Shown piece after piece: positions 1 through 64,000 of a stretch of DNA of 64,000 bases. Each line of letters opens with the position of its first letter. Position 1 is the first letter of the stretch. The position numbers and the translations under genes are program-made. A model generated the notes under the pieces. The model saw only the letters and a program-made list of their open reading frames with translations. It was not told the DNA's origin and did no database searches. The stretch is from Bacteroidota bacterium (lineage in GTDB: Bacteria > Bacteroidota > Bacteroidia > Chitinophagales > Chitinophagaceae), in assembly GCA_013289015.1 (NCBI GenBank), contig JABDAV010000001.1, forward strand, positions 34,895 through 98,894, given 5' to 3'.

Positions 1-229
1 GAATGCCATAAAATTTACTCAGCATATATCCAAGGAGCTGAGCTGAAACAAGCCAGACCTTGTAATCTATTTTTAAAAAATATATTCCTTCAAAACCAAC
101 AGCAGTAAAAGGTTTTCGAAAAGCATACATGCAGAAATACACACAAAAAGAACACACTGCCGCATAGATGCTGATGAACCATGCAGGCATTTGTTCCAGC
201 TTATTCTTCCATGTTTTTGAAATGAACAT
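1..229 (-). CDS. DUF5690/MFS-like membrane transporter, N-terminal part, truncated by the window edge
   Basis: Not in the ORF track. Minus-strand reading from ATG at 229 gives MFISKTWKNKLEQMPAWFISIYAAVCSFCVYFCMYAFRKPFTAVGFEGIYFLKIDYKVWLVSAQLLGYMLSKFYGI..., open to the edge; the YFCMYAFRKPFTA motif is MFS/DUF5690-like. Confidence 0.7.
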   Translation of the reverse strand, partial: MFISKTWKNKLEQMPAWFISIYAAVCSFCVYFCMYAFRKPFTAVGFEGIYFLKIDYKVWLVSAQLLGYMLSKFYGI

Positions 230-246
230 TTAGTGAATGTTAAGAT

Positions 247-314
247 TGGAATTAGGAATTAGGAATTTGTCTGCATAGAACCGGAGTATTTACCAATTCC
301 TAATTCCAAATTCC
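247..314. repeat. Imperfect inverted repeat (ggaattaggaatt ... aattcctaattcc) between two genes
   Basis: Direct reading; a related ggaatttggaattaggaattt ... aattcc tract lies near 32800-32850. Confidence 0.6.
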
Positions 315-317
315 CGG

Positions 318-1007
318 TTACAATAAGCCAGGCAATTCTTTCAAACTATCAATAATATAATCCGGACGATATAATTCCAGTTGTTCTTTTGTATAAGATT
401 TGCCGGTTGTAACCGCAATTGTAAGTAAACATTCCGCATTTCTTCCTTCTTTAATATCCACTTCTGTATCGCCAATTTTTATTACTTTTTTTGGATCAGT
501 AACGTTTGTGCGCCGCATTAATTCCTGTATCATAAAAGGATGTGGCCTTCCTTCAGCTACTTCATCGCTGCTGATAACAAAATCAACCAAACCATTTTTC
601 ATCCAACCTAAATGTTCAATGATCACATTGGTGATATTGCTGAAAAAACCTGTATCCAAACCGATCTTTATATTGTTGTTTCTTAAAAATGAAAAGGTCT
701 CTTCCGCATAAGGCATTGCTTCAAGTTCGCCTGAATTTTTATAATAGCTGATCATGTTATCAATAAAAAATTCATGCATTTGATTGATGTAATCTTCTGT
801 GATAACAGATTTATCAGGCGCAAATTCTTCGAGCAACGTGCGGATCGCATCTGTCTTTTTATAGCCCATAACAGTTGCAATTTTTTCAGAAGGCACGATA
901 TAATTCTTCTCGCTAAAAGTTTGCGCGAAGGCTTGTGTAATTTCTCCTTTGTCTTTTACAGTAGTGCCCGAGACATCAAATATGGCAAGTTCAATTGTAT
1001 GCTTCAT
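318..1007 (-). CDS. Phosphonatase-like HAD hydrolase (PhnX-like)
   Basis: FDVSGTTVKDKG nucleophile motif, ...KIGDTEVDIKEGRNAE C-terminal HAD motif; ATGA overlap with upstream HD gene. Confidence 0.75.
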   Translation of the reverse strand: MKHTIELAIFDVSGTTVKDKGEITQAFAQTFSEKNYIVPSEKIATVMGYKKTDAIRTLLEEFAPDKSVITEDYINQMHEFFIDNMISYYKNSGELEAMPYAEETFSFLRNNNIKIGLDTGFFSNITNVIIEHLGWMKNGLVDFVISSDEVAEGRPHPFMIQELMRRTNVTDPKKVIKIGDTEVDIKEGRNAECLLTIAVTTGKSYTKEQLELYRPDYIIDSLKELPGLL

Positions 1008-1585
1008 TTATAGCTTTCTTTTAAATGTTCTTTTATCAGTGTTTTAAAATGCAAAAGTGGCAACAGCACTGCATCACGTTGTTTTGCCTTTTCATCCCAA
1101 AGCCGCACTTTAATAATATCGTCAAAAAAAGGATGTTGTTCAAACATCAGTATTTCTGATGCATGCATTGGGCCACCCTGCCATTGCAACGTCTGTAAAC
1201 TTGCTTCTGATAATTTTGACTGGTATGTTTCATCAACAGCAACGAGATAACGTTTGGCATTTACATGATTTTCCACCATTGCGCAAATACGTTTTGAAAA
1301 ACCTTTCTCTTTCAGGTATTGCGCGCCAAGGCCTTCATGGTTTATCACGCCATACTTACCCATTTCTTCTGTATGTTCAATATGTTTGAGTAAATGCCCG
1401 ATGTCATGCAGGAATGAACCCAGCACCAGCTCTTCATCTTCGCCTTGTGCCATTGCTTCCATAGCGCATTGTATCATATGCGATGTTTGCGAAACAGGTT
1501 CGCCATCATAATCTTCATCACCATATTTTTCAAACAGTTCTATTATTTCATTGGTGACTTGTTTGTTCGATCTTTCAATATTCAT
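1004..1585 (-). CDS. HD-domain protein of the phosphonate-associated PhnZ-like oxygenase type
   Basis: YGDEDYDGEPVSQTSHMIQCAMEA plus SFLHDIGHLL; the YxGExVxQxxH pattern before the HD motif resembles PhnZ-type mixed-valent diiron oxygenases. Confidence 0.7.
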   Translation of the reverse strand: MNIERSNKQVTNEIIELFEKYGDEDYDGEPVSQTSHMIQCAMEAMAQGEDEELVLGSFLHDIGHLLKHIEHTEEMGKYGVINHEGLGAQYLKEKGFSKRICAMVENHVNAKRYLVAVDETYQSKLSEASLQTLQWQGGPMHASEILMFEQHPFFDDIIKVRLWDEKAKQRDAVLLPLLHFKTLIKEHLKESYK

Positions 1586-1590
1586 AAAAA

Positions 1591-2664
1591 TTATTTAGTT
1601 ATAATTTGTGCTAAAGGCTGCATTGCCGGATGATCAGGCTTAAAATCAAAACCCAATAAGGCAGCAAAAGTTGATGCAAGTTGTGCCTGGTATAAAGTAT
1701 TACAATCAACTGCTTCACCAATATGCTTTGTGTCCGGGCCAATCGCTGCTATCCATATTTGTCCGGAACCCGGAGTGGTATTCCCATGGGTTGTCCATTT
1801 ATTATTAACTCCTCTTCCGTGATCACAGGTTACGATCAACGTTGTTTTGTTTTTATATTCCGGCATACTTTGTAGCATTTTCCATAGATCAGCTATCATA
1901 TTATCTTCTGCATGCGCACTTTTTAAATATTGATCGTACAAACCTTCGTGTGCATAATCATCTGTTTCATCAAAAGCGATGTACAATACCCGTGGCTTGT
2001 ATGCTTTCAAATATTCACGCGCAGCAAAATAAGTAAGCAGGTCAGGCCGCAGATCAAGCGGCTGGGGAGAAAGCGCTTGTACATCATTCAGAAGTTGCAA
2101 TTGCGGATTATTGAATTGCAATGCATCGTTATTTGAATTTACATAGATGCCACTGCGCCATTTATTCAATATATAAGGAAAACAATCCCATGATGTAAAC
2201 GCAGCTACTTTTCCTTCATAGCCTTTTTGTTTGTTGATGAATTCAAGCACGTTTACGTTTTTATTCCTGATAGTATCGTTTGAATTAACTGCAGAATCAG
2301 GATAACCCGTAAATATTTCGTTATAACCGGGATAAGAAAACCAGTATGGGTTTGCATTATTTACCGAACAACCTTTTGTTCTGTTGCCATAAAGCTGCCC
2401 GTGGCTTTCGATGGTTGTCCATAAAAAAGAAAAGAGTTTTTTCCTGCGTTCATTAATATCATCACTCCAGAACTTTTTTACGATCGCATCAGAATCCCTC
2501 GTAAATTTTTTATTAACTATGATGGCAGAATCAACTCCTTTAAACACCTCCTGCCAACGCATTCCATCTAATGTAACAATTACGAGATTTTCAGTTTTAT
2601 GCTGGGCAGAGACTGTTTGAATGATCCATAAAAAAACCAAAACTGTTAAGCTTGTTTTTTTCAT
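1591..2664 (-). CDS. Alkaline phosphatase superfamily (phosphodiesterase/sulfatase-like) secreted enzyme
   Basis: Signal peptide; NLVIVTLDGMRWQEVFKG metal-binding/nucleophile region, FDETDDYAHEG, VTCDHGRG metal ligands. Confidence 0.75.
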   Translation of the reverse strand: MKKTSLTVLVFLWIIQTVSAQHKTENLVIVTLDGMRWQEVFKGVDSAIIVNKKFTRDSDAIVKKFWSDDINERRKKLFSFLWTTIESHGQLYGNRTKGCSVNNANPYWFSYPGYNEIFTGYPDSAVNSNDTIRNKNVNVLEFINKQKGYEGKVAAFTSWDCFPYILNKWRSGIYVNSNNDALQFNNPQLQLLNDVQALSPQPLDLRPDLLTYFAAREYLKAYKPRVLYIAFDETDDYAHEGLYDQYLKSAHAEDNMIADLWKMLQSMPEYKNKTTLIVTCDHGRGVNNKWTTHGNTTPGSGQIWIAAIGPDTKHIGEAVDCNTLYQAQLASTFAALLGFDFKPDHPAMQPLAQIITK

Positions 2665-2740
2665 TCTTTAGAATTTTAAACAAGCAATGCATAAACATGC
2701 ATTGCTTTGCTTGTTGTATGAGAAATGCCGATATAAAAGA

Positions 2741-4348
2741 TTATTTAAGCAACCACATAGCTCCGTTAATATCATCGTTGCCACTATACTGCGATTGCAA
2801 TGCGGCAGTATAATTGGTTGCATTTGCTGTTTTTTCGTTTGAAGGATATTGAAAGCGCAGCGGAATTCTTCCGCTGTTGCCAGTACCGGTTCCGGTTGTA
2901 AATGTTGGCACACCGGTTCTTCTGTTTTGATAATATGCTTCCAAACCGGAATGACGAAACATAGCCAGATATTTCTGCTGTAAAATCTGCGTTAGCCCTG
3001 TTGTGCTGCCGGCATATTTTACAAGTGGCTGTGCATAATAAGTATCAAAGTTTATACTTACAGTTACGGCATTATAAAGCGCTGTTGAGCCGGGGCTTCC
3101 CGATTTAAGAAAATAAGCAGTGTATGGGCCATTTTCAGGAATACCATAAGAAGCCATTGAGGCTTTAATACCGGCCATGTAATAAGCTTCTGCGTTGCCT
3201 GACGGGCCCGAAGGAATCCATCCACGGTTAATGGCTTCTGCGATGTTGAAACACATCTCAGGATAACCAACCTGTATACTTGGCTCGCCGGTGTAGGTTT
3301 CATAATAACGATGGCGGTTGATTAAAGAATATTGCCCTGAATTTGTTTTTTGATACATTGTTCCCAAATCTTCGCCCGGATCAGCACCTACAAAAACGCT
3401 AAAGTCTGTTGAGTCTTTACCCGTTACCAATGCAGTTGCAGGTTCAGTAGTTGCATATACCCGTGGGTCTTTTAACTGCGTTAATAATCCTACATACGTT
3501 GCCGAAGTATTATACCGTAATGCATCGAACCCAAAATTGCCGGGATTCATTGGATATTCATTAGTAGGATAAAGAAATGTATATTGAAGATTATCCGCGT
3601 CGCTTTGCATTACCGGGTATTTTGTTGGATTATTTAAGATTGAAGGAAACTGCGATTTAATATTAAGGTCAGCATCATCTGCCTGTTTGCTTAATTCGAT
3701 CATCAAACGTAACCTGTATGTATTTACAGCCTTTTGCCATCTGGTGAGATCGTTATTAAAATAAATATCACCTTTCATGGTATTATCCTGTATTGCAATA
3801 AGTGCTGCCAATTCTGTGTTGGCACTATCCAGCCAAATAAAAGCCTGTTGAAAAACTTTTTTCTGGGGATCGTAGGTAGGCGTAAGTTCAGTTGTTCCCT
3901 GCAAAGCATCGGTCATAGGAATATCACCCATTTCCAAACTCATCTTGGTAAATAAATAAGCTTTGAAAAAATATGCCATTGCATTGTATACATTACCTGC
4001 GGGCAAACCAACAACAGTGGCCTCTTCATCCATCTTTACAACATTGGTAAGTGTTGCATAATAATCATCACCCGGGCCAAAATCGTAACGGTTATTGCCA
4101 TAATAGTCGTAATCACAACAATAGTATTGTCCCCATCTTTCCTTCATCGTATAAGGTGCTTCAAAAACACTGTTTTCAACTCCGTTCAGCAATAATGATG
4201 ATGGTACGGTTACGGGCTTGTTTTCATTTATTGATAAGCTATCAAAACTTTTTTTACAGCTTGCTGATACCACTAAGATAGCCAGGCAAGGCGTCAATAT
4301 TCTAATCAGACTTTTCATAACGATTGATATTTTTATTTTAGAATACAA
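2741..4348 (-). CDS. SusD/RagB-like nutrient-binding lipoprotein (likely start at 4318)
   Basis: Lipoprotein signal (ILVVSASCKKSFD), SusD-like architecture, directly downstream of SusC. Confidence 0.88.
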   Translation of the reverse strand: MYSKIKISIVMKSLIRILTPCLAILVVSASCKKSFDSLSINENKPVTVPSSLLLNGVENSVFEAPYTMKERWGQYYCCDYDYYGNNRYDFGPGDDYYATLTNVVKMDEEATVVGLPAGNVYNAMAYFFKAYLFTKMSLEMGDIPMTDALQGTTELTPTYDPQKKVFQQAFIWLDSANTELAALIAIQDNTMKGDIYFNNDLTRWQKAVNTYRLRLMIELSKQADDADLNIKSQFPSILNNPTKYPVMQSDADNLQYTFLYPTNEYPMNPGNFGFDALRYNTSATYVGLLTQLKDPRVYATTEPATALVTGKDSTDFSVFVGADPGEDLGTMYQKTNSGQYSLINRHRYYETYTGEPSIQVGYPEMCFNIAEAINRGWIPSGPSGNAEAYYMAGIKASMASYGIPENGPYTAYFLKSGSPGSTALYNAVTVSINFDTYYAQPLVKYAGSTTGLTQILQQKYLAMFRHSGLEAYYQNRRTGVPTFTTGTGTGNSGRIPLRFQYPSNEKTANATNYTAALQSQYSGNDDINGAMWLLK

Positions 4349-7300
4349 TATTTAAGTTTATGCCATACCTGCGTGTGGTTGGTGTTTGTAATACCGTTGA
4401 AGTTGTTGCGTAGTTATATTGGTTTATGTCAACATCTTTAAAACGCGGGTCTTTATAGAAGTAGAGCAGGTTGCGCCCCACCAGTGTAATATCAAGTTTG
4501 CTGATAAAACTATTTTTTAATACTGACTGCGGCAAACTATAACCGATGGTTACTTCACGCAATGCTGCATAGGTTTTGCTCATTAAATTTGATTCACTTG
4601 TGTTATAATAATCGCTTACGTATTGTTGTACGAGTGTAGTGGAGGTGTTCGGTGCAAATTTCAAATCACCATAATTCAAAATAGCACCTGTTTGTGAATC
4701 AAAATTTATGGGCACTCCATTAGAAACTACAACGCCTTTACCCACATAAGACCCATGCCATGAAGTATCTCCGGCATGTGCATTATCATCTGCTCTTGAT
4801 ACACCAAAAGCACCTTCTACCGTTTCAATATTTCTACCACCGCGCATTGTTTTTAAATGCATATAATCTGTTGTAACACCACCTACGCTTCCATCAAACT
4901 GAACACCCAGTGTAAATTGTTTATAGCTGAACTTATTGTAAATGCTCCATTGAAAATCTGCATTAAGATTTCCAAGAAATTGTGGAACCGGATTATAAAG
5001 CGGGTAACCTGAAGCATCATATATAATTTGTCCATCAGTAGTTTTTACAAAAGCGCTTCCATAAAATTTATCTACACGGTCACCAACTTTTGCGTTTGCA
5101 TTAGCAAGCGATCCATCAACATAAGAAGCGTAAGTAGTTTGCCCCGGAGGTAACTCATCATATACTTCTTTAAATGTGCTCCAGTTAACCAATACGTCCC
5201 ATTTAAAATCTCTTTTTTGTATAGGCGTACCTGTTAATGAAAGCTCATAACCTGTTTTCTTTGTTTTTAATGCATTGATATAATAATAGCTGAAACCTGA
5301 TGCCGTGGAAATAGGATTCTGTAAGATCTGCGGGCCATCAATATACTGGAAAGCAGTAGCGCTTAAGCCCAGCCTGTTTTTCAGGAAATTGATATCGACA
5401 CCTCCTTCATAGTTAACACGATTGAATGTTTTAATATTCGGATCGTACAAATTACTCGTGTAATAAGCAGCCGTTTGGTTATTATAAGGTTTGCTTGTTG
5501 AGTAAACAGACGAAAGCGAATAATCAGGACCGCCATAAGGTGATGCATAATTATCTCCGTAACCCAGCGGGTAATCAAATAACGATGTACCGGATGGATT
5601 TTCACCAAAAGCGGTTATTGTATTAAAAGGTGCTGCGCCAATAGTTGCAGATGTTGCATCGCCATGCACGGTTGCATAAGAAGCTCTTAGTTTTAAGAAT
5701 GAAATTATGTTGGGAAGAATCTTTAAATAATCTGAAAGAGGAGCAGCAACAGAAACGCTCGGATAAAAATAGCTATCGTGTGCCGCAGGTAATGCCGAAG
5801 ATTTATCAACACGCCCTGTAAAAGATAAAGTTGCATACTTGCTGAATGTTGCATCTAATGAGTAGTATGCACTAAACACCCGCATTGAAGAACTGAAACT
5901 GCTTGATTGGATCGGGTTCAATGAATTGCTGAATGTGTACAATTCAGGAATGGTTAAATAGTCTGTGGAAGTCCAGCTTGAATTGTATTCAAAAATTCGT
6001 GCGCTTCCGCCAACCAATCCTGAAAGATTAACAAACTTTGCTACCTCGTAATTATAGTTTAACTGAATGTCTGTATTGCTTTCAAAAAGATCACGCCTGT
6101 CTTCGCGGTAATCACCCATATTGCCTTCTCTTCCGTAAGGATGCGCAGAATAAGGCATTTTTTCTGTGCGCAAAAGATTATAGGTTGTTATTTGTGTGCG
6201 CGGGGTTATGTTCAAATGTTCATTGATCTTGTAGTTTGCAGATATGTAGCCGTTGATATCTGTTTTATAGTGGCCGCGTAACCAGTCATCTACCATAAAC
6301 CATGGATTATGATAGCGCTGGTATTCTGCAAATATGGATTGTGTTCCCACTTCACCAGGCTGCCAGATACCTTTAATTAAAGGTGAGTTTACGTCCCAGT
6401 CGGCGCCTGTCCAAATTGCTACATTATAAATTAAACTGTTTGGACCATAATCAACATCAGGAAAATTTGGTGAGTATTGGCGATTGAAATTAATGTTTGC
6501 ATTCACTGTTAAACGGCTGTTTAATTTATAGGAACCGTACACACTAAAGTTGGTTATGTTCAGCTCATTGTTTGGTATAATGCTTTGCTGGTAAGATTGC
6601 GACAGAGAAAAGCGAAGTGTATAATTATCACCTGTTGCATTCAACGCAATATTATTGGTGGTTTGAAAACCAGTTCTCAAAAAGTTTGAAAGATTATTTA
6701 CACCACGTGCTATATAAGGTGTTGGTTCAATATGACCGGTATAAGTATAGCCTGGAAATTTTGTAGTAAAGGTTTGATTAGGATCATACGTTCCATCCCA
6801 TTGTGGTATTGGCTGACCATCAAATTTTGGCCCCCAAACATCATAATCATTATCATTCAGGCCCCCGCCTTTGCCATCACCAAAAGCATAGAGCTCATTT
6901 TCTCCCGGCCCGTATTCGTTCTGTAACCTGGGAAAAGCCAGGAAGCCTTTATCCCATGAGTTGGTTGAGTTAAACTCTATATCAAAACCTTTATTCCTTA
7001 ATCCCTTTTTGGTAGTGATAAGAATAGCGCCATATTGTGCACGGCTTCCATACAATGCTGCTGCAGTAGGTCCTTTTAATACGGTAAATGTTTCAACATC
7101 ATCGGGATTGATATTCCATGTGTCTGAATTGATGGGAACACCATCAATAACATACAGCGTAATTTCATTGCCACGCAATAAAACGGTGGGCTTACGCAGC
7201 AATTCTGCAGAAGGCCCCACAGATAAGCCTGCTACTTTTCCCTGTAAACCTGTTATCGGGTTCTGGTCTCTGGCCTTTACCAGGTCTTCACCCTTTACCT

Positions 7301-7682
7301 GCTGTACTGCATAACCCACACGCTTTGCTTCTTTCTTTACACCCAATGCTGTTACTACAACATCACTTAATTGTTCTGTTGAAGGTGAGATACTGATGGT
7401 AATAAAGCCATTATCCGCAACTGCAACTGTTTGCGGATTGTACCCGATAAAGCTTGCAGTTAATTTCTGGCCAACGCTGGCATTAATGGTAAAATTTCCC
7501 TGCGCATCAGAAAGTACATTTTGTTTGCCTGCTGAAACCGTTGCACTTACTACAGGCACCTGTGTTGCAGAATCAACAATTTTGCCATGCAGTTGCAGGG
7601 TTTGTGCATTGGTGTTTAAGAAGAAAAAAAGTACGAATAAACAACCTGAAATAGACTTAATTTTTTGTAATGGTCGCTTCAT
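4338..7682 (-). CDS. SusC/RagA family TonB-linked outer membrane protein
   Basis: Carboxypeptidase-D-like N-terminal domain, plug domain (LRGNEITLYVIDGVPI, VLKGPTAAALYGSRAQYGAILITTKKG), C-terminal barrel ending LNIVF. Confidence 0.95.
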   Translation of the reverse strand: MKRPLQKIKSISGCLFVLFFFLNTNAQTLQLHGKIVDSATQVPVVSATVSAGKQNVLSDAQGNFTINASVGQKLTASFIGYNPQTVAVADNGFITISISPSTEQLSDVVVTALGVKKEAKRVGYAVQQVKGEDLVKARDQNPITGLQGKVAGLSVGPSAELLRKPTVLLRGNEITLYVIDGVPINSDTWNINPDDVETFTVLKGPTAAALYGSRAQYGAILITTKKGLRNKGFDIEFNSTNSWDKGFLAFPRLQNEYGPGENELYAFGDGKGGGLNDNDYDVWGPKFDGQPIPQWDGTYDPNQTFTTKFPGYTYTGHIEPTPYIARGVNNLSNFLRTGFQTTNNIALNATGDNYTLRFSLSQSYQQSIIPNNELNITNFSVYGSYKLNSRLTVNANINFNRQYSPNFPDVDYGPNSLIYNVAIWTGADWDVNSPLIKGIWQPGEVGTQSIFAEYQRYHNPWFMVDDWLRGHYKTDINGYISANYKINEHLNITPRTQITTYNLLRTEKMPYSAHPYGREGNMGDYREDRRDLFESNTDIQLNYNYEVAKFVNLSGLVGGSARIFEYNSSWTSTDYLTIPELYTFSNSLNPIQSSSFSSSMRVFSAYYSLDATFSKYATLSFTGRVDKSSALPAAHDSYFYPSVSVAAPLSDYLKILPNIISFLKLRASYATVHGDATSATIGAAPFNTITAFGENPSGTSLFDYPLGYGDNYASPYGGPDYSLSSVYSTSKPYNNQTAAYYTSNLYDPNIKTFNRVNYEGGVDINFLKNRLGLSATAFQYIDGPQILQNPISTASGFSYYYINALKTKKTGYELSLTGTPIQKRDFKWDVLVNWSTFKEVYDELPPGQTTYASYVDGSLANANAKVGDRVDKFYGSAFVKTTDGQIIYDASGYPLYNPVPQFLGNLNADFQWSIYNKFSYKQFTLGVQFDGSVGGVTTDYMHLKTMRGGRNIETVEGAFGVSRADDNAHAGDTSWHGSYVGKGVVVSNGVPINFDSQTGAILNYGDLKFAPNTSTTLVQQYVSDYYNTSESNLMSKTYAALREVTIGYSLPQSVLKNSFISKLDITLVGRNLLYFYKDPRFKDVDINQYNYATTSTVLQTPTTRRYGINLNIVF

Positions 7683-8176
7683 AACATTTAGTTTTAGAAT
7701 GAAGCGGCAAATCTATTTTGGCGTTACCCAAGCGCCCTTAACGAGAGGTTAACAAATGATGAATGAATTATTAAATTTCTTGCCGTAACAAAAACATAAT
7801 TCAGGCTTAATGCAGGGGTTATATTTTTTGCTTAAATGGCAAATGCTTTAAGTATATAATACGGCCATTTGAATGAATAAAAAGGTTGCAGGGACATTTA
7901 AGCAGCTTCACCAGGCATAGGAAGGTTTTTAAATTTTTGTAAATGAGGAATAGTGTTCCAGGTTAACAATCTCGGTTGAACTATAAATTGTGACAAATAC
8001 CTTTATTGTTAACATCAGGAACCATTAAACCTGCGCTTTGCTATGCGTTACTACTATGCCTGTATATGCAAACCAGCCTGTTTTATCATTACAGGCCATA
8101 AATTCTTTTCCGTATAAACTTTGATACAAGGTTTATATTATTTATTTATGAAGTTTGTATTCAAAACAGGAATAAC

Positions 8177-9277
8177 GTGAACTGGTACCAGGTTAAAGAA
8201 ATAGAAACAATTGACTCTCCTGCATTGATCGTATATAAAGAACGCGTGCAGCAAAACATCAATTCAATTATAGCAATGAAAGATGTTGCACAGTTACGAC
8301 CGCATATAAAAACAAATAAGATAGCTGAAGTATGTGCAATGATGTTGGCTAAAGGCATTACAAAATTTAAATGCGCAACTATTGCTGAAGCAGAAATGTT
8401 GGGAATGATAAAAGCGCCGGATGTTTTATTGGCTTACCAGCCAACGCCAACAAAAGCAAAACGGTTCGTACAGCTTGTTCAGCAATATCCTGCAACGCAT
8501 TTTTCCTGTTTGATAGACGATGCGGTGAATGCTTACAATATATCAACTGTGTTTTCAGAAAATAAATTTTGTATTGATGTTTATATTGATTTAAATGATG
8601 GCATGAACAGAACAGGCATTCAGCCGGCAAATGCTTTTGATCTTTTTGATGAATGTGAAAATTTTAAAGGAATAAACATCATCGGCCTGCATGTGTACGA
8701 CGGGCATATACGCGATACTGATATTGAGGAACGCAGGCGAAGAACGGATGAAGCCTTTACAACCGTAATTGATCTGGCCGGTAAAATTGAAGCAGCAACA
8801 GGAAAGCAGCCGAAAATAGTTGCCGGTGGCTCACCCACATTTCCTGTTCACGCGTTGAGAAGTAATGTTGAATGCAGCCCGGGCACATTTGTGTTTTGGG
8901 ATCATGGGTATAAAACGCAATTGCCTGATGAACCTTTTGAATATGCTGCGCTTGTAATAACAAGAGTAATTTCTATTATTGATGAATATACTATTTGCGT
9001 TGATCTTGGGCATAAATCTGTTGCCGCGGAAAATGTTATTGAAAGGCGTATTCATTTTTTGAATGCAGAAAATGTGCAGCCGGTTGGTCAAAGTGAAGAG
9101 CACCTGGTTTTAAAAGTGGATGACGCTTCCGTATATAATATTGGCGATGTTTTTTACGGCGTACCTTATCATATTTGCCCTACTGTTGCTTTGTATGAAA
9201 GAGCCGTTGTTGTTGAAAAAAATGAAGCAGTTGATGAATGGAAAATAATTGCAAGAAACAGGAAAATAAATGTGTAA
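8177..9277 (+). CDS. D-threonine aldolase-like PLP-dependent enzyme (D-TA family)
   Basis: SPALIVYKERVQQNI...LRPHIKTNKIAEV (PLP lysine region of alanine racemase-fold enzymes), DLGHKSVA and HLVL near the C-terminus. Confidence 0.8.
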   Translation: MNWYQVKEIETIDSPALIVYKERVQQNINSIIAMKDVAQLRPHIKTNKIAEVCAMMLAKGITKFKCATIAEAEMLGMIKAPDVLLAYQPTPTKAKRFVQLVQQYPATHFSCLIDDAVNAYNISTVFSENKFCIDVYIDLNDGMNRTGIQPANAFDLFDECENFKGINIIGLHVYDGHIRDTDIEERRRRTDEAFTTVIDLAGKIEAATGKQPKIVAGGSPTFPVHALRSNVECSPGTFVFWDHGYKTQLPDEPFEYAALVITRVISIIDEYTICVDLGHKSVAAENVIERRIHFLNAENVQPVGQSEEHLVLKVDDASVYNIGDVFYGVPYHICPTVALYERAVVVEKNEAVDEWKIIARNRKINV

Positions 9278-9744
9278 ACCCCCGCTTTACGGTGCAGGCC
9301 GGATTTGAGAGGATTGAATGGATTTGAACGATTATAGTTTTTAAATAGAGCAGCAGCATAAGAGCAGATTTTATATTTCGTGTCTTAAAAGGTGAATAGA
9401 GTTCCTAATGTACAAGTGTTGCGATCCTAAATCAAGTGCGGGACAGGCTGCACCGTGATGCCATGACACGCCGCAGCTTGCAAACAAAAAATACTTGCGG
9501 CGTTCATTGAGACCTTTGAAAAAACATAATGAACGAGATAAATACTAAAATTGATAACCCTAAAAATACTTTAAACATAGATTTTGAATGAACTGATGAA
9601 TTGTGCCCAGGCTTTTTATAAATTGCGGGAATAATTTAATAAACCACGGCTGCTTTTTAATTTAAACTAACATTAGTCCGGCTCATAAAAATATCAATTA
9701 CAAAACTGTTGCGTAAAAATTATGCAATACCAAAATATAAACTG

Positions 9745-9849
9745 ATGAAGAAAAGAAGTTTAAAAGAATGGATAATCCGCCTGTTGATATATGCAACGAT
9801 AGGCTTTGCTATTGCTTATTTCTGGCAGCAGATGAAAAATAACCGCTAA
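9745..9849 (+). CDS. 34-aa single-TM micro-ORF, overlaps next gene (TAATG)
   Basis: Read by eye: MKKRSLKEWIIRLLIYATIGFAIAYFWQQMKNNR; stop overlaps the ATG of 9849. Below the ORF-track size cutoff. Confidence 0.55.
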   Translation: MKKRSLKEWIIRLLIYATIGFAIAYFWQQMKNNR

Positions 9850-10763
9850 TGAGTGAAAGCCAAAACATACCGCAGGAAAATTTCAAAGAACAAGTTCCAA
9901 ACAGCAAAGAAGTAGTGAATGAAAATGTTTCACCGGAACAAATTATTACATCGGCTGAGTTTTCAAATGAGACATTAGAAATCCCAAAATCAGAAATCGA
10001 AAACATGGAAGTGCATCATCACCCTCACGTGGATTCCCATTTGCATGGGAAGAAAAAGTTCAAAGAATATTTTTTGGAGTTCTTAATGATATTTTTAGCA
10101 GTAACACTTGGCTTTTTTGCTGAGCAGATGCGTGAAAACGTTGCTGATCACAGCAGGGAAAAAGAATTCATGAAATCAATGGTGGAAGACCTGAAAACAG
10201 ATACAGCAAACATGAACACTTTTTATACCCACTCAAATTTGGTTATCAGCCAAATAGATTCACTCATGTATTTAATAAGAAATCCGGACCGCAATCATTA
10301 CGGGCAAAGCATGTATTATTTCGCAAGAGTTATAACCACAGGGCTAGGGAGATTTGAATTGAGTGACAGAAGCTATGAAGAAATGAAAAGTTCCGGTTCA
10401 TTGCGGCTTGTTAATGATGATGTGCTTTCAGATTCCATATCAAAATACTATTCATCGCAAACTAATTTTAAAGAGCAGGCAGAATTGCAACTTACCAAAA
10501 TGGCTGCTTATACTGATATTGCCACCAGGCTTTTTGATGGTAACGTGTTTCAGCAAATGCTGCAAAGATTTCCTTACAAAGTAATTCCGCCACAAGGAAA
10601 CCCGCAATTGCTTACGAATGATGCAGCTATCATAAATCAATACGTTGGTACGCTGCATTATTATAGTGCAATCATCATAATTAATTCAAGCAGGGCAAAA
10701 CTGGAAAGCAACTCTTCAATTAATCTTATTAAAATGATCCAGGAGAAATACAACCTTCATTAA
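9849..10763 (+). CDS. Array family member 1 (long form): His-rich N-terminus, single TM, extracytoplasmic domain
   Basis: NMEVHHHPHVDSHLHGKKKFKEYFLEFLMIFLAVTLGFFAEQMRE; shared internal motif SYEEMKSSGSLRLVNDDVLSDSI. Confidence 0.85.
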   Translation: MSESQNIPQENFKEQVPNSKEVVNENVSPEQIITSAEFSNETLEIPKSEIENMEVHHHPHVDSHLHGKKKFKEYFLEFLMIFLAVTLGFFAEQMRENVADHSREKEFMKSMVEDLKTDTANMNTFYTHSNLVISQIDSLMYLIRNPDRNHYGQSMYYFARVITTGLGRFELSDRSYEEMKSSGSLRLVNDDVLSDSISKYYSSQTNFKEQAELQLTKMAAYTDIATRLFDGNVFQQMLQRFPYKVIPPQGNPQLLTNDAAIINQYVGTLHYYSAIIIINSSRAKLESNSSINLIKMIQEKYNLH

Positions 10764-10876
10764 CTGATTGTAAGAATAAAAGAAATAACAATCAAATCAA
10801 AATAACGGAGTACAACATTATCCAAAGTAGAAAGCAAAATTTCAAACAATACTCTATCAGTCACTAAAAATATATC

Positions 10877-12430
10877 ATGAAAACAAAAACAATTTTACTC
10901 AACCTCTCCGCATTAATTTTTTTAAGTTGTACACTTCATGCACAAACGCAAAAAGAAACCACTACTATAAAAGTTGATATTAAACAAGACAGTATAATTA
11001 ATTACAAGAAGTCTCAAAAATCAGTAACGCATGGCTCGGTAACTGTTGAAGGCAATAAGATAAATTACGAAGCAGTAGCCGGAACGCTTATTCTTAAAAA
11101 CAGCCTGGACACGCCCACGCTCAGCATGTCTTATATTGCTTATTTTAAAGAGGAAGGAGATGCAGCGCAACGTCCGCTTACTTTTATTTATAATGGCGGT
11201 CCCGGAAGCGCTACTATCTGGCTGCACATGGGTGCATGGGGCCCGCAGCGTGTTTACCTGGACGATACTTCACGCACCAAAGCACCTTATAAAACTGTGA
11301 ACAACGATTACAGTTTGCTTGATGCCAGCGACCTGGTTTTTATTGATGCGCCGGGTACAGGGTTTGGCGAAGTGATTACCAAAGAAAAGGGTGGTGCAGG
11401 AAAGCCTGAAGATTTTTTTGGTATTGACCAGGATGCACATGCATTCGCCAATTTTATTACACAATTCCTTTCTGATTTTAACCGGTGGAATTCACCTAAA
11501 TATTTATTTGGAGAAAGTTATGGCACGTTTCGCTCGGCTGTTGTTTCCAACATTTTGCAAAGCCAGGAGAATGTTGGTTTGAATGGAGTGATATTGCTTT
11601 CTCAATTATTAACATATGGTAACATGACGGATGCTGCAAAAGAAAATCCCGGTGATGATCAGTCGTACCAGCTTGCCTTACCATCGTACGCTGCAACTGC
11701 ATGGTATCATCATAAATTGCCTAATCAGCCTGAAAACTTAGAATCACTGTTGAAAGAAGTAGAGCATTTTGCAATGAATGAATATGCGCAGGCACTTAAC
11801 CAGGGTTCGATGCTTGATTCAACTGCTTTTAATAATATCGCAGAGAAATTGCACAATTATACCGGGCTGCCTGTGGCTTATATAAAGAAAGCAAACCTGC
11901 GTATAACCGGACCGCAATTTGAACAAAGTTTACTTAGTGATGAAAGTAAAATCACCGGGCGTTTAGATGCACGGTTTAGTGGTGCTGCCATTGATCCATT
12001 GGGTGAATATGCAGATTACGATCCGATGGATTCTTATATTGATGCAGCTTTTGCAGCAACATTCAATAACTATGTACGTACAGACCTTGGGTTTGGAAAA
12101 GGCATGAAGTATAAAGTTTTTGGTGATATACACTCATGGGATTTTAAACGTCAGCAGGGATTTGGAATTTTTCCAAATGTTATGAATGATCTCGCGCAGG
12201 CGATGATCTACAACCCTGATCTGAAAGTAATGCTGAATATGGGTTATTTTGATTTAGGCACGCCTTATTTTGAAGGTATGTATGAAATGCATCACCTGCC
12301 TGTTCCTAATGAACTGCAAAAAAATATTGAATTTCATACTTATTATTCCGGGCATATGGTGTACCTGCATCCCGAATCACTAAAACAACTGCATGATAAT
12401 GTAGCAAAGTTTATTAACGATACACATTAA
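10877..12430 (+). CDS. S10 family serine carboxypeptidase-like peptidase, secreted
   Basis: Signal peptide; FIYNGGPGSATIWLHMGAWGP, FGESYGTFRSAV (nucleophile elbow), C-terminal YYSGHMVYLH. Confidence 0.88.
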   Translation: MKTKTILLNLSALIFLSCTLHAQTQKETTTIKVDIKQDSIINYKKSQKSVTHGSVTVEGNKINYEAVAGTLILKNSLDTPTLSMSYIAYFKEEGDAAQRPLTFIYNGGPGSATIWLHMGAWGPQRVYLDDTSRTKAPYKTVNNDYSLLDASDLVFIDAPGTGFGEVITKEKGGAGKPEDFFGIDQDAHAFANFITQFLSDFNRWNSPKYLFGESYGTFRSAVVSNILQSQENVGLNGVILLSQLLTYGNMTDAAKENPGDDQSYQLALPSYAATAWYHHKLPNQPENLESLLKEVEHFAMNEYAQALNQGSMLDSTAFNNIAEKLHNYTGLPVAYIKKANLRITGPQFEQSLLSDESKITGRLDARFSGAAIDPLGEYADYDPMDSYIDAAFAATFNNYVRTDLGFGKGMKYKVFGDIHSWDFKRQQGFGIFPNVMNDLAQAMIYNPDLKVMLNMGYFDLGTPYFEGMYEMHHLPVPNELQKNIEFHTYYSGHMVYLHPESLKQLHDNVAKFINDTH

Positions 12431-12449
12431 GTAAACAAGAGTTTGAATA

Positions 12450-13391
12450 ATGCCTGAAGAACAAAACATAGAACAAAGTCCGGAAGACGGAAAGACCGAA
12501 AGACCGGAAGAAGTGAATTCAACTATTTCACAGGAGCAGATTATTGCATCAGCTGAGTTTTCAAATCAAACATCAGAAATCCTCAAATCAGACATACCAA
12601 ACATGGAAGTACATCATCATCCCGACCTGCATCACAAGAAGAAAAATTTCAAAGAATATTTTTTGGAATTCTTAATGATATTTCTTGCGGTAACACTTGG
12701 CTTTTTTGCAGAAACAATCAGGGAAAATATCTCAGAAAATAAACAAGCCGGTGAATTAGCAAAAAGCCTTTACCAGGAAGTGTTTGTTGATTCAATAAAC
12801 GCACAGAATATAATTAAGCAGCGGCTGCAAAAAGAAGAAAGCCTTAAGTTATTTGGAAAGATTGTAAACGATAGTGATCTCACAAATCCCCCAAAACAAT
12901 TTTATACTGCATTTGCATGGTCATTCTTTATTACAACTGCTATAACGTTTGAGCCAAATGATGGTGTGTTAAGCCAATTAAGAAACTCTGGTACGCTGCG
13001 TTATTTTCATAATATGAATGTACAAAGTAAAATAGGTGAGCTTAGTGTTGATATTACAAAGATCAGAGAACGGCAACAACAAGAATACAATTTTGCTTCT
13101 GCCAATGTAAGACCATTCGTTTTAAAATATTTTGATTTTAAATTACTTGATTCTGTTCTTAATGAAGGCAATCTGTCAATGGTAGAAACGTTGCTGCAGG
13201 ATAGTTCAAAGCTTTCTGTAAGTGAGAAGATCAGAAACTTTGATGACTTCAATAAAGCAGATGCGGTAAATCTTGCCTACTATTATGGCATCATGCTAAG
13301 ATCATCAAGACAGACGCAATTTGCACAATATGTAAAAGCAAATCACGAATTGCTGCAGTTATTACGCAGCGAATATCCGGTAAGCAAATAA
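12450..13391 (+). CDS. Array family member 2 (long form)
   Basis: NMEVHHHPDLHHKKKNFKEYFLEFLMIFLAVTLGFFAETIRE; motif VLSQLRNSGTLRYFHN. Confidence 0.85.
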   Translation: MPEEQNIEQSPEDGKTERPEEVNSTISQEQIIASAEFSNQTSEILKSDIPNMEVHHHPDLHHKKKNFKEYFLEFLMIFLAVTLGFFAETIRENISENKQAGELAKSLYQEVFVDSINAQNIIKQRLQKEESLKLFGKIVNDSDLTNPPKQFYTAFAWSFFITTAITFEPNDGVLSQLRNSGTLRYFHNMNVQSKIGELSVDITKIRERQQQEYNFASANVRPFVLKYFDFKLLDSVLNEGNLSMVETLLQDSSKLSVSEKIRNFDDFNKADAVNLAYYYGIMLRSSRQTQFAQYVKANHELLQLLRSEYPVSK

Positions 13392-13451
13392 TGTTTAGAA
13401 TACTAAAAACAAATGCAGCCAATAATTATTAATTAATTAACCGATAACACT

Positions 13452-14231
13452 ATGGAAGTACATCATCATCCCAAAGTAGAAAAGAAAAATTTCAAAGAAT
13501 ATTTTTTGGAATTCTTAATGATATTTCTTGCGGTAACACTTGGCTTTTTTGCAGAAAGTTTAAGAGAGCACGTAAATGATAATTCAAAAGAAAGCGAATA
13601 TATAACCGCACTTTCTAAAGACCTTATGGGTGACACAACGAATATTCATACGTGGATAGAAGCATTTAATTCCCGCATTAATGAATATGATTCGGTAATT
13701 AATATGCTGCGTGCTCCTGAAAAAATAACTAATGGTGCAAAACTGTATTATATGTCAAGAATAACAACCAGGGGCACTGTGTTTGAGGACAATAATAATA
13801 CAATGATCCAATTAAATATTTCAGGCAATTTCAGGCTTATACGAAATAAACAGCTGGCAGAAAAGATAGTAGCTTATCAGAATGATATCGACAACTATAA
13901 AAGAATAAACGAATACGATTCTTACGAAGCACGTGCTTTATATGAACCACAGTCTAAACTTTTTAATGCTTTCGTTTTTAATGACATGAGCAAGCCGATA
14001 ACCGATTCAACTGTTACCAGCAGCAATACATTGTTAGGTGGATTTAGAAATGTTTTCAAAGAGCCTTCAGGAAACCCGCAATTAATTACACAGGATGCAG
14101 AAAAAATAAATGACTTCGTGTATTACCTGCATCAACGGAGATCAACATTTGCTGCCGAAATACTTATTCTTTATAAGCAGGAACAAGATGCGGTTGCACT
14201 AATAAATCTTATCAAAGAATATAATTCATAG
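13452..14231 (+). CDS. Array family member 3 (short form)
   Basis: MEVHHHPKVEKKNFKEYFLEFLMIFLAVTLGFFAESLREH; motif MIQLNISGNFRLIRNKQLAEKI. Confidence 0.87.
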   Translation: MEVHHHPKVEKKNFKEYFLEFLMIFLAVTLGFFAESLREHVNDNSKESEYITALSKDLMGDTTNIHTWIEAFNSRINEYDSVINMLRAPEKITNGAKLYYMSRITTRGTVFEDNNNTMIQLNISGNFRLIRNKQLAEKIVAYQNDIDNYKRINEYDSYEARALYEPQSKLFNAFVFNDMSKPITDSTVTSSNTLLGGFRNVFKEPSGNPQLITQDAEKINDFVYYLHQRRSTFAAEILILYKQEQDAVALINLIKEYNS

Positions 14232-14236
14232 AATAC

Positions 14237-14992
14237 ATGGAAGTACATCATCACCCCAAAGTAGAAAAGAAAAATTTTAAAGAATATTTTCTGGAATTCT
14301 TAATGATATTTCTGGCTGTAACACTCGGCTTTTTTGCTGAAGGCTTAAGAGAACACATAAGTGATAATGAAAAAAGAGATCAATATATTGAATCCCTTGT
14401 TGAGGATCTTGAATCTGATTCATTAAGAATACAAAACATTCTGCATTTTGATGACGCCAAAATAGCAGGATTAAGCGGGATGTATCAATGCTATGATACA
14501 GTTACAAATGATCTTAAAGCAACATCCTGCATGGGTGCATTAATAAAATATTCAAAAGTAAACAGGGCCTTCCAATTAAATGACCGCACACTTGCGCAAC
14601 TCGCCAACGCTGGTGGATTCAGGCTTTTAGAAAAGCAGGATGCTGACAGTATTCTTACGTACGAAAGATCTTACAGAGCCTACCATGATTTTGAAGGTAC
14701 CATATACCAGGAAGCACAGGATAATGTTCGCAATACATTGAATGAACTGGCCGATTTCAAAGCGATTGCACCATTACAGGTAGTTTCATCTGCCATAGGA
14801 CTTGATACCGGCAGCAGCACACTAACCAGGCCTTTATTATTTTCTGATGACCGTATTTTGGTTAATAAATGGTTCAATCAATTGTTATTGTACCTAAGAG
14901 TTATAAAAGCACAACGGCTTTTGCTTTACAACCTGCAAGTGCAGGAAAGCAATCTTATCAGGTTTTATAAAAAAAAGCATCATATTAAATAG
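14237..14992 (+). CDS. Array family member 4 (short form)
   Basis: MEVHHHPKVEKKNFKEYFLEFLMIFLAVTLGFFAEGLREH; motif LAQLANAGGFRLLEKQDADSI. Confidence 0.87.
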   Translation: MEVHHHPKVEKKNFKEYFLEFLMIFLAVTLGFFAEGLREHISDNEKRDQYIESLVEDLESDSLRIQNILHFDDAKIAGLSGMYQCYDTVTNDLKATSCMGALIKYSKVNRAFQLNDRTLAQLANAGGFRLLEKQDADSILTYERSYRAYHDFEGTIYQEAQDNVRNTLNELADFKAIAPLQVVSSAIGLDTGSSTLTRPLLFSDDRILVNKWFNQLLLYLRVIKAQRLLLYNLQVQESNLIRFYKKKHHIK

Positions 14993-14994
14993 AT

Positions 14995-15741
14995 ATGGAA
15001 GTACATCATCACCCACACGTAGAAAAGAAAAATTTCAAGGAATATTCCCTGGAGTTCATTATGATATTTCTTGCTGTAACGCTCGGCTTTTTTGCAGAAG
15101 GCCTTAGAGAAAGCATAACAGACCATGCAAAAGAAAATGAATACATCATCTCCATGGTTGAAGATGCAGCAACAGATACTGCCAACATTCATATAGCCAT
15201 TAGACAAAATGATAAAAGAGTTGCTTCTTTAGATACGCTGGCAACATATTGCTTTAACTATACCGGATCGCAGGCAGATGATGAGGCAATTTACAGGTTG
15301 TACAAAAGAGCACTTGTTCATCCCGACATGGTAAGCCCTACCGAGCGCACTCTATTGCAATTAAAAAATTCCGGCGGTATGCGGCTGATAACAAAAAAAG
15401 CTGCAGTAGATAGTATTATTGCTTATGATGATATGGCAAAAAAACTGGCTGACCAGTTGGTTTATTATGAAAGATATCAGAATGAGTCTGTGAATTCGTC
15501 TTTTGAACTTTTGAATTTTAAATATTACCAGTCAGGCCTTAACAGTAAAAATGCAGCACAGGATTATACTTCGGCCGTTTTGTTAAGCCACGACAAAATA
15601 AAACTGGTAGAGTTTGGCAACAGGATATCAATATATAAAGGCGTAGTGGCTTTTTATGTTTCAAGATTAAATGAAATGAATGATCACGCTATTGGCCTGA
15701 TTAAAACTTTGAAAGAACAATACCATTTGAAAGATGAGTGA
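14995..15741 (+). CDS. Array family member 5 (short form)
   Basis: MEVHHHPHVEKKNFKEYSLEFIMIFLAVTLGFFAEGLRE; motif LLQLKNSGGMRLITKKAAVDSI. Confidence 0.87.
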   Translation: MEVHHHPHVEKKNFKEYSLEFIMIFLAVTLGFFAEGLRESITDHAKENEYIISMVEDAATDTANIHIAIRQNDKRVASLDTLATYCFNYTGSQADDEAIYRLYKRALVHPDMVSPTERTLLQLKNSGGMRLITKKAAVDSIIAYDDMAKKLADQLVYYERYQNESVNSSFELLNFKYYQSGLNSKNAAQDYTSAVLLSHDKIKLVEFGNRISIYKGVVAFYVSRLNEMNDHAIGLIKTLKEQYHLKDE

Positions 15742-16675
15742 AGAAGAAAAGATAAAACAAAGTCTGGAAGACGGAAAGTCCGAAAGACCGGAAGAAGTGA
15801 ATGAAAATATTTCACAGCAAGAAACAGTTGAACAAAGTGAAGCGCCAATCGAAACATCAGACATCACCATATCAGACATACCAAACATGGAAGTACATCA
15901 TCACCCGCATGTAGAAAAGAAAAACTTTAAAGAATATTTTTTAGAATTCTTAATGATATTTCTTGCGGTAACAATGGGCTTTATTGCAGAGAATATAAGA
16001 GAAGGTATCAGCGATACCAGCAAAGAAAAAGAATATGTGCGATCACTTTATGACGATATGCAGCGCGATAGTATAAACATAGGCACAACCGTTTATTTCG
16101 CTGGTCGCCAGATAAACAAAATTGACTCGTTAATATATATAATTAATCAACCTTTGCCCGACAGTAATGAAATAAATGCAGCTTACTTTTGTTCAAGAAT
16201 TGCTACCAGGGCAATACCTTTTGAACAAGCTGACCGTACCATACAGCAATTAAATAACTCCGGCAATTTCAGGCTTATAAAAAATGTTGCACTGGCAGAC
16301 AGCATTATAGAATATGAAAAAAACATTGCTGCATACAGGGAAAATCATGCAGTGGGCATGGAAGAGCGTCAACTTTTGTATCCTTTCATTTCTATCATTT
16401 TTGATGCAAATGTTTTTCAAACTATGGTTGACAGTACCAATCACATTCAAAGAACTTCAGGCCTTCATTCAATAAATAATGGAGATAAAAAATTAAACAA
16501 CCAGTTTATTTATTATTTGCACCAGATAAAATCAACCATAGCTGCTGAAAAGATTAACCTGCTTAGTATCTCCCGGCAAACATCTGCTATACGGGAAATT
16601 ATAATAGAAGATTATAAAACTATAAACCAAAATATGGAAGCATCATCACCACAAAGTGGGAAAGACAAATTTTAA
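15734..16675 (+). CDS. Array family member 6 (long form); C-terminus reads into the frameshifted start of member 7
   Basis: NMEVHHHPHVEKKNFKEYFLEFLMIFLAVTMGFIAENIRE; overlaps member 5 by 8 nt; ends NMEASSPQSGKDKF. Confidence 0.85.
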   Translation: MSEEEKIKQSLEDGKSERPEEVNENISQQETVEQSEAPIETSDITISDIPNMEVHHHPHVEKKNFKEYFLEFLMIFLAVTMGFIAENIREGISDTSKEKEYVRSLYDDMQRDSINIGTTVYFAGRQINKIDSLIYIINQPLPDSNEINAAYFCSRIATRAIPFEQADRTIQQLNNSGNFRLIKNVALADSIIEYEKNIAAYRENHAVGMEERQLLYPFISIIFDANVFQTMVDSTNHIQRTSGLHSINNGDKKLNNQFIYYLHQIKSTIAAEKINLLSISRQTSAIREIIIEDYKTINQNMEASSPQSGKDKF

Positions 16676-17399
16676 AGAATATTTTCTCGAGTTTGTTATG
16701 ATATTTCTTGCTGTTACAATGGGTTTTATTGCTGAAAATATTCGTGAAGATATTACTGAACACCAGCGCGCAAAAACATTTGCGGCAACTATGATACAGG
16801 ATCTTAAAGCCGACACTGTTCAACTGGCCGCCTATAACAGATATTATTCGAGGGCAGCAAATAACATAGACACATTTATGCAACTGCTTACTGCAAATGA
16901 TCCACAAAATATTCCGTCCGGGAAATTATACTGGTATGGTTTATGGGGCGGAGCGCGTAACAATTTTGTTTCAAATGATGCTACGTTTCAACAAATGAAA
17001 AGCTCAGGTTCGCTGTCTTTTTTTAAACCTGTTATTGCAACTGACGTAACAAAATACGACAGGTTTTGCCGCTTGTTACAAGCCACAGACGAAATGAACC
17101 GCGATGTTTATACTGAAGTAAGAAAGACCAGGTCGATGATATTTGAATTTAAATACAACGAGATTGCAAACCAGATTGCACAAAGAAGCAGGATTGCATT
17201 CAGCCAGGCAAGTATAGATTCTTTCATCGCAACAAACCCTCCTTTGTTAAGTTATGATAAAACACTGTTTAATGAATATGTTGAACTGGTGCGTTCAAGA
17301 TTTATACGAAATTATAATGTGGCTTATTCAGATTCGTTGATCAAACAAGCGAACATTGTGTTAAATGAACTACACAAAGAATATAATTTTGATGAGTAA
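16656..17399 (+). CDS. Array family member 7; probable GTG start after loss of the original ATG frame
   Basis: GKTNFKEYFLEFVMIFLAVTMGFIAENIRED; motif FQQMKSSGSLSFFKP; ORF-track start at 16656 is GTG. Confidence 0.8.
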   Translation: MGKTNFKEYFLEFVMIFLAVTMGFIAENIREDITEHQRAKTFAATMIQDLKADTVQLAAYNRYYSRAANNIDTFMQLLTANDPQNIPSGKLYWYGLWGGARNNFVSNDATFQQMKSSGSLSFFKPVIATDVTKYDRFCRLLQATDEMNRDVYTEVRKTRSMIFEFKYNEIANQIAQRSRIAFSQASIDSFIATNPPLLSYDKTLFNEYVELVRSRFIRNYNVAYSDSLIKQANIVLNELHKEYNFDE

Positions 17400-17412
17400 T
17401 TAACAAAAAAAA

Positions 17413-18126
17413 ATGGCTTTAAATTATCAACCAAAAGTGAATAGGAAAGCGGTGAAAATATATTTCCTGGAATTTATAATGACAACGCTTGCAATAACAT
17501 TAGGGTTTTTTGCAGAGAACGTTCGTGAGTCTTCTATTGATAAAAAAGTTACAACCCAATATTTGGAAACTTTTCAACTCGAGCTTCTCAATAATAAGAT
17601 TGTATTCAACAATTATGACAGCATTTATAACAGCATTATGCCGGCAGAAGACAGCATAGTAAATATCTTTTATGAAAAGACGGAAAACAAAAACCTGTAT
17701 ACTATTGGCAGGCTGCTTGCCAGAACAAGAAGATTTATAATACCTCCTATAAGTATTTCAGCGTACCAGCAAATGGTTAATTCAGGCGGCTTGAAAAATA
17801 TATACAATCTTGCACTTAAAGATTCAATGGCTGTTTATTCTGAGCTGATACAACAGATCGAAAACTATAACGCATATATTTTTGATCTGCGCAGTGCCAA
17901 CTCTCCTCAAATAGGTATGCTTGAAGATTTTCACGATTTTGCAGGGCCGGATCATATCCCTTCTATAGATAGTTATCCTGCTTTAACCGCACGCGAAAGA
18001 AGATTTATTATTTATTATTACAGAACGCTCTTCATGCGGTCTTTGTCAGATAAAAGCCTGCTGGAAAGATTAATGCTTACCAATGATCATTTGTTGTCGA
18101 CGATAAACCAGGAGTTAAAAAAATAA
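17413..18126 (+). CDS. Array family member 8 (most divergent, no HHHP)
   Basis: NRKAVKIYFLEFIMTTLAITLGFFAENVRESS; motif YQQMVNSGGLKNIYNLALKDSM. Confidence 0.8.
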   Translation: MALNYQPKVNRKAVKIYFLEFIMTTLAITLGFFAENVRESSIDKKVTTQYLETFQLELLNNKIVFNNYDSIYNSIMPAEDSIVNIFYEKTENKNLYTIGRLLARTRRFIIPPISISAYQQMVNSGGLKNIYNLALKDSMAVYSELIQQIENYNAYIFDLRSANSPQIGMLEDFHDFAGPDHIPSIDSYPALTARERRFIIYYYRTLFMRSLSDKSLLERLMLTNDHLLSTINQELKK

Positions 18127-18146
18127 ACCGGTAACATGAACATGAT

Positions 18147-19256
18147 TTGATGAATGATTATCCGATCAGAATAATAAGCTTTTCAATTATGTTTACAATA
18201 GATGCACATCTTGATCTTAGCATGAACGCAATGGAATGGAATCGTGATTTGCGTAAATCTGTGTTTGAACTGCGTGAAAGTGAAGCTGGTTTGCATGATA
18301 AACCTGATCGTGCAAAGGGAACTGTTGCATTTCCTGAACTAAGAAAGGGTAATGTTGGATTGGTAGTAGCAACACAAATTGCGAGATATGTTTCCCCCGG
18401 AAATCCTTTGCCGGGCTGGCATTCACCAGAACAGGCATGGGCGCAAACACAGTCCCAGCTTGTATGGTATAAAGAAATGGAAGCCTGCAATGAAATGAAA
18501 ATGATCACCAATATTCATGAATTGAATAAACATGTTGAGTTATGGATGAATGATAACAACATGCAAAAACCTATCGGTTATATTTTAAGTTTGGAAGGAG
18601 CTGATTCAATTGTTTCAGTTGATTATCTGCAGCGCGCATATGATTATGGTTTGCGTGCTGTTGGTCCTGCGCATTATGGCCCTGGCCGTTATGCAAACGG
18701 AACAGATGCAACAGGACATTTGAATACGGATGGCAAGGCCTTATTAAAAGAAATGGAACGTTTAAATATTATTCTGGATGCAACACATTTGTGCGATGAT
18801 GCATTTTGGGACGCTATGAATTTGTTTCATGGTAATGTTTGGGCAAGCCATAATAACTGCAGGAAATTTGTAAATCATAATCGTCAATACAGCGATGAAC
18901 AAATAAAAGTTTTAATAGAACGCGATGCTGTTATTGGCGCTTCCTTTGATGCGTGGATGCTTGTACCTAACTGGAAGCGGGGTACACCAACACCTGAAAA
19001 TATGGGATGCGATCTTAAAAAAGTGATAGATAACATTGATCATATTTGCCAGCTTTCAGGAAATAGTTTACATGCTGGTATAGGTTCTGATCTTGATGGC
19101 GCTTTTGGTAAAGAACAATGCCCTTATGATCTTGAAACAATTGCCCATCTCAACAAAGTTCCCGCATTATTAAAGCAACACGGTTATTCAGGCAACGACG
19201 TTGAAAATATTATGCATGGAAACTGGCTCAGGTTTTTAAGAAATGCATGGAAATAA
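18147..19256 (+). CDS. M19 family membrane dipeptidase-like (likely start 18189)
   Basis: TIDAHLDLSMNAM metal ligands, LEGADSI, DATHLCDDAFWDAM, SHNNCRKF, GIGSDLDGAFG. Confidence 0.87.
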   Translation: MMNDYPIRIISFSIMFTIDAHLDLSMNAMEWNRDLRKSVFELRESEAGLHDKPDRAKGTVAFPELRKGNVGLVVATQIARYVSPGNPLPGWHSPEQAWAQTQSQLVWYKEMEACNEMKMITNIHELNKHVELWMNDNNMQKPIGYILSLEGADSIVSVDYLQRAYDYGLRAVGPAHYGPGRYANGTDATGHLNTDGKALLKEMERLNIILDATHLCDDAFWDAMNLFHGNVWASHNNCRKFVNHNRQYSDEQIKVLIERDAVIGASFDAWMLVPNWKRGTPTPENMGCDLKKVIDNIDHICQLSGNSLHAGIGSDLDGAFGKEQCPYDLETIAHLNKVPALLKQHGYSGNDVENIMHGNWLRFLRNAWK

Positions 19257-19363
19257 AAAATAATTTTTTCACTTTAATTCTGCTTTAAAATTGTTTCTTG
19301 CAAAAATGTTCTGAAATTGTTATTCCTCATTTAATAAAATAAGCGCTCATTTATTTTTACTTC

Positions 19364-21226
19364 ATGAAATTAATTATTACTATTACCTGCATTGCTTTTT
19401 TTTGTCTTCAGTTAACTGCACAAACATTGCCTGTGGCCCTGAATTACCAAAATGCTTATGATAAACAGACCCGTTCAATGGATGGGAAGCCCGGAAAAAA
19501 TTACTGGCAAAATACAGCCGCATACAACATTGCTGTAAGCTTTGATCCTGCATCAAGAGTTGTTTCAGGTACAGAAACTATAGTGTATTCAAATAATAGT
19601 CCTGATACATTAAATACTATCGGCTTCAAGTTGTATCCGAACTTGTATCAGAAAGGAGCAGAGCGTGATCAGCCAATTAAAAGTGCTGATGTAAGCGATG
19701 GCGTGCAGATACGGGACTTTGCGGTAGGTGGAGCTCACCTGTCTCCGGATTCATTGGATATAGAGGCAACCAATATGTATGTGCCGGTATCCGGTTTATT
19801 ACCCGGCGGACAGATGCAATTCAATATTTCATTTTCATATGTGCTGAACAAAACTTCACACCTGAGAACAGGCATGGTAGATGATAGCTCAGCATTCATT
19901 GCATATTTCTTTCCGCGCATTGCCGTGTATGATGATATTGATGGCTGGAATAAAATTCCTTATACAGGAACGCCTGAAATGTATAATGATTTTTGTTCGT
20001 TTAATATTGCCGTAACTGTTCCCAAAAATTATATTGTTTGTGCAACCGGTAACCTGCTGAATGCAGCCGAAGTGTATGCCCCTTCCATCGTACAACGCAT
20101 CGGCGAAGCAGAAAAAAATGATGGCATTACAAAAGTGATCGATACATCAGACCTGCAGCAAGGAAACATAACTGCTCAAAATCTAACCAATACATGGAAG
20201 TTCAGTGCAGACAGCGTTACAGACTTTGTGTTTGCAACAAGCAATCATTATATATGGTATTCAAGCAGCCTTGTAGTTGATCCTTCAACACAAAGAAGAA
20301 CAAGGGTAGATGCTGTTTTTAATCCGCAACATGCAGATTATTTCAAAGTTATTAATCAGGCAAGAAAAACAGTTGAATTGATGAGTTATACGCTTCCTGC
20401 ATGGCCTTATCCTTATCCTCATGAAACAGTGTTTGATGGCCTTGACCAGATGGAATATCCTATGATGGTAAATGACAATCCTGTTGAAGATAATGCGGAT
20501 GGAATAGAGTTAACCGACCATGAAATATTTCATACAATGTTTCCATTTTATATGGGCATTAATGAAACAAAATACGGATGGATGGATGAAGGCTGGGCAA
20601 CGTTAGGAGAGTGGCTGCTTTCACCCATGATAGATTCAACCATTGAACCGGATGATTATGGCATGGATGCTTATGATAACAGCGCTGACCACGATTTTGA
20701 CGTACCCATTACTACACTAAGCACCCAGCAAAACGAAGAGAGTTATTTCCTCAATTCATATCCCAAACCCGGCATGGGTTATCTGTATATAAAAGATATG
20801 CTGGGCGATAAATTGTTTACAACTGCATTGCATTATTATATTCAGCAATGGCACGGCAAACACCCGATGCCACTTGATTTTTTCAATTGCATGAATACCG
20901 GCAGCGGAAAAGATATGAATTGGTTCTGGAAGAAATGGTTTTATGAAAACGGTTATCCTGATCTCGCCATAACAAACGTAAAACAAAGCGGTACACAGGT
21001 TACTGTAACAGTTGAGATGAAAGGCAGTAAACCTGTTCCCGTTGATATTACGGTTTATTATAAAAACGGTTCAACGAAAACATTGCATCAAAGCATTGCA
21101 GTATGGGAAAACAGTGTTACAACCTCATTAAGCTTTACAGCAACCGGTTCAATTAAAAAAATTGTTTTAGGTGATGTTCATGATGCAGACAGCTATCCCT
21201 CTAATAACGTATGGAAGATGAAATAG
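19364..21226 (+). CDS. M1 family metallopeptidase, secreted
   Basis: Signal peptide; DQMEYPMMV, LTDHEIFHTMFPFYMGINETKYGWMDEGWAT (HExxH-like HEIFH plus downstream E). Confidence 0.85.
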   Translation: MKLIITITCIAFFCLQLTAQTLPVALNYQNAYDKQTRSMDGKPGKNYWQNTAAYNIAVSFDPASRVVSGTETIVYSNNSPDTLNTIGFKLYPNLYQKGAERDQPIKSADVSDGVQIRDFAVGGAHLSPDSLDIEATNMYVPVSGLLPGGQMQFNISFSYVLNKTSHLRTGMVDDSSAFIAYFFPRIAVYDDIDGWNKIPYTGTPEMYNDFCSFNIAVTVPKNYIVCATGNLLNAAEVYAPSIVQRIGEAEKNDGITKVIDTSDLQQGNITAQNLTNTWKFSADSVTDFVFATSNHYIWYSSSLVVDPSTQRRTRVDAVFNPQHADYFKVINQARKTVELMSYTLPAWPYPYPHETVFDGLDQMEYPMMVNDNPVEDNADGIELTDHEIFHTMFPFYMGINETKYGWMDEGWATLGEWLLSPMIDSTIEPDDYGMDAYDNSADHDFDVPITTLSTQQNEESYFLNSYPKPGMGYLYIKDMLGDKLFTTALHYYIQQWHGKHPMPLDFFNCMNTGSGKDMNWFWKKWFYENGYPDLAITNVKQSGTQVTVTVEMKGSKPVPVDITVYYKNGSTKTLHQSIAVWENSVTTSLSFTATGSIKKIVLGDVHDADSYPSNNVWKMK

Positions 21227-21284
21227 AGTTAATATGAAAGCGCAAAGCGATATGCCCTGCGCTTAAACATTTAACCGTTCAGGT

Positions 21285-22505
21285 CTAAGATATTTTGGTG
21301 AACTCAACTCTGCGGTTCATGGCTTTGCCTTCAGGTGTATCATTGCTTCCTATGGGTTTGCTTTCTCCAAAACCTTTTGTGGTAAGCCTTGAAGCATCAA
21401 TACCACTGGCAACAATAGCTGCTTTTACTGCATCTGAACGTTGTTGCGACAAGGTTAAGTTGGCTGCATCACTTCCATCGCCGTCTGTATGACCATCAAT
21501 TTCAAGTTTTAATGAAGGATTAGCCTGCATGTATTTTACAATGTCGTTTATTATACCCATGCTTTCAGGTTTTAAGGTTGATTTATTTACATCGAAGTTA
21601 ATGCCATGGGTAACAAATTTTCCTTCAGTCATTAACTTATCAAGCATGTTCATGATTGCGTCGTCTGCAACTTTAAAATCTTTAAAGATGATTGGGTCAT
21701 CCTGGTTGCCAATGCCTTCGCAATCTAATTTTACCGGTGTAAAATCACAATGAGGTACCGTAAGCACCCTGTATTGATCCACATATACTTTTAGCTGATC
21801 GTTTTTATAAACGATTGCAATATGGTGCCATTTATTCAAATAATTTTCGCCCTCTATAGACGAAGGGAAGCTACCTGAAAAACTTTTTTCCCCGGTAAAT
21901 ATTGCCTCGGCTGAAGTTGTTTGCACATTTATGGTATTGCCATCAGCATTATAGAAATATACAAGCATTCCGTACGCGCCACCTGTCATGTATGTATCAT
22001 ATTCAACTGAAAAATTACTAGTGAGATAACTTTCTGTTTTCATTCGTGGTGCAACTTCGCAATAATTGCCATCAGTCAACTTAAAAACAGGCACGCCTGA
22101 AAAATTATTTACCACAGCCTGGCCTTTATTCAAATCCCAATGTGCAGGAAATTCTCCGTCCTGGTCTGTTGCAAAATTGTCTGCGAAAATTATTTTATCG
22201 CCGGCACGGAAATCATAATTCTGGTACGCGGTTACAGAGGGAGGAGTGGAAGAAGATGCATCGGTGGTGCTATTGTTTGTTGAACTATCAGTGCCAGGTT
22301 GACCGGCGCTATTTGAACTATTTCCCGATTGATCAACTGTTTTATCAACAGTATTATTTGCCTTATCAGTTGTTTTTTCTTTAGCATGTTGAATAATATT
22401 TTTCAATTGAGCATTGGAAAAATTAAACACCAATAATAATACGGTTACTGTAATAATTTTGCAAAGCAGTCTTTTCATAAAATTTTGATTAATTAGTAAA
22501 AGCAA
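21285..22505 (-). CDS. OmpA family protein with an extra N-terminal beta-rich (LamG-like) region
   Basis: C-terminal LEIDGHTDGDGSDAANLTLSQQRSDAVKAAIVASGIDASRLTTKGFGESKPI...NRRVEFTKI. Confidence 0.87.
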   Translation of the reverse strand: MLLLINQNFMKRLLCKIITVTVLLLVFNFSNAQLKNIIQHAKEKTTDKANNTVDKTVDQSGNSSNSAGQPGTDSSTNNSTTDASSSTPPSVTAYQNYDFRAGDKIIFADNFATDQDGEFPAHWDLNKGQAVVNNFSGVPVFKLTDGNYCEVAPRMKTESYLTSNFSVEYDTYMTGGAYGMLVYFYNADGNTINVQTTSAEAIFTGEKSFSGSFPSSIEGENYLNKWHHIAIVYKNDQLKVYVDQYRVLTVPHCDFTPVKLDCEGIGNQDDPIIFKDFKVADDAIMNMLDKLMTEGKFVTHGINFDVNKSTLKPESMGIINDIVKYMQANPSLKLEIDGHTDGDGSDAANLTLSQQRSDAVKAAIVASGIDASRLTTKGFGESKPIGSNDTPEGKAMNRRVEFTKIS

Positions 22506-22567
22506 AAATAAATTTTAAATCGTACCTGGCTTCTTCGTATAAAAAATATGATTTTTTAAAGTTTGTA

Positions 22568-23668
22568 TTATTCTTCAGGAGATTCTTCAATGGCTTCATC
22601 TGTGGCATTTGCAATAATCATATTACTCATTTTTCGTAAAGGGTTACTATGGTTCTCATCGTAAGCAGCACGTTGTTTAATAATATCGACGCATTCAAAA
22701 ATCGCTGCTAAAAAAGAAGACGGATCAGCCTTGCCTTTACCGGCAATATCGAATGCAGTGCCATGATCAGGGCTTGTTCTTACAACAGGCATTCCTGCTG
22801 TAAAATTTACACCATCACCAATAGCTAAAGATTTAAAAGGTATTAATCCTTGATCATGATACATGGCCAGTACTGCATCAACATCTGTATAACCGGCCCT
22901 TGCAAAAAATGCATCTGCACTAAATGGACCGAATGCGAATATGCCTTTGTCTTTCGCTTCTTTAATAGCAGGTTTAATAATGATTTGTTCTTCATCACCT
23001 ACCAAACCTTCATCGCCGGCATGCGGATTTAAACCCAACACAGCGATTTTAGGTTTATCTATACCAAAATCACGTTTAAGACTTTCGTTTAATACCTGCA
23101 GCTTGCTTAAAATATTTTCCCTTGTAATGTGCGAAGCGATATCTTTTACAGGAACATGCTCTGTAACCAATGCTACACGCAGGTTTGACGCGACCATCAA
23201 CATAACCACATCTTTTAAATCAAATGCATGTTGCAGGTAAGGTGTGTGGCCGGTGAAATTAAAATCTTGCGATTGTATATTTTTTTTGTGTAAAGGCGCA
23301 GTAACAAGGCCATTAATTTGCCCTTGTTTTAAAGCGTCTGTTGCATATTGCAAAGAAAGCCTTGCATACTTTCCACCGATTTCATTTAACTGCCCTGCGT
23401 TAATGGCAACTTCTTCATCCCAGCAATTAAAAACATTCAGTTGTTTGGTGTTGATCTTCGTAAAATCTTTTATGCTTTGATAGGTGAAATTTATATCAGG
23501 CAAAGATTTCCTGTAAAAGTTTATGCTTTTATTGCTCGCAAAAATTATGGGCGAACATTGATCAAGTATGCGGCTGTCACTCAACGTTTTTATAATAAGC
23601 TCAATGCCGATGCCGTTCAAATCACCGCAGGTAAATCCAATCAATGGCTTTGACTGTTCTGTATTCAT
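22568..23668 (-). CDS. pdxA: 4-hydroxythreonine-4-phosphate dehydrogenase PdxA
   Basis: GFTCGDLNGIGIELI, VTAPLHKKNI, GLNPHAGDEGLVGDEE, MYHDQGLIPFKSLAIGDGVNFTAGMPVVRTSPDHGTAFDIAGKG. Confidence 0.93.
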   Translation of the reverse strand: MNTEQSKPLIGFTCGDLNGIGIELIIKTLSDSRILDQCSPIIFASNKSINFYRKSLPDINFTYQSIKDFTKINTKQLNVFNCWDEEVAINAGQLNEIGGKYARLSLQYATDALKQGQINGLVTAPLHKKNIQSQDFNFTGHTPYLQHAFDLKDVVMLMVASNLRVALVTEHVPVKDIASHITRENILSKLQVLNESLKRDFGIDKPKIAVLGLNPHAGDEGLVGDEEQIIIKPAIKEAKDKGIFAFGPFSADAFFARAGYTDVDAVLAMYHDQGLIPFKSLAIGDGVNFTAGMPVVRTSPDHGTAFDIAGKGKADPSSFLAAIFECVDIIKQRAAYDENHSNPLRKMSNMIIANATDEAIEESPEE

Positions 23669-23721
23669 TCAAAATTCTTTGCGGTAAAAGTAAATGAAAC
23701 TTATAATATGAGATCATCTCT

Positions 23722-24426
23722 TCAATGCTGAGATTTTATCGCCGCCTTACTGCTTTTCTTTGAAGATTTCTTCGCCGCCTTTTTGATAGATTTTTTAGCT
23801 GCCGGTTTTACTGTTTGCGCGCGATTGCTCTTCCAGATTTTATTACTCGTTTTTTCAACCTGCGCTATTGTTTTTTTTGAGATCACCGATTTATCTTTTT
23901 CGGTAACATCCTCCTGCGATGCATATGTATCGTTGTGTTTTATCAGCAGCCAGCTATTTTCACCCTGGTAACTTGTCTTTACCAATGCAAATTCACCTTT
24001 TAATTTTTTGCCATGCATTACAAATTTCAGGCTGCCTGCACCTAATTGCTTCAGCAAATTTTTTTCATTTTCTTTTTTGTTGGCTGAAACATTTTCCAAT
24101 GGTTCATATGTGCCTTCATCCCAAACAATCACAGTGCCCGCGCCATAATTTCCTTCGGGAATAATGCCTTCAAAACTCCTGTAATCAAACGGATGATCTT
24201 CTACCATCATTGCCAGTCTTTTTACAGAAGGATCAAGCGAAGGACCTTTCGGAACAGCCCAGCTTTTCAACACACCATCCATTTCCAACCTGAAATCATA
24301 ATGCAAACGCGATGCATCATGTTTTTGCACCACAAAAACCAGTTTGTTTTTTACAGTTGATTTTCCGCCTGCAGGCTCGGGCGTATTGGTAAAGCTGCGT
24401 TTCTTTTTATATAATGAAAGGCTCAT
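23722..24426 (-). CDS. Stand-alone LigD-type 3'-phosphoesterase domain protein
   Basis: FVVQKHDASRLHYDFRLEMDGVLKSWAVPKGPSLDP...MMVEDHPFDYRSFEGIIPEGNYGAGTVIVWDEG; Lys-rich tail. Confidence 0.9.
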   Translation of the reverse strand: MSLSLYKKKRSFTNTPEPAGGKSTVKNKLVFVVQKHDASRLHYDFRLEMDGVLKSWAVPKGPSLDPSVKRLAMMVEDHPFDYRSFEGIIPEGNYGAGTVIVWDEGTYEPLENVSANKKENEKNLLKQLGAGSLKFVMHGKKLKGEFALVKTSYQGENSWLLIKHNDTYASQEDVTEKDKSVISKKTIAQVEKTSNKIWKSNRAQTVKPAAKKSIKKAAKKSSKKSSKAAIKSQH

Positions 24427-24715
24427 TGAAATTGTTTTGAAAAGAATTGCAAATAATCAGCCAATAAAATGATGCACTGTTTGAAGTAACTATTAAAAAC
24501 ATTTAACAGGAACCCAAAGCTGTATAATAATATACAGTACAATTACTGCGACGCAATCATGCTCAACCGGAGTTCTTAGCCGGTAACCAAAATAAATAAT
24601 TCATAATCGCTAAAAGATGATGTCCTCATTATCCTCATATTATGCACGCATGTTTAATTTGTATAAAGCATACAAAATTTGATTGACGTATTTTTGCGTA
24701 ACCAGTATTAAATTA

Positions 24716-25606
24716 ATGCAGATACCAACAGGAAAACTAATTGCAATCGGCGGCGCCGAAGACAAAGGAACGGAAGTAGAAAAAGGAGAAATTCATAAGA
24801 ACAATCTCAACTTTTTTGAATTGGGAATTTTACGCAGAATTGTTGAAGAAAGCGGCGGCATTAAAAAAAGAATTGAAGTTGTTACAACAGCATCCATGAT
24901 ACCATTCCAGGTAGGTGAAAACTACCTGAATGCTTTTGGTAAAATCGGCTGTGTGAATGTAGACCTGATGCATATACGCACCCGTGAAGACCTTACGCAT
25001 CCTGAATACCTTGAACGGTTGAAAGCATGCGACTGTATTATGTTCAGCGGCGGCAATCAAATGCGTTTAACGGCAACATTGGGCGGAACAAATTTTTTAA
25101 AAACTTTGTGTGAGAGATATTGGAATGAACAGATTGTTGTGGCGGGAACATCTGCAGGTGCAATGGCTATGAGCAATACAATGATCTATGAAGGCAATGC
25201 CGTCAGGGCGCATTTAAAAGGTGAAGTAAAGATCACTACAGGTTTGCGTTTGATCGATAACATTATCATAGATTCTCATTTTGAAAAACGCGGACGTTTT
25301 GTACGGCTTGCACAAGCCGTTGCCGGCAATCCTGCATGCATTGGAATCGGGTTGGGTGAAGATACCGGCATGATCATCACCGAAGGCAATAAGATGGAAG
25401 CAATCGGCAGTGGATTGATCGTAATAATTGATGGCCACGAAGTAATGCATACAAATATTGCAGACATTCCTGAAGGCAATCCCATGAGCATTGAAAACCT
25501 GCACGTACATTTTTGTGCAAGAGGCAATGGCTTTATAATTGATGAAAGAAAATTTATTGAGAAAATGGGAAAAGAAACTACGCCAATAATGAAAGATGTT
25601 GTTTAG
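24716..25606 (+). CDS. Cyanophycinase (S51-like peptidase); ORF-track start 24683 probably too early
   Basis: GKLIAIGGAEDKG, IMFSGGNQMRL, VVAGTSAGAMAMS (nucleophile), DSHFEKRGRFVRL. Confidence 0.88.
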   Translation: MQIPTGKLIAIGGAEDKGTEVEKGEIHKNNLNFFELGILRRIVEESGGIKKRIEVVTTASMIPFQVGENYLNAFGKIGCVNVDLMHIRTREDLTHPEYLERLKACDCIMFSGGNQMRLTATLGGTNFLKTLCERYWNEQIVVAGTSAGAMAMSNTMIYEGNAVRAHLKGEVKITTGLRLIDNIIIDSHFEKRGRFVRLAQAVAGNPACIGIGLGEDTGMIITEGNKMEAIGSGLIVIIDGHEVMHTNIADIPEGNPMSIENLHVHFCARGNGFIIDERKFIEKMGKETTPIMKDVV

Positions 25607-26309
25607 TTATTTTGCTTATGTAAGCATTTCCAATAGCCTTATCTGGATATTTCTTCTTGTCGCTATTGTCATGATCATTTCTTTTTTGAAAGACAAAAGA
25701 CCTGGAACAAAAAAAGTAATTTTTTTCGGAGATTCATTAACGCAGTTCGGCCTTGACCGGGATGGTTATATTACAGTTATGAAAAAAAAGCTGAAGCAGG
25801 AAGGCATAACAGATTACGATTTATTCGGCGCAGGAGTGAGTGGCAATAAGGTTTCTGATCTGTATGCAAGATTGATCAGAGATGTAATTACACAATCGAC
25901 GCATATCGCTGTTATATGGATCGGCGTAAATGATGTGTGGCATAAATATTCCCGCGGTGAAGGAACGGATGCAACTGTTTTTGAGAAAACCTACCGCGAT
26001 ATGGTTAAGCAATTACTGGAAGATAAAATAAAACTTTTGTTGGTAACGCCTGCTGTGATCGGTGAAAGAAATGATCATACAAATTATGCTGATGATGAGC
26101 TTGATGCTTATGCAGCTATTATAAAAAATATTGCAACTGATAACGAACTTTCGCTTTGCGATATGCGCGCTTTATTTCAACGCTATCAAATAAATAATAA
26201 CCCGCTTAATGCAGATAGCGGCATTCTTACAACAGACGGCGTTCATCTGAATAATACAGGCAATAAATTTGTTGCTGAAGAATTGTGGAAAGTGTTGAAA
26301 GAGGTGTAA
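25596..26309 (+). CDS. SGNH/GDSL hydrolase
   Basis: VIFFGDSLTQFG, GAGVSGNKV, WIGVNDVWH, DGVHLNNTG (blocks I, II, III, V). Confidence 0.87.
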   Translation: MLFSYFAYVSISNSLIWIFLLVAIVMIISFLKDKRPGTKKVIFFGDSLTQFGLDRDGYITVMKKKLKQEGITDYDLFGAGVSGNKVSDLYARLIRDVITQSTHIAVIWIGVNDVWHKYSRGEGTDATVFEKTYRDMVKQLLEDKIKLLLVTPAVIGERNDHTNYADDELDAYAAIIKNIATDNELSLCDMRALFQRYQINNNPLNADSGILTTDGVHLNNTGNKFVAEELWKVLKEV

Positions 26310-26534
26310 ACTGCAGGATGGGTTCCCCGTATCTCCTTCATACTGCCTCCATACCTGCTCTATACCTGTACCGTATTTACTGCGTGGTCTTTGTATCTTT
26401 TCATACCCGCTGCGGCATAAACTGAACGACAAAAACAATAATCGAAGTATACAGATCAATTGCAAAGAAGGCAATATAAACATTTATAGGCTGTGCCGCT
26501 ATATGGCTCAATAAATATCCAAAAATTCCTTAAA

Positions 26535-27437
26535 TTATTTTTTAAATGCAGGATGAAAGCTTTGCAATGTTTCCCTTAAATAATCCCTGTCTAAATGCGT
26601 ATAGATCTCAGTGGTGGTAATGCTTTCATGGCCAAGCATTTCCTGCACTGCCCGCAGGTCTGCACCGCCTTCAACCAAATGCGTTGCGAATGAATGGCGG
26701 AATGTATGCGGCGATATATTCTTTATAATGCCTGCTTTTTTTGCAAGGTCTTTAATAATATAAAAGATCATCACGCGCGAAAGGCTTTTTCCAAACTTGC
26801 TCAGGAATAAAAAATCTTCAAAATTTTTCTGCACAGTGATGTGATTGCGCACATGCTCTTTATAAATTTTAATGTGTTTAATGGCATCTCTTCCTATCGG
26901 CACTAATCTTTCTTTATCGCCTTTACCGGTAATGCGTACAAAATCAATATCAAGATAAAGGCAACTGATCTTTAAATTCACAGTTTCACTTACCCGCAAA
27001 CCACAGCTGTACATAGTTTCAAGAATAGCTTTGTTGCGCGCGCCATCAGGAGTGCTTAAATCTATCTTTGAAATAATTGCCTCTATTTCTTCAAAGCTTA
27101 AAATATCCGGCAATGCGCGCTTTAATCTCGGCGCTTCCAGCAAAACAGAAGGATCTTTTGTAATAATGTTTTCAATCAGGCAATACTTAAAAAAACTTTT
27201 CAATCCGGAAATAATTCTTGCCTGCGATGCTGCATTGATACCAAGCTTTGCTATTGACTGAACGAATTGCTGCAGATCTTTTAAGTTTATTTCCGCCGGT
27301 GTTTTTAGATCTTTTATCGTTTGTAAATACTGCGTTAGCTTTTCCAGGTCACGCAGGTATGCTTCAACAGAGTTATTGCTTAAAGATTTTTCAAGCTGCA
27401 GGTATGCTTTGTAACTTTTTTTATAAGGTTCCCACAT
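26535..27437 (-). CDS. xerD: Tyrosine recombinase XerD
   Basis: LETMYSCGLRVSETVNL, GKGDKERLVPIG, SPHTFRHSFATHLVEGGADLRAVQEMLGHESITTTEIYTHLD. Confidence 0.93.
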   Translation of the reverse strand: MWEPYKKSYKAYLQLEKSLSNNSVEAYLRDLEKLTQYLQTIKDLKTPAEINLKDLQQFVQSIAKLGINAASQARIISGLKSFFKYCLIENIITKDPSVLLEAPRLKRALPDILSFEEIEAIISKIDLSTPDGARNKAILETMYSCGLRVSETVNLKISCLYLDIDFVRITGKGDKERLVPIGRDAIKHIKIYKEHVRNHITVQKNFEDFLFLSKFGKSLSRVMIFYIIKDLAKKAGIIKNISPHTFRHSFATHLVEGGADLRAVQEMLGHESITTTEIYTHLDRDYLRETLQSFHPAFKK

Positions 27438-27534
27438 TTGTGAATTTCTGACCTGATTTTTAGATCTTTTTGTTTGAAGATAAACTTACATTCGTCCGGT
27501 AAATCAATTTGCAATCTACAATCTTCAGTAAATA

Positions 27535-28041
27535 ATGCAGCCGGTTAGCCTGTTTTCATTCAGAAAAAAAGTAAGTCTCTATAAAAAGGCTTTTAAAAAA
27601 TATTTGGGACGCATTGAAAAATTAAAACCAAAAGAACTTGACGATGTTGCTGAAAAAATTAATGCCGAAGTATGGCAGGAAATTGATTGTTTAACCTGCG
27701 CTAATTGCTGCAAAAGAATGACGCCGACTTTCACCCATAAAGATATACGACGCATTTCAAAACATTTGGATATGCGGCCTAAAGATTTTAAAGAACGCTG
27801 GCTTAGGTATGAAAAGAAAGATAAAGATTGGGTGAATATAAATCAGCCTTGCCAGTTTCTTGATCTTTCTACCAATATGTGTTCTGTTTATGAAGTACGC
27901 CCGGCCGATTGCGCCGGTTTTCCGCATCTTACCAAAAAGAAAATGGTTGATTACGTACATGTACATCAGCAGAATATTGAATATTGCCCTGCAACTTATA
28001 AGATGGTGGAGAAGATGATGGAGAAAATTAAGATTGGTTAA
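27535..28041 (+). CDS. YkgJ-like cysteine cluster protein
   Basis: CLTCANCCKRMTPTFTHKDI...PCQFLDLSTNMCSVYEVRPADCAGFPH. Confidence 0.82.
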   Translation: MQPVSLFSFRKKVSLYKKAFKKYLGRIEKLKPKELDDVAEKINAEVWQEIDCLTCANCCKRMTPTFTHKDIRRISKHLDMRPKDFKERWLRYEKKDKDWVNINQPCQFLDLSTNMCSVYEVRPADCAGFPHLTKKKMVDYVHVHQQNIEYCPATYKMVEKMMEKIKIG

Positions 28042-28065
28042 TAGTTGATGGGTGATAGGTTATGG

Positions 28066-28419
28066 TCAGCTCAGGCTGTCGCGAAATTTTGTTATCATCT
28101 TACATAAAATTTCATACTCATCGTACAAAACCCTGAATTGATTTTCGTTTAAATATTTTCTTTCTTTTGCTGCCATTAAGCAAGCCCCTACTTCCACTGC
28201 GCTTCTCAATGCAATATTTAAAAATCTTTTGAACTCAGGTTTTGTTTGGCCTGTACTGCCTTCTGCAATATTCAAAGCAACTGAATCAGCTGCACGTTTT
28301 ACTTGAGATGCAAGACTGAACAATTCTCTTTTAGGAAAGGATTGTGCAAGTAAATCAATTTCATTACAAAGCTTAAAAGCTTTTTGCCAAATCGTTAATC
28401 CTTCAAACCTAAAGGCCAT
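28066..28419 (-). CDS. Four helix bundle protein (23S intervening sequence protein family)
   Basis: LTIWQKAFKLCNEIDLLAQSFPKRELFSLASQVKRAADSVALNIAEGSTGQTKPEFKRFLNIALRSAVEV. Confidence 0.92.
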   Translation of the reverse strand: MAFRFEGLTIWQKAFKLCNEIDLLAQSFPKRELFSLASQVKRAADSVALNIAEGSTGQTKPEFKRFLNIALRSAVEVGACLMAAKERKYLNENQFRVLYDEYEILCKMITKFRDSLS

Positions 28420-28477
28420 AATTTTTTGTTTAGAGTTAAAAATGAATTGCCATGAACCACGATCTATACGCCATTAA

Positions 28478-28837
28478 CTAAAAATACACATCCTCAATTA
28501 AAAAATATTCTGTTGGCACGCCGTGTATAATTGTAATCGCCAATACATCAAACTGCAAATATTTCCATTGCATATTTTTGTATTGATATTCTTCCGCAGC
28601 TATTTTAAGCATGTTCATTTTTTTATAACTCATGCTTTCTTCAGGCTTACCATATTTATCACTTGTTCTTGTTTTGATCTCAAAAAAATGCAGGCGGTTA
28701 TTTTTCGACGCGATGATATCAACTTCTGCATGGCGAAAGCGCCAGTTGCGTTCAATAATGGTATAGCCCTTTTGTGAAAGATAATTTGCAGCAAGTTCTT
28801 CTCCTTTGTTTCCGGTAGTTTTGTTCCAGTTGTCCAT
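28478..28837 (-). CDS. YraN family putative endonuclease
   Basis: GNKGEELAANYLSQKGYTIIERNWRFRHAEVDIIASKNNRLHFFEIKTRTSDKYGKPEE. Confidence 0.9.
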   Translation of the reverse strand: MDNWNKTTGNKGEELAANYLSQKGYTIIERNWRFRHAEVDIIASKNNRLHFFEIKTRTSDKYGKPEESMSYKKMNMLKIAAEEYQYKNMQWKYLQFDVLAITIIHGVPTEYFLIEDVYF

Positions 28838-28848
28838 AAAATTTAAGG

Positions 28849-30060
28849 TTGATTATGATACAAGATAAAATATTTAAGTTGAAAGGAAAAGTACAACATT
28901 ATGCATGGGGCGGAACTGCATTTATTCCGCAATGGCTTGGAATTGATAACCCGGAAAATAAACCCTTTGCAGAATACTGGATGGGCGCGCATCCGTCTGC
29001 ATCATCCACCATAAGTATTCATAACGAAGAAAAAAGTTTATACGAATTGATTAAGCATGATCCTGATTTTTTTATTGGCGAAAAAACAAATGAAACATTT
29101 GGGGAGTTGCCTTATCTTTTTAAAATACTTGATGTAAAACACATGCTGAGCATACAGGTACATCCTTCAAAAGAAGCTGCAGCAAAGGGTTTCGATGAAG
29201 AAGAAGCGAACAATATTTTAATAACCGCGTCCAATAGGAATTATAAAGATAAAAATCATAAGCCTGAAGTATTGGTTGCATTAAGCCAGGTTTGGTTATT
29301 ACATGGGTTTTTAAGGAAAGATAAATTGCTGAAGGTTTTAAAAACTATTCCTGCTTTCAATTACTTTGAAGAAATTTTTCTTGATAAAGGATATAAAGGT
29401 TTGTACGAATATATCATGCTGATGCCACAGGAAGCGTCTGATAAAATTTTAAGCGCTTTGATTGATGAAGAAATTGAACGCAAAAAAAATAATAAGCTTA
29501 CCAAAGCTGATGCAGGGTGGTGGGTTTCTAAATTATATGAAAATGCAAAACCTGCTTCAAATTTTGATCGGGGCATATTTTCAATTTACCTGTTTAACAT
29601 AGTAAGAGTTGAACCGGGCGAAGCAGTATTCCAGGGCGCGGGTGTTCCGCATGCCTATCTGGAAGGGCAGAATGTTGAATTGATGGCAAACAGTGATAAT
29701 GTTTTGCGCGGAGGTTTAACACCAAAACATATAGATGTTACTGAATTGCTGAAACACATTGCATTTGAAGGCATAGAACCTGATGTTATGAAAGGTGTTC
29801 TGCTTAAAGATGGCGAAAGAAATTACCCTTGTCCTGTTAAAGATTTTGGCATCAGTAAAATTGAGTTAAGCGCAAATGAAATATATAATGCAATAACAAC
29901 CTCACTGGAAATTATTGTTATAACAGAAGGAGAGATGCAGGTTAAAGGAACAAATAATGTATCAGTAAAAAAAGGTGAAGCCTTTGCCATATTACCGAAA
30001 GAGACTTACAGCATATCCACAATTAGTAAAGCATGCGCTTATAAAGCTTTTGTGCCTTAG
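28849..30060 (+). CDS. manA: Mannose-6-phosphate isomerase, class I
   Basis: GKVQHYAWGGTAFIP, EYWMGAHPSASS, LSIQVHPSKEAA, GVPHAYLEGQNVELMANSDNVLRGGLTPKHIDV. Confidence 0.92.
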   Translation: MIMIQDKIFKLKGKVQHYAWGGTAFIPQWLGIDNPENKPFAEYWMGAHPSASSTISIHNEEKSLYELIKHDPDFFIGEKTNETFGELPYLFKILDVKHMLSIQVHPSKEAAAKGFDEEEANNILITASNRNYKDKNHKPEVLVALSQVWLLHGFLRKDKLLKVLKTIPAFNYFEEIFLDKGYKGLYEYIMLMPQEASDKILSALIDEEIERKKNNKLTKADAGWWVSKLYENAKPASNFDRGIFSIYLFNIVRVEPGEAVFQGAGVPHAYLEGQNVELMANSDNVLRGGLTPKHIDVTELLKHIAFEGIEPDVMKGVLLKDGERNYPCPVKDFGISKIELSANEIYNAITTSLEIIVITEGEMQVKGTNNVSVKKGEAFAILPKETYSISTISKACAYKAFVP

Positions 30061-30095
30061 TTGAAATGCTTACTTTTGCCCTTTAAATTTATAAC

Positions 30096-30671
30096 ATGAA
30101 GTTTTCAAAGCAATTGATAGTTTTCTTTTTTATACTGGTTGTCATATCAACATTAGTGAAAATAATTTGTGCGCCGCAGATCAGTCTCAGTGGTTTTACT
30201 GCAGTCATTGCCGTGAGTTTATTTGCGGGAATAACTATCCGTGATAAAAGACTTGCATTCCTTTTTCCTTTGCTTACATTATTCATAAGTGATATGTTAT
30301 TGCAGGTCTTGCATGTGATGAATCTTTTTCCTTTTGCAGGTTTTTACAGCGGACAAATCATAAACTACATTTTATTTATTGTTTTAACGCTCATTGGAAT
30401 GGGGTTAAGGAATTATAAAACTGCCGGTGTTATTATTGCATCCTTTGTTGGCCCAACAGTTTTCTTCCTGGCTTCCAATTTTTTTGTATGGAAAACACAG
30501 GGAGATATCATGGGATATAATAAAGATATTACCGGTTTATGGCAATCTTATAGTTTCGGGCTGCCTTTCTATCGCAATAGCATCATCTCAACTTTTATAT
30601 TTCTTCCTGCCTTTATAGCATTGTATAATCAGCTTCTTTATAAAAAATTTACGCTGCAATTTTCAAAGTAG
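30096..30671 (+). CDS. Multi-pass membrane protein (DUF6580-like)
   Basis: Hydrophobic protein with PFAGFYSGQIINYILF and FFLASNFFVW segments. Confidence 0.65.
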   Translation: MKFSKQLIVFFFILVVISTLVKIICAPQISLSGFTAVIAVSLFAGITIRDKRLAFLFPLLTLFISDMLLQVLHVMNLFPFAGFYSGQIINYILFIVLTLIGMGLRNYKTAGVIIASFVGPTVFFLASNFFVWKTQGDIMGYNKDITGLWQSYSFGLPFYRNSIISTFIFLPAFIALYNQLLYKKFTLQFSK

Positions 30672-30687
30672 TCGAGCCGGTTTTTAA

Positions 30688-31329
30688 TTAAGGGAGATAT
30701 TTATCAATCTTGTTTGGAATAAGATAAACCAACGGTGTTGCTATAAATATGGCAAGGCTTATTACAGGAACCCATATTGAAATAATTATTGCAAACAGGT
30801 ACACAACCGGGGATATGAGGAACAAAAACTTTGCCTCTTTCTGAACCTGGAGAGGCAATTCTCTTTCCAGCAGGCCTTTGTGCTTAATGCCATAGATCCA
30901 TTGCGCATACAATGTAAGGTTACATAAGCTCAGGTTCAATCCGTAAACAAAAATGGTTCCCCATTGTAAACTGTTTTCGGCAAGAAACCTTGTGTTCAAA
31001 GGCACCAGGCATACCATCATGTAAAACAATATTCCCAGGAAAATAAAATAGCGGTTGGTACGGCCTATATATTCAAACATTACGCGGTGGCCAAACCACA
31101 TAATGCCCAGCACAACAAAGCTTATGAAATAGCAGGATAAACGCGGCCACAGCTCGCGAAATGCATTTACAAAAGCGTGCATCGAAGTGTCTTTTAATTC
31201 AGGCCATCTTAATTCAATAGCAAGTATTGTCATGGCAACGGCAAAAATACCATCACCCAAAGCTTCAAGGCGAATGGAACGCAATGATAGTTTATGGTTT
31301 TCTTCTTCCATGTAAAAACATATTATCAA
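30688..31329 (-). CDS. TMEM175/DUF1211-like membrane protein
   Basis: RLEALGDGIFAVAMTILAIELRWPE (TM1 FSD-like segment replaced by GDGIFAVAMT), six TM-like segments. Confidence 0.82.
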   Translation of the reverse strand: MIICFYMEEENHKLSLRSIRLEALGDGIFAVAMTILAIELRWPELKDTSMHAFVNAFRELWPRLSCYFISFVVLGIMWFGHRVMFEYIGRTNRYFIFLGILFYMMVCLVPLNTRFLAENSLQWGTIFVYGLNLSLCNLTLYAQWIYGIKHKGLLERELPLQVQKEAKFLFLISPVVYLFAIIISIWVPVISLAIFIATPLVYLIPNKIDKYLP

Positions 31330-31604
31330 TCAGCAATCGAAAAGCTTTTAAGGCCGGGATTTGGCCAGGCAGAAGTTACATCAACATTTGAAACTTCTGC
31401 TTTGGGTGAGCCTTCTTTGCACCATTGTATAAATTGTGTAATGGCATCTTCGGTTCCCTGCGCTAAAATTTCAACATGACCGCTATCTGTATTTCTTACC
31501 CAGCCTGTTATATTTAATGCTTCAGCTTTTTGTTTTGTGTGTTTTCTGAAAAAAACGCCCTGCACTTTCCCTTTTACTACAATATGTTTTGTGGTTATAT
31601 TCAT
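31326..31604 (-). CDS. Acylphosphatase
   Basis: VVKGKVQGVFFRKHTKQKAEALNITGWVRNTDSGHVEILAQG. Confidence 0.92.
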   Translation of the reverse strand: MNITTKHIVVKGKVQGVFFRKHTKQKAEALNITGWVRNTDSGHVEILAQGTEDAITQFIQWCKEGSPKAEVSNVDVTSAWPNPGLKSFSIAD

Positions 31605-31610
31605 AGGTAA

Positions 31611-31975
31611 TAGTTCATTGTTAATGGTTCATGATTATAGTTCTTGCCGGTAAAACTATCTATGATCTATAACCCATGAACTATATGCCAATCTAGAGAA
31701 TAGTTCATTGTTGATGATTCATGCTTATAGTTCCTGCCGGTCAACTATCTATTATCTATAACCCATGAACTATATGCCAATCTAGAGAATAGTTCATTGT
31801 TAATGATTCATGCTTATAGTTCTTGCCGGTAAAACTATCTATGATCTATAACCCATGAACTATATGCCAATCAATTAAATTCATAGATCATAGTTCATTG
31901 TTGATGGTTCATGGTTTATAGTTCTTCCCGTAAAACTATCTATGATCTATAACCCATGAACTATATGCCAATCAA
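31611..31975. repeat. Four tandem ~89-101 bp direct repeats, each with an imperfect inverted repeat
   Basis: tagttcattg starts at 31611, 31701, 31790, 31891; each unit ends with ...ctatctatgatctataacccatgaactatatgccaatc. Confidence 0.9.
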
Positions 31976-32769
31976 TATCTGTCCCCATCCAGTATATTTC
32001 CGAGCGTACCTAAAATGCTTCCTTCCTCTTTACCGCGTTTATAGGTTGCGAATGCAAGTATGCGTGCCGCAAGCCTGCTGATCGGTAATGACTGTATCCA
32101 CACTTTTCCCGGGCCTTTTAATGTTGCAAAGAATAATCCTTCACCACCAAATATCGAATTTTTTATACCGCCGATAAATTGAATATCGTAATCAATGGTC
32201 CCGGTAAAACCAACAATACAACCTGTATCTATCTTTAAAATTTCGCCTGCCTGCAAATCTTTCTCTTGTACAAAGCCGCCTGCATGTAAAAAAGCCATAC
32301 CATCACCTTCGATCTTTTCCATAATAAAACCTTCGCCGCCAAATAAACCTGTACCTAACTTACGTTGAAATTCTATGCCGATGCTCACACCTTTTGCTGC
32401 ACAGAGAAATGCATCTTTCTGAGCGATCACTCTTCCGCCTAAACGCAAAAGATCAAGCGCTATGATCTTGCCTGTATAAGGCGCTGCAAAGCTTACATGT
32501 TTTTTACCTGGTGATGTATTAGTGAATGCAGTCATGAACAAATTCTCACCCACCAATACACGTTTGCCTGCGTTGAACAATTTCCCTAAAATGCTATTAT
32601 CCTGCTGTTCACTGCCATCGCCAAAAAGCGTTTGCATAGCAATACCGTCATCCATCATCATAAATGATCCGGGCTCTGCAACAGCCGTTTCGCCGGGGTC
32701 AAGTTCAACTTCTACATATTGAAGTTCTTCACCAAAAATTTTGTAATCAATCTCATGATTGCGTATCAT
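31972..32769 (-). CDS. AIM24/TIGR00266 family protein
   Basis: YVEVELDPGETAVAEPGSFMMMDDGIAMQT; GGEGFIMEKIEGDGMAFLHAGG. Confidence 0.87.
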   Translation of the reverse strand: MIRNHEIDYKIFGEELQYVEVELDPGETAVAEPGSFMMMDDGIAMQTLFGDGSEQQDNSILGKLFNAGKRVLVGENLFMTAFTNTSPGKKHVSFAAPYTGKIIALDLLRLGGRVIAQKDAFLCAAKGVSIGIEFQRKLGTGLFGGEGFIMEKIEGDGMAFLHAGGFVQEKDLQAGEILKIDTGCIVGFTGTIDYDIQFIGGIKNSIFGGEGLFFATLKGPGKVWIQSLPISRLAARILAFATYKRGKEEGSILGTLGNILDGDRY

Positions 32770-32877
32770 AAAAATTTTTTAGCGAATGTAAAGTGTTGGA
32801 TGGAATTTGGAATTAGGAATTTCATACAGCGTAAAATGTAATTCCTGAACTTTAGATACTAAGATGCCTAACTCCCT

Positions 32878-33891
32878 TTAGGGTTGGGGCATGTAACTCA
32901 AACATTCATCAACCATATTCTTACTGCCTATAAATACGGGTGTACGCTGATGCAGGTCATTCGGCTGCACATCAACAATGCGCCGGCTGCCATTGCTGGC
33001 CTTACCGCCGGCCACTTCTATGATAAACGCAAAAGGATTGCATTCATACATCAGCCTTAATTTACCCACCGGTTTTTTTGATGTGCCGGGATACATAAAT
33101 ATTCCGCCTTTAATTAATGTGCGATGCAGGTCAGCTACCATGCTTCCTATATAACGATTGGTATATGGACCACCATCTTTTTCTGTTTTCTGCTGGCAAC
33201 AGGTTATATAGTCCTGCACATGTTTATCATACTTAAAAAAGTTGCCGTGATTGACAGAATATATCTTTCCGTCAGCTGGACATTGTATGTTGGGATGACT
33301 CAAACAAAACTCGCCAATGGCAGGATCAAGCGTAAAGCCATTAACGCCTCTTCTTGTGGCATACACCAGCATGGTTGATGAACCATATACCACATAACCA
33401 GCCGCCACCTGTGCAACACCCGGTTGAAGAAAATCATTCTTATCACAGGGTTTACCTAACGCACTTTTTCTTCTGTACACGCCGAAGATCGTTCCGATAG
33501 AAATGTTGGTGTCAATGTTAGCGCTGCCATCCAGCGGATCGAACATTACAACATATTTACTTTGATTACTCAGTTCATCATCAAACACAACAATTTCATC
33601 CATTTCTTCACTGCCAATACCGGCACAGCTTACGCCATGTTTTAAAACGCCTATCAGTTGATTGTTGGCAAATACATCCATCTTTTTCACTTCTTCGCCC
33701 TGCACGTTTACATCGCCGGTTTCACCAAGCAGGTCAACCAAACCAATTTTATTTACTTCAACGTTTATACGTTTTGCAGCAAGGCCAATATCGCGCAGCA
33801 AAGCGCTTAATTCACCTGTTGCTTTTGGAATTTGCCTGAATGCCTGTAATGTAAATTCATCCAGCGTTAATACACGCCTGTTTATAACCAT
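32878..33891 (-). CDS. fbp: Class 1 fructose-bisphosphatase
   Basis: VMFDPLDGSANIDTNISIGTIFGVYRR; YIGSMVADLHRTLIKGGIFMYPG; LRLMYECNPFAFIIEVAGGKASNG. Confidence 0.95.
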   Translation of the reverse strand: MVINRRVLTLDEFTLQAFRQIPKATGELSALLRDIGLAAKRINVEVNKIGLVDLLGETGDVNVQGEEVKKMDVFANNQLIGVLKHGVSCAGIGSEEMDEIVVFDDELSNQSKYVVMFDPLDGSANIDTNISIGTIFGVYRRKSALGKPCDKNDFLQPGVAQVAAGYVVYGSSTMLVYATRRGVNGFTLDPAIGEFCLSHPNIQCPADGKIYSVNHGNFFKYDKHVQDYITCCQQKTEKDGGPYTNRYIGSMVADLHRTLIKGGIFMYPGTSKKPVGKLRLMYECNPFAFIIEVAGGKASNGSRRIVDVQPNDLHQRTPVFIGSKNMVDECLSYMPQP

Positions 33892-33932
33892 AGGTTAATC
33901 GTTTGATGCAAATGTAAAGTTTCAGCGTTTCA

Positions 33933-34196
33933 TTATTTCGTTATAGAGCCAATCCTGAAAACCATGTCAGGCTGCATGGCTACATTCAACTCAACATTAG
34001 CGCTTCCGAAAGCTTTTTGATAAATAATATTTCCTTTTCGGGCAACTAAAATAGAAACCCCGGGTTCATTTTGTTTGAATTGTACAGAAACCAAACTGTC
34101 AACTGCTTTATTCAAATCATTGTCTGCTAAAGCTTGACCGGATGAACAATTAAAAAGAAGAAAAAAAAATACAGAAGTGAATATTGATTTAATCAT
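33933..34196 (-). pseudogene. Truncated serine hydrolase/beta-lactamase-family gene ending immediately after the SxxK motif
   Basis: Signal peptide, ...VRAFGSANVELN-type region, FRIGSITK then TAA; the rest of the catalytic domain is missing. Confidence 0.75.
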
Positions 34197-34219
34197 AGAT
34201 TAAATATTTTAAGACTTCA

Positions 34220-34815
34220 ATGGGATTCTGACTAACGTTTTTTAAAAGTATTCATTTTCAATATCTTCTAACGTTAGCTTTGGAAATCATTTCCAACCCG
34301 GAAAAGAGAGGATTGCCCACAACGGCAAGGCTTGGCGAAGAACTGGTATTTGAAATTCGTCCAGTCCGGAATCCCGCGCGCGCGCATTAGCGTCAGGTTA
34401 AGAAATGGCAGTAATCGCTTTAAATATAGAATCAGCTTGAGTTTCAGCGTAATTAGCGACTGCAATTTCAGGTTGTTACCAGTTGTCACATAAGGCGCCT
34501 CTTTCGGTTCGGTCCCGACGAATGTCGGGATTGAAAAAAATCCGAAGGAAATTTTTTTCAAAGAAGCGAAAGAGGCGCCGATGAGACAACGAAGCCATGC
34601 GGCTTTGAGCATATGATAATTGCATTTAAGTGATGTATAAAGAAAATTAGCTTGACGCCTATGCGCACGCGCGGGACTAATTTATAATTAAAAGTTCATT
34701 GTTGTTATTGTCGCCAAATTTATAAAAGTCCTTTACATAACTAAAGCTGAGTAGCGAAACAAAAAGTTGATGCTGCGTTGGGTCAGCCAGTTTTTTTGCC
34801 AAACTTCTTTGTTGG
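34220..34815. repeat. Cassette-spacer repeat, copy 1
   Basis: attctgactaacgttttttaaaag ... caaggcttggcgaagaactgg ... ccagtttttttgccaaac; matches copies at 36568 and 37663. Confidence 0.88.
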
Positions 34816-34864
34816 TGGCGGTGGGTTGGTCTCTTGCATATTCATCACTTCATTATGAAATTGT

Positions 34865-35323
34865 TTATTGTTTGTCAAAAGACTCACTTGCTTTATATAC
34901 CCATTGCCAAACTTCTCCGTCCTCAGGGTCATTAACTGTTCCAACACAAACGAAATTGTTTTTTTCAAGTATTCTTGTCGAGAAGTTTTCTTTTTGAAAT
35001 GTTGTGGCTGTAATTTTTATAGAAGGGTCAGTGTCTATAGATAACTCCACTAATTTTTTGCAAATTGCTGTCCCAATTCCTTGTTTTCTATATTCCTCAA
35101 ATGTGCCATAAGCAATTTCTACAGCCCCATTTATTGGTGGACCTTTAAACCCCGCACTTCCAACCAAATTACTGTTTACTTCTACATAATAGCCAATCCA
35201 TGGTGGCACAAATCCAACCTTTTTATAGAAGTTAGTAGTCAATTGAATAGTCTCTTTGTACAATGAATTACTTGTAAATCTTTCATTTTCTTCAAATCTT
35301 TCTTGTACCGCTATTAGATGCAT
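34865..35323 (-). CDS. GNAT family N-acetyltransferase
   Basis: VGSAGFKGPPINGAVEIAYGTFEEYRKQGIGTAICKKLVELS (acetyl-CoA loop), ...ARNNFVCVG-like C-terminus (LEKNNFVCVGTV). Confidence 0.85.
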   Translation of the reverse strand: MHLIAVQERFEENERFTSNSLYKETIQLTTNFYKKVGFVPPWIGYYVEVNSNLVGSAGFKGPPINGAVEIAYGTFEEYRKQGIGTAICKKLVELSIDTDPSIKITATTFQKENFSTRILEKNNFVCVGTVNDPEDGEVWQWVYKASESFDKQ

Positions 35324-35379
35324 TTACTTTGTCAATTATCCGTTTTACATTCAATTTTGAAGTCTGGCTTTACCATTCT

Positions 35380-35755
35380 GACTAACGTCATAGAATGCGA
35401 AGAATTGGTATTTGAAATTCGGTCGGATGGGCAAGGGCATTTCAGCCCAGGCCCTCCACAAAACCGTGCTTGAGATTCTCACCTCACACGGCTTTTCTTA
35501 TTCCGTACGTACGGGACCTTTTCTTCATCGCTCAATACCATAACTTTTGATTACAGCACCATGAAGCTGTTTATATACTCCTCCCGCAAGGCGTATATGA
35601 ACGGCCTGCCTTCATCTCTTATACAGCATTGAAAAGAACCTTAATCCTTTTCATTCGTGACACACTCAAGCCCGGAACCGAAGCCCAATAAAAACAAAAG
35701 TTGAGGTTGCGTTGAGTCAGCCAGTTTTTTGCCAAACCCCTTGTTAGCGGTTCGT
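35380..35755. repeat. Cassette-spacer repeat, copy 2, interrupted by a group II intron remnant
   Basis: Left end attctgactaacgt...gaagaattggtatttgaaattc; right end aaaagttgaggttgcgttgagtcagccagttttttgccaaaccccttgttagcgg; unrelated middle. Confidence 0.75.
35425..35690 (-). mobile_element. Group II intron remnant (domain V/VI region, 3' part only)
   Basis: Reverse complement contains AAGCCGTGTGAGGTGAGAATCTCAAGCACGGTTTTGTGGAGGG, a domain V-like hairpin with an AGC triad (~35452-35495); no RT ORF present. Left and right limits approximate. Confidence 0.7.
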
Positions 35756-35934
35756 GCTTCTGTCATGCAAGCTGTTTATTCTTTTTAGAAGTTTTTAAGA
35801 CGTTTTTTACGTTTTGCATTTTTTGCTTTAATGTCTTGCATGATTTTTCTAAAGTCTGCAAGTTCTTGCTCTGTCCATGGTTCAGACTTTGTAGATAAAT
35901 CTATATTCTTCGGTTCTTTTATAAGTCCCATGTT

Positions 35935-36365
35935 TTAGCTTTTAAAATATTGTGATATAAGCTTTAATGCCGCACTGGTTTCGATAAACATTCTTAATCC
36001 ACGAAAATGTGTCGCATAAAGTGATTCCTGATAATGTTTGATAAGCGCTGATTTTGCATCAAATGCAAGAAAGCCTTCATAACCTTTGTCAACTGAAACC
36101 TTGCAGGCATAAGCAACAAGATTGCCAGGCACGCCAAAATAAACTTTGTCTTTGCCTTTATTGAATTTTGCGCTTTCGATTAAGTTCATAAAAACATGGT
36201 CTTGTTTATCTTCAATGCTTAAAAGTCCTTGAATGATTGTCGGATTATTTGCAGTTATCAAAAACTTCTCCGCTCTGTGTATTTTCAATTGAATTTGTGA
36301 GCTTATCAATTTCGAAATCAAGTCCTAATTCTTTTTGCAAACACCTTATAAGAAAAAGAGCATAA
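35935..36365 (-). pseudogene. Frameshifted hypothetical cassette gene
   Basis: ORF 35935..36321 encodes ...NNPTIIQGLLSIEDKQDHVFMNLIESAKFNKGKDKVYFGVPGNLVAYACKVSV; the sequence upstream, in another frame, reads NVYYALFLIRCLQKELGLDFEIDKLTNSIENTQSGEVFD. Confidence 0.55.
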
Positions 36366-36567
36366 TATACATTTGAACCACGTAGATTCATAGGCACATA
36401 GTGATCACATAGACTTACCTATGTGTACATTTTCTATGTATCTATTGTGGTAAAATACCTGCATACTAAATATTTGAAATCATTTTTAAACAGCTTATTA
36501 GCGAATTTACTAAATGTTGATGTCGCTGTCAAAAGTCTCTTGAAATTTTAGGGTGTTGACCCGCACG

Positions 36568-37065
36568 ACCGCTAACGGCAAGGCTTGGCGAAGAACTGGT
36601 ATTTGAAATTCGTCCAGCCCGGAATCCCGTACATGCGCATACGCGTCAATTTAAGAAGCAGGTGTAATCGCTTAAGTATAGAATCAGCTTGAGTTTCAGC
36701 GTAATTAGCGACTGCAATTTCAGGTTGTTACCAGTTGTCACATAAGGCGCCTCTTTCGGTTCGGTCCCGACGAATGTCGGGATTGAAAAAAATCCGAAGG
36801 AAATTTTTTTCAAAGAAGCGAAAGCAGCGCCGATGCGACAACGAAGCCATGCGGCTTGAGCATATAATAACTGTATTTAAATGCTGTATAAAGAAAGTTA
36901 GATAGACGCCAATGCGCACATGCGGGACTAAATTTATAAATAAAAGTTCATTGTTATTTCTGTTGCCAAATTTATAATGTCCAGCCGATAACTACAGCAC
37001 GATAGGCAAACAAAAAGTTGATGCTGCGTTGAGTCGGCGCCAGTTTTTTGCCAGGCCCATGCCTG
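36568..37065. repeat. Cassette-spacer repeat, copy 3
   Basis: ccgctaacggcaaggcttggcgaagaactgg ... gttgatgctgcgttgagtcggcgccagttttttgccaggc. Confidence 0.87.
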
Positions 37066-37068
37066 CAG

Positions 37069-37653
37069 TTATTCCCTCGCTGTCAAAGTTATTCCATTAA
37101 AAGTTTCTACAAGTTCAACCTTTATGTTGTCACCAACTTGAATGCTTGTTTTATAATTAAAAATATCTTCTTTGTCAAATGTTAGGTTGTCTAAAGCTGT
37201 TGTTCGGATGTCTTTATAGTTCAAGTCCGGCAAACGTGTTATTTGAAGTGTGTCTTCTGAAATTAATTTTGCTTTAACTGGTCGCCAAATTTTTGTTGGT
37301 CCGCCGGTGAGTTGAACATAAACTTCATATTCAAAACTTTGATCGGAATAGTTTGGAATTATTTCGTCTAAAAAGATTGTAAGAATAGTTGTCAATTTAG
37401 TTGGGTCACCCGAAGCTTCTAAAACTTTGTTAGCAACTCTTATGAAAAGCCAATCAAAAGTGCCATTGTCAATTTGTTTGTCATAGTGCACGTCTTGTAA
37501 GCAAGTGTCAGAAAGGTCAATCTTCATTGTCCAGCCGGGATTGTCAAGAGTGTTAATTGAAATTCCATAACTATGTTCCCAATCTCCGTCACAATTTGTG
37601 AGGTACCAATTTTGCAGTCGTGTCAAAGTAGTTGTGTCCACAGGAAGTGTCAA
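37069..37653 (-). CDS. Hypothetical cassette protein
   Basis: 194-aa ORF between two spacer copies, same strand as neighbours; no family recognised. Confidence 0.65.
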   Translation of the reverse strand: MTLPVDTTTLTRLQNWYLTNCDGDWEHSYGISINTLDNPGWTMKIDLSDTCLQDVHYDKQIDNGTFDWLFIRVANKVLEASGDPTKLTTILTIFLDEIIPNYSDQSFEYEVYVQLTGGPTKIWRPVKAKLISEDTLQITRLPDLNYKDIRTTALDNLTFDKEDIFNYKTSIQVGDNIKVELVETFNGITLTARE

Positions 37654-37662
37654 TTTTTAATT

Positions 37663-38250
37663 CTGACTAACGTTTTTTAAAAGTATTCATTTTCAATATC
37701 TTCTAACGTTAGCTTTGGAAATCATTTCCACCCCGGAAAAGGGAGGATGACGCACAACGGTTCAAGGCTTGGCGAAGAACTGGTATTTGAAATTCGTCCA
37801 GTCCGGAATCCCGCACGCGCGCATTAGCGTCAGGTTAAGAAATGGCAGTAATCGCTTTAAATATAAAACCAGCTTGAGTTTCAGCGTAATTAGCGACTGT
37901 AATTTCAGGTTGTTACCAGTTGTCACATAAGGCGCCTCTTTCGGTTCGGTCCCGACGAATGTCGGGATTGAAAAAAATCCGAAGGAAATTTTTTTCAAAG
38001 AAGCGAAAGCAGCGCCGATGCGTCAACGAAGCCATGCGGCTTGAGCATATAATAATTGTATTTAAGTGATGTATGAAGAAAGTTAGCTTGATTGCCAATG
38101 CTAACGTGCGGGACTAAATTTATAATTAAAAATTCATTGTTATTGATGTCGCCAAATTTATTGAGTCGTGCTGATTACTGCAGCAATAGCCAAACCAAAG
38201 TTGATGTTGTGTTCCGTCGCGCCAGTTTTTTGCCAAACCGCATGTTGTTA
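37663..38250. repeat. Cassette-spacer repeat, copy 4
   Basis: attctgactaacgttttttaaaag ... gcacaacggttcaaggcttggcgaagaactgg ... gccagttttttgccaaaccgcatgttgttatatg. Confidence 0.88.
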
Positions 38251-38259
38251 TATGCCGTT

Positions 38260-38946
38260 TTATTGACAATATTTTTTAATCATCTCTTCTGCATGACTAT
38301 CATTGAGCTTTTTAGCCAATTGAAAATCTTCACAAGCGGATGATTTTTGATTAAATTCTATTTTTGCCATTGCTCGTAAAAAATATGCTTTCCCATAATC
38401 TTTATTTAGCTCAATTGCTTTGTCAAAATCTAAAATAGACTCTTGCAAATCTTTAAGATGCAATTTACAAGACCCTCGAAAAAAATAAAAGCTTGGCTCA
38501 TTCTTTTTCAAATCATATGACGCATTAAAATCCTCTAAAGCACTTGCGTAGTCCATTATCTCAACTTTTGCTATTCCTCTCATATAATTGACTTTTTGAT
38601 TAGCTTTTAAATTTAATGATTGCGAATAATCCAATATTGCATTCGTATAATTTTTCATTAAGGACTTCGAAAGCCCCCTGTAATAATAATAAGTATCATT
38701 AGTTGAATCTAATTTAATAGCGTTGTCAAACTGGATAACAGCACCAGCATAATCCTTAGCATCAATTTTTTTTAGTCCCTCCATTGAAAACTCGCTGGCT
38801 GATTGCGAACATCCAATTATTGGTGTAAAACATATAATCAGTAAAATTGAAAACGGGTTTATTTTCGTCATGAGATTTAATATTATCAATTCTAAAGTAG
38901 AATTATTTTTGATTTTGTGAGTTGTTGCTAATGGCCTGCAACACAA
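38260..38946 (-). CDS. TPR-repeat lipoprotein-like protein
   Basis: Repeated DAKDYAGAVIQFDNAIKLDSTNDTYYYYRGLSKSLMKNYTNAILDYSQSLNL units; N-terminal signal/lipobox-like ...FTPIIGCSQS. Confidence 0.83.
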   Translation of the reverse strand: MCCRPLATTHKIKNNSTLELIILNLMTKINPFSILLIICFTPIIGCSQSASEFSMEGLKKIDAKDYAGAVIQFDNAIKLDSTNDTYYYYRGLSKSLMKNYTNAILDYSQSLNLKANQKVNYMRGIAKVEIMDYASALEDFNASYDLKKNEPSFYFFRGSCKLHLKDLQESILDFDKAIELNKDYGKAYFLRAMAKIEFNQKSSACEDFQLAKKLNDSHAEEMIKKYCQ

Positions 38947-39041
38947 AGATTACCGAATAGTACGAAAGATCAAAAATAATTCACCATTGATCTTCAACAC
39001 TTGTCTCTTTCGTTTTTTAAATTATAACTTCGGTAATCAAA

Positions 39042-39311
39042 TTACCAGTTTATTTCCCCGCGCCGCCAGAGATCATCTAACGGACTATTAATAAATACCA
39101 GGTCTTCCTTTTTTACATGTAAATACCGCTCTGTTGTTTTCATGCTGAAATGGCCCAATATCTCCTTTATATATTTTATATCAATACCCTTTTCAAGCAG
39201 GTACGTTGCAAAACTGCGCCGCAATGTATGAAACCCGGCAGTCTTATTTATTCCTGCCCGGCATTTACAGCCACCCGGCTTGTAACCGGTACCCGGTGCA
39301 AGGCATACCAT
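39042..39311 (-). pseudogene. C-terminal fragment of a tyrosine recombinase/integrase
   Basis: GFHTLRRSFATYLLEKGIDIKYIKEILGHFSMKTTERYLHVKKEDLVFINSPLDDL; has HxxR, LGH and catalytic Y boxes but no N-terminal domain or first Arg. Confidence 0.8.
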
Positions 39312-39446
39312 TGCGGGTAAAAGTAAAGTTTCAGAGTTTCAGTGCCCGGGAGTTTGCCTGCATATAGTTTACGGTTATTGGCTCACCGCTTACTGTTCAC
39401 TATTCACTATTCACCAATTATCTTTGCCCGCTTTAAAAAATTATTC

Positions 39447-40715
39447 ATGAAGGTTTTCAAATTTGGCGGCGCAAGTGTAAACACGGTTGACAGAATTAAG
39501 AATGTAAAAGATATTATTTCGCTTTACACAAATGACAAACTGGTTATTATAATTTCTGCAATGGGTAAAACCACCAATGCTTTGGAAAAAGTGGTTGAAG
39601 CTTTTTATGCAGGCAATAAAGAAGCAGCATTGCAATTGTTTACCGTTATAAAAACCCAGCACCTGACTACGGCAAAATATTTACTGGTCACACATTACAA
39701 TGCCTGTTATGAACAGCTGAATAATTTTTTTACAGAAGTTGAATGGCTGCTGCATGATAAACCCGTGCGCGAATATGACTATTATTATGACCAGGTGGTT
39801 TGTGTAGGCGAATTGCTGAGCACCTGTATTGTAAGTTATTATTTGAATGAAGCAGGTGTTGCCAATAAATGGATCGATGTAAGAGATGTTATTCGCACGG
39901 ATGATAATTTCCGCGATGCAAATATTGATTGGGTATATACGGCAAAGAAGGTTGAAGAATTGTCAACTGTCAACTCTCAACTGTCAACTCTCAACATTCT
40001 TCTTACCCAGGGTTTCATCGGCAGTACAGATGAAAATGAAAGTACCACGCTTGGCCGTGAAGGAAGTGATTATACTGCTGCTGTATTTGCCAATCTTTTA
40101 AATGCAGAAAGCCAGGCGATATGGAAAGATGTGGAAGGTGTTATGAGTGCTGACCCTAAACAATTTCCTGATGCACAATTAATGCCCGAATTAAGCTTTG
40201 ATGAAGTGATTGAAATGGCATACTACGGCGCACAGGTTATTCATCCCAAAACCATAAAGCCTTTGCAGAACAAAGGCATTCCGTTACATGTAAAATGTTT
40301 TTTAGATCCTTCATTATCCGGAACAGTGATTTCAAAAAAACAGGTGAAACATTTACCGCCTGTTATTATCATAAAAGAAAAACAGGTATTGATGCACTTG
40401 CACAGCCGGGATTTTTCTTTTGTAGGAGAGAAGCCCATGAGCGATTTATATAAAATACTCGGCGAGTTAAATATCACACCTAACCTTATACAAACGGGCG
40501 CTGTCAGTTTACAATTGTGCCTGGATGACCGTACAGAAAAAACAGAACACCTTGCTGTTGCAGTGAATGAGATATTCGACGTACAGGTTGAAAGAGATTT
40601 ATCATTGCTTACTATTCGTCATTTTAATAATGAATTGTTGGTGAAGATGACAAACGATAAACAGGTCATTTTAAAACAACAAACACCTGAAACGGTGCAG
40701 GTATTGTACAGGTAG
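39447..40715 (+). CDS. Aspartate kinase (ORF-track start 39342 is too early)
   Basis: MKVFKFGGASV, ...LTQGFIGSTDENESTTLGREGSDYTAAVFANLL, WKDVEGVMSADPKQFPDA, YYGAQVIHPKTIKPL. Confidence 0.92.
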   Translation: MKVFKFGGASVNTVDRIKNVKDIISLYTNDKLVIIISAMGKTTNALEKVVEAFYAGNKEAALQLFTVIKTQHLTTAKYLLVTHYNACYEQLNNFFTEVEWLLHDKPVREYDYYYDQVVCVGELLSTCIVSYYLNEAGVANKWIDVRDVIRTDDNFRDANIDWVYTAKKVEELSTVNSQLSTLNILLTQGFIGSTDENESTTLGREGSDYTAAVFANLLNAESQAIWKDVEGVMSADPKQFPDAQLMPELSFDEVIEMAYYGAQVIHPKTIKPLQNKGIPLHVKCFLDPSLSGTVISKKQVKHLPPVIIIKEKQVLMHLHSRDFSFVGEKPMSDLYKILGELNITPNLIQTGAVSLQLCLDDRTEKTEHLAVAVNEIFDVQVERDLSLLTIRHFNNELLVKMTNDKQVILKQQTPETVQVLYR

Positions 40716-40952
40716 CGGAACATCAGCTACATATGGCTGGATGCACATGCAGGAATGCCTGCTCAACATGCATACAAAACCTCTTGCTGATTCATTAAAC
40801 ATTTTTGCGGCGAATAAAAAAACAGGTGCAGCTTAATAATGAGCGTACGAATTAATTGCTGATGTAATCGTATTTCGGCTACAACAATAGTAGATTAGGT
40901 TACATGAAAGTCTTATTTTCTGTTGAGTTTTGTATCAACAAAAAACCGAACA

Positions 40953-41843
40953 ATGAAAATTATAATAACAGGTTCATTAGGGCATATCAGCAAACCATTA
41001 GCAGAAGAACTGGTTAACAAAGGCCATGATATAACAGTGATAAGCAGTAAACAGGATAAACAAAAAGATATCGAAGCAATCGGTGCAAAAGCTGCCATTG
41101 GTTCATTGGAGGATGTTGATTTTCTAACTAAAACTTTTACAGGTGCAGATGCAGTGTACTGCATGGAACCGCCAGGCAACTTTTTTGATCAGTCTTTTGA
41201 CTATCTGAAATATACTGAAGAGTTGAGCAATAATTTTGCACAAGCAATTCAGCAGTCGAGCGTAAAGCGTGTAGTACATCTTAGCAGTATCGGCGCTCAT
41301 ACGAATAAGGGCAATGGCATTCTTGCTTTTCATTATTATGCAGAACAGATATTGAACAGTCTTTCATCTGATGTTTCCATCGTATTCATGCGGCCGGTGG
41401 GTTTTTATTATAATTTATTCAGCTTCGTGCATGCAATAAAAGCACAAGGCGCTATTACAACCAATTATGGCGGAGACCTGGAAGAACCCTGGGTATCGCC
41501 AACAGATATTGCGGTTGTAATTGCAGAAGAAATTACTACACCCTTCATTGGGAGAAAGATACGTTATGTAGCAAGTGATGAACTTACCTGTAATAAAGTA
41601 GCAGAAATTTTAGGCAAAGCGATTGGCAAACCTGGTTTGAAATGGATAGTTATACCTGATGAACAATTACTGAATGGAATGCTTGCAACCGGGATGAATC
41701 CTGGTGTAGCGAAAGGATTAGTTGAAATGAATGCATCCAGGCGAAATGGCATATTATATGAAGATTATTATCTGAACAAACCGATATTAGGAAAAGTGAA
41801 GATGGAGGATTTTGCAAAAGAGTTTGCTGCTGCATTTAAATAA
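40953..41843 (+). CDS. NmrA-like NAD(P)-binding protein
   Basis: MKIIITGSLGHISKPLAEELVNKGHDITVISS; ORF-track start 40923 precedes likely start. Confidence 0.85.
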   Translation: MKIIITGSLGHISKPLAEELVNKGHDITVISSKQDKQKDIEAIGAKAAIGSLEDVDFLTKTFTGADAVYCMEPPGNFFDQSFDYLKYTEELSNNFAQAIQQSSVKRVVHLSSIGAHTNKGNGILAFHYYAEQILNSLSSDVSIVFMRPVGFYYNLFSFVHAIKAQGAITTNYGGDLEEPWVSPTDIAVVIAEEITTPFIGRKIRYVASDELTCNKVAEILGKAIGKPGLKWIVIPDEQLLNGMLATGMNPGVAKGLVEMNASRRNGILYEDYYLNKPILGKVKMEDFAKEFAAAFK

Positions 41844-41861
41844 AATTAAGTAGTTTGGAAT

Positions 41862-42782
41862 ATGTCAGCAACGCCGCCATTAAGAGTTAAATCTATCAGC
41901 GAATTTCATGCATTGAGAAATTTACCTAAGCCTGAACATCCGCTGATAAGCGTTATCAATTTTGAAGACATTAAAAATATACCGGAAGATAATTCATCAA
42001 GTCTTGTGTTTGATTTTTATTCAATCTCTTTGAAAAGAAATTTCAACGCAAAACTTAAATACGGTCAGCAACAATATGATTTTGACGAAGGCATAATGTT
42101 CTTTATGGCTCCGAACCAGGTTTTTGGTATTGAACCATTAGATACAAATGAATTAACGCATTCGGGATGGCTATTGCTCGTTCATCCTGATTTTCTCTGG
42201 AACACACCATTAGCACAAAAAATAAAGCAGTATGAATACTTTGATTACTCAGTGAATGAAGCTCTGTTTCTTTCTGAAAAAGAAGAATCGATCATTATAG
42301 GTTTAATGCAAAATATGAGACAGGAGTATCATTCAAACATTGATAAGTTTAGTCAGGGTGTAATTATTGCGCAGCTTGATTTGCTGTTAACCTATGCTGA
42401 GCGATTTTATTATCGCCAGTTCTTAACAAGAAAGATCACCAATCATAAAACATTGGATAGGCTTGAACATGTGCTCAATGCTTATTTTAATAGTGATGAT
42501 TTAATTGTAAAAGGATTGCCAACTGTTCAAAAGGTTGCAGCAGCATTAAAGGTATCTTCCGGTTATTTAAGCGGATTACTAAAAGTATTAACCGGGCAAA
42601 GTACACAACAACACATTCATGATAAATTGATAGAAAAAGCAAAAGAAAAATTATCTACTACAGATTTGTCAGTAAGTGAAATTGCTTATGAATTAGGTTT
42701 TGAACACCCGCAATCTTTCAGTAAATTGTTCAAAACAAAAACAAACTTTTCTCCTTTGGAATTCAGGCAATCGTTTAATTAA
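41862..42782 (+). CDS. AraC family transcriptional regulator
   Basis: C-terminal HTH: VQKVAAALKVSSGYLSGLLKVLTGQSTQQHIHDKLIEKAKEKLSTTDLSVSEIAYELGFEHPQSFSKLFKTKTNFSPLEFRQ. Confidence 0.9.
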   Translation: MSATPPLRVKSISEFHALRNLPKPEHPLISVINFEDIKNIPEDNSSSLVFDFYSISLKRNFNAKLKYGQQQYDFDEGIMFFMAPNQVFGIEPLDTNELTHSGWLLLVHPDFLWNTPLAQKIKQYEYFDYSVNEALFLSEKEESIIIGLMQNMRQEYHSNIDKFSQGVIIAQLDLLLTYAERFYYRQFLTRKITNHKTLDRLEHVLNAYFNSDDLIVKGLPTVQKVAAALKVSSGYLSGLLKVLTGQSTQQHIHDKLIEKAKEKLSTTDLSVSEIAYELGFEHPQSFSKLFKTKTNFSPLEFRQSFN

Positions 42783-42889
42783 CAGTAACGCGTTATCCAC
42801 ATCTTTTTATTCACTTCATATTTATTTCGATGCAAAACAAAAAGCTGACAGACAGCTTTAACAAAATCTGTAATGCAATATGCACATAT

Positions 42890-42948
42890 AACCTGACAGG
42901 TTTATAGGTTTAACCTCCTGGTCTTTTGATACTCAAACCTGTCAGGTT
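42890..42948. repeat. REPIN-like palindrome pair 1
   Basis: aacctgacaggtttataggtttaacctcctggtcttttgatactcaaacctgtcaggtt. Confidence 0.88.
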
Positions 42949-43100
42949 TGAGATCTCAAAAACAAATTGAATTTATTGAAAATACAGGATAATACGTATC
43001 TTAACCTACTGAAAATATTTACTTAACCATTTTATATCTAATGCTTATAAATGCCCTTAAACTGGATTGAAATTAAAGCAAGCGCATTAATTAAAAACCC

Positions 43101-43126
43101 ATCAGGTTCAGGAACCTGACAGGTTG
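43101..43126. repeat. Single REP-like palindrome (atcaggttcaggaacctgacaggttg)
   Basis: Same AACCTGACAGGTT core upstream of the RAYT gene. Confidence 0.75.
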
Positions 43127-43159
43127 AAAACAATTGAATAATTTAAAAACATTTCACCC

Positions 43160-43717
43160 ATGCCACACCAGACACTTCCGCTTGACGATGATGGAATCTA
43201 TCACATTTATAACAGGGCTGTTGGCAACGAGCAGTTATTTTTAAATGAGCAGTATTACCTGCATTTTTTACAAGGACTTGAAAAATATTTACTGCCGCAT
43301 GTACATATCTGGAGCTATTGCCTGCTGCCCAATCATTTTCATTTGCTTGCAGAAATAAGAACACATAGTACAGGAAAAGCCTTTTCTAAAGCCATCAGTG
43401 ATTGCTGTAATGCACACACAAAATGGCTGAACACATTAAATGAGAGAAAGGGAAATTTGTTTATGCGCCCTTTTAAGAGAAACAAAATTAAAGATGATAC
43501 GCACCTTGCATGGACAATCTGGTATATACACCGCAACCCTGTGCATCATAACTATATTGCCGGTTTGAAACAATGGAGATTCTCTTCGTATAATGCAATA
43601 GGCTCTGATAAAACAAAGGTTGACACTGAAAAAGTCTTAGAATTTTTCGGAGGATATGATAATTTTATTAAGCATCATAGCATACAGCTTAAAGGCTTTT
43701 ATGATAGTTTGGAATAA
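43160..43717 (+). CDS. REP-associated tyrosine transposase (RAYT, Y1/TnpA_REP family)
   Basis: DGIYHIYNRAVGNEQLF, WSYCLLPNHFHLLAEIR (HUH-type HFH), NAHTKWLNTLNERKGNLFMRPFKRNKI, IWYIHRNPVHHNY. Confidence 0.9.
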   Translation: MPHQTLPLDDDGIYHIYNRAVGNEQLFLNEQYYLHFLQGLEKYLLPHVHIWSYCLLPNHFHLLAEIRTHSTGKAFSKAISDCCNAHTKWLNTLNERKGNLFMRPFKRNKIKDDTHLAWTIWYIHRNPVHHNYIAGLKQWRFSSYNAIGSDKTKVDTEKVLEFFGGYDNFIKHHSIQLKGFYDSLE

Positions 43718-43746
43718 ACCTGCCGGGTTGAGGAACGTGCATAAAT

Positions 43747-43806
43747 AACCTGACAGGTTTAGAGGTTTAACCTCTCAGCTTTTTTATGGGCATAACCTGT
43801 CAGGTT
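43747..43806. repeat. REPIN-like palindrome pair 2
   Basis: aacctgacaggtttagaggtttaacctctcagcttttttatgggcataacctgtcaggtt. Confidence 0.9.
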
Positions 43807-43865
43807 GCAGAACGTACACAAATCGAAATTATACAACGTTTCCAACCCATATTTGTCCCCGCTTA

Positions 43866-44462
43866 TTTATATCTCACCGTCAGGCCGATAAAGAAATAGC
43901 TCTTGAGTTAGCACATAATACTAAAAAGTTAGGTTTTGCCTATTGGATTGATGCAGAAGATTCAAACCTTGCTGAACTTGAACGAAGGAAAGATGAAGAA
44001 GAAATAAAAAAATTTATACCGTTATTAACTGCCTGCATTATTGAAATGGCTTTAATAAACTGTACGCATATAGTGGCATATTTAAGTGAAAATTCCAGAG
44101 AATCCTGGTGGATTCCCTATGAATATGGAAGAGTAAAAGATGCAAAAATTTTTTTTAGCCGGGCATGTGCGTGGAATACATTAAAACCTGAAAAAAATGA
44201 AGTTTTCCCTGAATACATGTACTTAGGAATTATCTGCGAAAACGAAGACGGGGTTACGAAATGGCTTGAAAAAGAAAAAAAGATATGGCATACGGCTACA
44301 GATTGCCAGCCAGAAGATTTTCCGGAATGGGTTAAAAAAATATTTGAAGAAATTGAGGAAGAAAAAAATAGAAAAATTATTGAAACTGTTCATATTGTGA
44401 AACAGGATATACCTGCAGCTAAAAAATTAAGATTAGGATTACCTGAAAGGAAAACAACCTGA
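43866..44462 (+). pseudogene. TIR-like domain gene fragment without a recognisable start codon
   Basis: In frame with ORF 44046..44462: (CPRL)FISHRQADKEIALELAHNTKKLGFAYWIDAEDSNLAELERRKDEEEIKKFIPLLTACIIEMALINCTHIVAYLSENSRESWWIPYEYGRVKD; frame is open back through the REPIN with no ATG/GTG/TTG, and the TGA stop lies in the next REPIN. Confidence 0.65.
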
Positions 44463-44515
44463 CAGGTTTAGAGGTTTAACCTCTCAGCCTTTTGATGAAT
44501 ATAACCTGTCAGGTT
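44456..44515. repeat. REPIN-like palindrome pair 3
   Basis: aacctgacaggtttagaggtttaacctctcagccttttgatgaatataacctgtcaggtt. Confidence 0.9.
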
Positions 44516-44532
44516 GCTGAGCGTGCACAAAT

Positions 44533-44592
44533 AACCTGACAGGTTTGACGGTTTAACCTCTCAGTCTTTTGATGCGTATAACCTGTCAGGTT
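44533..44592. repeat. REPIN-like palindrome pair 4
   Basis: aacctgacaggtttgacggtttaacctctcagtcttttgatgcgtataacctgtcaggtt. Confidence 0.9.
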
Positions 44593-44731
44593 GAGAGCGT
44601 TTTATTCACGTAAATAATTTTTATACCTGGTATAGAAATGCCTAATTTAGTAAATACTATTTTCTAATGCTCACCTGCTTTTATAGCCATACATGAAAAA
44701 TTTAAAAGTAAAAAATCACATTAATTAATTT

Positions 44732-46639
44732 ATGGAACCGGGTACTTTAAAACCTACACAAACTCCATTGGATAATATCGGGCTTGCATTCTCAGGCGGT
44801 GGTTACCGGGCCGCATCTTTTGCTTTAGGCACACTGTCTTATCTAAACAAGATCAGGTGGAACGATAAATCAATGCTGGAAAGCGTAAGTTATATTTCCT
44901 CTGCTTCAGGCGGTTCCTTTACCAATGCTGCTTATGCATTAAGCGTTGTAGAGGCAACAGGTTTTGACGCTTTTTATAAAAAGTTCTTTGAGAACATTGA
45001 AGGCGTTAAACTGCTCGACAGGGTTTTTGAAAATTTAAATGATCCGGATGCGTGGAAAGATTGTCCTGAAAAACGAAGGAACATGATTAATGCCTTTGCC
45101 CTGTCATACAACCAGTTGTTTTTTGAAGGCAAAACAGTAGATGATATTATGTATAAAGGCATAAACGGCCCGCTGGATGAGATCTGCTTTAATACAACTG
45201 AGTTTTATCATGGTTTGCTCTTTCGCCAGGCAGTTAAATTAAAGCCAGACAGTAAAAGCGATAAAACATTTCTATATGGCAACTATATAATTCATTTAAT
45301 GAATCATGCGGAAAAGCATTTAAAACTTGCCGACCTGGTGGCTGCTTCCTCCTGTTTCCCTGCAGGCTTTGAGCCTATCTTGTTTCCCGATGAATTTATT
45401 TATAATGATACAGATGGAAAGATAAAAGCCGGTATCCTGGAAAACCTCTGTATTGAACCACAGGAATTACAGGTTGATGAATTAAAGCTTATTCACAATG
45501 ACGCAGACGTGGATAACCTGGTAAAAAACCTCGCACATCCGGTTAACATAGAAGTATTGGCTGAAGAAGCAAAACAACTGTCTTTACGCAATAACCTTAA
45601 GATTGGTTTTATGGATGGAGGCATAACAGACAACCAGGGCCTTGAAAGTATAATGCGCGCTAATGAAAGAAGGGTGAATAAAGAAACTGATTTTAAAGAA
45701 TTCGACCTGATGTTGATCTGTGATGTGGGCAGCCATTATATGGATCCTTATATTCCGGTAAAACCAAAAAAATATAAAGGCCTTCCAAACCTGAGCATTG
45801 ATAACATTTTTGTTATTGCAACTGTTCTTCTTATTGCAGGAATAGCAGCGTTTATAATTAATTATCATCTGTTGGCTATTCCGGCAACTTTGATTACAGC
45901 AACAGGCCTTTTAACTATAGCCGGCTTGTTTTTGCTAAGGCGCTTTATTGCAGGGGGCGTAAGAAAAAATGAAGGATTAAATCTTTCAAAAAACTTTTCA
46001 CCCGAAATCGTAAAAGAAATGTTTCACCATTTTGGAAAGACTCCGATTGGCGCTATTGCAGATATGCTGACCGAAAGATTTAATTCGGTGATTACTTTAA
46101 ACAACGATATTTTTCTAAAACGCGTAAGGCAATTGTTGTATCAAAGTTTTTTTGATGAGGGATACGGCTCGTACCGGTTAAAGACCAACCATATTTATGA
46201 TTTGAGCTTCTCTAACGATCTTAACCGGGTTTCCGGCGAGGGAAGAGACCCTCTTTACCTGTCACCCGGTTATTCTATGCAGATAATTGCAGAGAATGCA
46301 TTTGAAATGGGAACAACCCTTTGGTTTGAACATGAAAAAATAAAAGACAGTTCACTTGCTTCTATTATTGCATGTGGTGAGTTCTCTACCTGTTATAACC
46401 TGCTGGTGTATATTGACAGGTTAAAAGCTGATACGTTATATTTTGAAAGATTAAGTTCAGCATGGCAGGAGAAACTGAACGACCTGCAGGGAAGGCTTTT
46501 GGATGATTATGACAAGTTTAAAAAAGACCCTTTCTGGCTGTATAATGAATCAGGCCTTTTATTTCATATTGCAAACTTTAAAAATAAAAGCGTTGCAGAG
46601 TATAAAATACCCGGTAAGTTTACCGGGTTAAGAAATTGA
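44732..46639 (+). CDS. Patatin-like phospholipase with central TM hairpin
   Basis: LAFSGGGYRAASFALGTLSYL (oxyanion), ISSASGGSFTNAAY (G-x-S-like nucleophile region), IGFMDGGITDNQG (DG-dyad); FVIATVLLIAGIAAFII and ATLITATGLLTIAGLFLL hydrophobic segments. Confidence 0.85.
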   Translation: MEPGTLKPTQTPLDNIGLAFSGGGYRAASFALGTLSYLNKIRWNDKSMLESVSYISSASGGSFTNAAYALSVVEATGFDAFYKKFFENIEGVKLLDRVFENLNDPDAWKDCPEKRRNMINAFALSYNQLFFEGKTVDDIMYKGINGPLDEICFNTTEFYHGLLFRQAVKLKPDSKSDKTFLYGNYIIHLMNHAEKHLKLADLVAASSCFPAGFEPILFPDEFIYNDTDGKIKAGILENLCIEPQELQVDELKLIHNDADVDNLVKNLAHPVNIEVLAEEAKQLSLRNNLKIGFMDGGITDNQGLESIMRANERRVNKETDFKEFDLMLICDVGSHYMDPYIPVKPKKYKGLPNLSIDNIFVIATVLLIAGIAAFIINYHLLAIPATLITATGLLTIAGLFLLRRFIAGGVRKNEGLNLSKNFSPEIVKEMFHHFGKTPIGAIADMLTERFNSVITLNNDIFLKRVRQLLYQSFFDEGYGSYRLKTNHIYDLSFSNDLNRVSGEGRDPLYLSPGYSMQIIAENAFEMGTTLWFEHEKIKDSSLASIIACGEFSTCYNLLVYIDRLKADTLYFERLSSAWQEKLNDLQGRLLDDYDKFKKDPFWLYNESGLLFHIANFKNKSVAEYKIPGKFTGLRN

Positions 46640-46682
46640 AACGTTTTATTATTTGCTTTTGTATCAATTGTTATAAATAAAT

Positions 46683-47102
46683 CTATAACACTATTTGTTC
46701 AAACAACTTCATCAATGTTTCGTAGGGGTCAACGCATAAACCAGGATGAACAGCTGACGTTTGTATCACTGTACTTTTGGTTGCAGCAAGCCAGCGAAAC
46801 CTTGAGGCAATCGGCAATGCGGCAATAGTTCCGCCTGTTTTTTCTCCTTTTGCAATCTGTTCAAAAGCTTTCAGGCGTTGTTCTATTTCAGCCAGGTTTA
46901 TTTCGGTTGAAAATGCTTTTAGTTTGTTTTCATTCAGCTTATAAGCCAACTGCAAAAACTTTTTGGAAGCGCAATACAATATTATACCCGTGTTGATGAA
47001 TTCTTCTTTTTCAACACAAGGCACAATGCGTATAACAGCATATTCAAATAAGTGCTTTTCTTGCGTCATTTGCTTCCTGTATAAATTTATCTGAATGGGC
47101 AA
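46683..47102 (-). CDS. DUF3037 family protein
   Basis: LFEYAVIRIVPCVEKEEFINTGIILYCASKKFLQL...ASRFRWLAATKSTVIQTSAVHPGLCVDP. Confidence 0.82.
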   Translation of the reverse strand: MPIQINLYRKQMTQEKHLFEYAVIRIVPCVEKEEFINTGIILYCASKKFLQLAYKLNENKLKAFSTEINLAEIEQRLKAFEQIAKGEKTGGTIAALPIASRFRWLAATKSTVIQTSAVHPGLCVDPYETLMKLFEQIVL

Positions 47103-47835
47103 GTCGTGTCAACAGGAAATCTGTGTACACTTTGCGTTTATCTTTTACGTCTTCAAAAATTTCTTCCAGCCAAACATCCGGTATCAATGCAACAACCGCT
47201 TCAATATTTTCTTTTGTGATGAGTTTTGAATATACTGCATTCACTTCATCCAGCTTTGCAGCAAAAGGCAATAACACATGATCTTTGATTGAAGGGAATG
47301 GCCTGATCGCCTGTTCAGCAGCATTGCTTAAAGCATGTTGAAAATATAAAGATGCGCCATGATCTATCAACCATATTTCGTTATGCCATACAAGCATGTT
47401 TGTGTTACGTGCGGTACGGTCAACATTGGTTATAAAACAATCAAGCCAAACAATCGTGGAAGCAAGTGTTGTATCTACTTTATTCACCACTGCATCAAAA
47501 ACAAATGCGCCCTGCAGGTAATGCATGGCAAGATTTAATCCGCGGCTGGCTTTCAAAAGATCCTGTATCTCTTCATCAGGTTCGGTTCTGCCAAATGCTT
47601 CATCCAGTTCAGCAAAAACTATTTCAGGAACTTTAAGGCCCATCAATTTCGCCAGCTCGCCACCAATTAGTTCTGCTATTAAAACTTTTATTCCCTGGCC
47701 TGCACCTTTAAATTTTAATACATACATAAAACCATCATCAGCCTCAGTAACCGCAGGCAGCGAACCGCCTTCACGCAAAGGCGTTATGTAACGCGTAACA
47801 TCAACTGTTCTTATCCCGGGATTAAATTCAGTCAT
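47044..47835 (-). CDS. HipA-like kinase
   Basis: YVLKFKGAGQGIKVLIAELIGGELAKLMGL, VWLDCFITNVDRTARNTNMLVWHNEIWLIDHGASLYF (HxD/NVDRTxxN and DHG kinase motifs). Confidence 0.85.
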   Translation of the reverse strand: MTEFNPGIRTVDVTRYITPLREGGSLPAVTEADDGFMYVLKFKGAGQGIKVLIAELIGGELAKLMGLKVPEIVFAELDEAFGRTEPDEEIQDLLKASRGLNLAMHYLQGAFVFDAVVNKVDTTLASTIVWLDCFITNVDRTARNTNMLVWHNEIWLIDHGASLYFQHALSNAAEQAIRPFPSIKDHVLLPFAAKLDEVNAVYSKLITKENIEAVVALIPDVWLEEIFEDVKDKRKVYTDFLLTRLAHSDKFIQEANDARKALI

Positions 47836-48034
47836 TATATACTATTCCTGTTATTAAGTTGTAAAAATAAACGCTTGTATTTCCACGGGACTATTTTTTG
47901 CGATTAATACGCAAATAATAAGTAAAGGAACACACAACATCAACCAAGGTAAGCCTGAAAAATAAATCCGTTTTCAATCCTAAAACTCTAATCAGAAAAT
48001 ATCCGGAAATATACTTTTTGAATATGAAAATCTA

Positions 48035-48556
48035 TCATGATTTTTCTCCCACAAACTGATCGCCCTGGTATTTGAACAGCACATTGAATGTAGTAAGACT
48101 ACCGTAAATCCTGGTAATGTATTGCTGCAGTTCAATTTTATCTTCATCGTTTAATAGTTTATGTGCATTAATGCGTTGTTCCATAACACGCAGCCTGTCG
48201 CGCAGCATAACTATTTTGTGAAAGAAAGCTTCTATTGGTACTTCTTTTTCTTTTAATGATGTATCAGCAGGTTTTAATATCATCAAACCATTTTTCCATT
48301 TGTCGCCTAACGAAACAACTTCGGTTATGTCACTCCATTCACGCAAAATTTTTATAAGCGCGTCTTCTGCTTCACTGAAGCTGACAGTATATTCCGGTTC
48401 AATCCTTTCAATAACTTCTACAGGCAGATCTTTTGAAACAGGCTTTATTCCGCTGTCAGCAAAACAAACATCATATATTTTTTTATGCAGGCGAATGATA
48501 ACGCCTGTTCCATAAGAAGGATGTTTAATGCGTGAACCGATACCTAAAATTTCCAT
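48035..48556 (-). CDS. Hypothetical protein with SH3/CarD-like N-terminal motif
   Basis: LGIGSRIKHPSYGTGVIIRLHKKIYDVCFAD; no further family recognised. Confidence 0.65.
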   Translation of the reverse strand: MEILGIGSRIKHPSYGTGVIIRLHKKIYDVCFADSGIKPVSKDLPVEVIERIEPEYTVSFSEAEDALIKILREWSDITEVVSLGDKWKNGLMILKPADTSLKEKEVPIEAFFHKIVMLRDRLRVMEQRINAHKLLNDEDKIELQQYITRIYGSLTTFNVLFKYQGDQFVGEKS

Positions 48557-48900
48557 CTTTTTTGTTTTGTGTAAAAGTAATTGTTGAACCTAAAATGAAA
48601 TGGAACAATTTGAATGTAGCCGGCGACGTTCAGATAGCACAATTACAACTGCTCAGTCGAATTAACATCGCACAAAACAAGATAATGATGTGGAAAATAT
48701 AATTCAACAAAGTTTTATAAAGCACTAACGCAGATATTCAGATGCAGGCAGCCTCGTGCGGGGATTATATTTGGTAAGTTTTATTGCAGACGGCCAACCA
48801 AGAGTTGTATTAAAACTCAATAAACAATAAAGAAAAAATTTATAAAGAGAGAACCTGCCTTATATCAACGGCATTTTTTTTATGCTTTATATAAATCTAT

Positions 48901-49512
48901 CTAATGAGTACCATGCGCTAACAACACATACGAATCAGAAGTAAATACAATGCCGTTAGAGTTTTTCCATCTTATATAGCCTTTTATAATTCCTGTGCCG
49001 ACTGTAAAATAAAGCTCTTCCTGTTTATAATCAGACCATAAGCCATCATCCTGTGTTATCAGGATTTTGTAAGACGGATAATTGGTAGTTGTTATTATGG
49101 TTGCATATATCTTTGAGTTAAGCGTATCGTTCATGAATGACTTATTTATATAAGGCTCATTGGTAACAGGCATGGGCAAATCAAGCATGAGCGCTTCACC
49201 TTTTGGTTCAAGTATATAAGCAGATGAATCATCAGAGCGAACAGTGAATATATGATCACCAAACTGGTCTGCAATAACAGTGTAATCAATGTTATTGTTA
49301 GAAACTGTATCGGTAGCTCTCAAATAAAATGTGTCATAACCGTAAAAATCTCCGTAGGAGTCAAAAAAACTATCAGTATAAGTCCATTTATTTTGCGCTC
49401 CGAGCGGGTATAACTGGCTGCTGGCAATGGTATTATCTGATGTGCTGATATTTTTTTTACATGAAGCAAAAAGAAGAATGTGCACTATCAACAGCAGGCA
49501 AGCTTTTTTCAT
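48901..49512 (-). CDS. Hypothetical lipoprotein
   Basis: MKKACLLLIVHILLFASCKKN lipobox. Confidence 0.7.
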   Translation of the reverse strand: MKKACLLLIVHILLFASCKKNISTSDNTIASSQLYPLGAQNKWTYTDSFFDSYGDFYGYDTFYLRATDTVSNNNIDYTVIADQFGDHIFTVRSDDSSAYILEPKGEALMLDLPMPVTNEPYINKSFMNDTLNSKIYATIITTTNYPSYKILITQDDGLWSDYKQEELYFTVGTGIIKGYIRWKNSNGIVFTSDSYVLLAHGTH

Positions 49513-49581
49513 GGTTAAAATTAAACGATCAGGTCATTTAAAACCTGCATTGATTTATAATGGTTGCCTTAATAAAGGAGA

Positions 49582-49953
49582 TCATTCATCGCCTGATAAT
49601 TCCCTTTCAATTTCTTCCATTTGCACAATATCCCATGCTTCTGTTTCAGTAGGAGCAACATTCAGCACTCCATCTAAATCCAATTCATTAATAATTGCCT
49701 GAACAGGTAATTGAAGTTGGCAAATGACGAACGAAATATTCTGCGCATAATATTCCTGTTGCAAAGCAGCTAATTCGTTAATAAACTTTTCTTCAACATA
49801 GGCAGCATTCTTTAAATTAATAACAAGATTTGTCTTATGTTGCAGGTAAGAAATTACCAGATCTTTAAATTCTGCTGTTAAATTGTCAGAAGAAAAATCC
49901 GAATCCGGCGTTATCATCGTAAATTTTTCTCTGGTATCAATTTTGAAATTCAT
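49582..49953 (-). CDS. STAS-domain-like protein
   Basis: MNFKIDTREKFTMITPDSDFSSDNL...LVINLKNAAYVEEKFINELAALQQEYYAQNISFVICQ. Confidence 0.65.
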   Translation of the reverse strand: MNFKIDTREKFTMITPDSDFSSDNLTAEFKDLVISYLQHKTNLVINLKNAAYVEEKFINELAALQQEYYAQNISFVICQLQLPVQAIINELDLDGVLNVAPTETEAWDIVQMEEIERELSGDE

Positions 49954-50045
49954 ACGTTTTACTATTGATCATTTTAACACGATGTGCATAAGTGATTGGT
50001 GGCACACCTCAAAAATATTTCTTAAACTTGTACAAATACAAATAA

Positions 50046-52574
50046 ATGGATAACAACTTTTCCGCCCAGGTTAAAGAGATCATATCCTACAGCAGGGAAG
50101 AAGCATTGAGATTGGGAAATGATTTCATAGGCACAGAACATCTTTTGCTGGGATTGATTAGAGATGGAGAGAATACAGCAATTAAGATTTTAAAACAATT
50201 AAACGTTGACCTGTACGAGTTGCGCAAGGAAGTGGAACTGGCCGTTCGCGATAAAACAGGAAAAAATATAGCTAACATTAACAGCCTTCCGCTAACCAAG
50301 CAAGCTGAAAAAGTAATTCGTGTTACAGTATTGGAAGCGAAAGCACTTAAAAGCCCGTTGGTTGAAACTGAGCATTTAATGCTATCTATTTTAAAGAACA
50401 AAGAAAACATTGCTACACAAATTTTAAATCAGTACGACGTGGATTACGATTTGTTTAAAACAGAGTTGGGTGTTGTACGCAGCAATGAACCGCGTAGCGA
50501 ATACACTGAAGAAAATGATGATGATTTTGAAGATGAAAGAAAACAAGGTTATTCATCACAACAAAAAAAGACAACAGCCACTACAAAAAGCAAAACACCT
50601 GTATTGGATAATTTCGGCAGAGATATAACCAAGCTTGCAGAAACAGGTGCACTTGATCCTATAGTTGGCAGGGAAAAGGAAATTGAAAGGGTTTCGCAGA
50701 TTCTCAGTCGCCGCAAAAAGAACAATCCAATTTTAATTGGTGAACCCGGTGTGGGTAAAACTGCCATTGTTGAAGGCCTCGCATTACGTATTGTTCAAAG
50801 AAAAGTAAGCAGGGTTTTATATGACAAAAGAGTCATCAGCCTTGACCTTGCAGCGTTGGTTGCCGGCACAAAATACCGCGGCCAGTTTGAAGAACGCATG
50901 AAAGCCATTATGAATGAACTGGAAAAGAATCGTGATGTGATTTTGTTCATTGATGAAATCCATACAATAGTGGGTGCGGGTGGTGCAAGCGGTTCACTCG
51001 ATGCAAGCAATATTTTTAAACCCGCCTTATCAAGAGGTGAGTTACAATGTATCGGCGCTTCAACATTAGATGAATACAGAATGTATATTGAAAAAGATGG
51101 CGCCTTAGACCGTCGTTTTCAAAAAGTGTTGGTGGAGCCTCCAACAGTTGATGAAACCATCCAGATATTGAATAACATTAAGCCGCGCTATGAGGATTAC
51201 CACAATGTAATATATAGCCAGGATGCAATTGATGCCTGCGTTAAACTCAGCGACCGTTATATGACGGACAGGCTGCTTCCCGATAAGGCAATAGATGTAT
51301 TGGATGAAGTAGGAGCGAGGGTTCATTTAAAAAATATCAATGTTCCTCAAAATATTCTTGATCTTGAAAAACAGATAGAAGAAATAAAACTTGAAAAGAA
51401 CCGCGTAGTTAAAAGTCAGCGATTTGAAGAAGCTGCCGCACTGCGTGATACGGAAAAACGATTAGGAGAGGAGCTTGAAAAAGCAAAATCTGACTGGGAA
51501 GAAGAAAGCAAGAACAAGCGCTATCCCATAGACGAAGAAAATATTGCCGAGGTTGTAAGCATGATGACCGGTATCCCGGTAAAAAGAATGGTACAGGCTG
51601 AAAGTGATAAGCTCCGCAAGATGTCACAAGATATGCAGAGTATGGTGGTTGGTCAAAGCGAAGCAATTTCTAAAGTGGTTAAGGCTATTCAGCGCAACAG
51701 GGTTGGTTTAAAAGATCCCAGGAAGCCTGTTGGCAGTTTCATATTTCTTGGCCCTACAGGTGTGGGTAAAACTGAATTGGCAAGAGCGTTGGCAAGGTAT
51801 ATGTTCGATTCCGAAGATGCACTTGTTCGCATTGACATGAGTGAATACATGGAAAAATTTACTGTAAGCAGGTTGATAGGTGCGCCTCCGGGTTATGTTG
51901 GATATGAAGAAGGTGGCCAGTTAACTGAGAAGGTACGCCGTAAACCTTATAGCGTGATTCTTCTTGACGAAATTGAAAAAGCACATCCTGATATTTACAA
52001 TATTCTTTTGCAGGTATTGGACGACGGACAGTTAACTGATGGACTTGGAAGAAAAGTCGATTTCAAGAATACGTTAATCATTATGACCTCAAATATCGGT
52101 GTTCGCCAGTTGAAAGATTTTGGTGAAGGTGTTGGTTTTGCCACTGCAGCCCGGGTGCAAAACTCAGAAGAAAATAATAAGGCAGTTATTGAAAAGGCAC
52201 TTAAACGTACTTTTTCCCCTGAATTTTTGAACAGGATTGATGATGTTGTGATCTTTAATTCTTTGACAAAGGAAAACATCTTCGAGATCATAGACATCCT
52301 GATGAAAGGCGTACTAAAACGCTTGAACAACATGGGCTTCACCCTTAAAATAACGCCGGAAGCAAAAGAATTTATCGCTGATAAAGGTTATGATATTCAA
52401 TTTGGCGCGAGACCATTACACAGGGCTATTCAAAAGTACCTGGAAGATAGTTTGGCAGAAGAGATATTGAGCATGAATGTAAAGCAAGGCGATATTCTTA
52501 TTGCAGACCTTGACAAAGAAAATCAAAAAATTAAATTCGAACTGGGAAAGGCCGAGGAAGAAGCAAAAGTTTAA
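50046..52574 (+). CDS. clpC: ATP-dependent Clp protease ATP-binding subunit ClpC
   Basis: Clp N-domain repeats, GEPGVGKTAIVEGLA, UVR-like linker, GPTGVGKTELARALA. Confidence 0.95.
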   Translation: MDNNFSAQVKEIISYSREEALRLGNDFIGTEHLLLGLIRDGENTAIKILKQLNVDLYELRKEVELAVRDKTGKNIANINSLPLTKQAEKVIRVTVLEAKALKSPLVETEHLMLSILKNKENIATQILNQYDVDYDLFKTELGVVRSNEPRSEYTEENDDDFEDERKQGYSSQQKKTTATTKSKTPVLDNFGRDITKLAETGALDPIVGREKEIERVSQILSRRKKNNPILIGEPGVGKTAIVEGLALRIVQRKVSRVLYDKRVISLDLAALVAGTKYRGQFEERMKAIMNELEKNRDVILFIDEIHTIVGAGGASGSLDASNIFKPALSRGELQCIGASTLDEYRMYIEKDGALDRRFQKVLVEPPTVDETIQILNNIKPRYEDYHNVIYSQDAIDACVKLSDRYMTDRLLPDKAIDVLDEVGARVHLKNINVPQNILDLEKQIEEIKLEKNRVVKSQRFEEAAALRDTEKRLGEELEKAKSDWEEESKNKRYPIDEENIAEVVSMMTGIPVKRMVQAESDKLRKMSQDMQSMVVGQSEAISKVVKAIQRNRVGLKDPRKPVGSFIFLGPTGVGKTELARALARYMFDSEDALVRIDMSEYMEKFTVSRLIGAPPGYVGYEEGGQLTEKVRRKPYSVILLDEIEKAHPDIYNILLQVLDDGQLTDGLGRKVDFKNTLIIMTSNIGVRQLKDFGEGVGFATAARVQNSEENNKAVIEKALKRTFSPEFLNRIDDVVIFNSLTKENIFEIIDILMKGVLKRLNNMGFTLKITPEAKEFIADKGYDIQFGARPLHRAIQKYLEDSLAEEILSMNVKQGDILIADLDKENQKIKFELGKAEEEAKV

Positions 52575-52592
52575 ATTTTAATATTCTTAATT

Positions 52593-52615
52593 AAAGCCCC
52601 GTTTTTGGGGCTTTT
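52593..52615 (+). terminator. Rho-independent terminator after clpC
   Basis: aaagccccgtttttggggctttt. Confidence 0.85.
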
Positions 52616-52849
52616 GTCTTTAAAAAATAAATTAGTTACCCTGCAGCAAAAATCAGTTAAAAGCTGTTTATGAAAGTATAGCATGAAGACATTATAGAAA
52701 AAATTGAATACCTTTCAATTTTTAGAAACAGATTCAGTACTCTTACTATTTATTAAATTATGTTGTCAGGTCATTTTTTGCTGAATATATATAAGGCAAC
52801 CTTAGTTAGCAGATTTACGTATTTTATAACAAATATTAATCCTTGAAAT

Positions 52850-53431
52850 TTGGAATCATTACATATTTTGATCAAGGGTTGTATTGCCAGGGATCATAAA
52901 TGCCAGAGAGCATTTTATGAGAACTATTATGGATTTGCGCTTAAGACTGTTTTCAGGTACATCTATAAGTATGATAAGGCAACGGATGTAGTTAATGACA
53001 GTTTTGTGAAAATTTTCAATAGTCTTGAAAAATTTCAACCATCAAAAGAAAAGTCTGATACGGAAAAGATTTTGATGGGGTGGATGAAGCGGATCCTGAT
53101 TAATACTGCTATTGACGAGTTGCGGAAACAGCAAACGCTTCCTGAAATTGGTGAACTGCCGGAATATATCTGGGAAGAAATTGATAGAAGCCAAAATGCT
53201 GATCAAAAGGTTTTGTATAAAGAATTAATTTGTGAAATAAAACGATTGCCGCCTTCATATAGAACTGTTTTTAACTTATTTGTCATAGATGGTTTTTCAC
53301 ATAACGAGATTGCAGGTATTCTGGGCATTTCTGATGGAACTTCAAAGTCAGCTTTAGCAAAGGCTAAGGCCCAATTAAAAAAATTTTTAGAGAACAGGTT
53401 TTTGGAAAGAAGTTATGCTTTACACAAATGA
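52850..53431 (+). CDS. ECF-type RNA polymerase sigma factor (TTG start)
   Basis: KATDVVNDSFVKIFNSLEKF (region 2), LPPSYRTVFNLFVIDGFSHNEIAGILGISDGTSKSALAKAKAQLKKFL (region 4). Confidence 0.9.
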   Translation: MESLHILIKGCIARDHKCQRAFYENYYGFALKTVFRYIYKYDKATDVVNDSFVKIFNSLEKFQPSKEKSDTEKILMGWMKRILINTAIDELRKQQTLPEIGELPEYIWEEIDRSQNADQKVLYKELICEIKRLPPSYRTVFNLFVIDGFSHNEIAGILGISDGTSKSALAKAKAQLKKFLENRFLERSYALHK

Positions 53432-54674
53432 CGATCTTAATAATTTATTTAAAAAAGCAGGTAAAAATTATCCTTTAAAGACAGATAATTCAAACTGGGA
53501 TGATGTTGCTGCCAAATTAAATAAATCAGCCTCAGAATCATTTGCCTCAAAAAGCCTTAAGGTGCTGAAATACACCATGGTGATTCTTTTGGCAGGAGGC
53601 TCATTGATATTCTACAGGTTTAGATCTGCCTCAGATTTTGATCAAAACGAAAGAAAGAAGAATAACAACAAGACTGTTGCAAATGACACCCGCAAAAATT
53701 TACCTTCTTACTCCAATACAACAAAGCCATCACTGGGTAATGTACAATTTACAAACCCCATACAATCTGATGTTGAAAAAGGTAAGTCAGGTCAAGCCGT
53801 ATATACTTTCAATTTAACTCCGGTTAATAAACTTAATAGCATTGCTCCGGCAAAAGAGCCGCAATCTGCATCTTTGAGTAATGAACAATCATTAAACTCA
53901 AATGAATCACTGAAACTACCTTCTTCAGAAAAGCAGGAAACCCAGGTTTTAAATGATTCACGTAATGAAAAAGTTGAGTCAGGAGATCAGGCTAATGGTA
54001 GTCTTTCGAAAATAACAAAAGCAGATAGCAAATTAAATGAACCGGCTGATGGAACGATCAGGCTAAATCAAAACCGTGATTATAGAATTTACGGAACTCT
54101 TTTTGGAGGGCCGGAGTTTTCCACTGTAAAATTTCAGCAGCTTGATAAGCCTGGTTATAAAATAGGTGTGTCACTTGGTTACCGAATGAATAAAAATGTA
54201 AGTTTAGAAGTAGGCTTACAGCGTGAACATTTAAATTTCTATAGCAGCGGCGACTACCTTGACACAACTTTACTTAGAATTAAACCAAATACTCAAATAG
54301 AAGATGTAACTGTAAGTAGTAAATTAACAAGCGTTCCGGTGAGCCTGCGGTATAATTTTTCATCAACATCAAAAGGACATTTCTATGCTTCTGCCGGTGT
54401 AAATGCTGTAATAATAACGCATAGTGAACAATATCAATATTCTATTTCAAAAGATGGGGTTCCGGCTAATATTTCAAGATCTTACAGTGCATTAACCAGT
54501 TCAAAATATTTTTCCGGAGTAAATTTCAGTGCCGGGTTTGAAAGAGATTTATCGAAATGCTGGAGTGTAAAAATTGAATCTTATTACCAAACACCTGTAA
54601 ATAATTTAGGTGTTGGGAAACTGCCCGTTACTTCATTTGGTATAAATGTTGGCATAAGTAAAAATTTAAAATAA
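53415..54674 (+). CDS. Inner-membrane-anchored protein with C-terminal outer-membrane beta-barrel-like domain, coupled to the sigma gene
   Basis: Cytoplasmic N-terminus, TM KYTMVILLAGGSLIFY, low-complexity linker, then YRIYGTLFGGPEFSTV...GISKNLK barrel-like region. Confidence 0.7.
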   Translation: MLYTNDDLNNLFKKAGKNYPLKTDNSNWDDVAAKLNKSASESFASKSLKVLKYTMVILLAGGSLIFYRFRSASDFDQNERKKNNNKTVANDTRKNLPSYSNTTKPSLGNVQFTNPIQSDVEKGKSGQAVYTFNLTPVNKLNSIAPAKEPQSASLSNEQSLNSNESLKLPSSEKQETQVLNDSRNEKVESGDQANGSLSKITKADSKLNEPADGTIRLNQNRDYRIYGTLFGGPEFSTVKFQQLDKPGYKIGVSLGYRMNKNVSLEVGLQREHLNFYSSGDYLDTTLLRIKPNTQIEDVTVSSKLTSVPVSLRYNFSSTSKGHFYASAGVNAVIITHSEQYQYSISKDGVPANISRSYSALTSSKYFSGVNFSAGFERDLSKCWSVKIESYYQTPVNNLGVGKLPVTSFGINVGISKNLK

Positions 54675-54770
54675 AGAAATTAAACTTTGTTTGTTTGATG
54701 TGTTTAATGTTCCCTTGCGCCCTGCCTGAAAAAAACAAATCTTTGGGGGTTCTTTAGAGTGGTAAACTCA

Positions 54771-54800
54771 AGCCTCGTCAAAATAATGACGGGGCTTTTT
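54771..54800. terminator. Terminator hairpin between convergent genes
   Basis: agcctcgtcaaaataatgacggggcttttt. Confidence 0.8.
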
Positions 54801-54821
54801 GTTGCGAAACATCGGCGCTGT

Positions 54822-56717
54822 TTAAAAAATATTATTATGCACATCGCTGTTAAATTGTATTATTTCAGGTTTAGTTACATAATTGCTGTTGAACCTGAAT
54901 TGAATATTCACTTCAATTTCTCCATAAAAATGTTTCATTCCATAAACAGTGTTTGGAAAATAAGCGCCCCGTAATTCAATGGTATTAAAAACAAGGTTTT
55001 CGTTTTTAACTCTTAATCCGCCACCTAATCCATAGAACCATGAAGGGCGATAAGGATCATCAAGGTTAGGCGTTATTCTTGAAACATCGCCGAAAAGAAA
55101 CGGCGATAATTTAAAACCAAAGATTCTATAATTTATATAGCTGATTGTTTCGGTCTGCAGGCTTATGCGCTGATTGCCCATCACAGAATCTCTGTTAAAA
55201 TTTCTTATTCCGAACGGGTTATTAATCTCAAGCGGTTCGAGGCCGGTACGATTTAAAATATTGCCATAACTAAGTTTAAAATATTCCCTTAGTTTAAAAT
55301 TTTTCAAAGTCATAACCCCACTGTATCCTGCAATTCCGGCAAGCACACCCGCATCCTGAAATTGACCATGATTGTAGAAACTACCGGCACGTATAAAATA
55401 CTGCACGATATTTCCTTTGTTGTACACTACATATCTGTTTACATCAACGCCTGCATATGGCCGTGACAAATATGATTGTTCATACCATCCCCCGGTAAAT
55501 GAAATGTTATACCCTACAGGAATATCTTCCGTGATACCAAAACCGTAGATATAGTTTGCCTTATAATAGTCCTGTTTAAAAAAAGTGATCTGGCCTAAGA
55601 TTGCTTCTTTATCGTTGAAACGAAAGAAAAGCTTGTTTCCTACCTGGTTCGGTTCCTCTATAAAATTTGTTTTGTAATAGCGTAATGCCACGAAGGTTCT
55701 TTTTGAATTGCTCTTGTCGGTAATATAATTTTTTACACCAAGGTTATAACCCATCCATGTATCAAATAGCTGATAATGGTAGTTATAAAAATCATGCTCG
55801 GGCCTGTTATAGTTATTATACGTTTGAAAATCGCCCCATTCAAATCCTCCCGCAACATGTGTATACTGTGATATAAGATTGCGCTGCAATGAAAAAACAA
55901 AAGCCTTTTCATCATTGGAATTATTACGCAGATCAGGATTTATAGTTGAATACATTACAGATGCATCTATGAAACTATGAGCAACATTTTCTTTGGTATA
56001 GGTAATTGAATAACCCGATTCAGGGTCTCTTTTTTTTTCCCACAAATAGGTTAAGCTTAATTTTTGGCCTATGCCAAACAGGTTTGCATCTTCAATGGTT
56101 CCTTTGAATATTCCCGGGCTTAAATTTTGAAGCTGGCCATTAATGCTAAACAGGTCTTTGGTTATAACGTAAACATCTACAGAATCAGGTGAGCCTGTTT
56201 TAGGTTGAACAATTATACGCGCATCCTGTATATAATCAAGGGTACGCAGGTAGCGTTCATTATCAGCTAATACACTTGGAATCACAGGTTCACCCGGCTT
56301 TATAAAAAGGCTGTTTTCTAATACCCATTCTTTTGTGGTGTTATGCAGGCTGTTTAAAATTCTGGTTCCGAAATATTTTATTGTATTAACAGTATCATTA
56401 AATGTTTTTTCAAATCTGAATTGGCTAATTACGATATTCCTGATGATCTTACCTTCATACTGTTTATATATATTTTCGCTTTTTGCAATCAGCACGCCTT
56501 CCTGATTAAGTGTATCCGGCCCGTTTTTTCGTATGAAGCCCAATGCATAATTAAATATGTTGTTTTTGTTTACAGGGTGAACAGAGTCGGCAGATATAGC
56601 GTGCACGCTATCTTTCCCAAGAGGAGGGATACTATCATTTTGTGCAGCGCACCGGTTACACAAAAAAACAAGCAACAGTAAGAAGATTGTTATTAAACCT
56701 AGTTGAAAATTCCTCAC
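54822..56717 (-). CDS. BamA/TamA-like outer membrane protein with POTRA-like N-terminus
   Basis: Signal peptide; IIRNIVISQFRFEKTFNDTVN...FIKPGEPVIPSVLADNERYLRTLDYIQDARIIVQP; C-terminal barrel. Confidence 0.75.
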   Translation of the reverse strand: MRNFQLGLITIFLLLLVFLCNRCAAQNDSIPPLGKDSVHAISADSVHPVNKNNIFNYALGFIRKNGPDTLNQEGVLIAKSENIYKQYEGKIIRNIVISQFRFEKTFNDTVNTIKYFGTRILNSLHNTTKEWVLENSLFIKPGEPVIPSVLADNERYLRTLDYIQDARIIVQPKTGSPDSVDVYVITKDLFSINGQLQNLSPGIFKGTIEDANLFGIGQKLSLTYLWEKKRDPESGYSITYTKENVAHSFIDASVMYSTINPDLRNNSNDEKAFVFSLQRNLISQYTHVAGGFEWGDFQTYNNYNRPEHDFYNYHYQLFDTWMGYNLGVKNYITDKSNSKRTFVALRYYKTNFIEEPNQVGNKLFFRFNDKEAILGQITFFKQDYYKANYIYGFGITEDIPVGYNISFTGGWYEQSYLSRPYAGVDVNRYVVYNKGNIVQYFIRAGSFYNHGQFQDAGVLAGIAGYSGVMTLKNFKLREYFKLSYGNILNRTGLEPLEINNPFGIRNFNRDSVMGNQRISLQTETISYINYRIFGFKLSPFLFGDVSRITPNLDDPYRPSWFYGLGGGLRVKNENLVFNTIELRGAYFPNTVYGMKHFYGEIEVNIQFRFNSNYVTKPEIIQFNSDVHNNIF

Positions 56718-56757
56718 TCTGATATTGACAAAAATTTATCTCGTTAAATTATCCAAA

Positions 56758-57405
56758 TTAAGGAATATAACTTTTAACCATGTCCAAAAAAATGTTTCGG
56801 CTTATCATACGGGCGCCAAGACTTTCCAGGTGCTGAGTATATACCTGGCAATCTATCAATCTCACATCTTTTTTGATCAGGTAGTAAACATAGTTTATAA
56901 ACGCAAATTTGCTGGCATTTGAAATTAGGCTAAACATACTTTCACCAAAAAATATTTTTCCAATTAAAATGCCATACAACCCTCCTGCAAGTTCACCATT
57001 GCACCATGCTTCAGCACAAACGCCGTACCCTTTTTTATGAAGCCGCATATAAGCCCGTTCAACTTCAGTAGTGATCCATGTGCCCTCATGATCTCTTTTC
57101 GCAATCTTACAGTTATGAATAACCTTTTCAAATGAAGTATTCATTTTAAATTCAAAACGGCCATTGCGTAAAACCTGTTGCATGCTTTTGCTGACTTTTA
57201 ATTCAGATGGAAACAAAACAAAACGCGGATCAGGACACCACCAAAGCGGTAACGCATCATCAAACCAGGGAAATATTCCGCTGCGATATGCAAGCAGTAA
57301 TCTTTCATCGCTTAAATCGCCACCTATAGCCAACAGGCCATCTTCGGTAGATGCACCGGCAGGAGGAAACCATAACTTATCATCTAAAATTGAAAGGCCG
57401 GACAT
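56758..57405 (-). CDS. aat: Leucyl/phenylalanyl-tRNA--protein transferase
   Basis: LLAIGGDLSDERLLLAYRSGIFPWFDDALPLWWCPDPRFVLFP, GTWITTEVERAYMRLHKKGYGVCAEAWCNGELAGGLYGILIGKIFFGESMFS. Confidence 0.95.
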   Translation of the reverse strand: MSGLSILDDKLWFPPAGASTEDGLLAIGGDLSDERLLLAYRSGIFPWFDDALPLWWCPDPRFVLFPSELKVSKSMQQVLRNGRFEFKMNTSFEKVIHNCKIAKRDHEGTWITTEVERAYMRLHKKGYGVCAEAWCNGELAGGLYGILIGKIFFGESMFSLISNASKFAFINYVYYLIKKDVRLIDCQVYTQHLESLGARMISRNIFLDMVKSYIP

Positions 57406-57423
57406 ACAAGTAAAAGAGTAAGA

Positions 57424-57756
57424 TCAATGTTCAATTTCCTGTTCGATGGTTGCATTAATGCCGCGTTCTACAATGGCTTCACGCATTGGTTTGAGGGTTT
57501 CATAATCACCCTGTTTAACTCCATACTTGCCCTGAAAATGTATGATGTATGCACATTGTTCAGCTTGTTCGGGTGAATGGCGGCATACTTTGATCAATGT
57601 TTCTATAACCCATTCAAACGTATTCACATCGTCATTCCACACGATCAGATTGTATGAAGCTATAAGCGTATCGAGCAATTTCGTATCAAATTGCTGCAAT
57701 GATTGTTCTTCAGCCATAACTTTTAACTTCATCCGGCAAAGGTAAATCAGGAGCAA
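57424..57756 (-). CDS. clpS: ATP-dependent Clp protease adaptor ClpS
   Basis: LIVWNDDVNTFEWVIETLIKVCRHSPEQAEQCAYIIHFQGKYGVKQGDYETLKPMREAIVERGINATIE. Confidence 0.92.
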   Translation of the reverse strand: MLLIYLCRMKLKVMAEEQSLQQFDTKLLDTLIASYNLIVWNDDVNTFEWVIETLIKVCRHSPEQAEQCAYIIHFQGKYGVKQGDYETLKPMREAIVERGINATIEQEIEH

Positions 57757-57783
57757 TTTATTATTTAAACATTTATGAGAATC

Positions 57784-58638
57784 TCATAAACTTACCGAAA
57801 CAATGCGTTCTTTTCCATACAAATCTTTTTTGCTCTCAATATCGCTGAATCCTTTGCTTTGTAACAGGGATACGATTTCATTACTTAATGATTCGTTGAT
57901 CTCAAAAAAAAGTTTACCATCCTTTTTTAAGTGTTTCAGGCTGAAGGCTGCAATTGCCTTATAAAAGATCAAAGGATTATTATCCGGAACAAATAAAGCC
58001 TGGTGCGGTTCAAAATTCAATACATTTAAATTCATCAGGGATGCCTCACTCTTTCTTATATAAGGGGGATTACTAACAATAATATCAAAATCAGGAAATA
58101 CAATATCTTTATTCAAATTAAGAATATCGGCTTTAATAAATTCAATACTCACCTGATTTAATGATGCATTTTTTTTAGATATATTTAATGCTTCTGCACT
58201 GATATCCAAGCCAAAAATTGTTGCTGCCGGTAATTTTTTTTTAAGGGTAATCGCAATACATCCACTACCGCATCCCACGTCTAAAATTTTAGGATGGTTT
58301 AAATCTGGTTGCTTTAAAATCAATTCAACAAGCTCTTCTGTTTCGGGCCTTGGAATTAAAACGTTCTGATCAACATAAAACTTCAGTCCAAAAAACCAGG
58401 CTTCATGTAAAACATATTGAACCGGTTTGTGCCGAAGCAGCTGCTGCGTAAAATCCTGCAATTGCTGATGCTGCTGCTTTGTAAGTTCTTTTTCTTTATG
58501 AATAAGCCTTTCCGTTTTTGACAAACCGGTAAGATTTTCTATGATCATATCAGAAATTTTACCTGCTTCCCGCTTTTCATGCAATCTCAAAAGTGATTCA
58601 TTTAATTTTTTAGATGCTTCTGAAATGGTCATATGCAA
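57784..58638 (-). CDS. prmC: Peptide chain release factor N5-glutamine methyltransferase
   Basis: VLIPRPETEELVELIL, ILDVGCGSGCIAITLKKKLP, DIIVSNPPYIRKSE. Confidence 0.94.
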   Translation of the reverse strand: MHMTISEASKKLNESLLRLHEKREAGKISDMIIENLTGLSKTERLIHKEKELTKQQHQQLQDFTQQLLRHKPVQYVLHEAWFFGLKFYVDQNVLIPRPETEELVELILKQPDLNHPKILDVGCGSGCIAITLKKKLPAATIFGLDISAEALNISKKNASLNQVSIEFIKADILNLNKDIVFPDFDIIVSNPPYIRKSEASLMNLNVLNFEPHQALFVPDNNPLIFYKAIAAFSLKHLKKDGKLFFEINESLSNEIVSLLQSKGFSDIESKKDLYGKERIVSVSL

Positions 58639-58653
58639 TGCTATTAATTATTT

Positions 58654-59715
58654 TTGAGAATGTTTCAACAACAGGAAAAGTATATGCAGCGATGCCTGCA
58701 GCTTGCTAAATTGGGAGCAGGGTTTGTAGCTCCTAATCCAATGGTTGGTGCAGTATTGGTTTTTGAAGATAAAATTATTGGGGAAGGTTATCATAAAATT
58801 TACGGACAAGCACATGCCGAAGTAAATTGTATTGCCTCAGTAAAAAGTTCGGACCGGCATTTAATTTCGATATCAACTTTATATGTGTCGCTGGAACCTT
58901 GCGCGCATTATGGAAAAACACCGCCTTGCACAAACCTGATAATAGAAAATAAAATACCTAAGGTTATTATTGGTTGCCAGGACCCATTTACCAGGGTAAA
59001 CGGAAAGGGTATTGAGAAATTAAATGCAGCCGGCATTGAAGTTATTGTAGGAGTTTTAGAAAAAGAATGTATTGAACTGAATAAACGTTTTTTTATTTTT
59101 TTTCAAAAACAACGGCCGTTTATAATTTTAAAATGGGCGCAAACTTCCGATAAAAAAATTGCATCAAATAATGAAGCCCGCTTACTGATCAGCAATTTAT
59201 TTACAAACAGGCTGGTACATAAATGGCGTGCTTCTGAATCTGCTATGCTTGTTGGAACAAATACTGTAATAAAAGATGATCCTTTTTTAACCAACCTGCT
59301 CTGGACAGGTAAAAACCCTATCCGGCTGATCATTGATAAGAATTTAAAAATCCCGCCTGGTGCGCATGTTTTTAATAACGACGCTCCGGTAATTGTTTTT
59401 AATTATCATAGAACAACAATCCGCAGTGATTCAGTTTTAAGCAATAAAATTTTTTATTTTAAAATCAAAGAAGATGAAAGCCTGATCGCACAGATTTACC
59501 ACGCATGTTTTGATTTAAAAATTCAAAGCATATTGGTTGAAGGTGGCGCTACATTATTGCAGTCGCTTATTGATGAAAAGTTATACGATGAAATTGCAGT
59601 CATTACAAATAAAGAAATGTTTATTGGTGATGGACTTAGTGCTCCGGAATTAAATAATGTAAGTCTTATAAGATCTTTTAGCTTATTAAATGATAACATT
59701 AATTTATTCCTATAA
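58654..59715 (+). CDS. ribD: Bifunctional riboflavin deaminase/reductase RibD
   Basis: YMQRCLQLAKLGAGFVAPNPMVGAVLV, HAEVNCI, LYVSLEPCAHYGKTPPCTNLII; C-terminal reductase VEGGATLLQSLI. Confidence 0.94.
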   Translation: MRMFQQQEKYMQRCLQLAKLGAGFVAPNPMVGAVLVFEDKIIGEGYHKIYGQAHAEVNCIASVKSSDRHLISISTLYVSLEPCAHYGKTPPCTNLIIENKIPKVIIGCQDPFTRVNGKGIEKLNAAGIEVIVGVLEKECIELNKRFFIFFQKQRPFIILKWAQTSDKKIASNNEARLLISNLFTNRLVHKWRASESAMLVGTNTVIKDDPFLTNLLWTGKNPIRLIIDKNLKIPPGAHVFNNDAPVIVFNYHRTTIRSDSVLSNKIFYFKIKEDESLIAQIYHACFDLKIQSILVEGGATLLQSLIDEKLYDEIAVITNKEMFIGDGLSAPELNNVSLIRSFSLLNDNINLFL

Positions 59716-59790
59716 TGTATTCACGTTATGTTAAATCCCTGTTCGCGCGGCTTTTTAAAAAGAAATTGCGGCAACGTTATGTAACGAAAG

Positions 59791-59964
59791 CTAAGATAGT
59801 GGATGGGTCAATAGTTCTCTACGGTTATTGGACGCCTTGTTAATCTCTTCAAAGAATTTAATCTTTTGTTCGTCTGTAAGCAAAGTGTTTGTCAGAGCAG
59901 TAACTGCATCATTAAGCGTAATCATTTCTTGATACATAAGCAAGTCTAATCTTTGTGAATCCAT
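59791..59964 (-). CDS. 57-aa hypothetical protein between attC-like repeats
   Basis: MDSQRLDLLMYQEMITLNDAVTALTNTLLTDEQKIKFFEEINKASNNRRELLTHPLS; below the ORF-track cutoff, read by eye. Confidence 0.55.
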   Translation of the reverse strand: MDSQRLDLLMYQEMITLNDAVTALTNTLLTDEQKIKFFEEINKASNNRRELLTHPLS

Positions 59965-60004
59965 AGCTTTTTCTTTTTAAAATTCTTTCAGGAACAGAAT
60001 TTAC

Positions 60005-60163
60005 ACATAACGTTAATTATAGGCTTTTTTATTCCGTTTCTTTTATCGAAGGTAAAGATTTTTTAAGCATACTTGCGAATTTAGCTCGCTTTAAAAAATC
60101 TTTACCTTCGATAAAGCATTTATTAATTCATAAAAAATGCCTATAATTAATATTATGTTAAGT
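60005..60163. repeat. Long nested inverted repeat, attC-like (ACATAAC ... GTTAAGT boxes)
   Basis: Outer arms acataa..ttaattataggc / gcctataattaa..ttatgt; inner arms tttatcgaaggtaaagattttttaagc / gctttaaaaaatctttaccttcgataaa. Confidence 0.85.
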
Positions 60164-60250
60164 AGGCACGGTCGTTTGATTTCTTTTTTAAACAGCCGCT
60201 CTGCTTCTAATACAAAATACAAGTGCAAATAAATTACAGTAAGGCTACTT

Positions 60251-60675
60251 TCATCGTATTATCAATTTTATTACTTCTAAAAGTAGCAGAATTACTGATA
60301 TTAGGAAAGCTGCTTTAGCCATCCATTTTGTCTTAGGATAATCTTCATATTGCAATCTTGCATTTTCTAAATCATACCATTTTTTATTTTTGACATCCTC
60401 ATCTTTCTTCTGTTTTTCAGACTTAAAATATCCGTAAGGATTATTTTTATAATCATTAGGCAGATAACTAAGCTGTTCTTTACTGATCGCTTTAATGAAT
60501 ACTTGCCCTCTAAATTATCTATTAAATCCAATGATAATAATTCATTAATTAGTTCTGGTATATCTGTTATAGCGTCTTTATCATTTGCATAAAATGAACT
60601 TAACTCATCCATACTTAAAGTCATTTTCTGTTCGCTTAAATAATAGATAACACTATTTACTTGTTCGTCATTCAT
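60251..60675 (-). pseudogene. Frameshifted small protein with C-terminal TM helix
   Basis: ORF 60367..60675 changes character after ...NLEGKYSLK; the alternative frame continues AISKEQLSYLPNDYKNNPYGYFKSEKQKKDEDVKNKKWYDLENARLQYEDYPKTKWMAKAAFLISVILLLLEVIKLIIR to TGA at 60251. Confidence 0.7.
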
Positions 60676-60823
60676 AAACAGCCTTTGATTTTCGCTTCGC
60701 TCAAATAAATACTAAACAGCCCCTTCACACGAATACAAAAAAAAGAAATCAAACTCCGCCATCCCGCTCTCCTGTGTGCAAAAAAAACATACACAGTCGA
60801 GCCACAAAACCTACCACACTCAA

Positions 60824-60904
60824 ACATAATATTGTGTTATATGCGAATTGCTCATTTATGCGTTGCCAATACGCAATTACATATAACAAACTTTTATGTT
60901 AAGT
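60824..60904. repeat. Second attC-like inverted repeat
   Basis: acataatattgtgttatatgcgaattgc ... gcaattacatataacaaacttttatgttaagt. Confidence 0.75.
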
Positions 60905-61016
60905 AGCGCACAGGGTTGTACAAAAGAAAAAAGAAGATGAATTGCACAATACAAGGCGTGAGAACTACTACATTGTTTATATTTTGACGAGAACGGGTTT
61001 GTTGAAATTTTGTTTC

Positions 61017-61874
61017 TTAGTTACTAAGGAGATTATTTGATGGTGGTAGACTCTTTTTAGATTTTGCCTCAATTTTTTTTATGTTTTCCGCGACAGGTAA
61101 ATCCTCGGGCATAGTACCGCCTATTTCTTTAATTGCCTTTCTTACTTTTTGCCCAACTTCAAAGTGAGTTTGGTTAGCATGACTTTTGCTTTTTACTTTA
61201 TCCTTTTTTAATTTATCTTCAGCTTGAGTCGACAAGAATAAGTTAGCAGCAAGTTCTGTACTTCCCATGTGGTCAAGAATATTTGCACTTGATGTGAGAC
61301 CCTTTTTCCTTTGAATACCGTTTTTATCTAATCCATTATACATTCCTTTATATCCATAATTTTTGAAGATTGCATAATCGATTGGGTCTATTACTCCAGC
61401 TCCTTTTGCGGCAGATGCCAATAGTTTGTTGTGTTCAGCCAATTCCCTTCTCAGAAACGATCTCTTGGAATCCTCTGTTTGAAGAACTTTATACTCTTCC
61501 AATTGTTGGATTTCTTGCAAACGAGTTTGTATTGCAAAATATGTTTGCCCTAAAGCCACAACCTCTTTCTCAGGATCGGCGTTCTGAACTATCAGATAAC
61601 AAGCATATCTCGTAAGCCGTATATCTTCAATCTCTTTGAAAGCACCTGACCCTATGGCAACCTTTTTACTCACTACAGTAAAATGGTCTCGACCGCGTTG
61701 ACCACTATTCTTACAAGCCTCAAATGCTTTTCGCATAACATCTAAAAAGCTTTGATATTTTGCGTAATCGAGGATCTTGTATAATTCTCGCGCTAACCAA
61801 TATTCGCCGTTTTCGTCAACCTTTTTAATACCCTCGAAAACTGGTATTGGATTGCTTGTCGTCAAATCTGCCAT
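61017..61874 (-). CDS. dinD: DNA-damage-inducible protein D
   Basis: GEYWLARELYKILDYAKYQSFLDVMRKAFEACKNSGQ, DIRLTRYACYLIVQNADPEKEVVALGQTYFAIQTRLQE, FKNYGYKGMYNGLD, ILDHMGSTELAANLF. Confidence 0.9.
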   Translation of the reverse strand: MADLTTSNPIPVFEGIKKVDENGEYWLARELYKILDYAKYQSFLDVMRKAFEACKNSGQRGRDHFTVVSKKVAIGSGAFKEIEDIRLTRYACYLIVQNADPEKEVVALGQTYFAIQTRLQEIQQLEEYKVLQTEDSKRSFLRRELAEHNKLLASAAKGAGVIDPIDYAIFKNYGYKGMYNGLDKNGIQRKKGLTSSANILDHMGSTELAANLFLSTQAEDKLKKDKVKSKSHANQTHFEVGQKVRKAIKEIGGTMPEDLPVAENIKKIEAKSKKSLPPSNNLLSN

Positions 61875-61980
61875 CTTAATGCTTTTGACAAATTTACAAA
61901 AAATTCGATTTTCAAGATTTTTATTTCTTGAATTTCTTGGCTTTTCAAATGAGTGTTATCTTTATGTGGAAAATAATTAT

Positions 61981-62469
61981 ATGGCTATACAAATTGAAGT
62001 TCACGATACTCACATTCAGCCGCTTATAAACTTCTACTTGGAAAGATTAAAAGCGTTAAGGGCTGAAATTATTGAGAGAGAGCAAGAGGTAAGAGAAATT
62101 AATTCCACCATTCAAAAGCTTAAAAAACGAAATGTTACAGCTTCTGATACTGACAAAAACACTCCTATAACAAACTATTCTGAGAAATGGCCGTGGGTGA
62201 AAAAAGTTCAATTTGCTATTGAATTTAAGGGTACACCACTTACAACTAAAGAAATTGTAGACACATTAAGCGAGTTTGAGTCCTCATTTTTAATAGATAG
62301 AAAAAGAGTTGTTGCAAGCATTTCTTCCATTTTAAGTAGTAAATCCGGAGAAGGAAAAGATTTTACCAGAGTAGATAGTGAATCTGGAGATTTTGCCTAT
62401 GCTCTTAATACACCTAATAATACAACTGCTTTAAGTAATGACGATGACGACGATAGTTTACCTTTCTAA
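61981..62469 (+). CDS. Hypothetical protein with coiled-coil N-terminus and winged-helix-like C-terminal region
   Basis: MAIQIEVHDTHIQPLINFYLERLKALRAEIIEREQEVREINSTIQKLKKRN; WPWVKKVQFAIEFKGTPLTTKEIVDTLSEFE...ISSILSSKS. Confidence 0.7.
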   Translation: MAIQIEVHDTHIQPLINFYLERLKALRAEIIEREQEVREINSTIQKLKKRNVTASDTDKNTPITNYSEKWPWVKKVQFAIEFKGTPLTTKEIVDTLSEFESSFLIDRKRVVASISSILSSKSGEGKDFTRVDSESGDFAYALNTPNNTTALSNDDDDDSLPF

Positions 62470-62480
62470 AAATTAAAAAT

Positions 62481-62506
62481 CCTGCAATAGCTGTAACTAT
62501 TGCAGG
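62481..62506 (+). terminator. Hairpin after 62469
   Basis: cctgcaatagctgtaactattgcagg; weak T-tract. Confidence 0.5.
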
Positions 62507-62571
62507 GTGTGTGAACAGCCAGCCACGCACTTGAAATGTTGGCTTATTAATAACCTGTTAAATTCAATAAA

Positions 62572-62706
62572 ATGAATAAAAAGCAAACATCTGCTAAGGT
62601 AGCTTCTAAAGCTTCAAAAATTCTTAGTGATCCAAAAAGCTCAAAAGCACAAAAATCTGTTGCTGCTTCTGACTTAGCTCAAGCCAAAGGTAAGAAGTCT
62701 AAGTAA
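62572..62706 (+). CDS. 44-aa Lys/Ala/Ser-rich small protein
   Basis: MNKKQTSAKVASKASKILSDPKSSKAQKSVAASDLAQAKGKKSK, read by eye. Confidence 0.65.
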   Translation: MNKKQTSAKVASKASKILSDPKSSKAQKSVAASDLAQAKGKKSK

Positions 62707-62794
62707 TTGGCTGTTTATGAAATTAATTTTATGTCAATGCCAGTGTTAGCACACTGGTTTTTTATTTATAATCCTTTTCCATCTCAGTCGGGTA

Positions 62795-62935
62795 GAAATT
62801 TTTCAAATTTCAGTTGTTTCTTTTTCAAAGAAAGTGCAAATCAAATACTCTTTTCTTCGCCCGCGCTTCCCTTCAGCTCCCGCAAAATCTTTGTAAGAAA
62901 TATAAGATTTCGCTCCACCCCAAAGGGCTATGTGT
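62795..62935. repeat. Dispersed repeat, copy A
   Basis: gttgtttctttttcaaagaaagtgcaaat...cttcgcccgcgcttcccttcagctcccgcaaa...cgctccacccc; resembles 63335-63460. Confidence 0.65.
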
Positions 62936-63094
62936 CTACCATTAACTTACCCATTAAACAGTCTTCATTTAATTCGAGTCATTTGACGCAATACTTTAAT
63001 GGTTGAATGAATAGCTTTGATGAATTCTTAAGAATATAGGGCTGCAACCAAAATTAACTAACTAAGAATTTCATTTAACCTCAAATCCAGTAAT

Positions 63095-63127
63095 GGTTGC
63101 CTCTCATATGTTGAGGCAGCCTTTTTT
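63095..63127 (+). terminator. Hairpin plus T-tract
   Basis: ggttgcctctcatatgttgaggcagcctttttt. Confidence 0.7.
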
Positions 63128-63138
63128 ATATTATAAAA

Positions 63139-63165
63139 ATGCTCCTCAATAAAATAGAGGAGCAT
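63139..63165. terminator. Hairpin atgctcctcaataaaatagaggagcat
   Basis: Perfect 9-bp arms immediately after the preceding hairpin; function uncertain. Confidence 0.45.
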
Positions 63166-63334
63166 CCGAGCATTGGTTATTGGAAATTGGAAACGGTTTC
63201 CATTAAACACTTTATAAAGATAATGTAAACATGAGTTATATTGCGTTACATCTTTTTAATGTGAATTGATATAGCCTCCGTTTTTCTACGAAGATTTTTT
63301 ATTTATAATCCTCTTAGCTTCAGCAGGGATGTTG

Positions 63335-63460
63335 GCTTCGCCTCCGGTTGTTTCTCTTTCAGAGAAAGTGCAGATTTTTTTATTTTTTCTTTGCCCGCGC
63401 TACCCTTCAGCTCTCACGAATTTGTGTAAAAAACTTACGAATTCACTTCGCCCCAATTGC
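63335..63460. repeat. Dispersed repeat, copy B
   Basis: ggttgtttctctttcagagaaagtgcagattttttt...ctttgcccgcgctacccttcagctctcacgaat...cttcgcccc. Confidence 0.65.
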
Positions 63461-63602
63461 AGCAACTTAAACAATGGCAGCCTGACATAGAAATGTGTAA
63501 TGCACAATTTCAACAAATAATGCACCGGATATCGAAGTTATATTACAGATATAGCGGATACTGCATTAACTGTAGTATTTTATAAAGTTTTTTATATAAA
63601 AA

Positions 63603-63628
63603 AACCGGCCAATAAGCCGGTCTTTTTA
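63603..63628 (-). terminator. Terminator downstream of the right-edge minus-strand gene
   Basis: accggccaataagccggt flanked by A-tract on the left (T-tract on minus strand) and T-tract on the right. Confidence 0.75.
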
Positions 63629-63651
63629 TTTAATTATATTCCTTTTATCGA

Positions 63652-64000
63652 CTATTTATAGGTATTATATTCAGCATCATATTTTTTATATAACGCATCA
63701 TATTTATCATAATCCTTACTGTTGCCATTTACTTTAGTTTGATCTCTTTGCCATAAATAAATATTAGCAAGGTAGCCAACAGCTCTGTTTAAACTTGAAG
63801 TTTCAGCCTTCGTTCTGTCTGTTTTTCCTTTTAAAACCGGGTAAGTTTTTTCAAGCCATTGAGAAGCTGTATCTGCATAAGCCATTTCTTGTTTAGCTAT
63901 TTCTGCACGTTTTGTTTTTAATGCAGCACTTTCTCCGGCGTTAGCATGATACCTGTCATCCAAATCGCTGTAAATACCATAATAAATTACACCGGTATTA
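63652..64000 (-). CDS. C-terminal part of a TPR-like protein, truncated by the window edge
   Basis: ORF-track start at 63963 is an internal TTG; frame is open to the edge (NTGVIYYGIYSDLDDRYHANAGESAALKTKRAEIAKQEMAYADTASQWLEKTYP...). Confidence 0.65.
   Translation of the reverse strand, partial: NTGVIYYGIYSDLDDRYHANAGESAALKTKRAEIAKQEMAYADTASQWLEKTYPVLKGKTDRTKAETSSLNRAVGYLANIYLWQRDQTKVNGNSKDYDKYDALYKKYDAEYNTYK

Follow-up and report, generated by a model that had tools for sequence, protein, structure and literature searches.

REPINs are doublets of REP sequences that form hairpins, and tandem units that include flanking sequence have also been described (PMC3116915). Classical REP sequences carry a conserved tetranucleotide before the palindrome, which is most often GTAG (PMC8266576). 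The window (the whole stretch of 64,000 nucleotides that was analysed) was taken from a 3.59-Mb draft genome of 189 contigs, 66% complete. It contains a locus that resembles the REPIN/RAYT systems: inverted REP doublets appear as long hairpins, they are arranged as tandem units with a spacer, and a RAYT-like gene (REP-associated tyrosine transposase) is their neighbour. On the other hand, one of the repeats overlaps the end of a gene and is not strictly extragenic. No GTAG foot was found in the sequence beside the window palindromes.

The gene enclosed by the repeats encodes a TIR-like protein. Its closest relatives are TIR_2 genes (PF13676) located behind TPR-S genes (PF20308), with which it shares the same core and the W-[IV]-P-Y-E-Y-G-R block. 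However, compared with that operon family, the window copy is without the N-terminal segment, the start codon and the upstream partner. A description of the TPR-S/TIR pair was not found in the literature searched. The resemblance to ThsB of the Thoeris system is a weak profile likeness (best 32 bits, E 1.8e-8). Unlike in Thoeris, the scanned upstream neighbours carry TPR-S, CHAT, patatin, LRR or TIR domains, and none of them is a recognised ThsA. The solved TIR domain-containing protein 8btn matched the window TIR with an E value of 3.4e-4. We read the window gene as a 5'-truncated, probably silent and recently broken TIR immunity gene, upstream of which a RAYT/repeat module came to lie by insertion or rearrangement. 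We give this reading a probability of roughly 0.7.

The repeat array and the RAYT-like gene

The features of the locus are collected in Table 1. Nine copies of the palindrome AACCTGWCAGGTT are present in the window, all of them within 42890–44592, against 0.08 copies expected by chance. Each full repeat unit is 77 nt long, with 60 nt in the hairpin and 17 nt in the spacer. In DNA folding, the hairpins at 42890–42948, 43747–43806, 44456–44515 and 44533–44592 gave fold z-scores from –4.8 to –7.0. The first-pass annotation had called these elements REPINs. The label suits the inverted REP doublets beside a RAYT-like gene, but it does not suit the copy number: in its own genome (66% complete), the long form was found at the TIR locus only, in four copies, and not in many dispersed copies. 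Ten more short palindromes exist genome-wide. Four of the eight loci with lone REPs elsewhere in the genome lie within 7–24 nt of a stop codon. Therefore, the repeat at the 3' end of the TIR gene stands in an ordinary position.

Table 1. Features of the TIR locus, with coordinates in the window.
Feature	Coordinates	Strand	Basis and remarks
REPIN-like hairpin, copy 1, 5' of the RAYT-like gene	42890..42948	+	Repeat search; fold z –4.78
Single REP palindrome just 5' of the RAYT-like gene	43113..43125	+	Palindrome count; a REP pair also precedes the RAYT gene of G007 (L083)
RAYT-like gene, 185 aa	43160..43717	+	NF047646 match; HUH motif NHFHLL, YIHRNP
Degenerate 77-nt unit, last 30 nt	43717..43746	+	24/30 identical to the tails of other units
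77-nt unit, its end being the TIR 5' break	43747..43823	+	69/77 identical to the unit at 44456; fold z –7.0
5'-truncated TIR gene	43824..44459	+	N-terminal segment reduced to about 10 residues; core complete, C-terminus complete or nearly so; core without standard start
Putative catalytic Glu codon	44121..44123	+	E100 of the fragment, in WWIPYEYGR; invariant in 17/17 homologues
77-nt unit at the TIR 3' end, containing TGA 44460–44462	44456..44532	+	Repeat search and unit alignment; fold z –6.4
REPIN-like hairpin, last copy, in tandem with the preceding unit	44533..44592	+	Repeat search; fold
Patatin-like phospholipase gene, 635 aa, 3' of the TIR gene	44732..46639	+	PF01734, 50.6 bits

The RAYT-like gene matched the NCBIfam model NF047646 with an E value of 6.7e-14 and 52 bits, which is below the cut-off of 80. 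A PDB sequence search with its protein gave no match. A RAYT gene 66% identical to it is present in another genome of the same genus (L083, contig C535 of G007, positions 2119–3121) and is framed by the same palindromes as REP pairs. Outside these REP pairs, direct repeats 79 and 54 nt long, which are 91–98% identical, border the module of the relative. A position inside a duplicated stretch may be usual for the RAYT type of the window and of this relative.

Extent of the TIR gene and its missing 5' end

After the TAA at 43746–43748, no stop interrupts the TIR frame between 43749 and the TGA, and its translation comprises 237 codons. It had been noted at first pass that the frame runs back through the 5' repeat without ATG, GTG or TTG and that its stop lies within the repeat at 44456–44515. 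The translation bears out both statements. The sole in-frame standard start is ATG 44046, and a protein begun there would be without the first half of the core. The in-frame near-cognate codons are CTG 43797, ATT 43851 and ATA 43869. The TIR-derived sequence spans 43824–44455 and is bounded by unit edges on both sides, with ACAAAT/CGAAATT at the left and GAAAAC/AACCTGAC at the right, where the slash marks the edge. The identification of the gene as a TIR gene also held. The match to PF13676 was 28.2 bits against a cut-off of 28 (29.4 bits with in-frame neighbours included), and the assignment is backed by strong profile matches to fuller homologues. None of the NCBIfam models matched the scanned members of this subfamily, and their PADLOC matches were weak.

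Homologues were detected in related genomes. A scan of public genomes with the single sequence gave no relative, and the alignment-based scan gave homologues at 17 public loci. One of them (L040) is itself frameshifted, so that 16 were used for the N-terminal segment. The homologue set of 17 sequences is made of 16 from public genomes and one intact paralogue from the same genome as the window (L009, contig C27). The best homologue found is 46–47% identical to the window copy, and no closer full-length relative was found in a phylum-wide sample of 396 genomes.

At 16 of the 17 public loci, an open frame of 59–117 residues lies upstream of the SHR/SHQ motif, the exception being the frameshifted one. 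In the 16 public sequences and the own paralogue, the N-terminal segment before CPRLFISHRQ carries a W without exception (17/17) and an R that is nearly invariant (15/16). An ATG-started segment was seen in all the loci other than L034, which is partly masked, and L039, in which the start codon is absent. The segment with the invariant W was found in homologues and not in the window copy, which keeps about 10 residues of it. These residues start one codon past the end of the 77-bp unit: NYPTIPVNKCPRLFISHQ of Chitinophaga silvisoli (L028) aligns to NYTTFPTHICPRLFISHR of the window from 43827, and the unit edge is at 43823/43824. Because the retained residues begin where the repeat unit has just ended, the window gene is beheaded. 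Judged from the sequence, it is 5'-truncated, and the truncation falls at the edge of the repeat unit. The loss is estimated from the homologues at about 45 (L024) to about 95 residues (L028). In the 66% complete genome, the C27 paralogue was the sole match to a profile of the N-terminal segment, and a six-frame reading of 42783–42889 and 42949–43159 did not reveal a TIR 5' remnant. The comparison, which covered homologues of 30–47% identity, suggests that the ancestral state was full length.

The 3' end is different. Proteins of the family mostly end at or just past an LP motif, and the window protein, which has IP there, runs about 15 residues beyond it. Comparable long C-terminal tails are found in L028 and L030. 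Because the C-terminus extends past the usual family end, the 3' repeat adds little beyond the stop. At most a few codons were lost to this repeat, and the TGA comes from it. The comparison of ends with full-length homologues therefore confirmed one half of the claim that the gene was truncated at both ends: the 5' loss at the unit edge stands, but the 3' end is near complete.

The core is undamaged. Of the columns without variation among the 17 other sequences, all 15 are retained. They include the glutamate of WWIPYEYGR, which by analogy with other TIRs is a putative catalytic residue of a TIR NADase. There are no internal stops, and where the fragment differs from most of the family, the changes are mild, DP to DS excepted. 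The coding signal is 0.166 per codon in the TIR frame and 0.01–0.03 in the other frames. The AlphaFold2 model of the fragment has a mean pLDDT of 75.6. SPARTA TIR-APAZ, B. cereus TIR, ThsB, BtpA and SARM1 were prominent among its Foldseek matches, with modest TM-scores and other flavodoxin-like folds mixed in. The fragment is thus predicted to adopt the TIR fold.

The age of the break was approached by a simulation of neutral drift. The open frame and 18 conserved residues were both kept in 23% of cases at 2% change, in 3% at 5% and in 0.03% at 10%. These figures are slightly low since three of the 18 residues were picked with the window in the alignment. The flanking 77-nt units diverge by about 10% from each other. 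If the units were identical at the time of breakage, a silent gene drifting by 5% would retain both the frame and the conserved residues in only about 3% of simulations, which counts against our reading. Two possibilities follow: the break postdates the array, or selective constraint still acts on the frame. The intact invariant columns, the lack of stops and the in-frame coding signal are as a young break would show.

Origin of the locus and rival explanations

We propose that TIR was originally the second gene of a sensor-plus-TIR operon. The RAYT-like gene and the REPIN-like 77-nt array would have arrived directly upstream, through an insertion accompanied by a deletion or through a repeat-mediated rearrangement. 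Sensor gene, promoter and start codon would have given way to the module, together with about 45–95 N-terminal residues. On the 3' side, a tandem pair of units just behind the gene, a frequent place for REPs, overlaps the final codons, and its TGA serves as the stop. The sequence shows the loss of the N-terminus and of the partner, the break at the unit edge, the intact core and the near-complete C-terminus, and we infer the order of events, the lack of expression and the involvement of the transposase. The genus synteny around HipA/DUF3037 stops short of the AraC-RAYT-TIR-patatin stretch, and no empty site is readable for this reason.

Alternatively, the TIR fragment could have been moved between units by the transposase or by unit recombination, and would then be a passenger flanked by 77-nt direct repeats. 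We regard this transport as cargo, which had been offered at first pass, as unlikely. It agrees with the unit edges on both sides, with the 69/77 identity of the flanking direct repeats and with the missing 5' remnant upstream. The best homologue found is also no more than 46–47% identical. This evidence is circumstantial. However, the right boundary lies near the natural gene end, which a random fragment would match by luck only. The arrangement is also a single instance, and neither RAYT genes nor AACCTGWCAGGTT-type palindromes were found near the TIR homologues at the 17 public loci. Furthermore, RAYTs have been described as single-copy and apparently unable to mobilise themselves, REPINs being the mobile part (PMC3116915). 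It is quite unlikely, too, that the gene is alive, with a shortened TIR protein starting from CTG 43797 in the repeat or from ATT 43851 and the repeat serving as a new 5' leader. The 237-codon open frame, the complete set of invariant residues and the coding-like codon use would be expected of such a gene, and the neutral simulation mildly favours constraint. On the other hand, all the start codons on offer are of rare types, TTG 43853 lies in another frame and the present one is confirmed by the CPRL block. In addition, the conserved N-terminal segment is missing, and a simple Bacteroidota-type promoter pattern, which is a weak test, had no match near the gene. Neither cargo capture nor non-standard initiation, both of low probability, is needed to explain the locus.

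An artefact, in which the assembly joined distant places at the repeats, is extremely improbable. The genome is a draft of 189 contigs and alike repeats stand on both sides of the gene. However, the left break follows a spacer specific to its unit, and the flanking units share exact matches of about 33 nt at most, which would be below the usual final word sizes of assemblers. In a broader view, RAYT/REPIN arrays would capture gene fragments and slowly collect and break immunity genes, and the present TIR effector would have its frame maintained by selection and would be expressed from a leader that the repeat supplies. We consider this scenario very unlikely. Most likely, the locus is a modest curiosity, that is, a broken copy of a known kind of gene and not a new system. 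Immunity genes broken beside mobile or repetitive DNA illustrate the loss of defence systems. The locus provides exact break coordinates and a testable prediction, namely that REPIN-like arrays are sites of gene breakage.

The TIR subfamily and the neighbouring genes

At 10 of 16 homologue loci, a sensor/effector gene lies upstream on the same strand and ends within about 60 nt of the TIR gene or overlaps it. The domains of these partners are TPR-S, patatin, CHAT, LRR-Roc-TIR or TIR. No such partner precedes the window TIR gene, and the RAYT-like gene is in that place. From these gene orders, a member of the subfamily is usually the second gene of a sensor/effector pair. Judged by its domains, the pair is probably an anti-phage or conflict system. 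The intact paralogue (1354–1974 of L009) is located behind a gene whose counterpart in the same genus (L032) is a TPR-S/MAP3K_TRAF_bd protein. The conserved N-terminal segment and the recurrent second-gene position are seen in this paralogue and in several of the loci L024–L036. As a by-product, the analysis brought up a poorly described TIR subfamily that recurs behind TPR-S sensor genes. The genome with the broken gene also has an intact copy.

None of the seven congeneric genomes that were compared has the patatin-like gene of the window. Its protein had no PADLOC match, and TPR-S was not found in it. Patatin proteins precede the TIR homologues in L026 and, with TPR-S, in L027. The window patatin is at most a candidate operon partner of the TIR gene: the order is reversed, the repeats intervene and TPR-S was not found.

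Repeats of other kinds are present elsewhere in the window. Between 34326 and 38230, a 280-nt direct repeat occurs three times (34326, 36578 and 37763) and a 40-nt repeat four times (34757, 35691, 37008 and 38191). Small genes lie among these repeats, a tyrosine-recombinase-like fragment comes next at 39042–39311, and the arrangement resembles a gene-cassette array. A tandem cluster of paralogous genes with the common motif MEVHHHP..KKNFKEYFLEFLMIFLAVTLGFFAE extends from 9849 to 18126.
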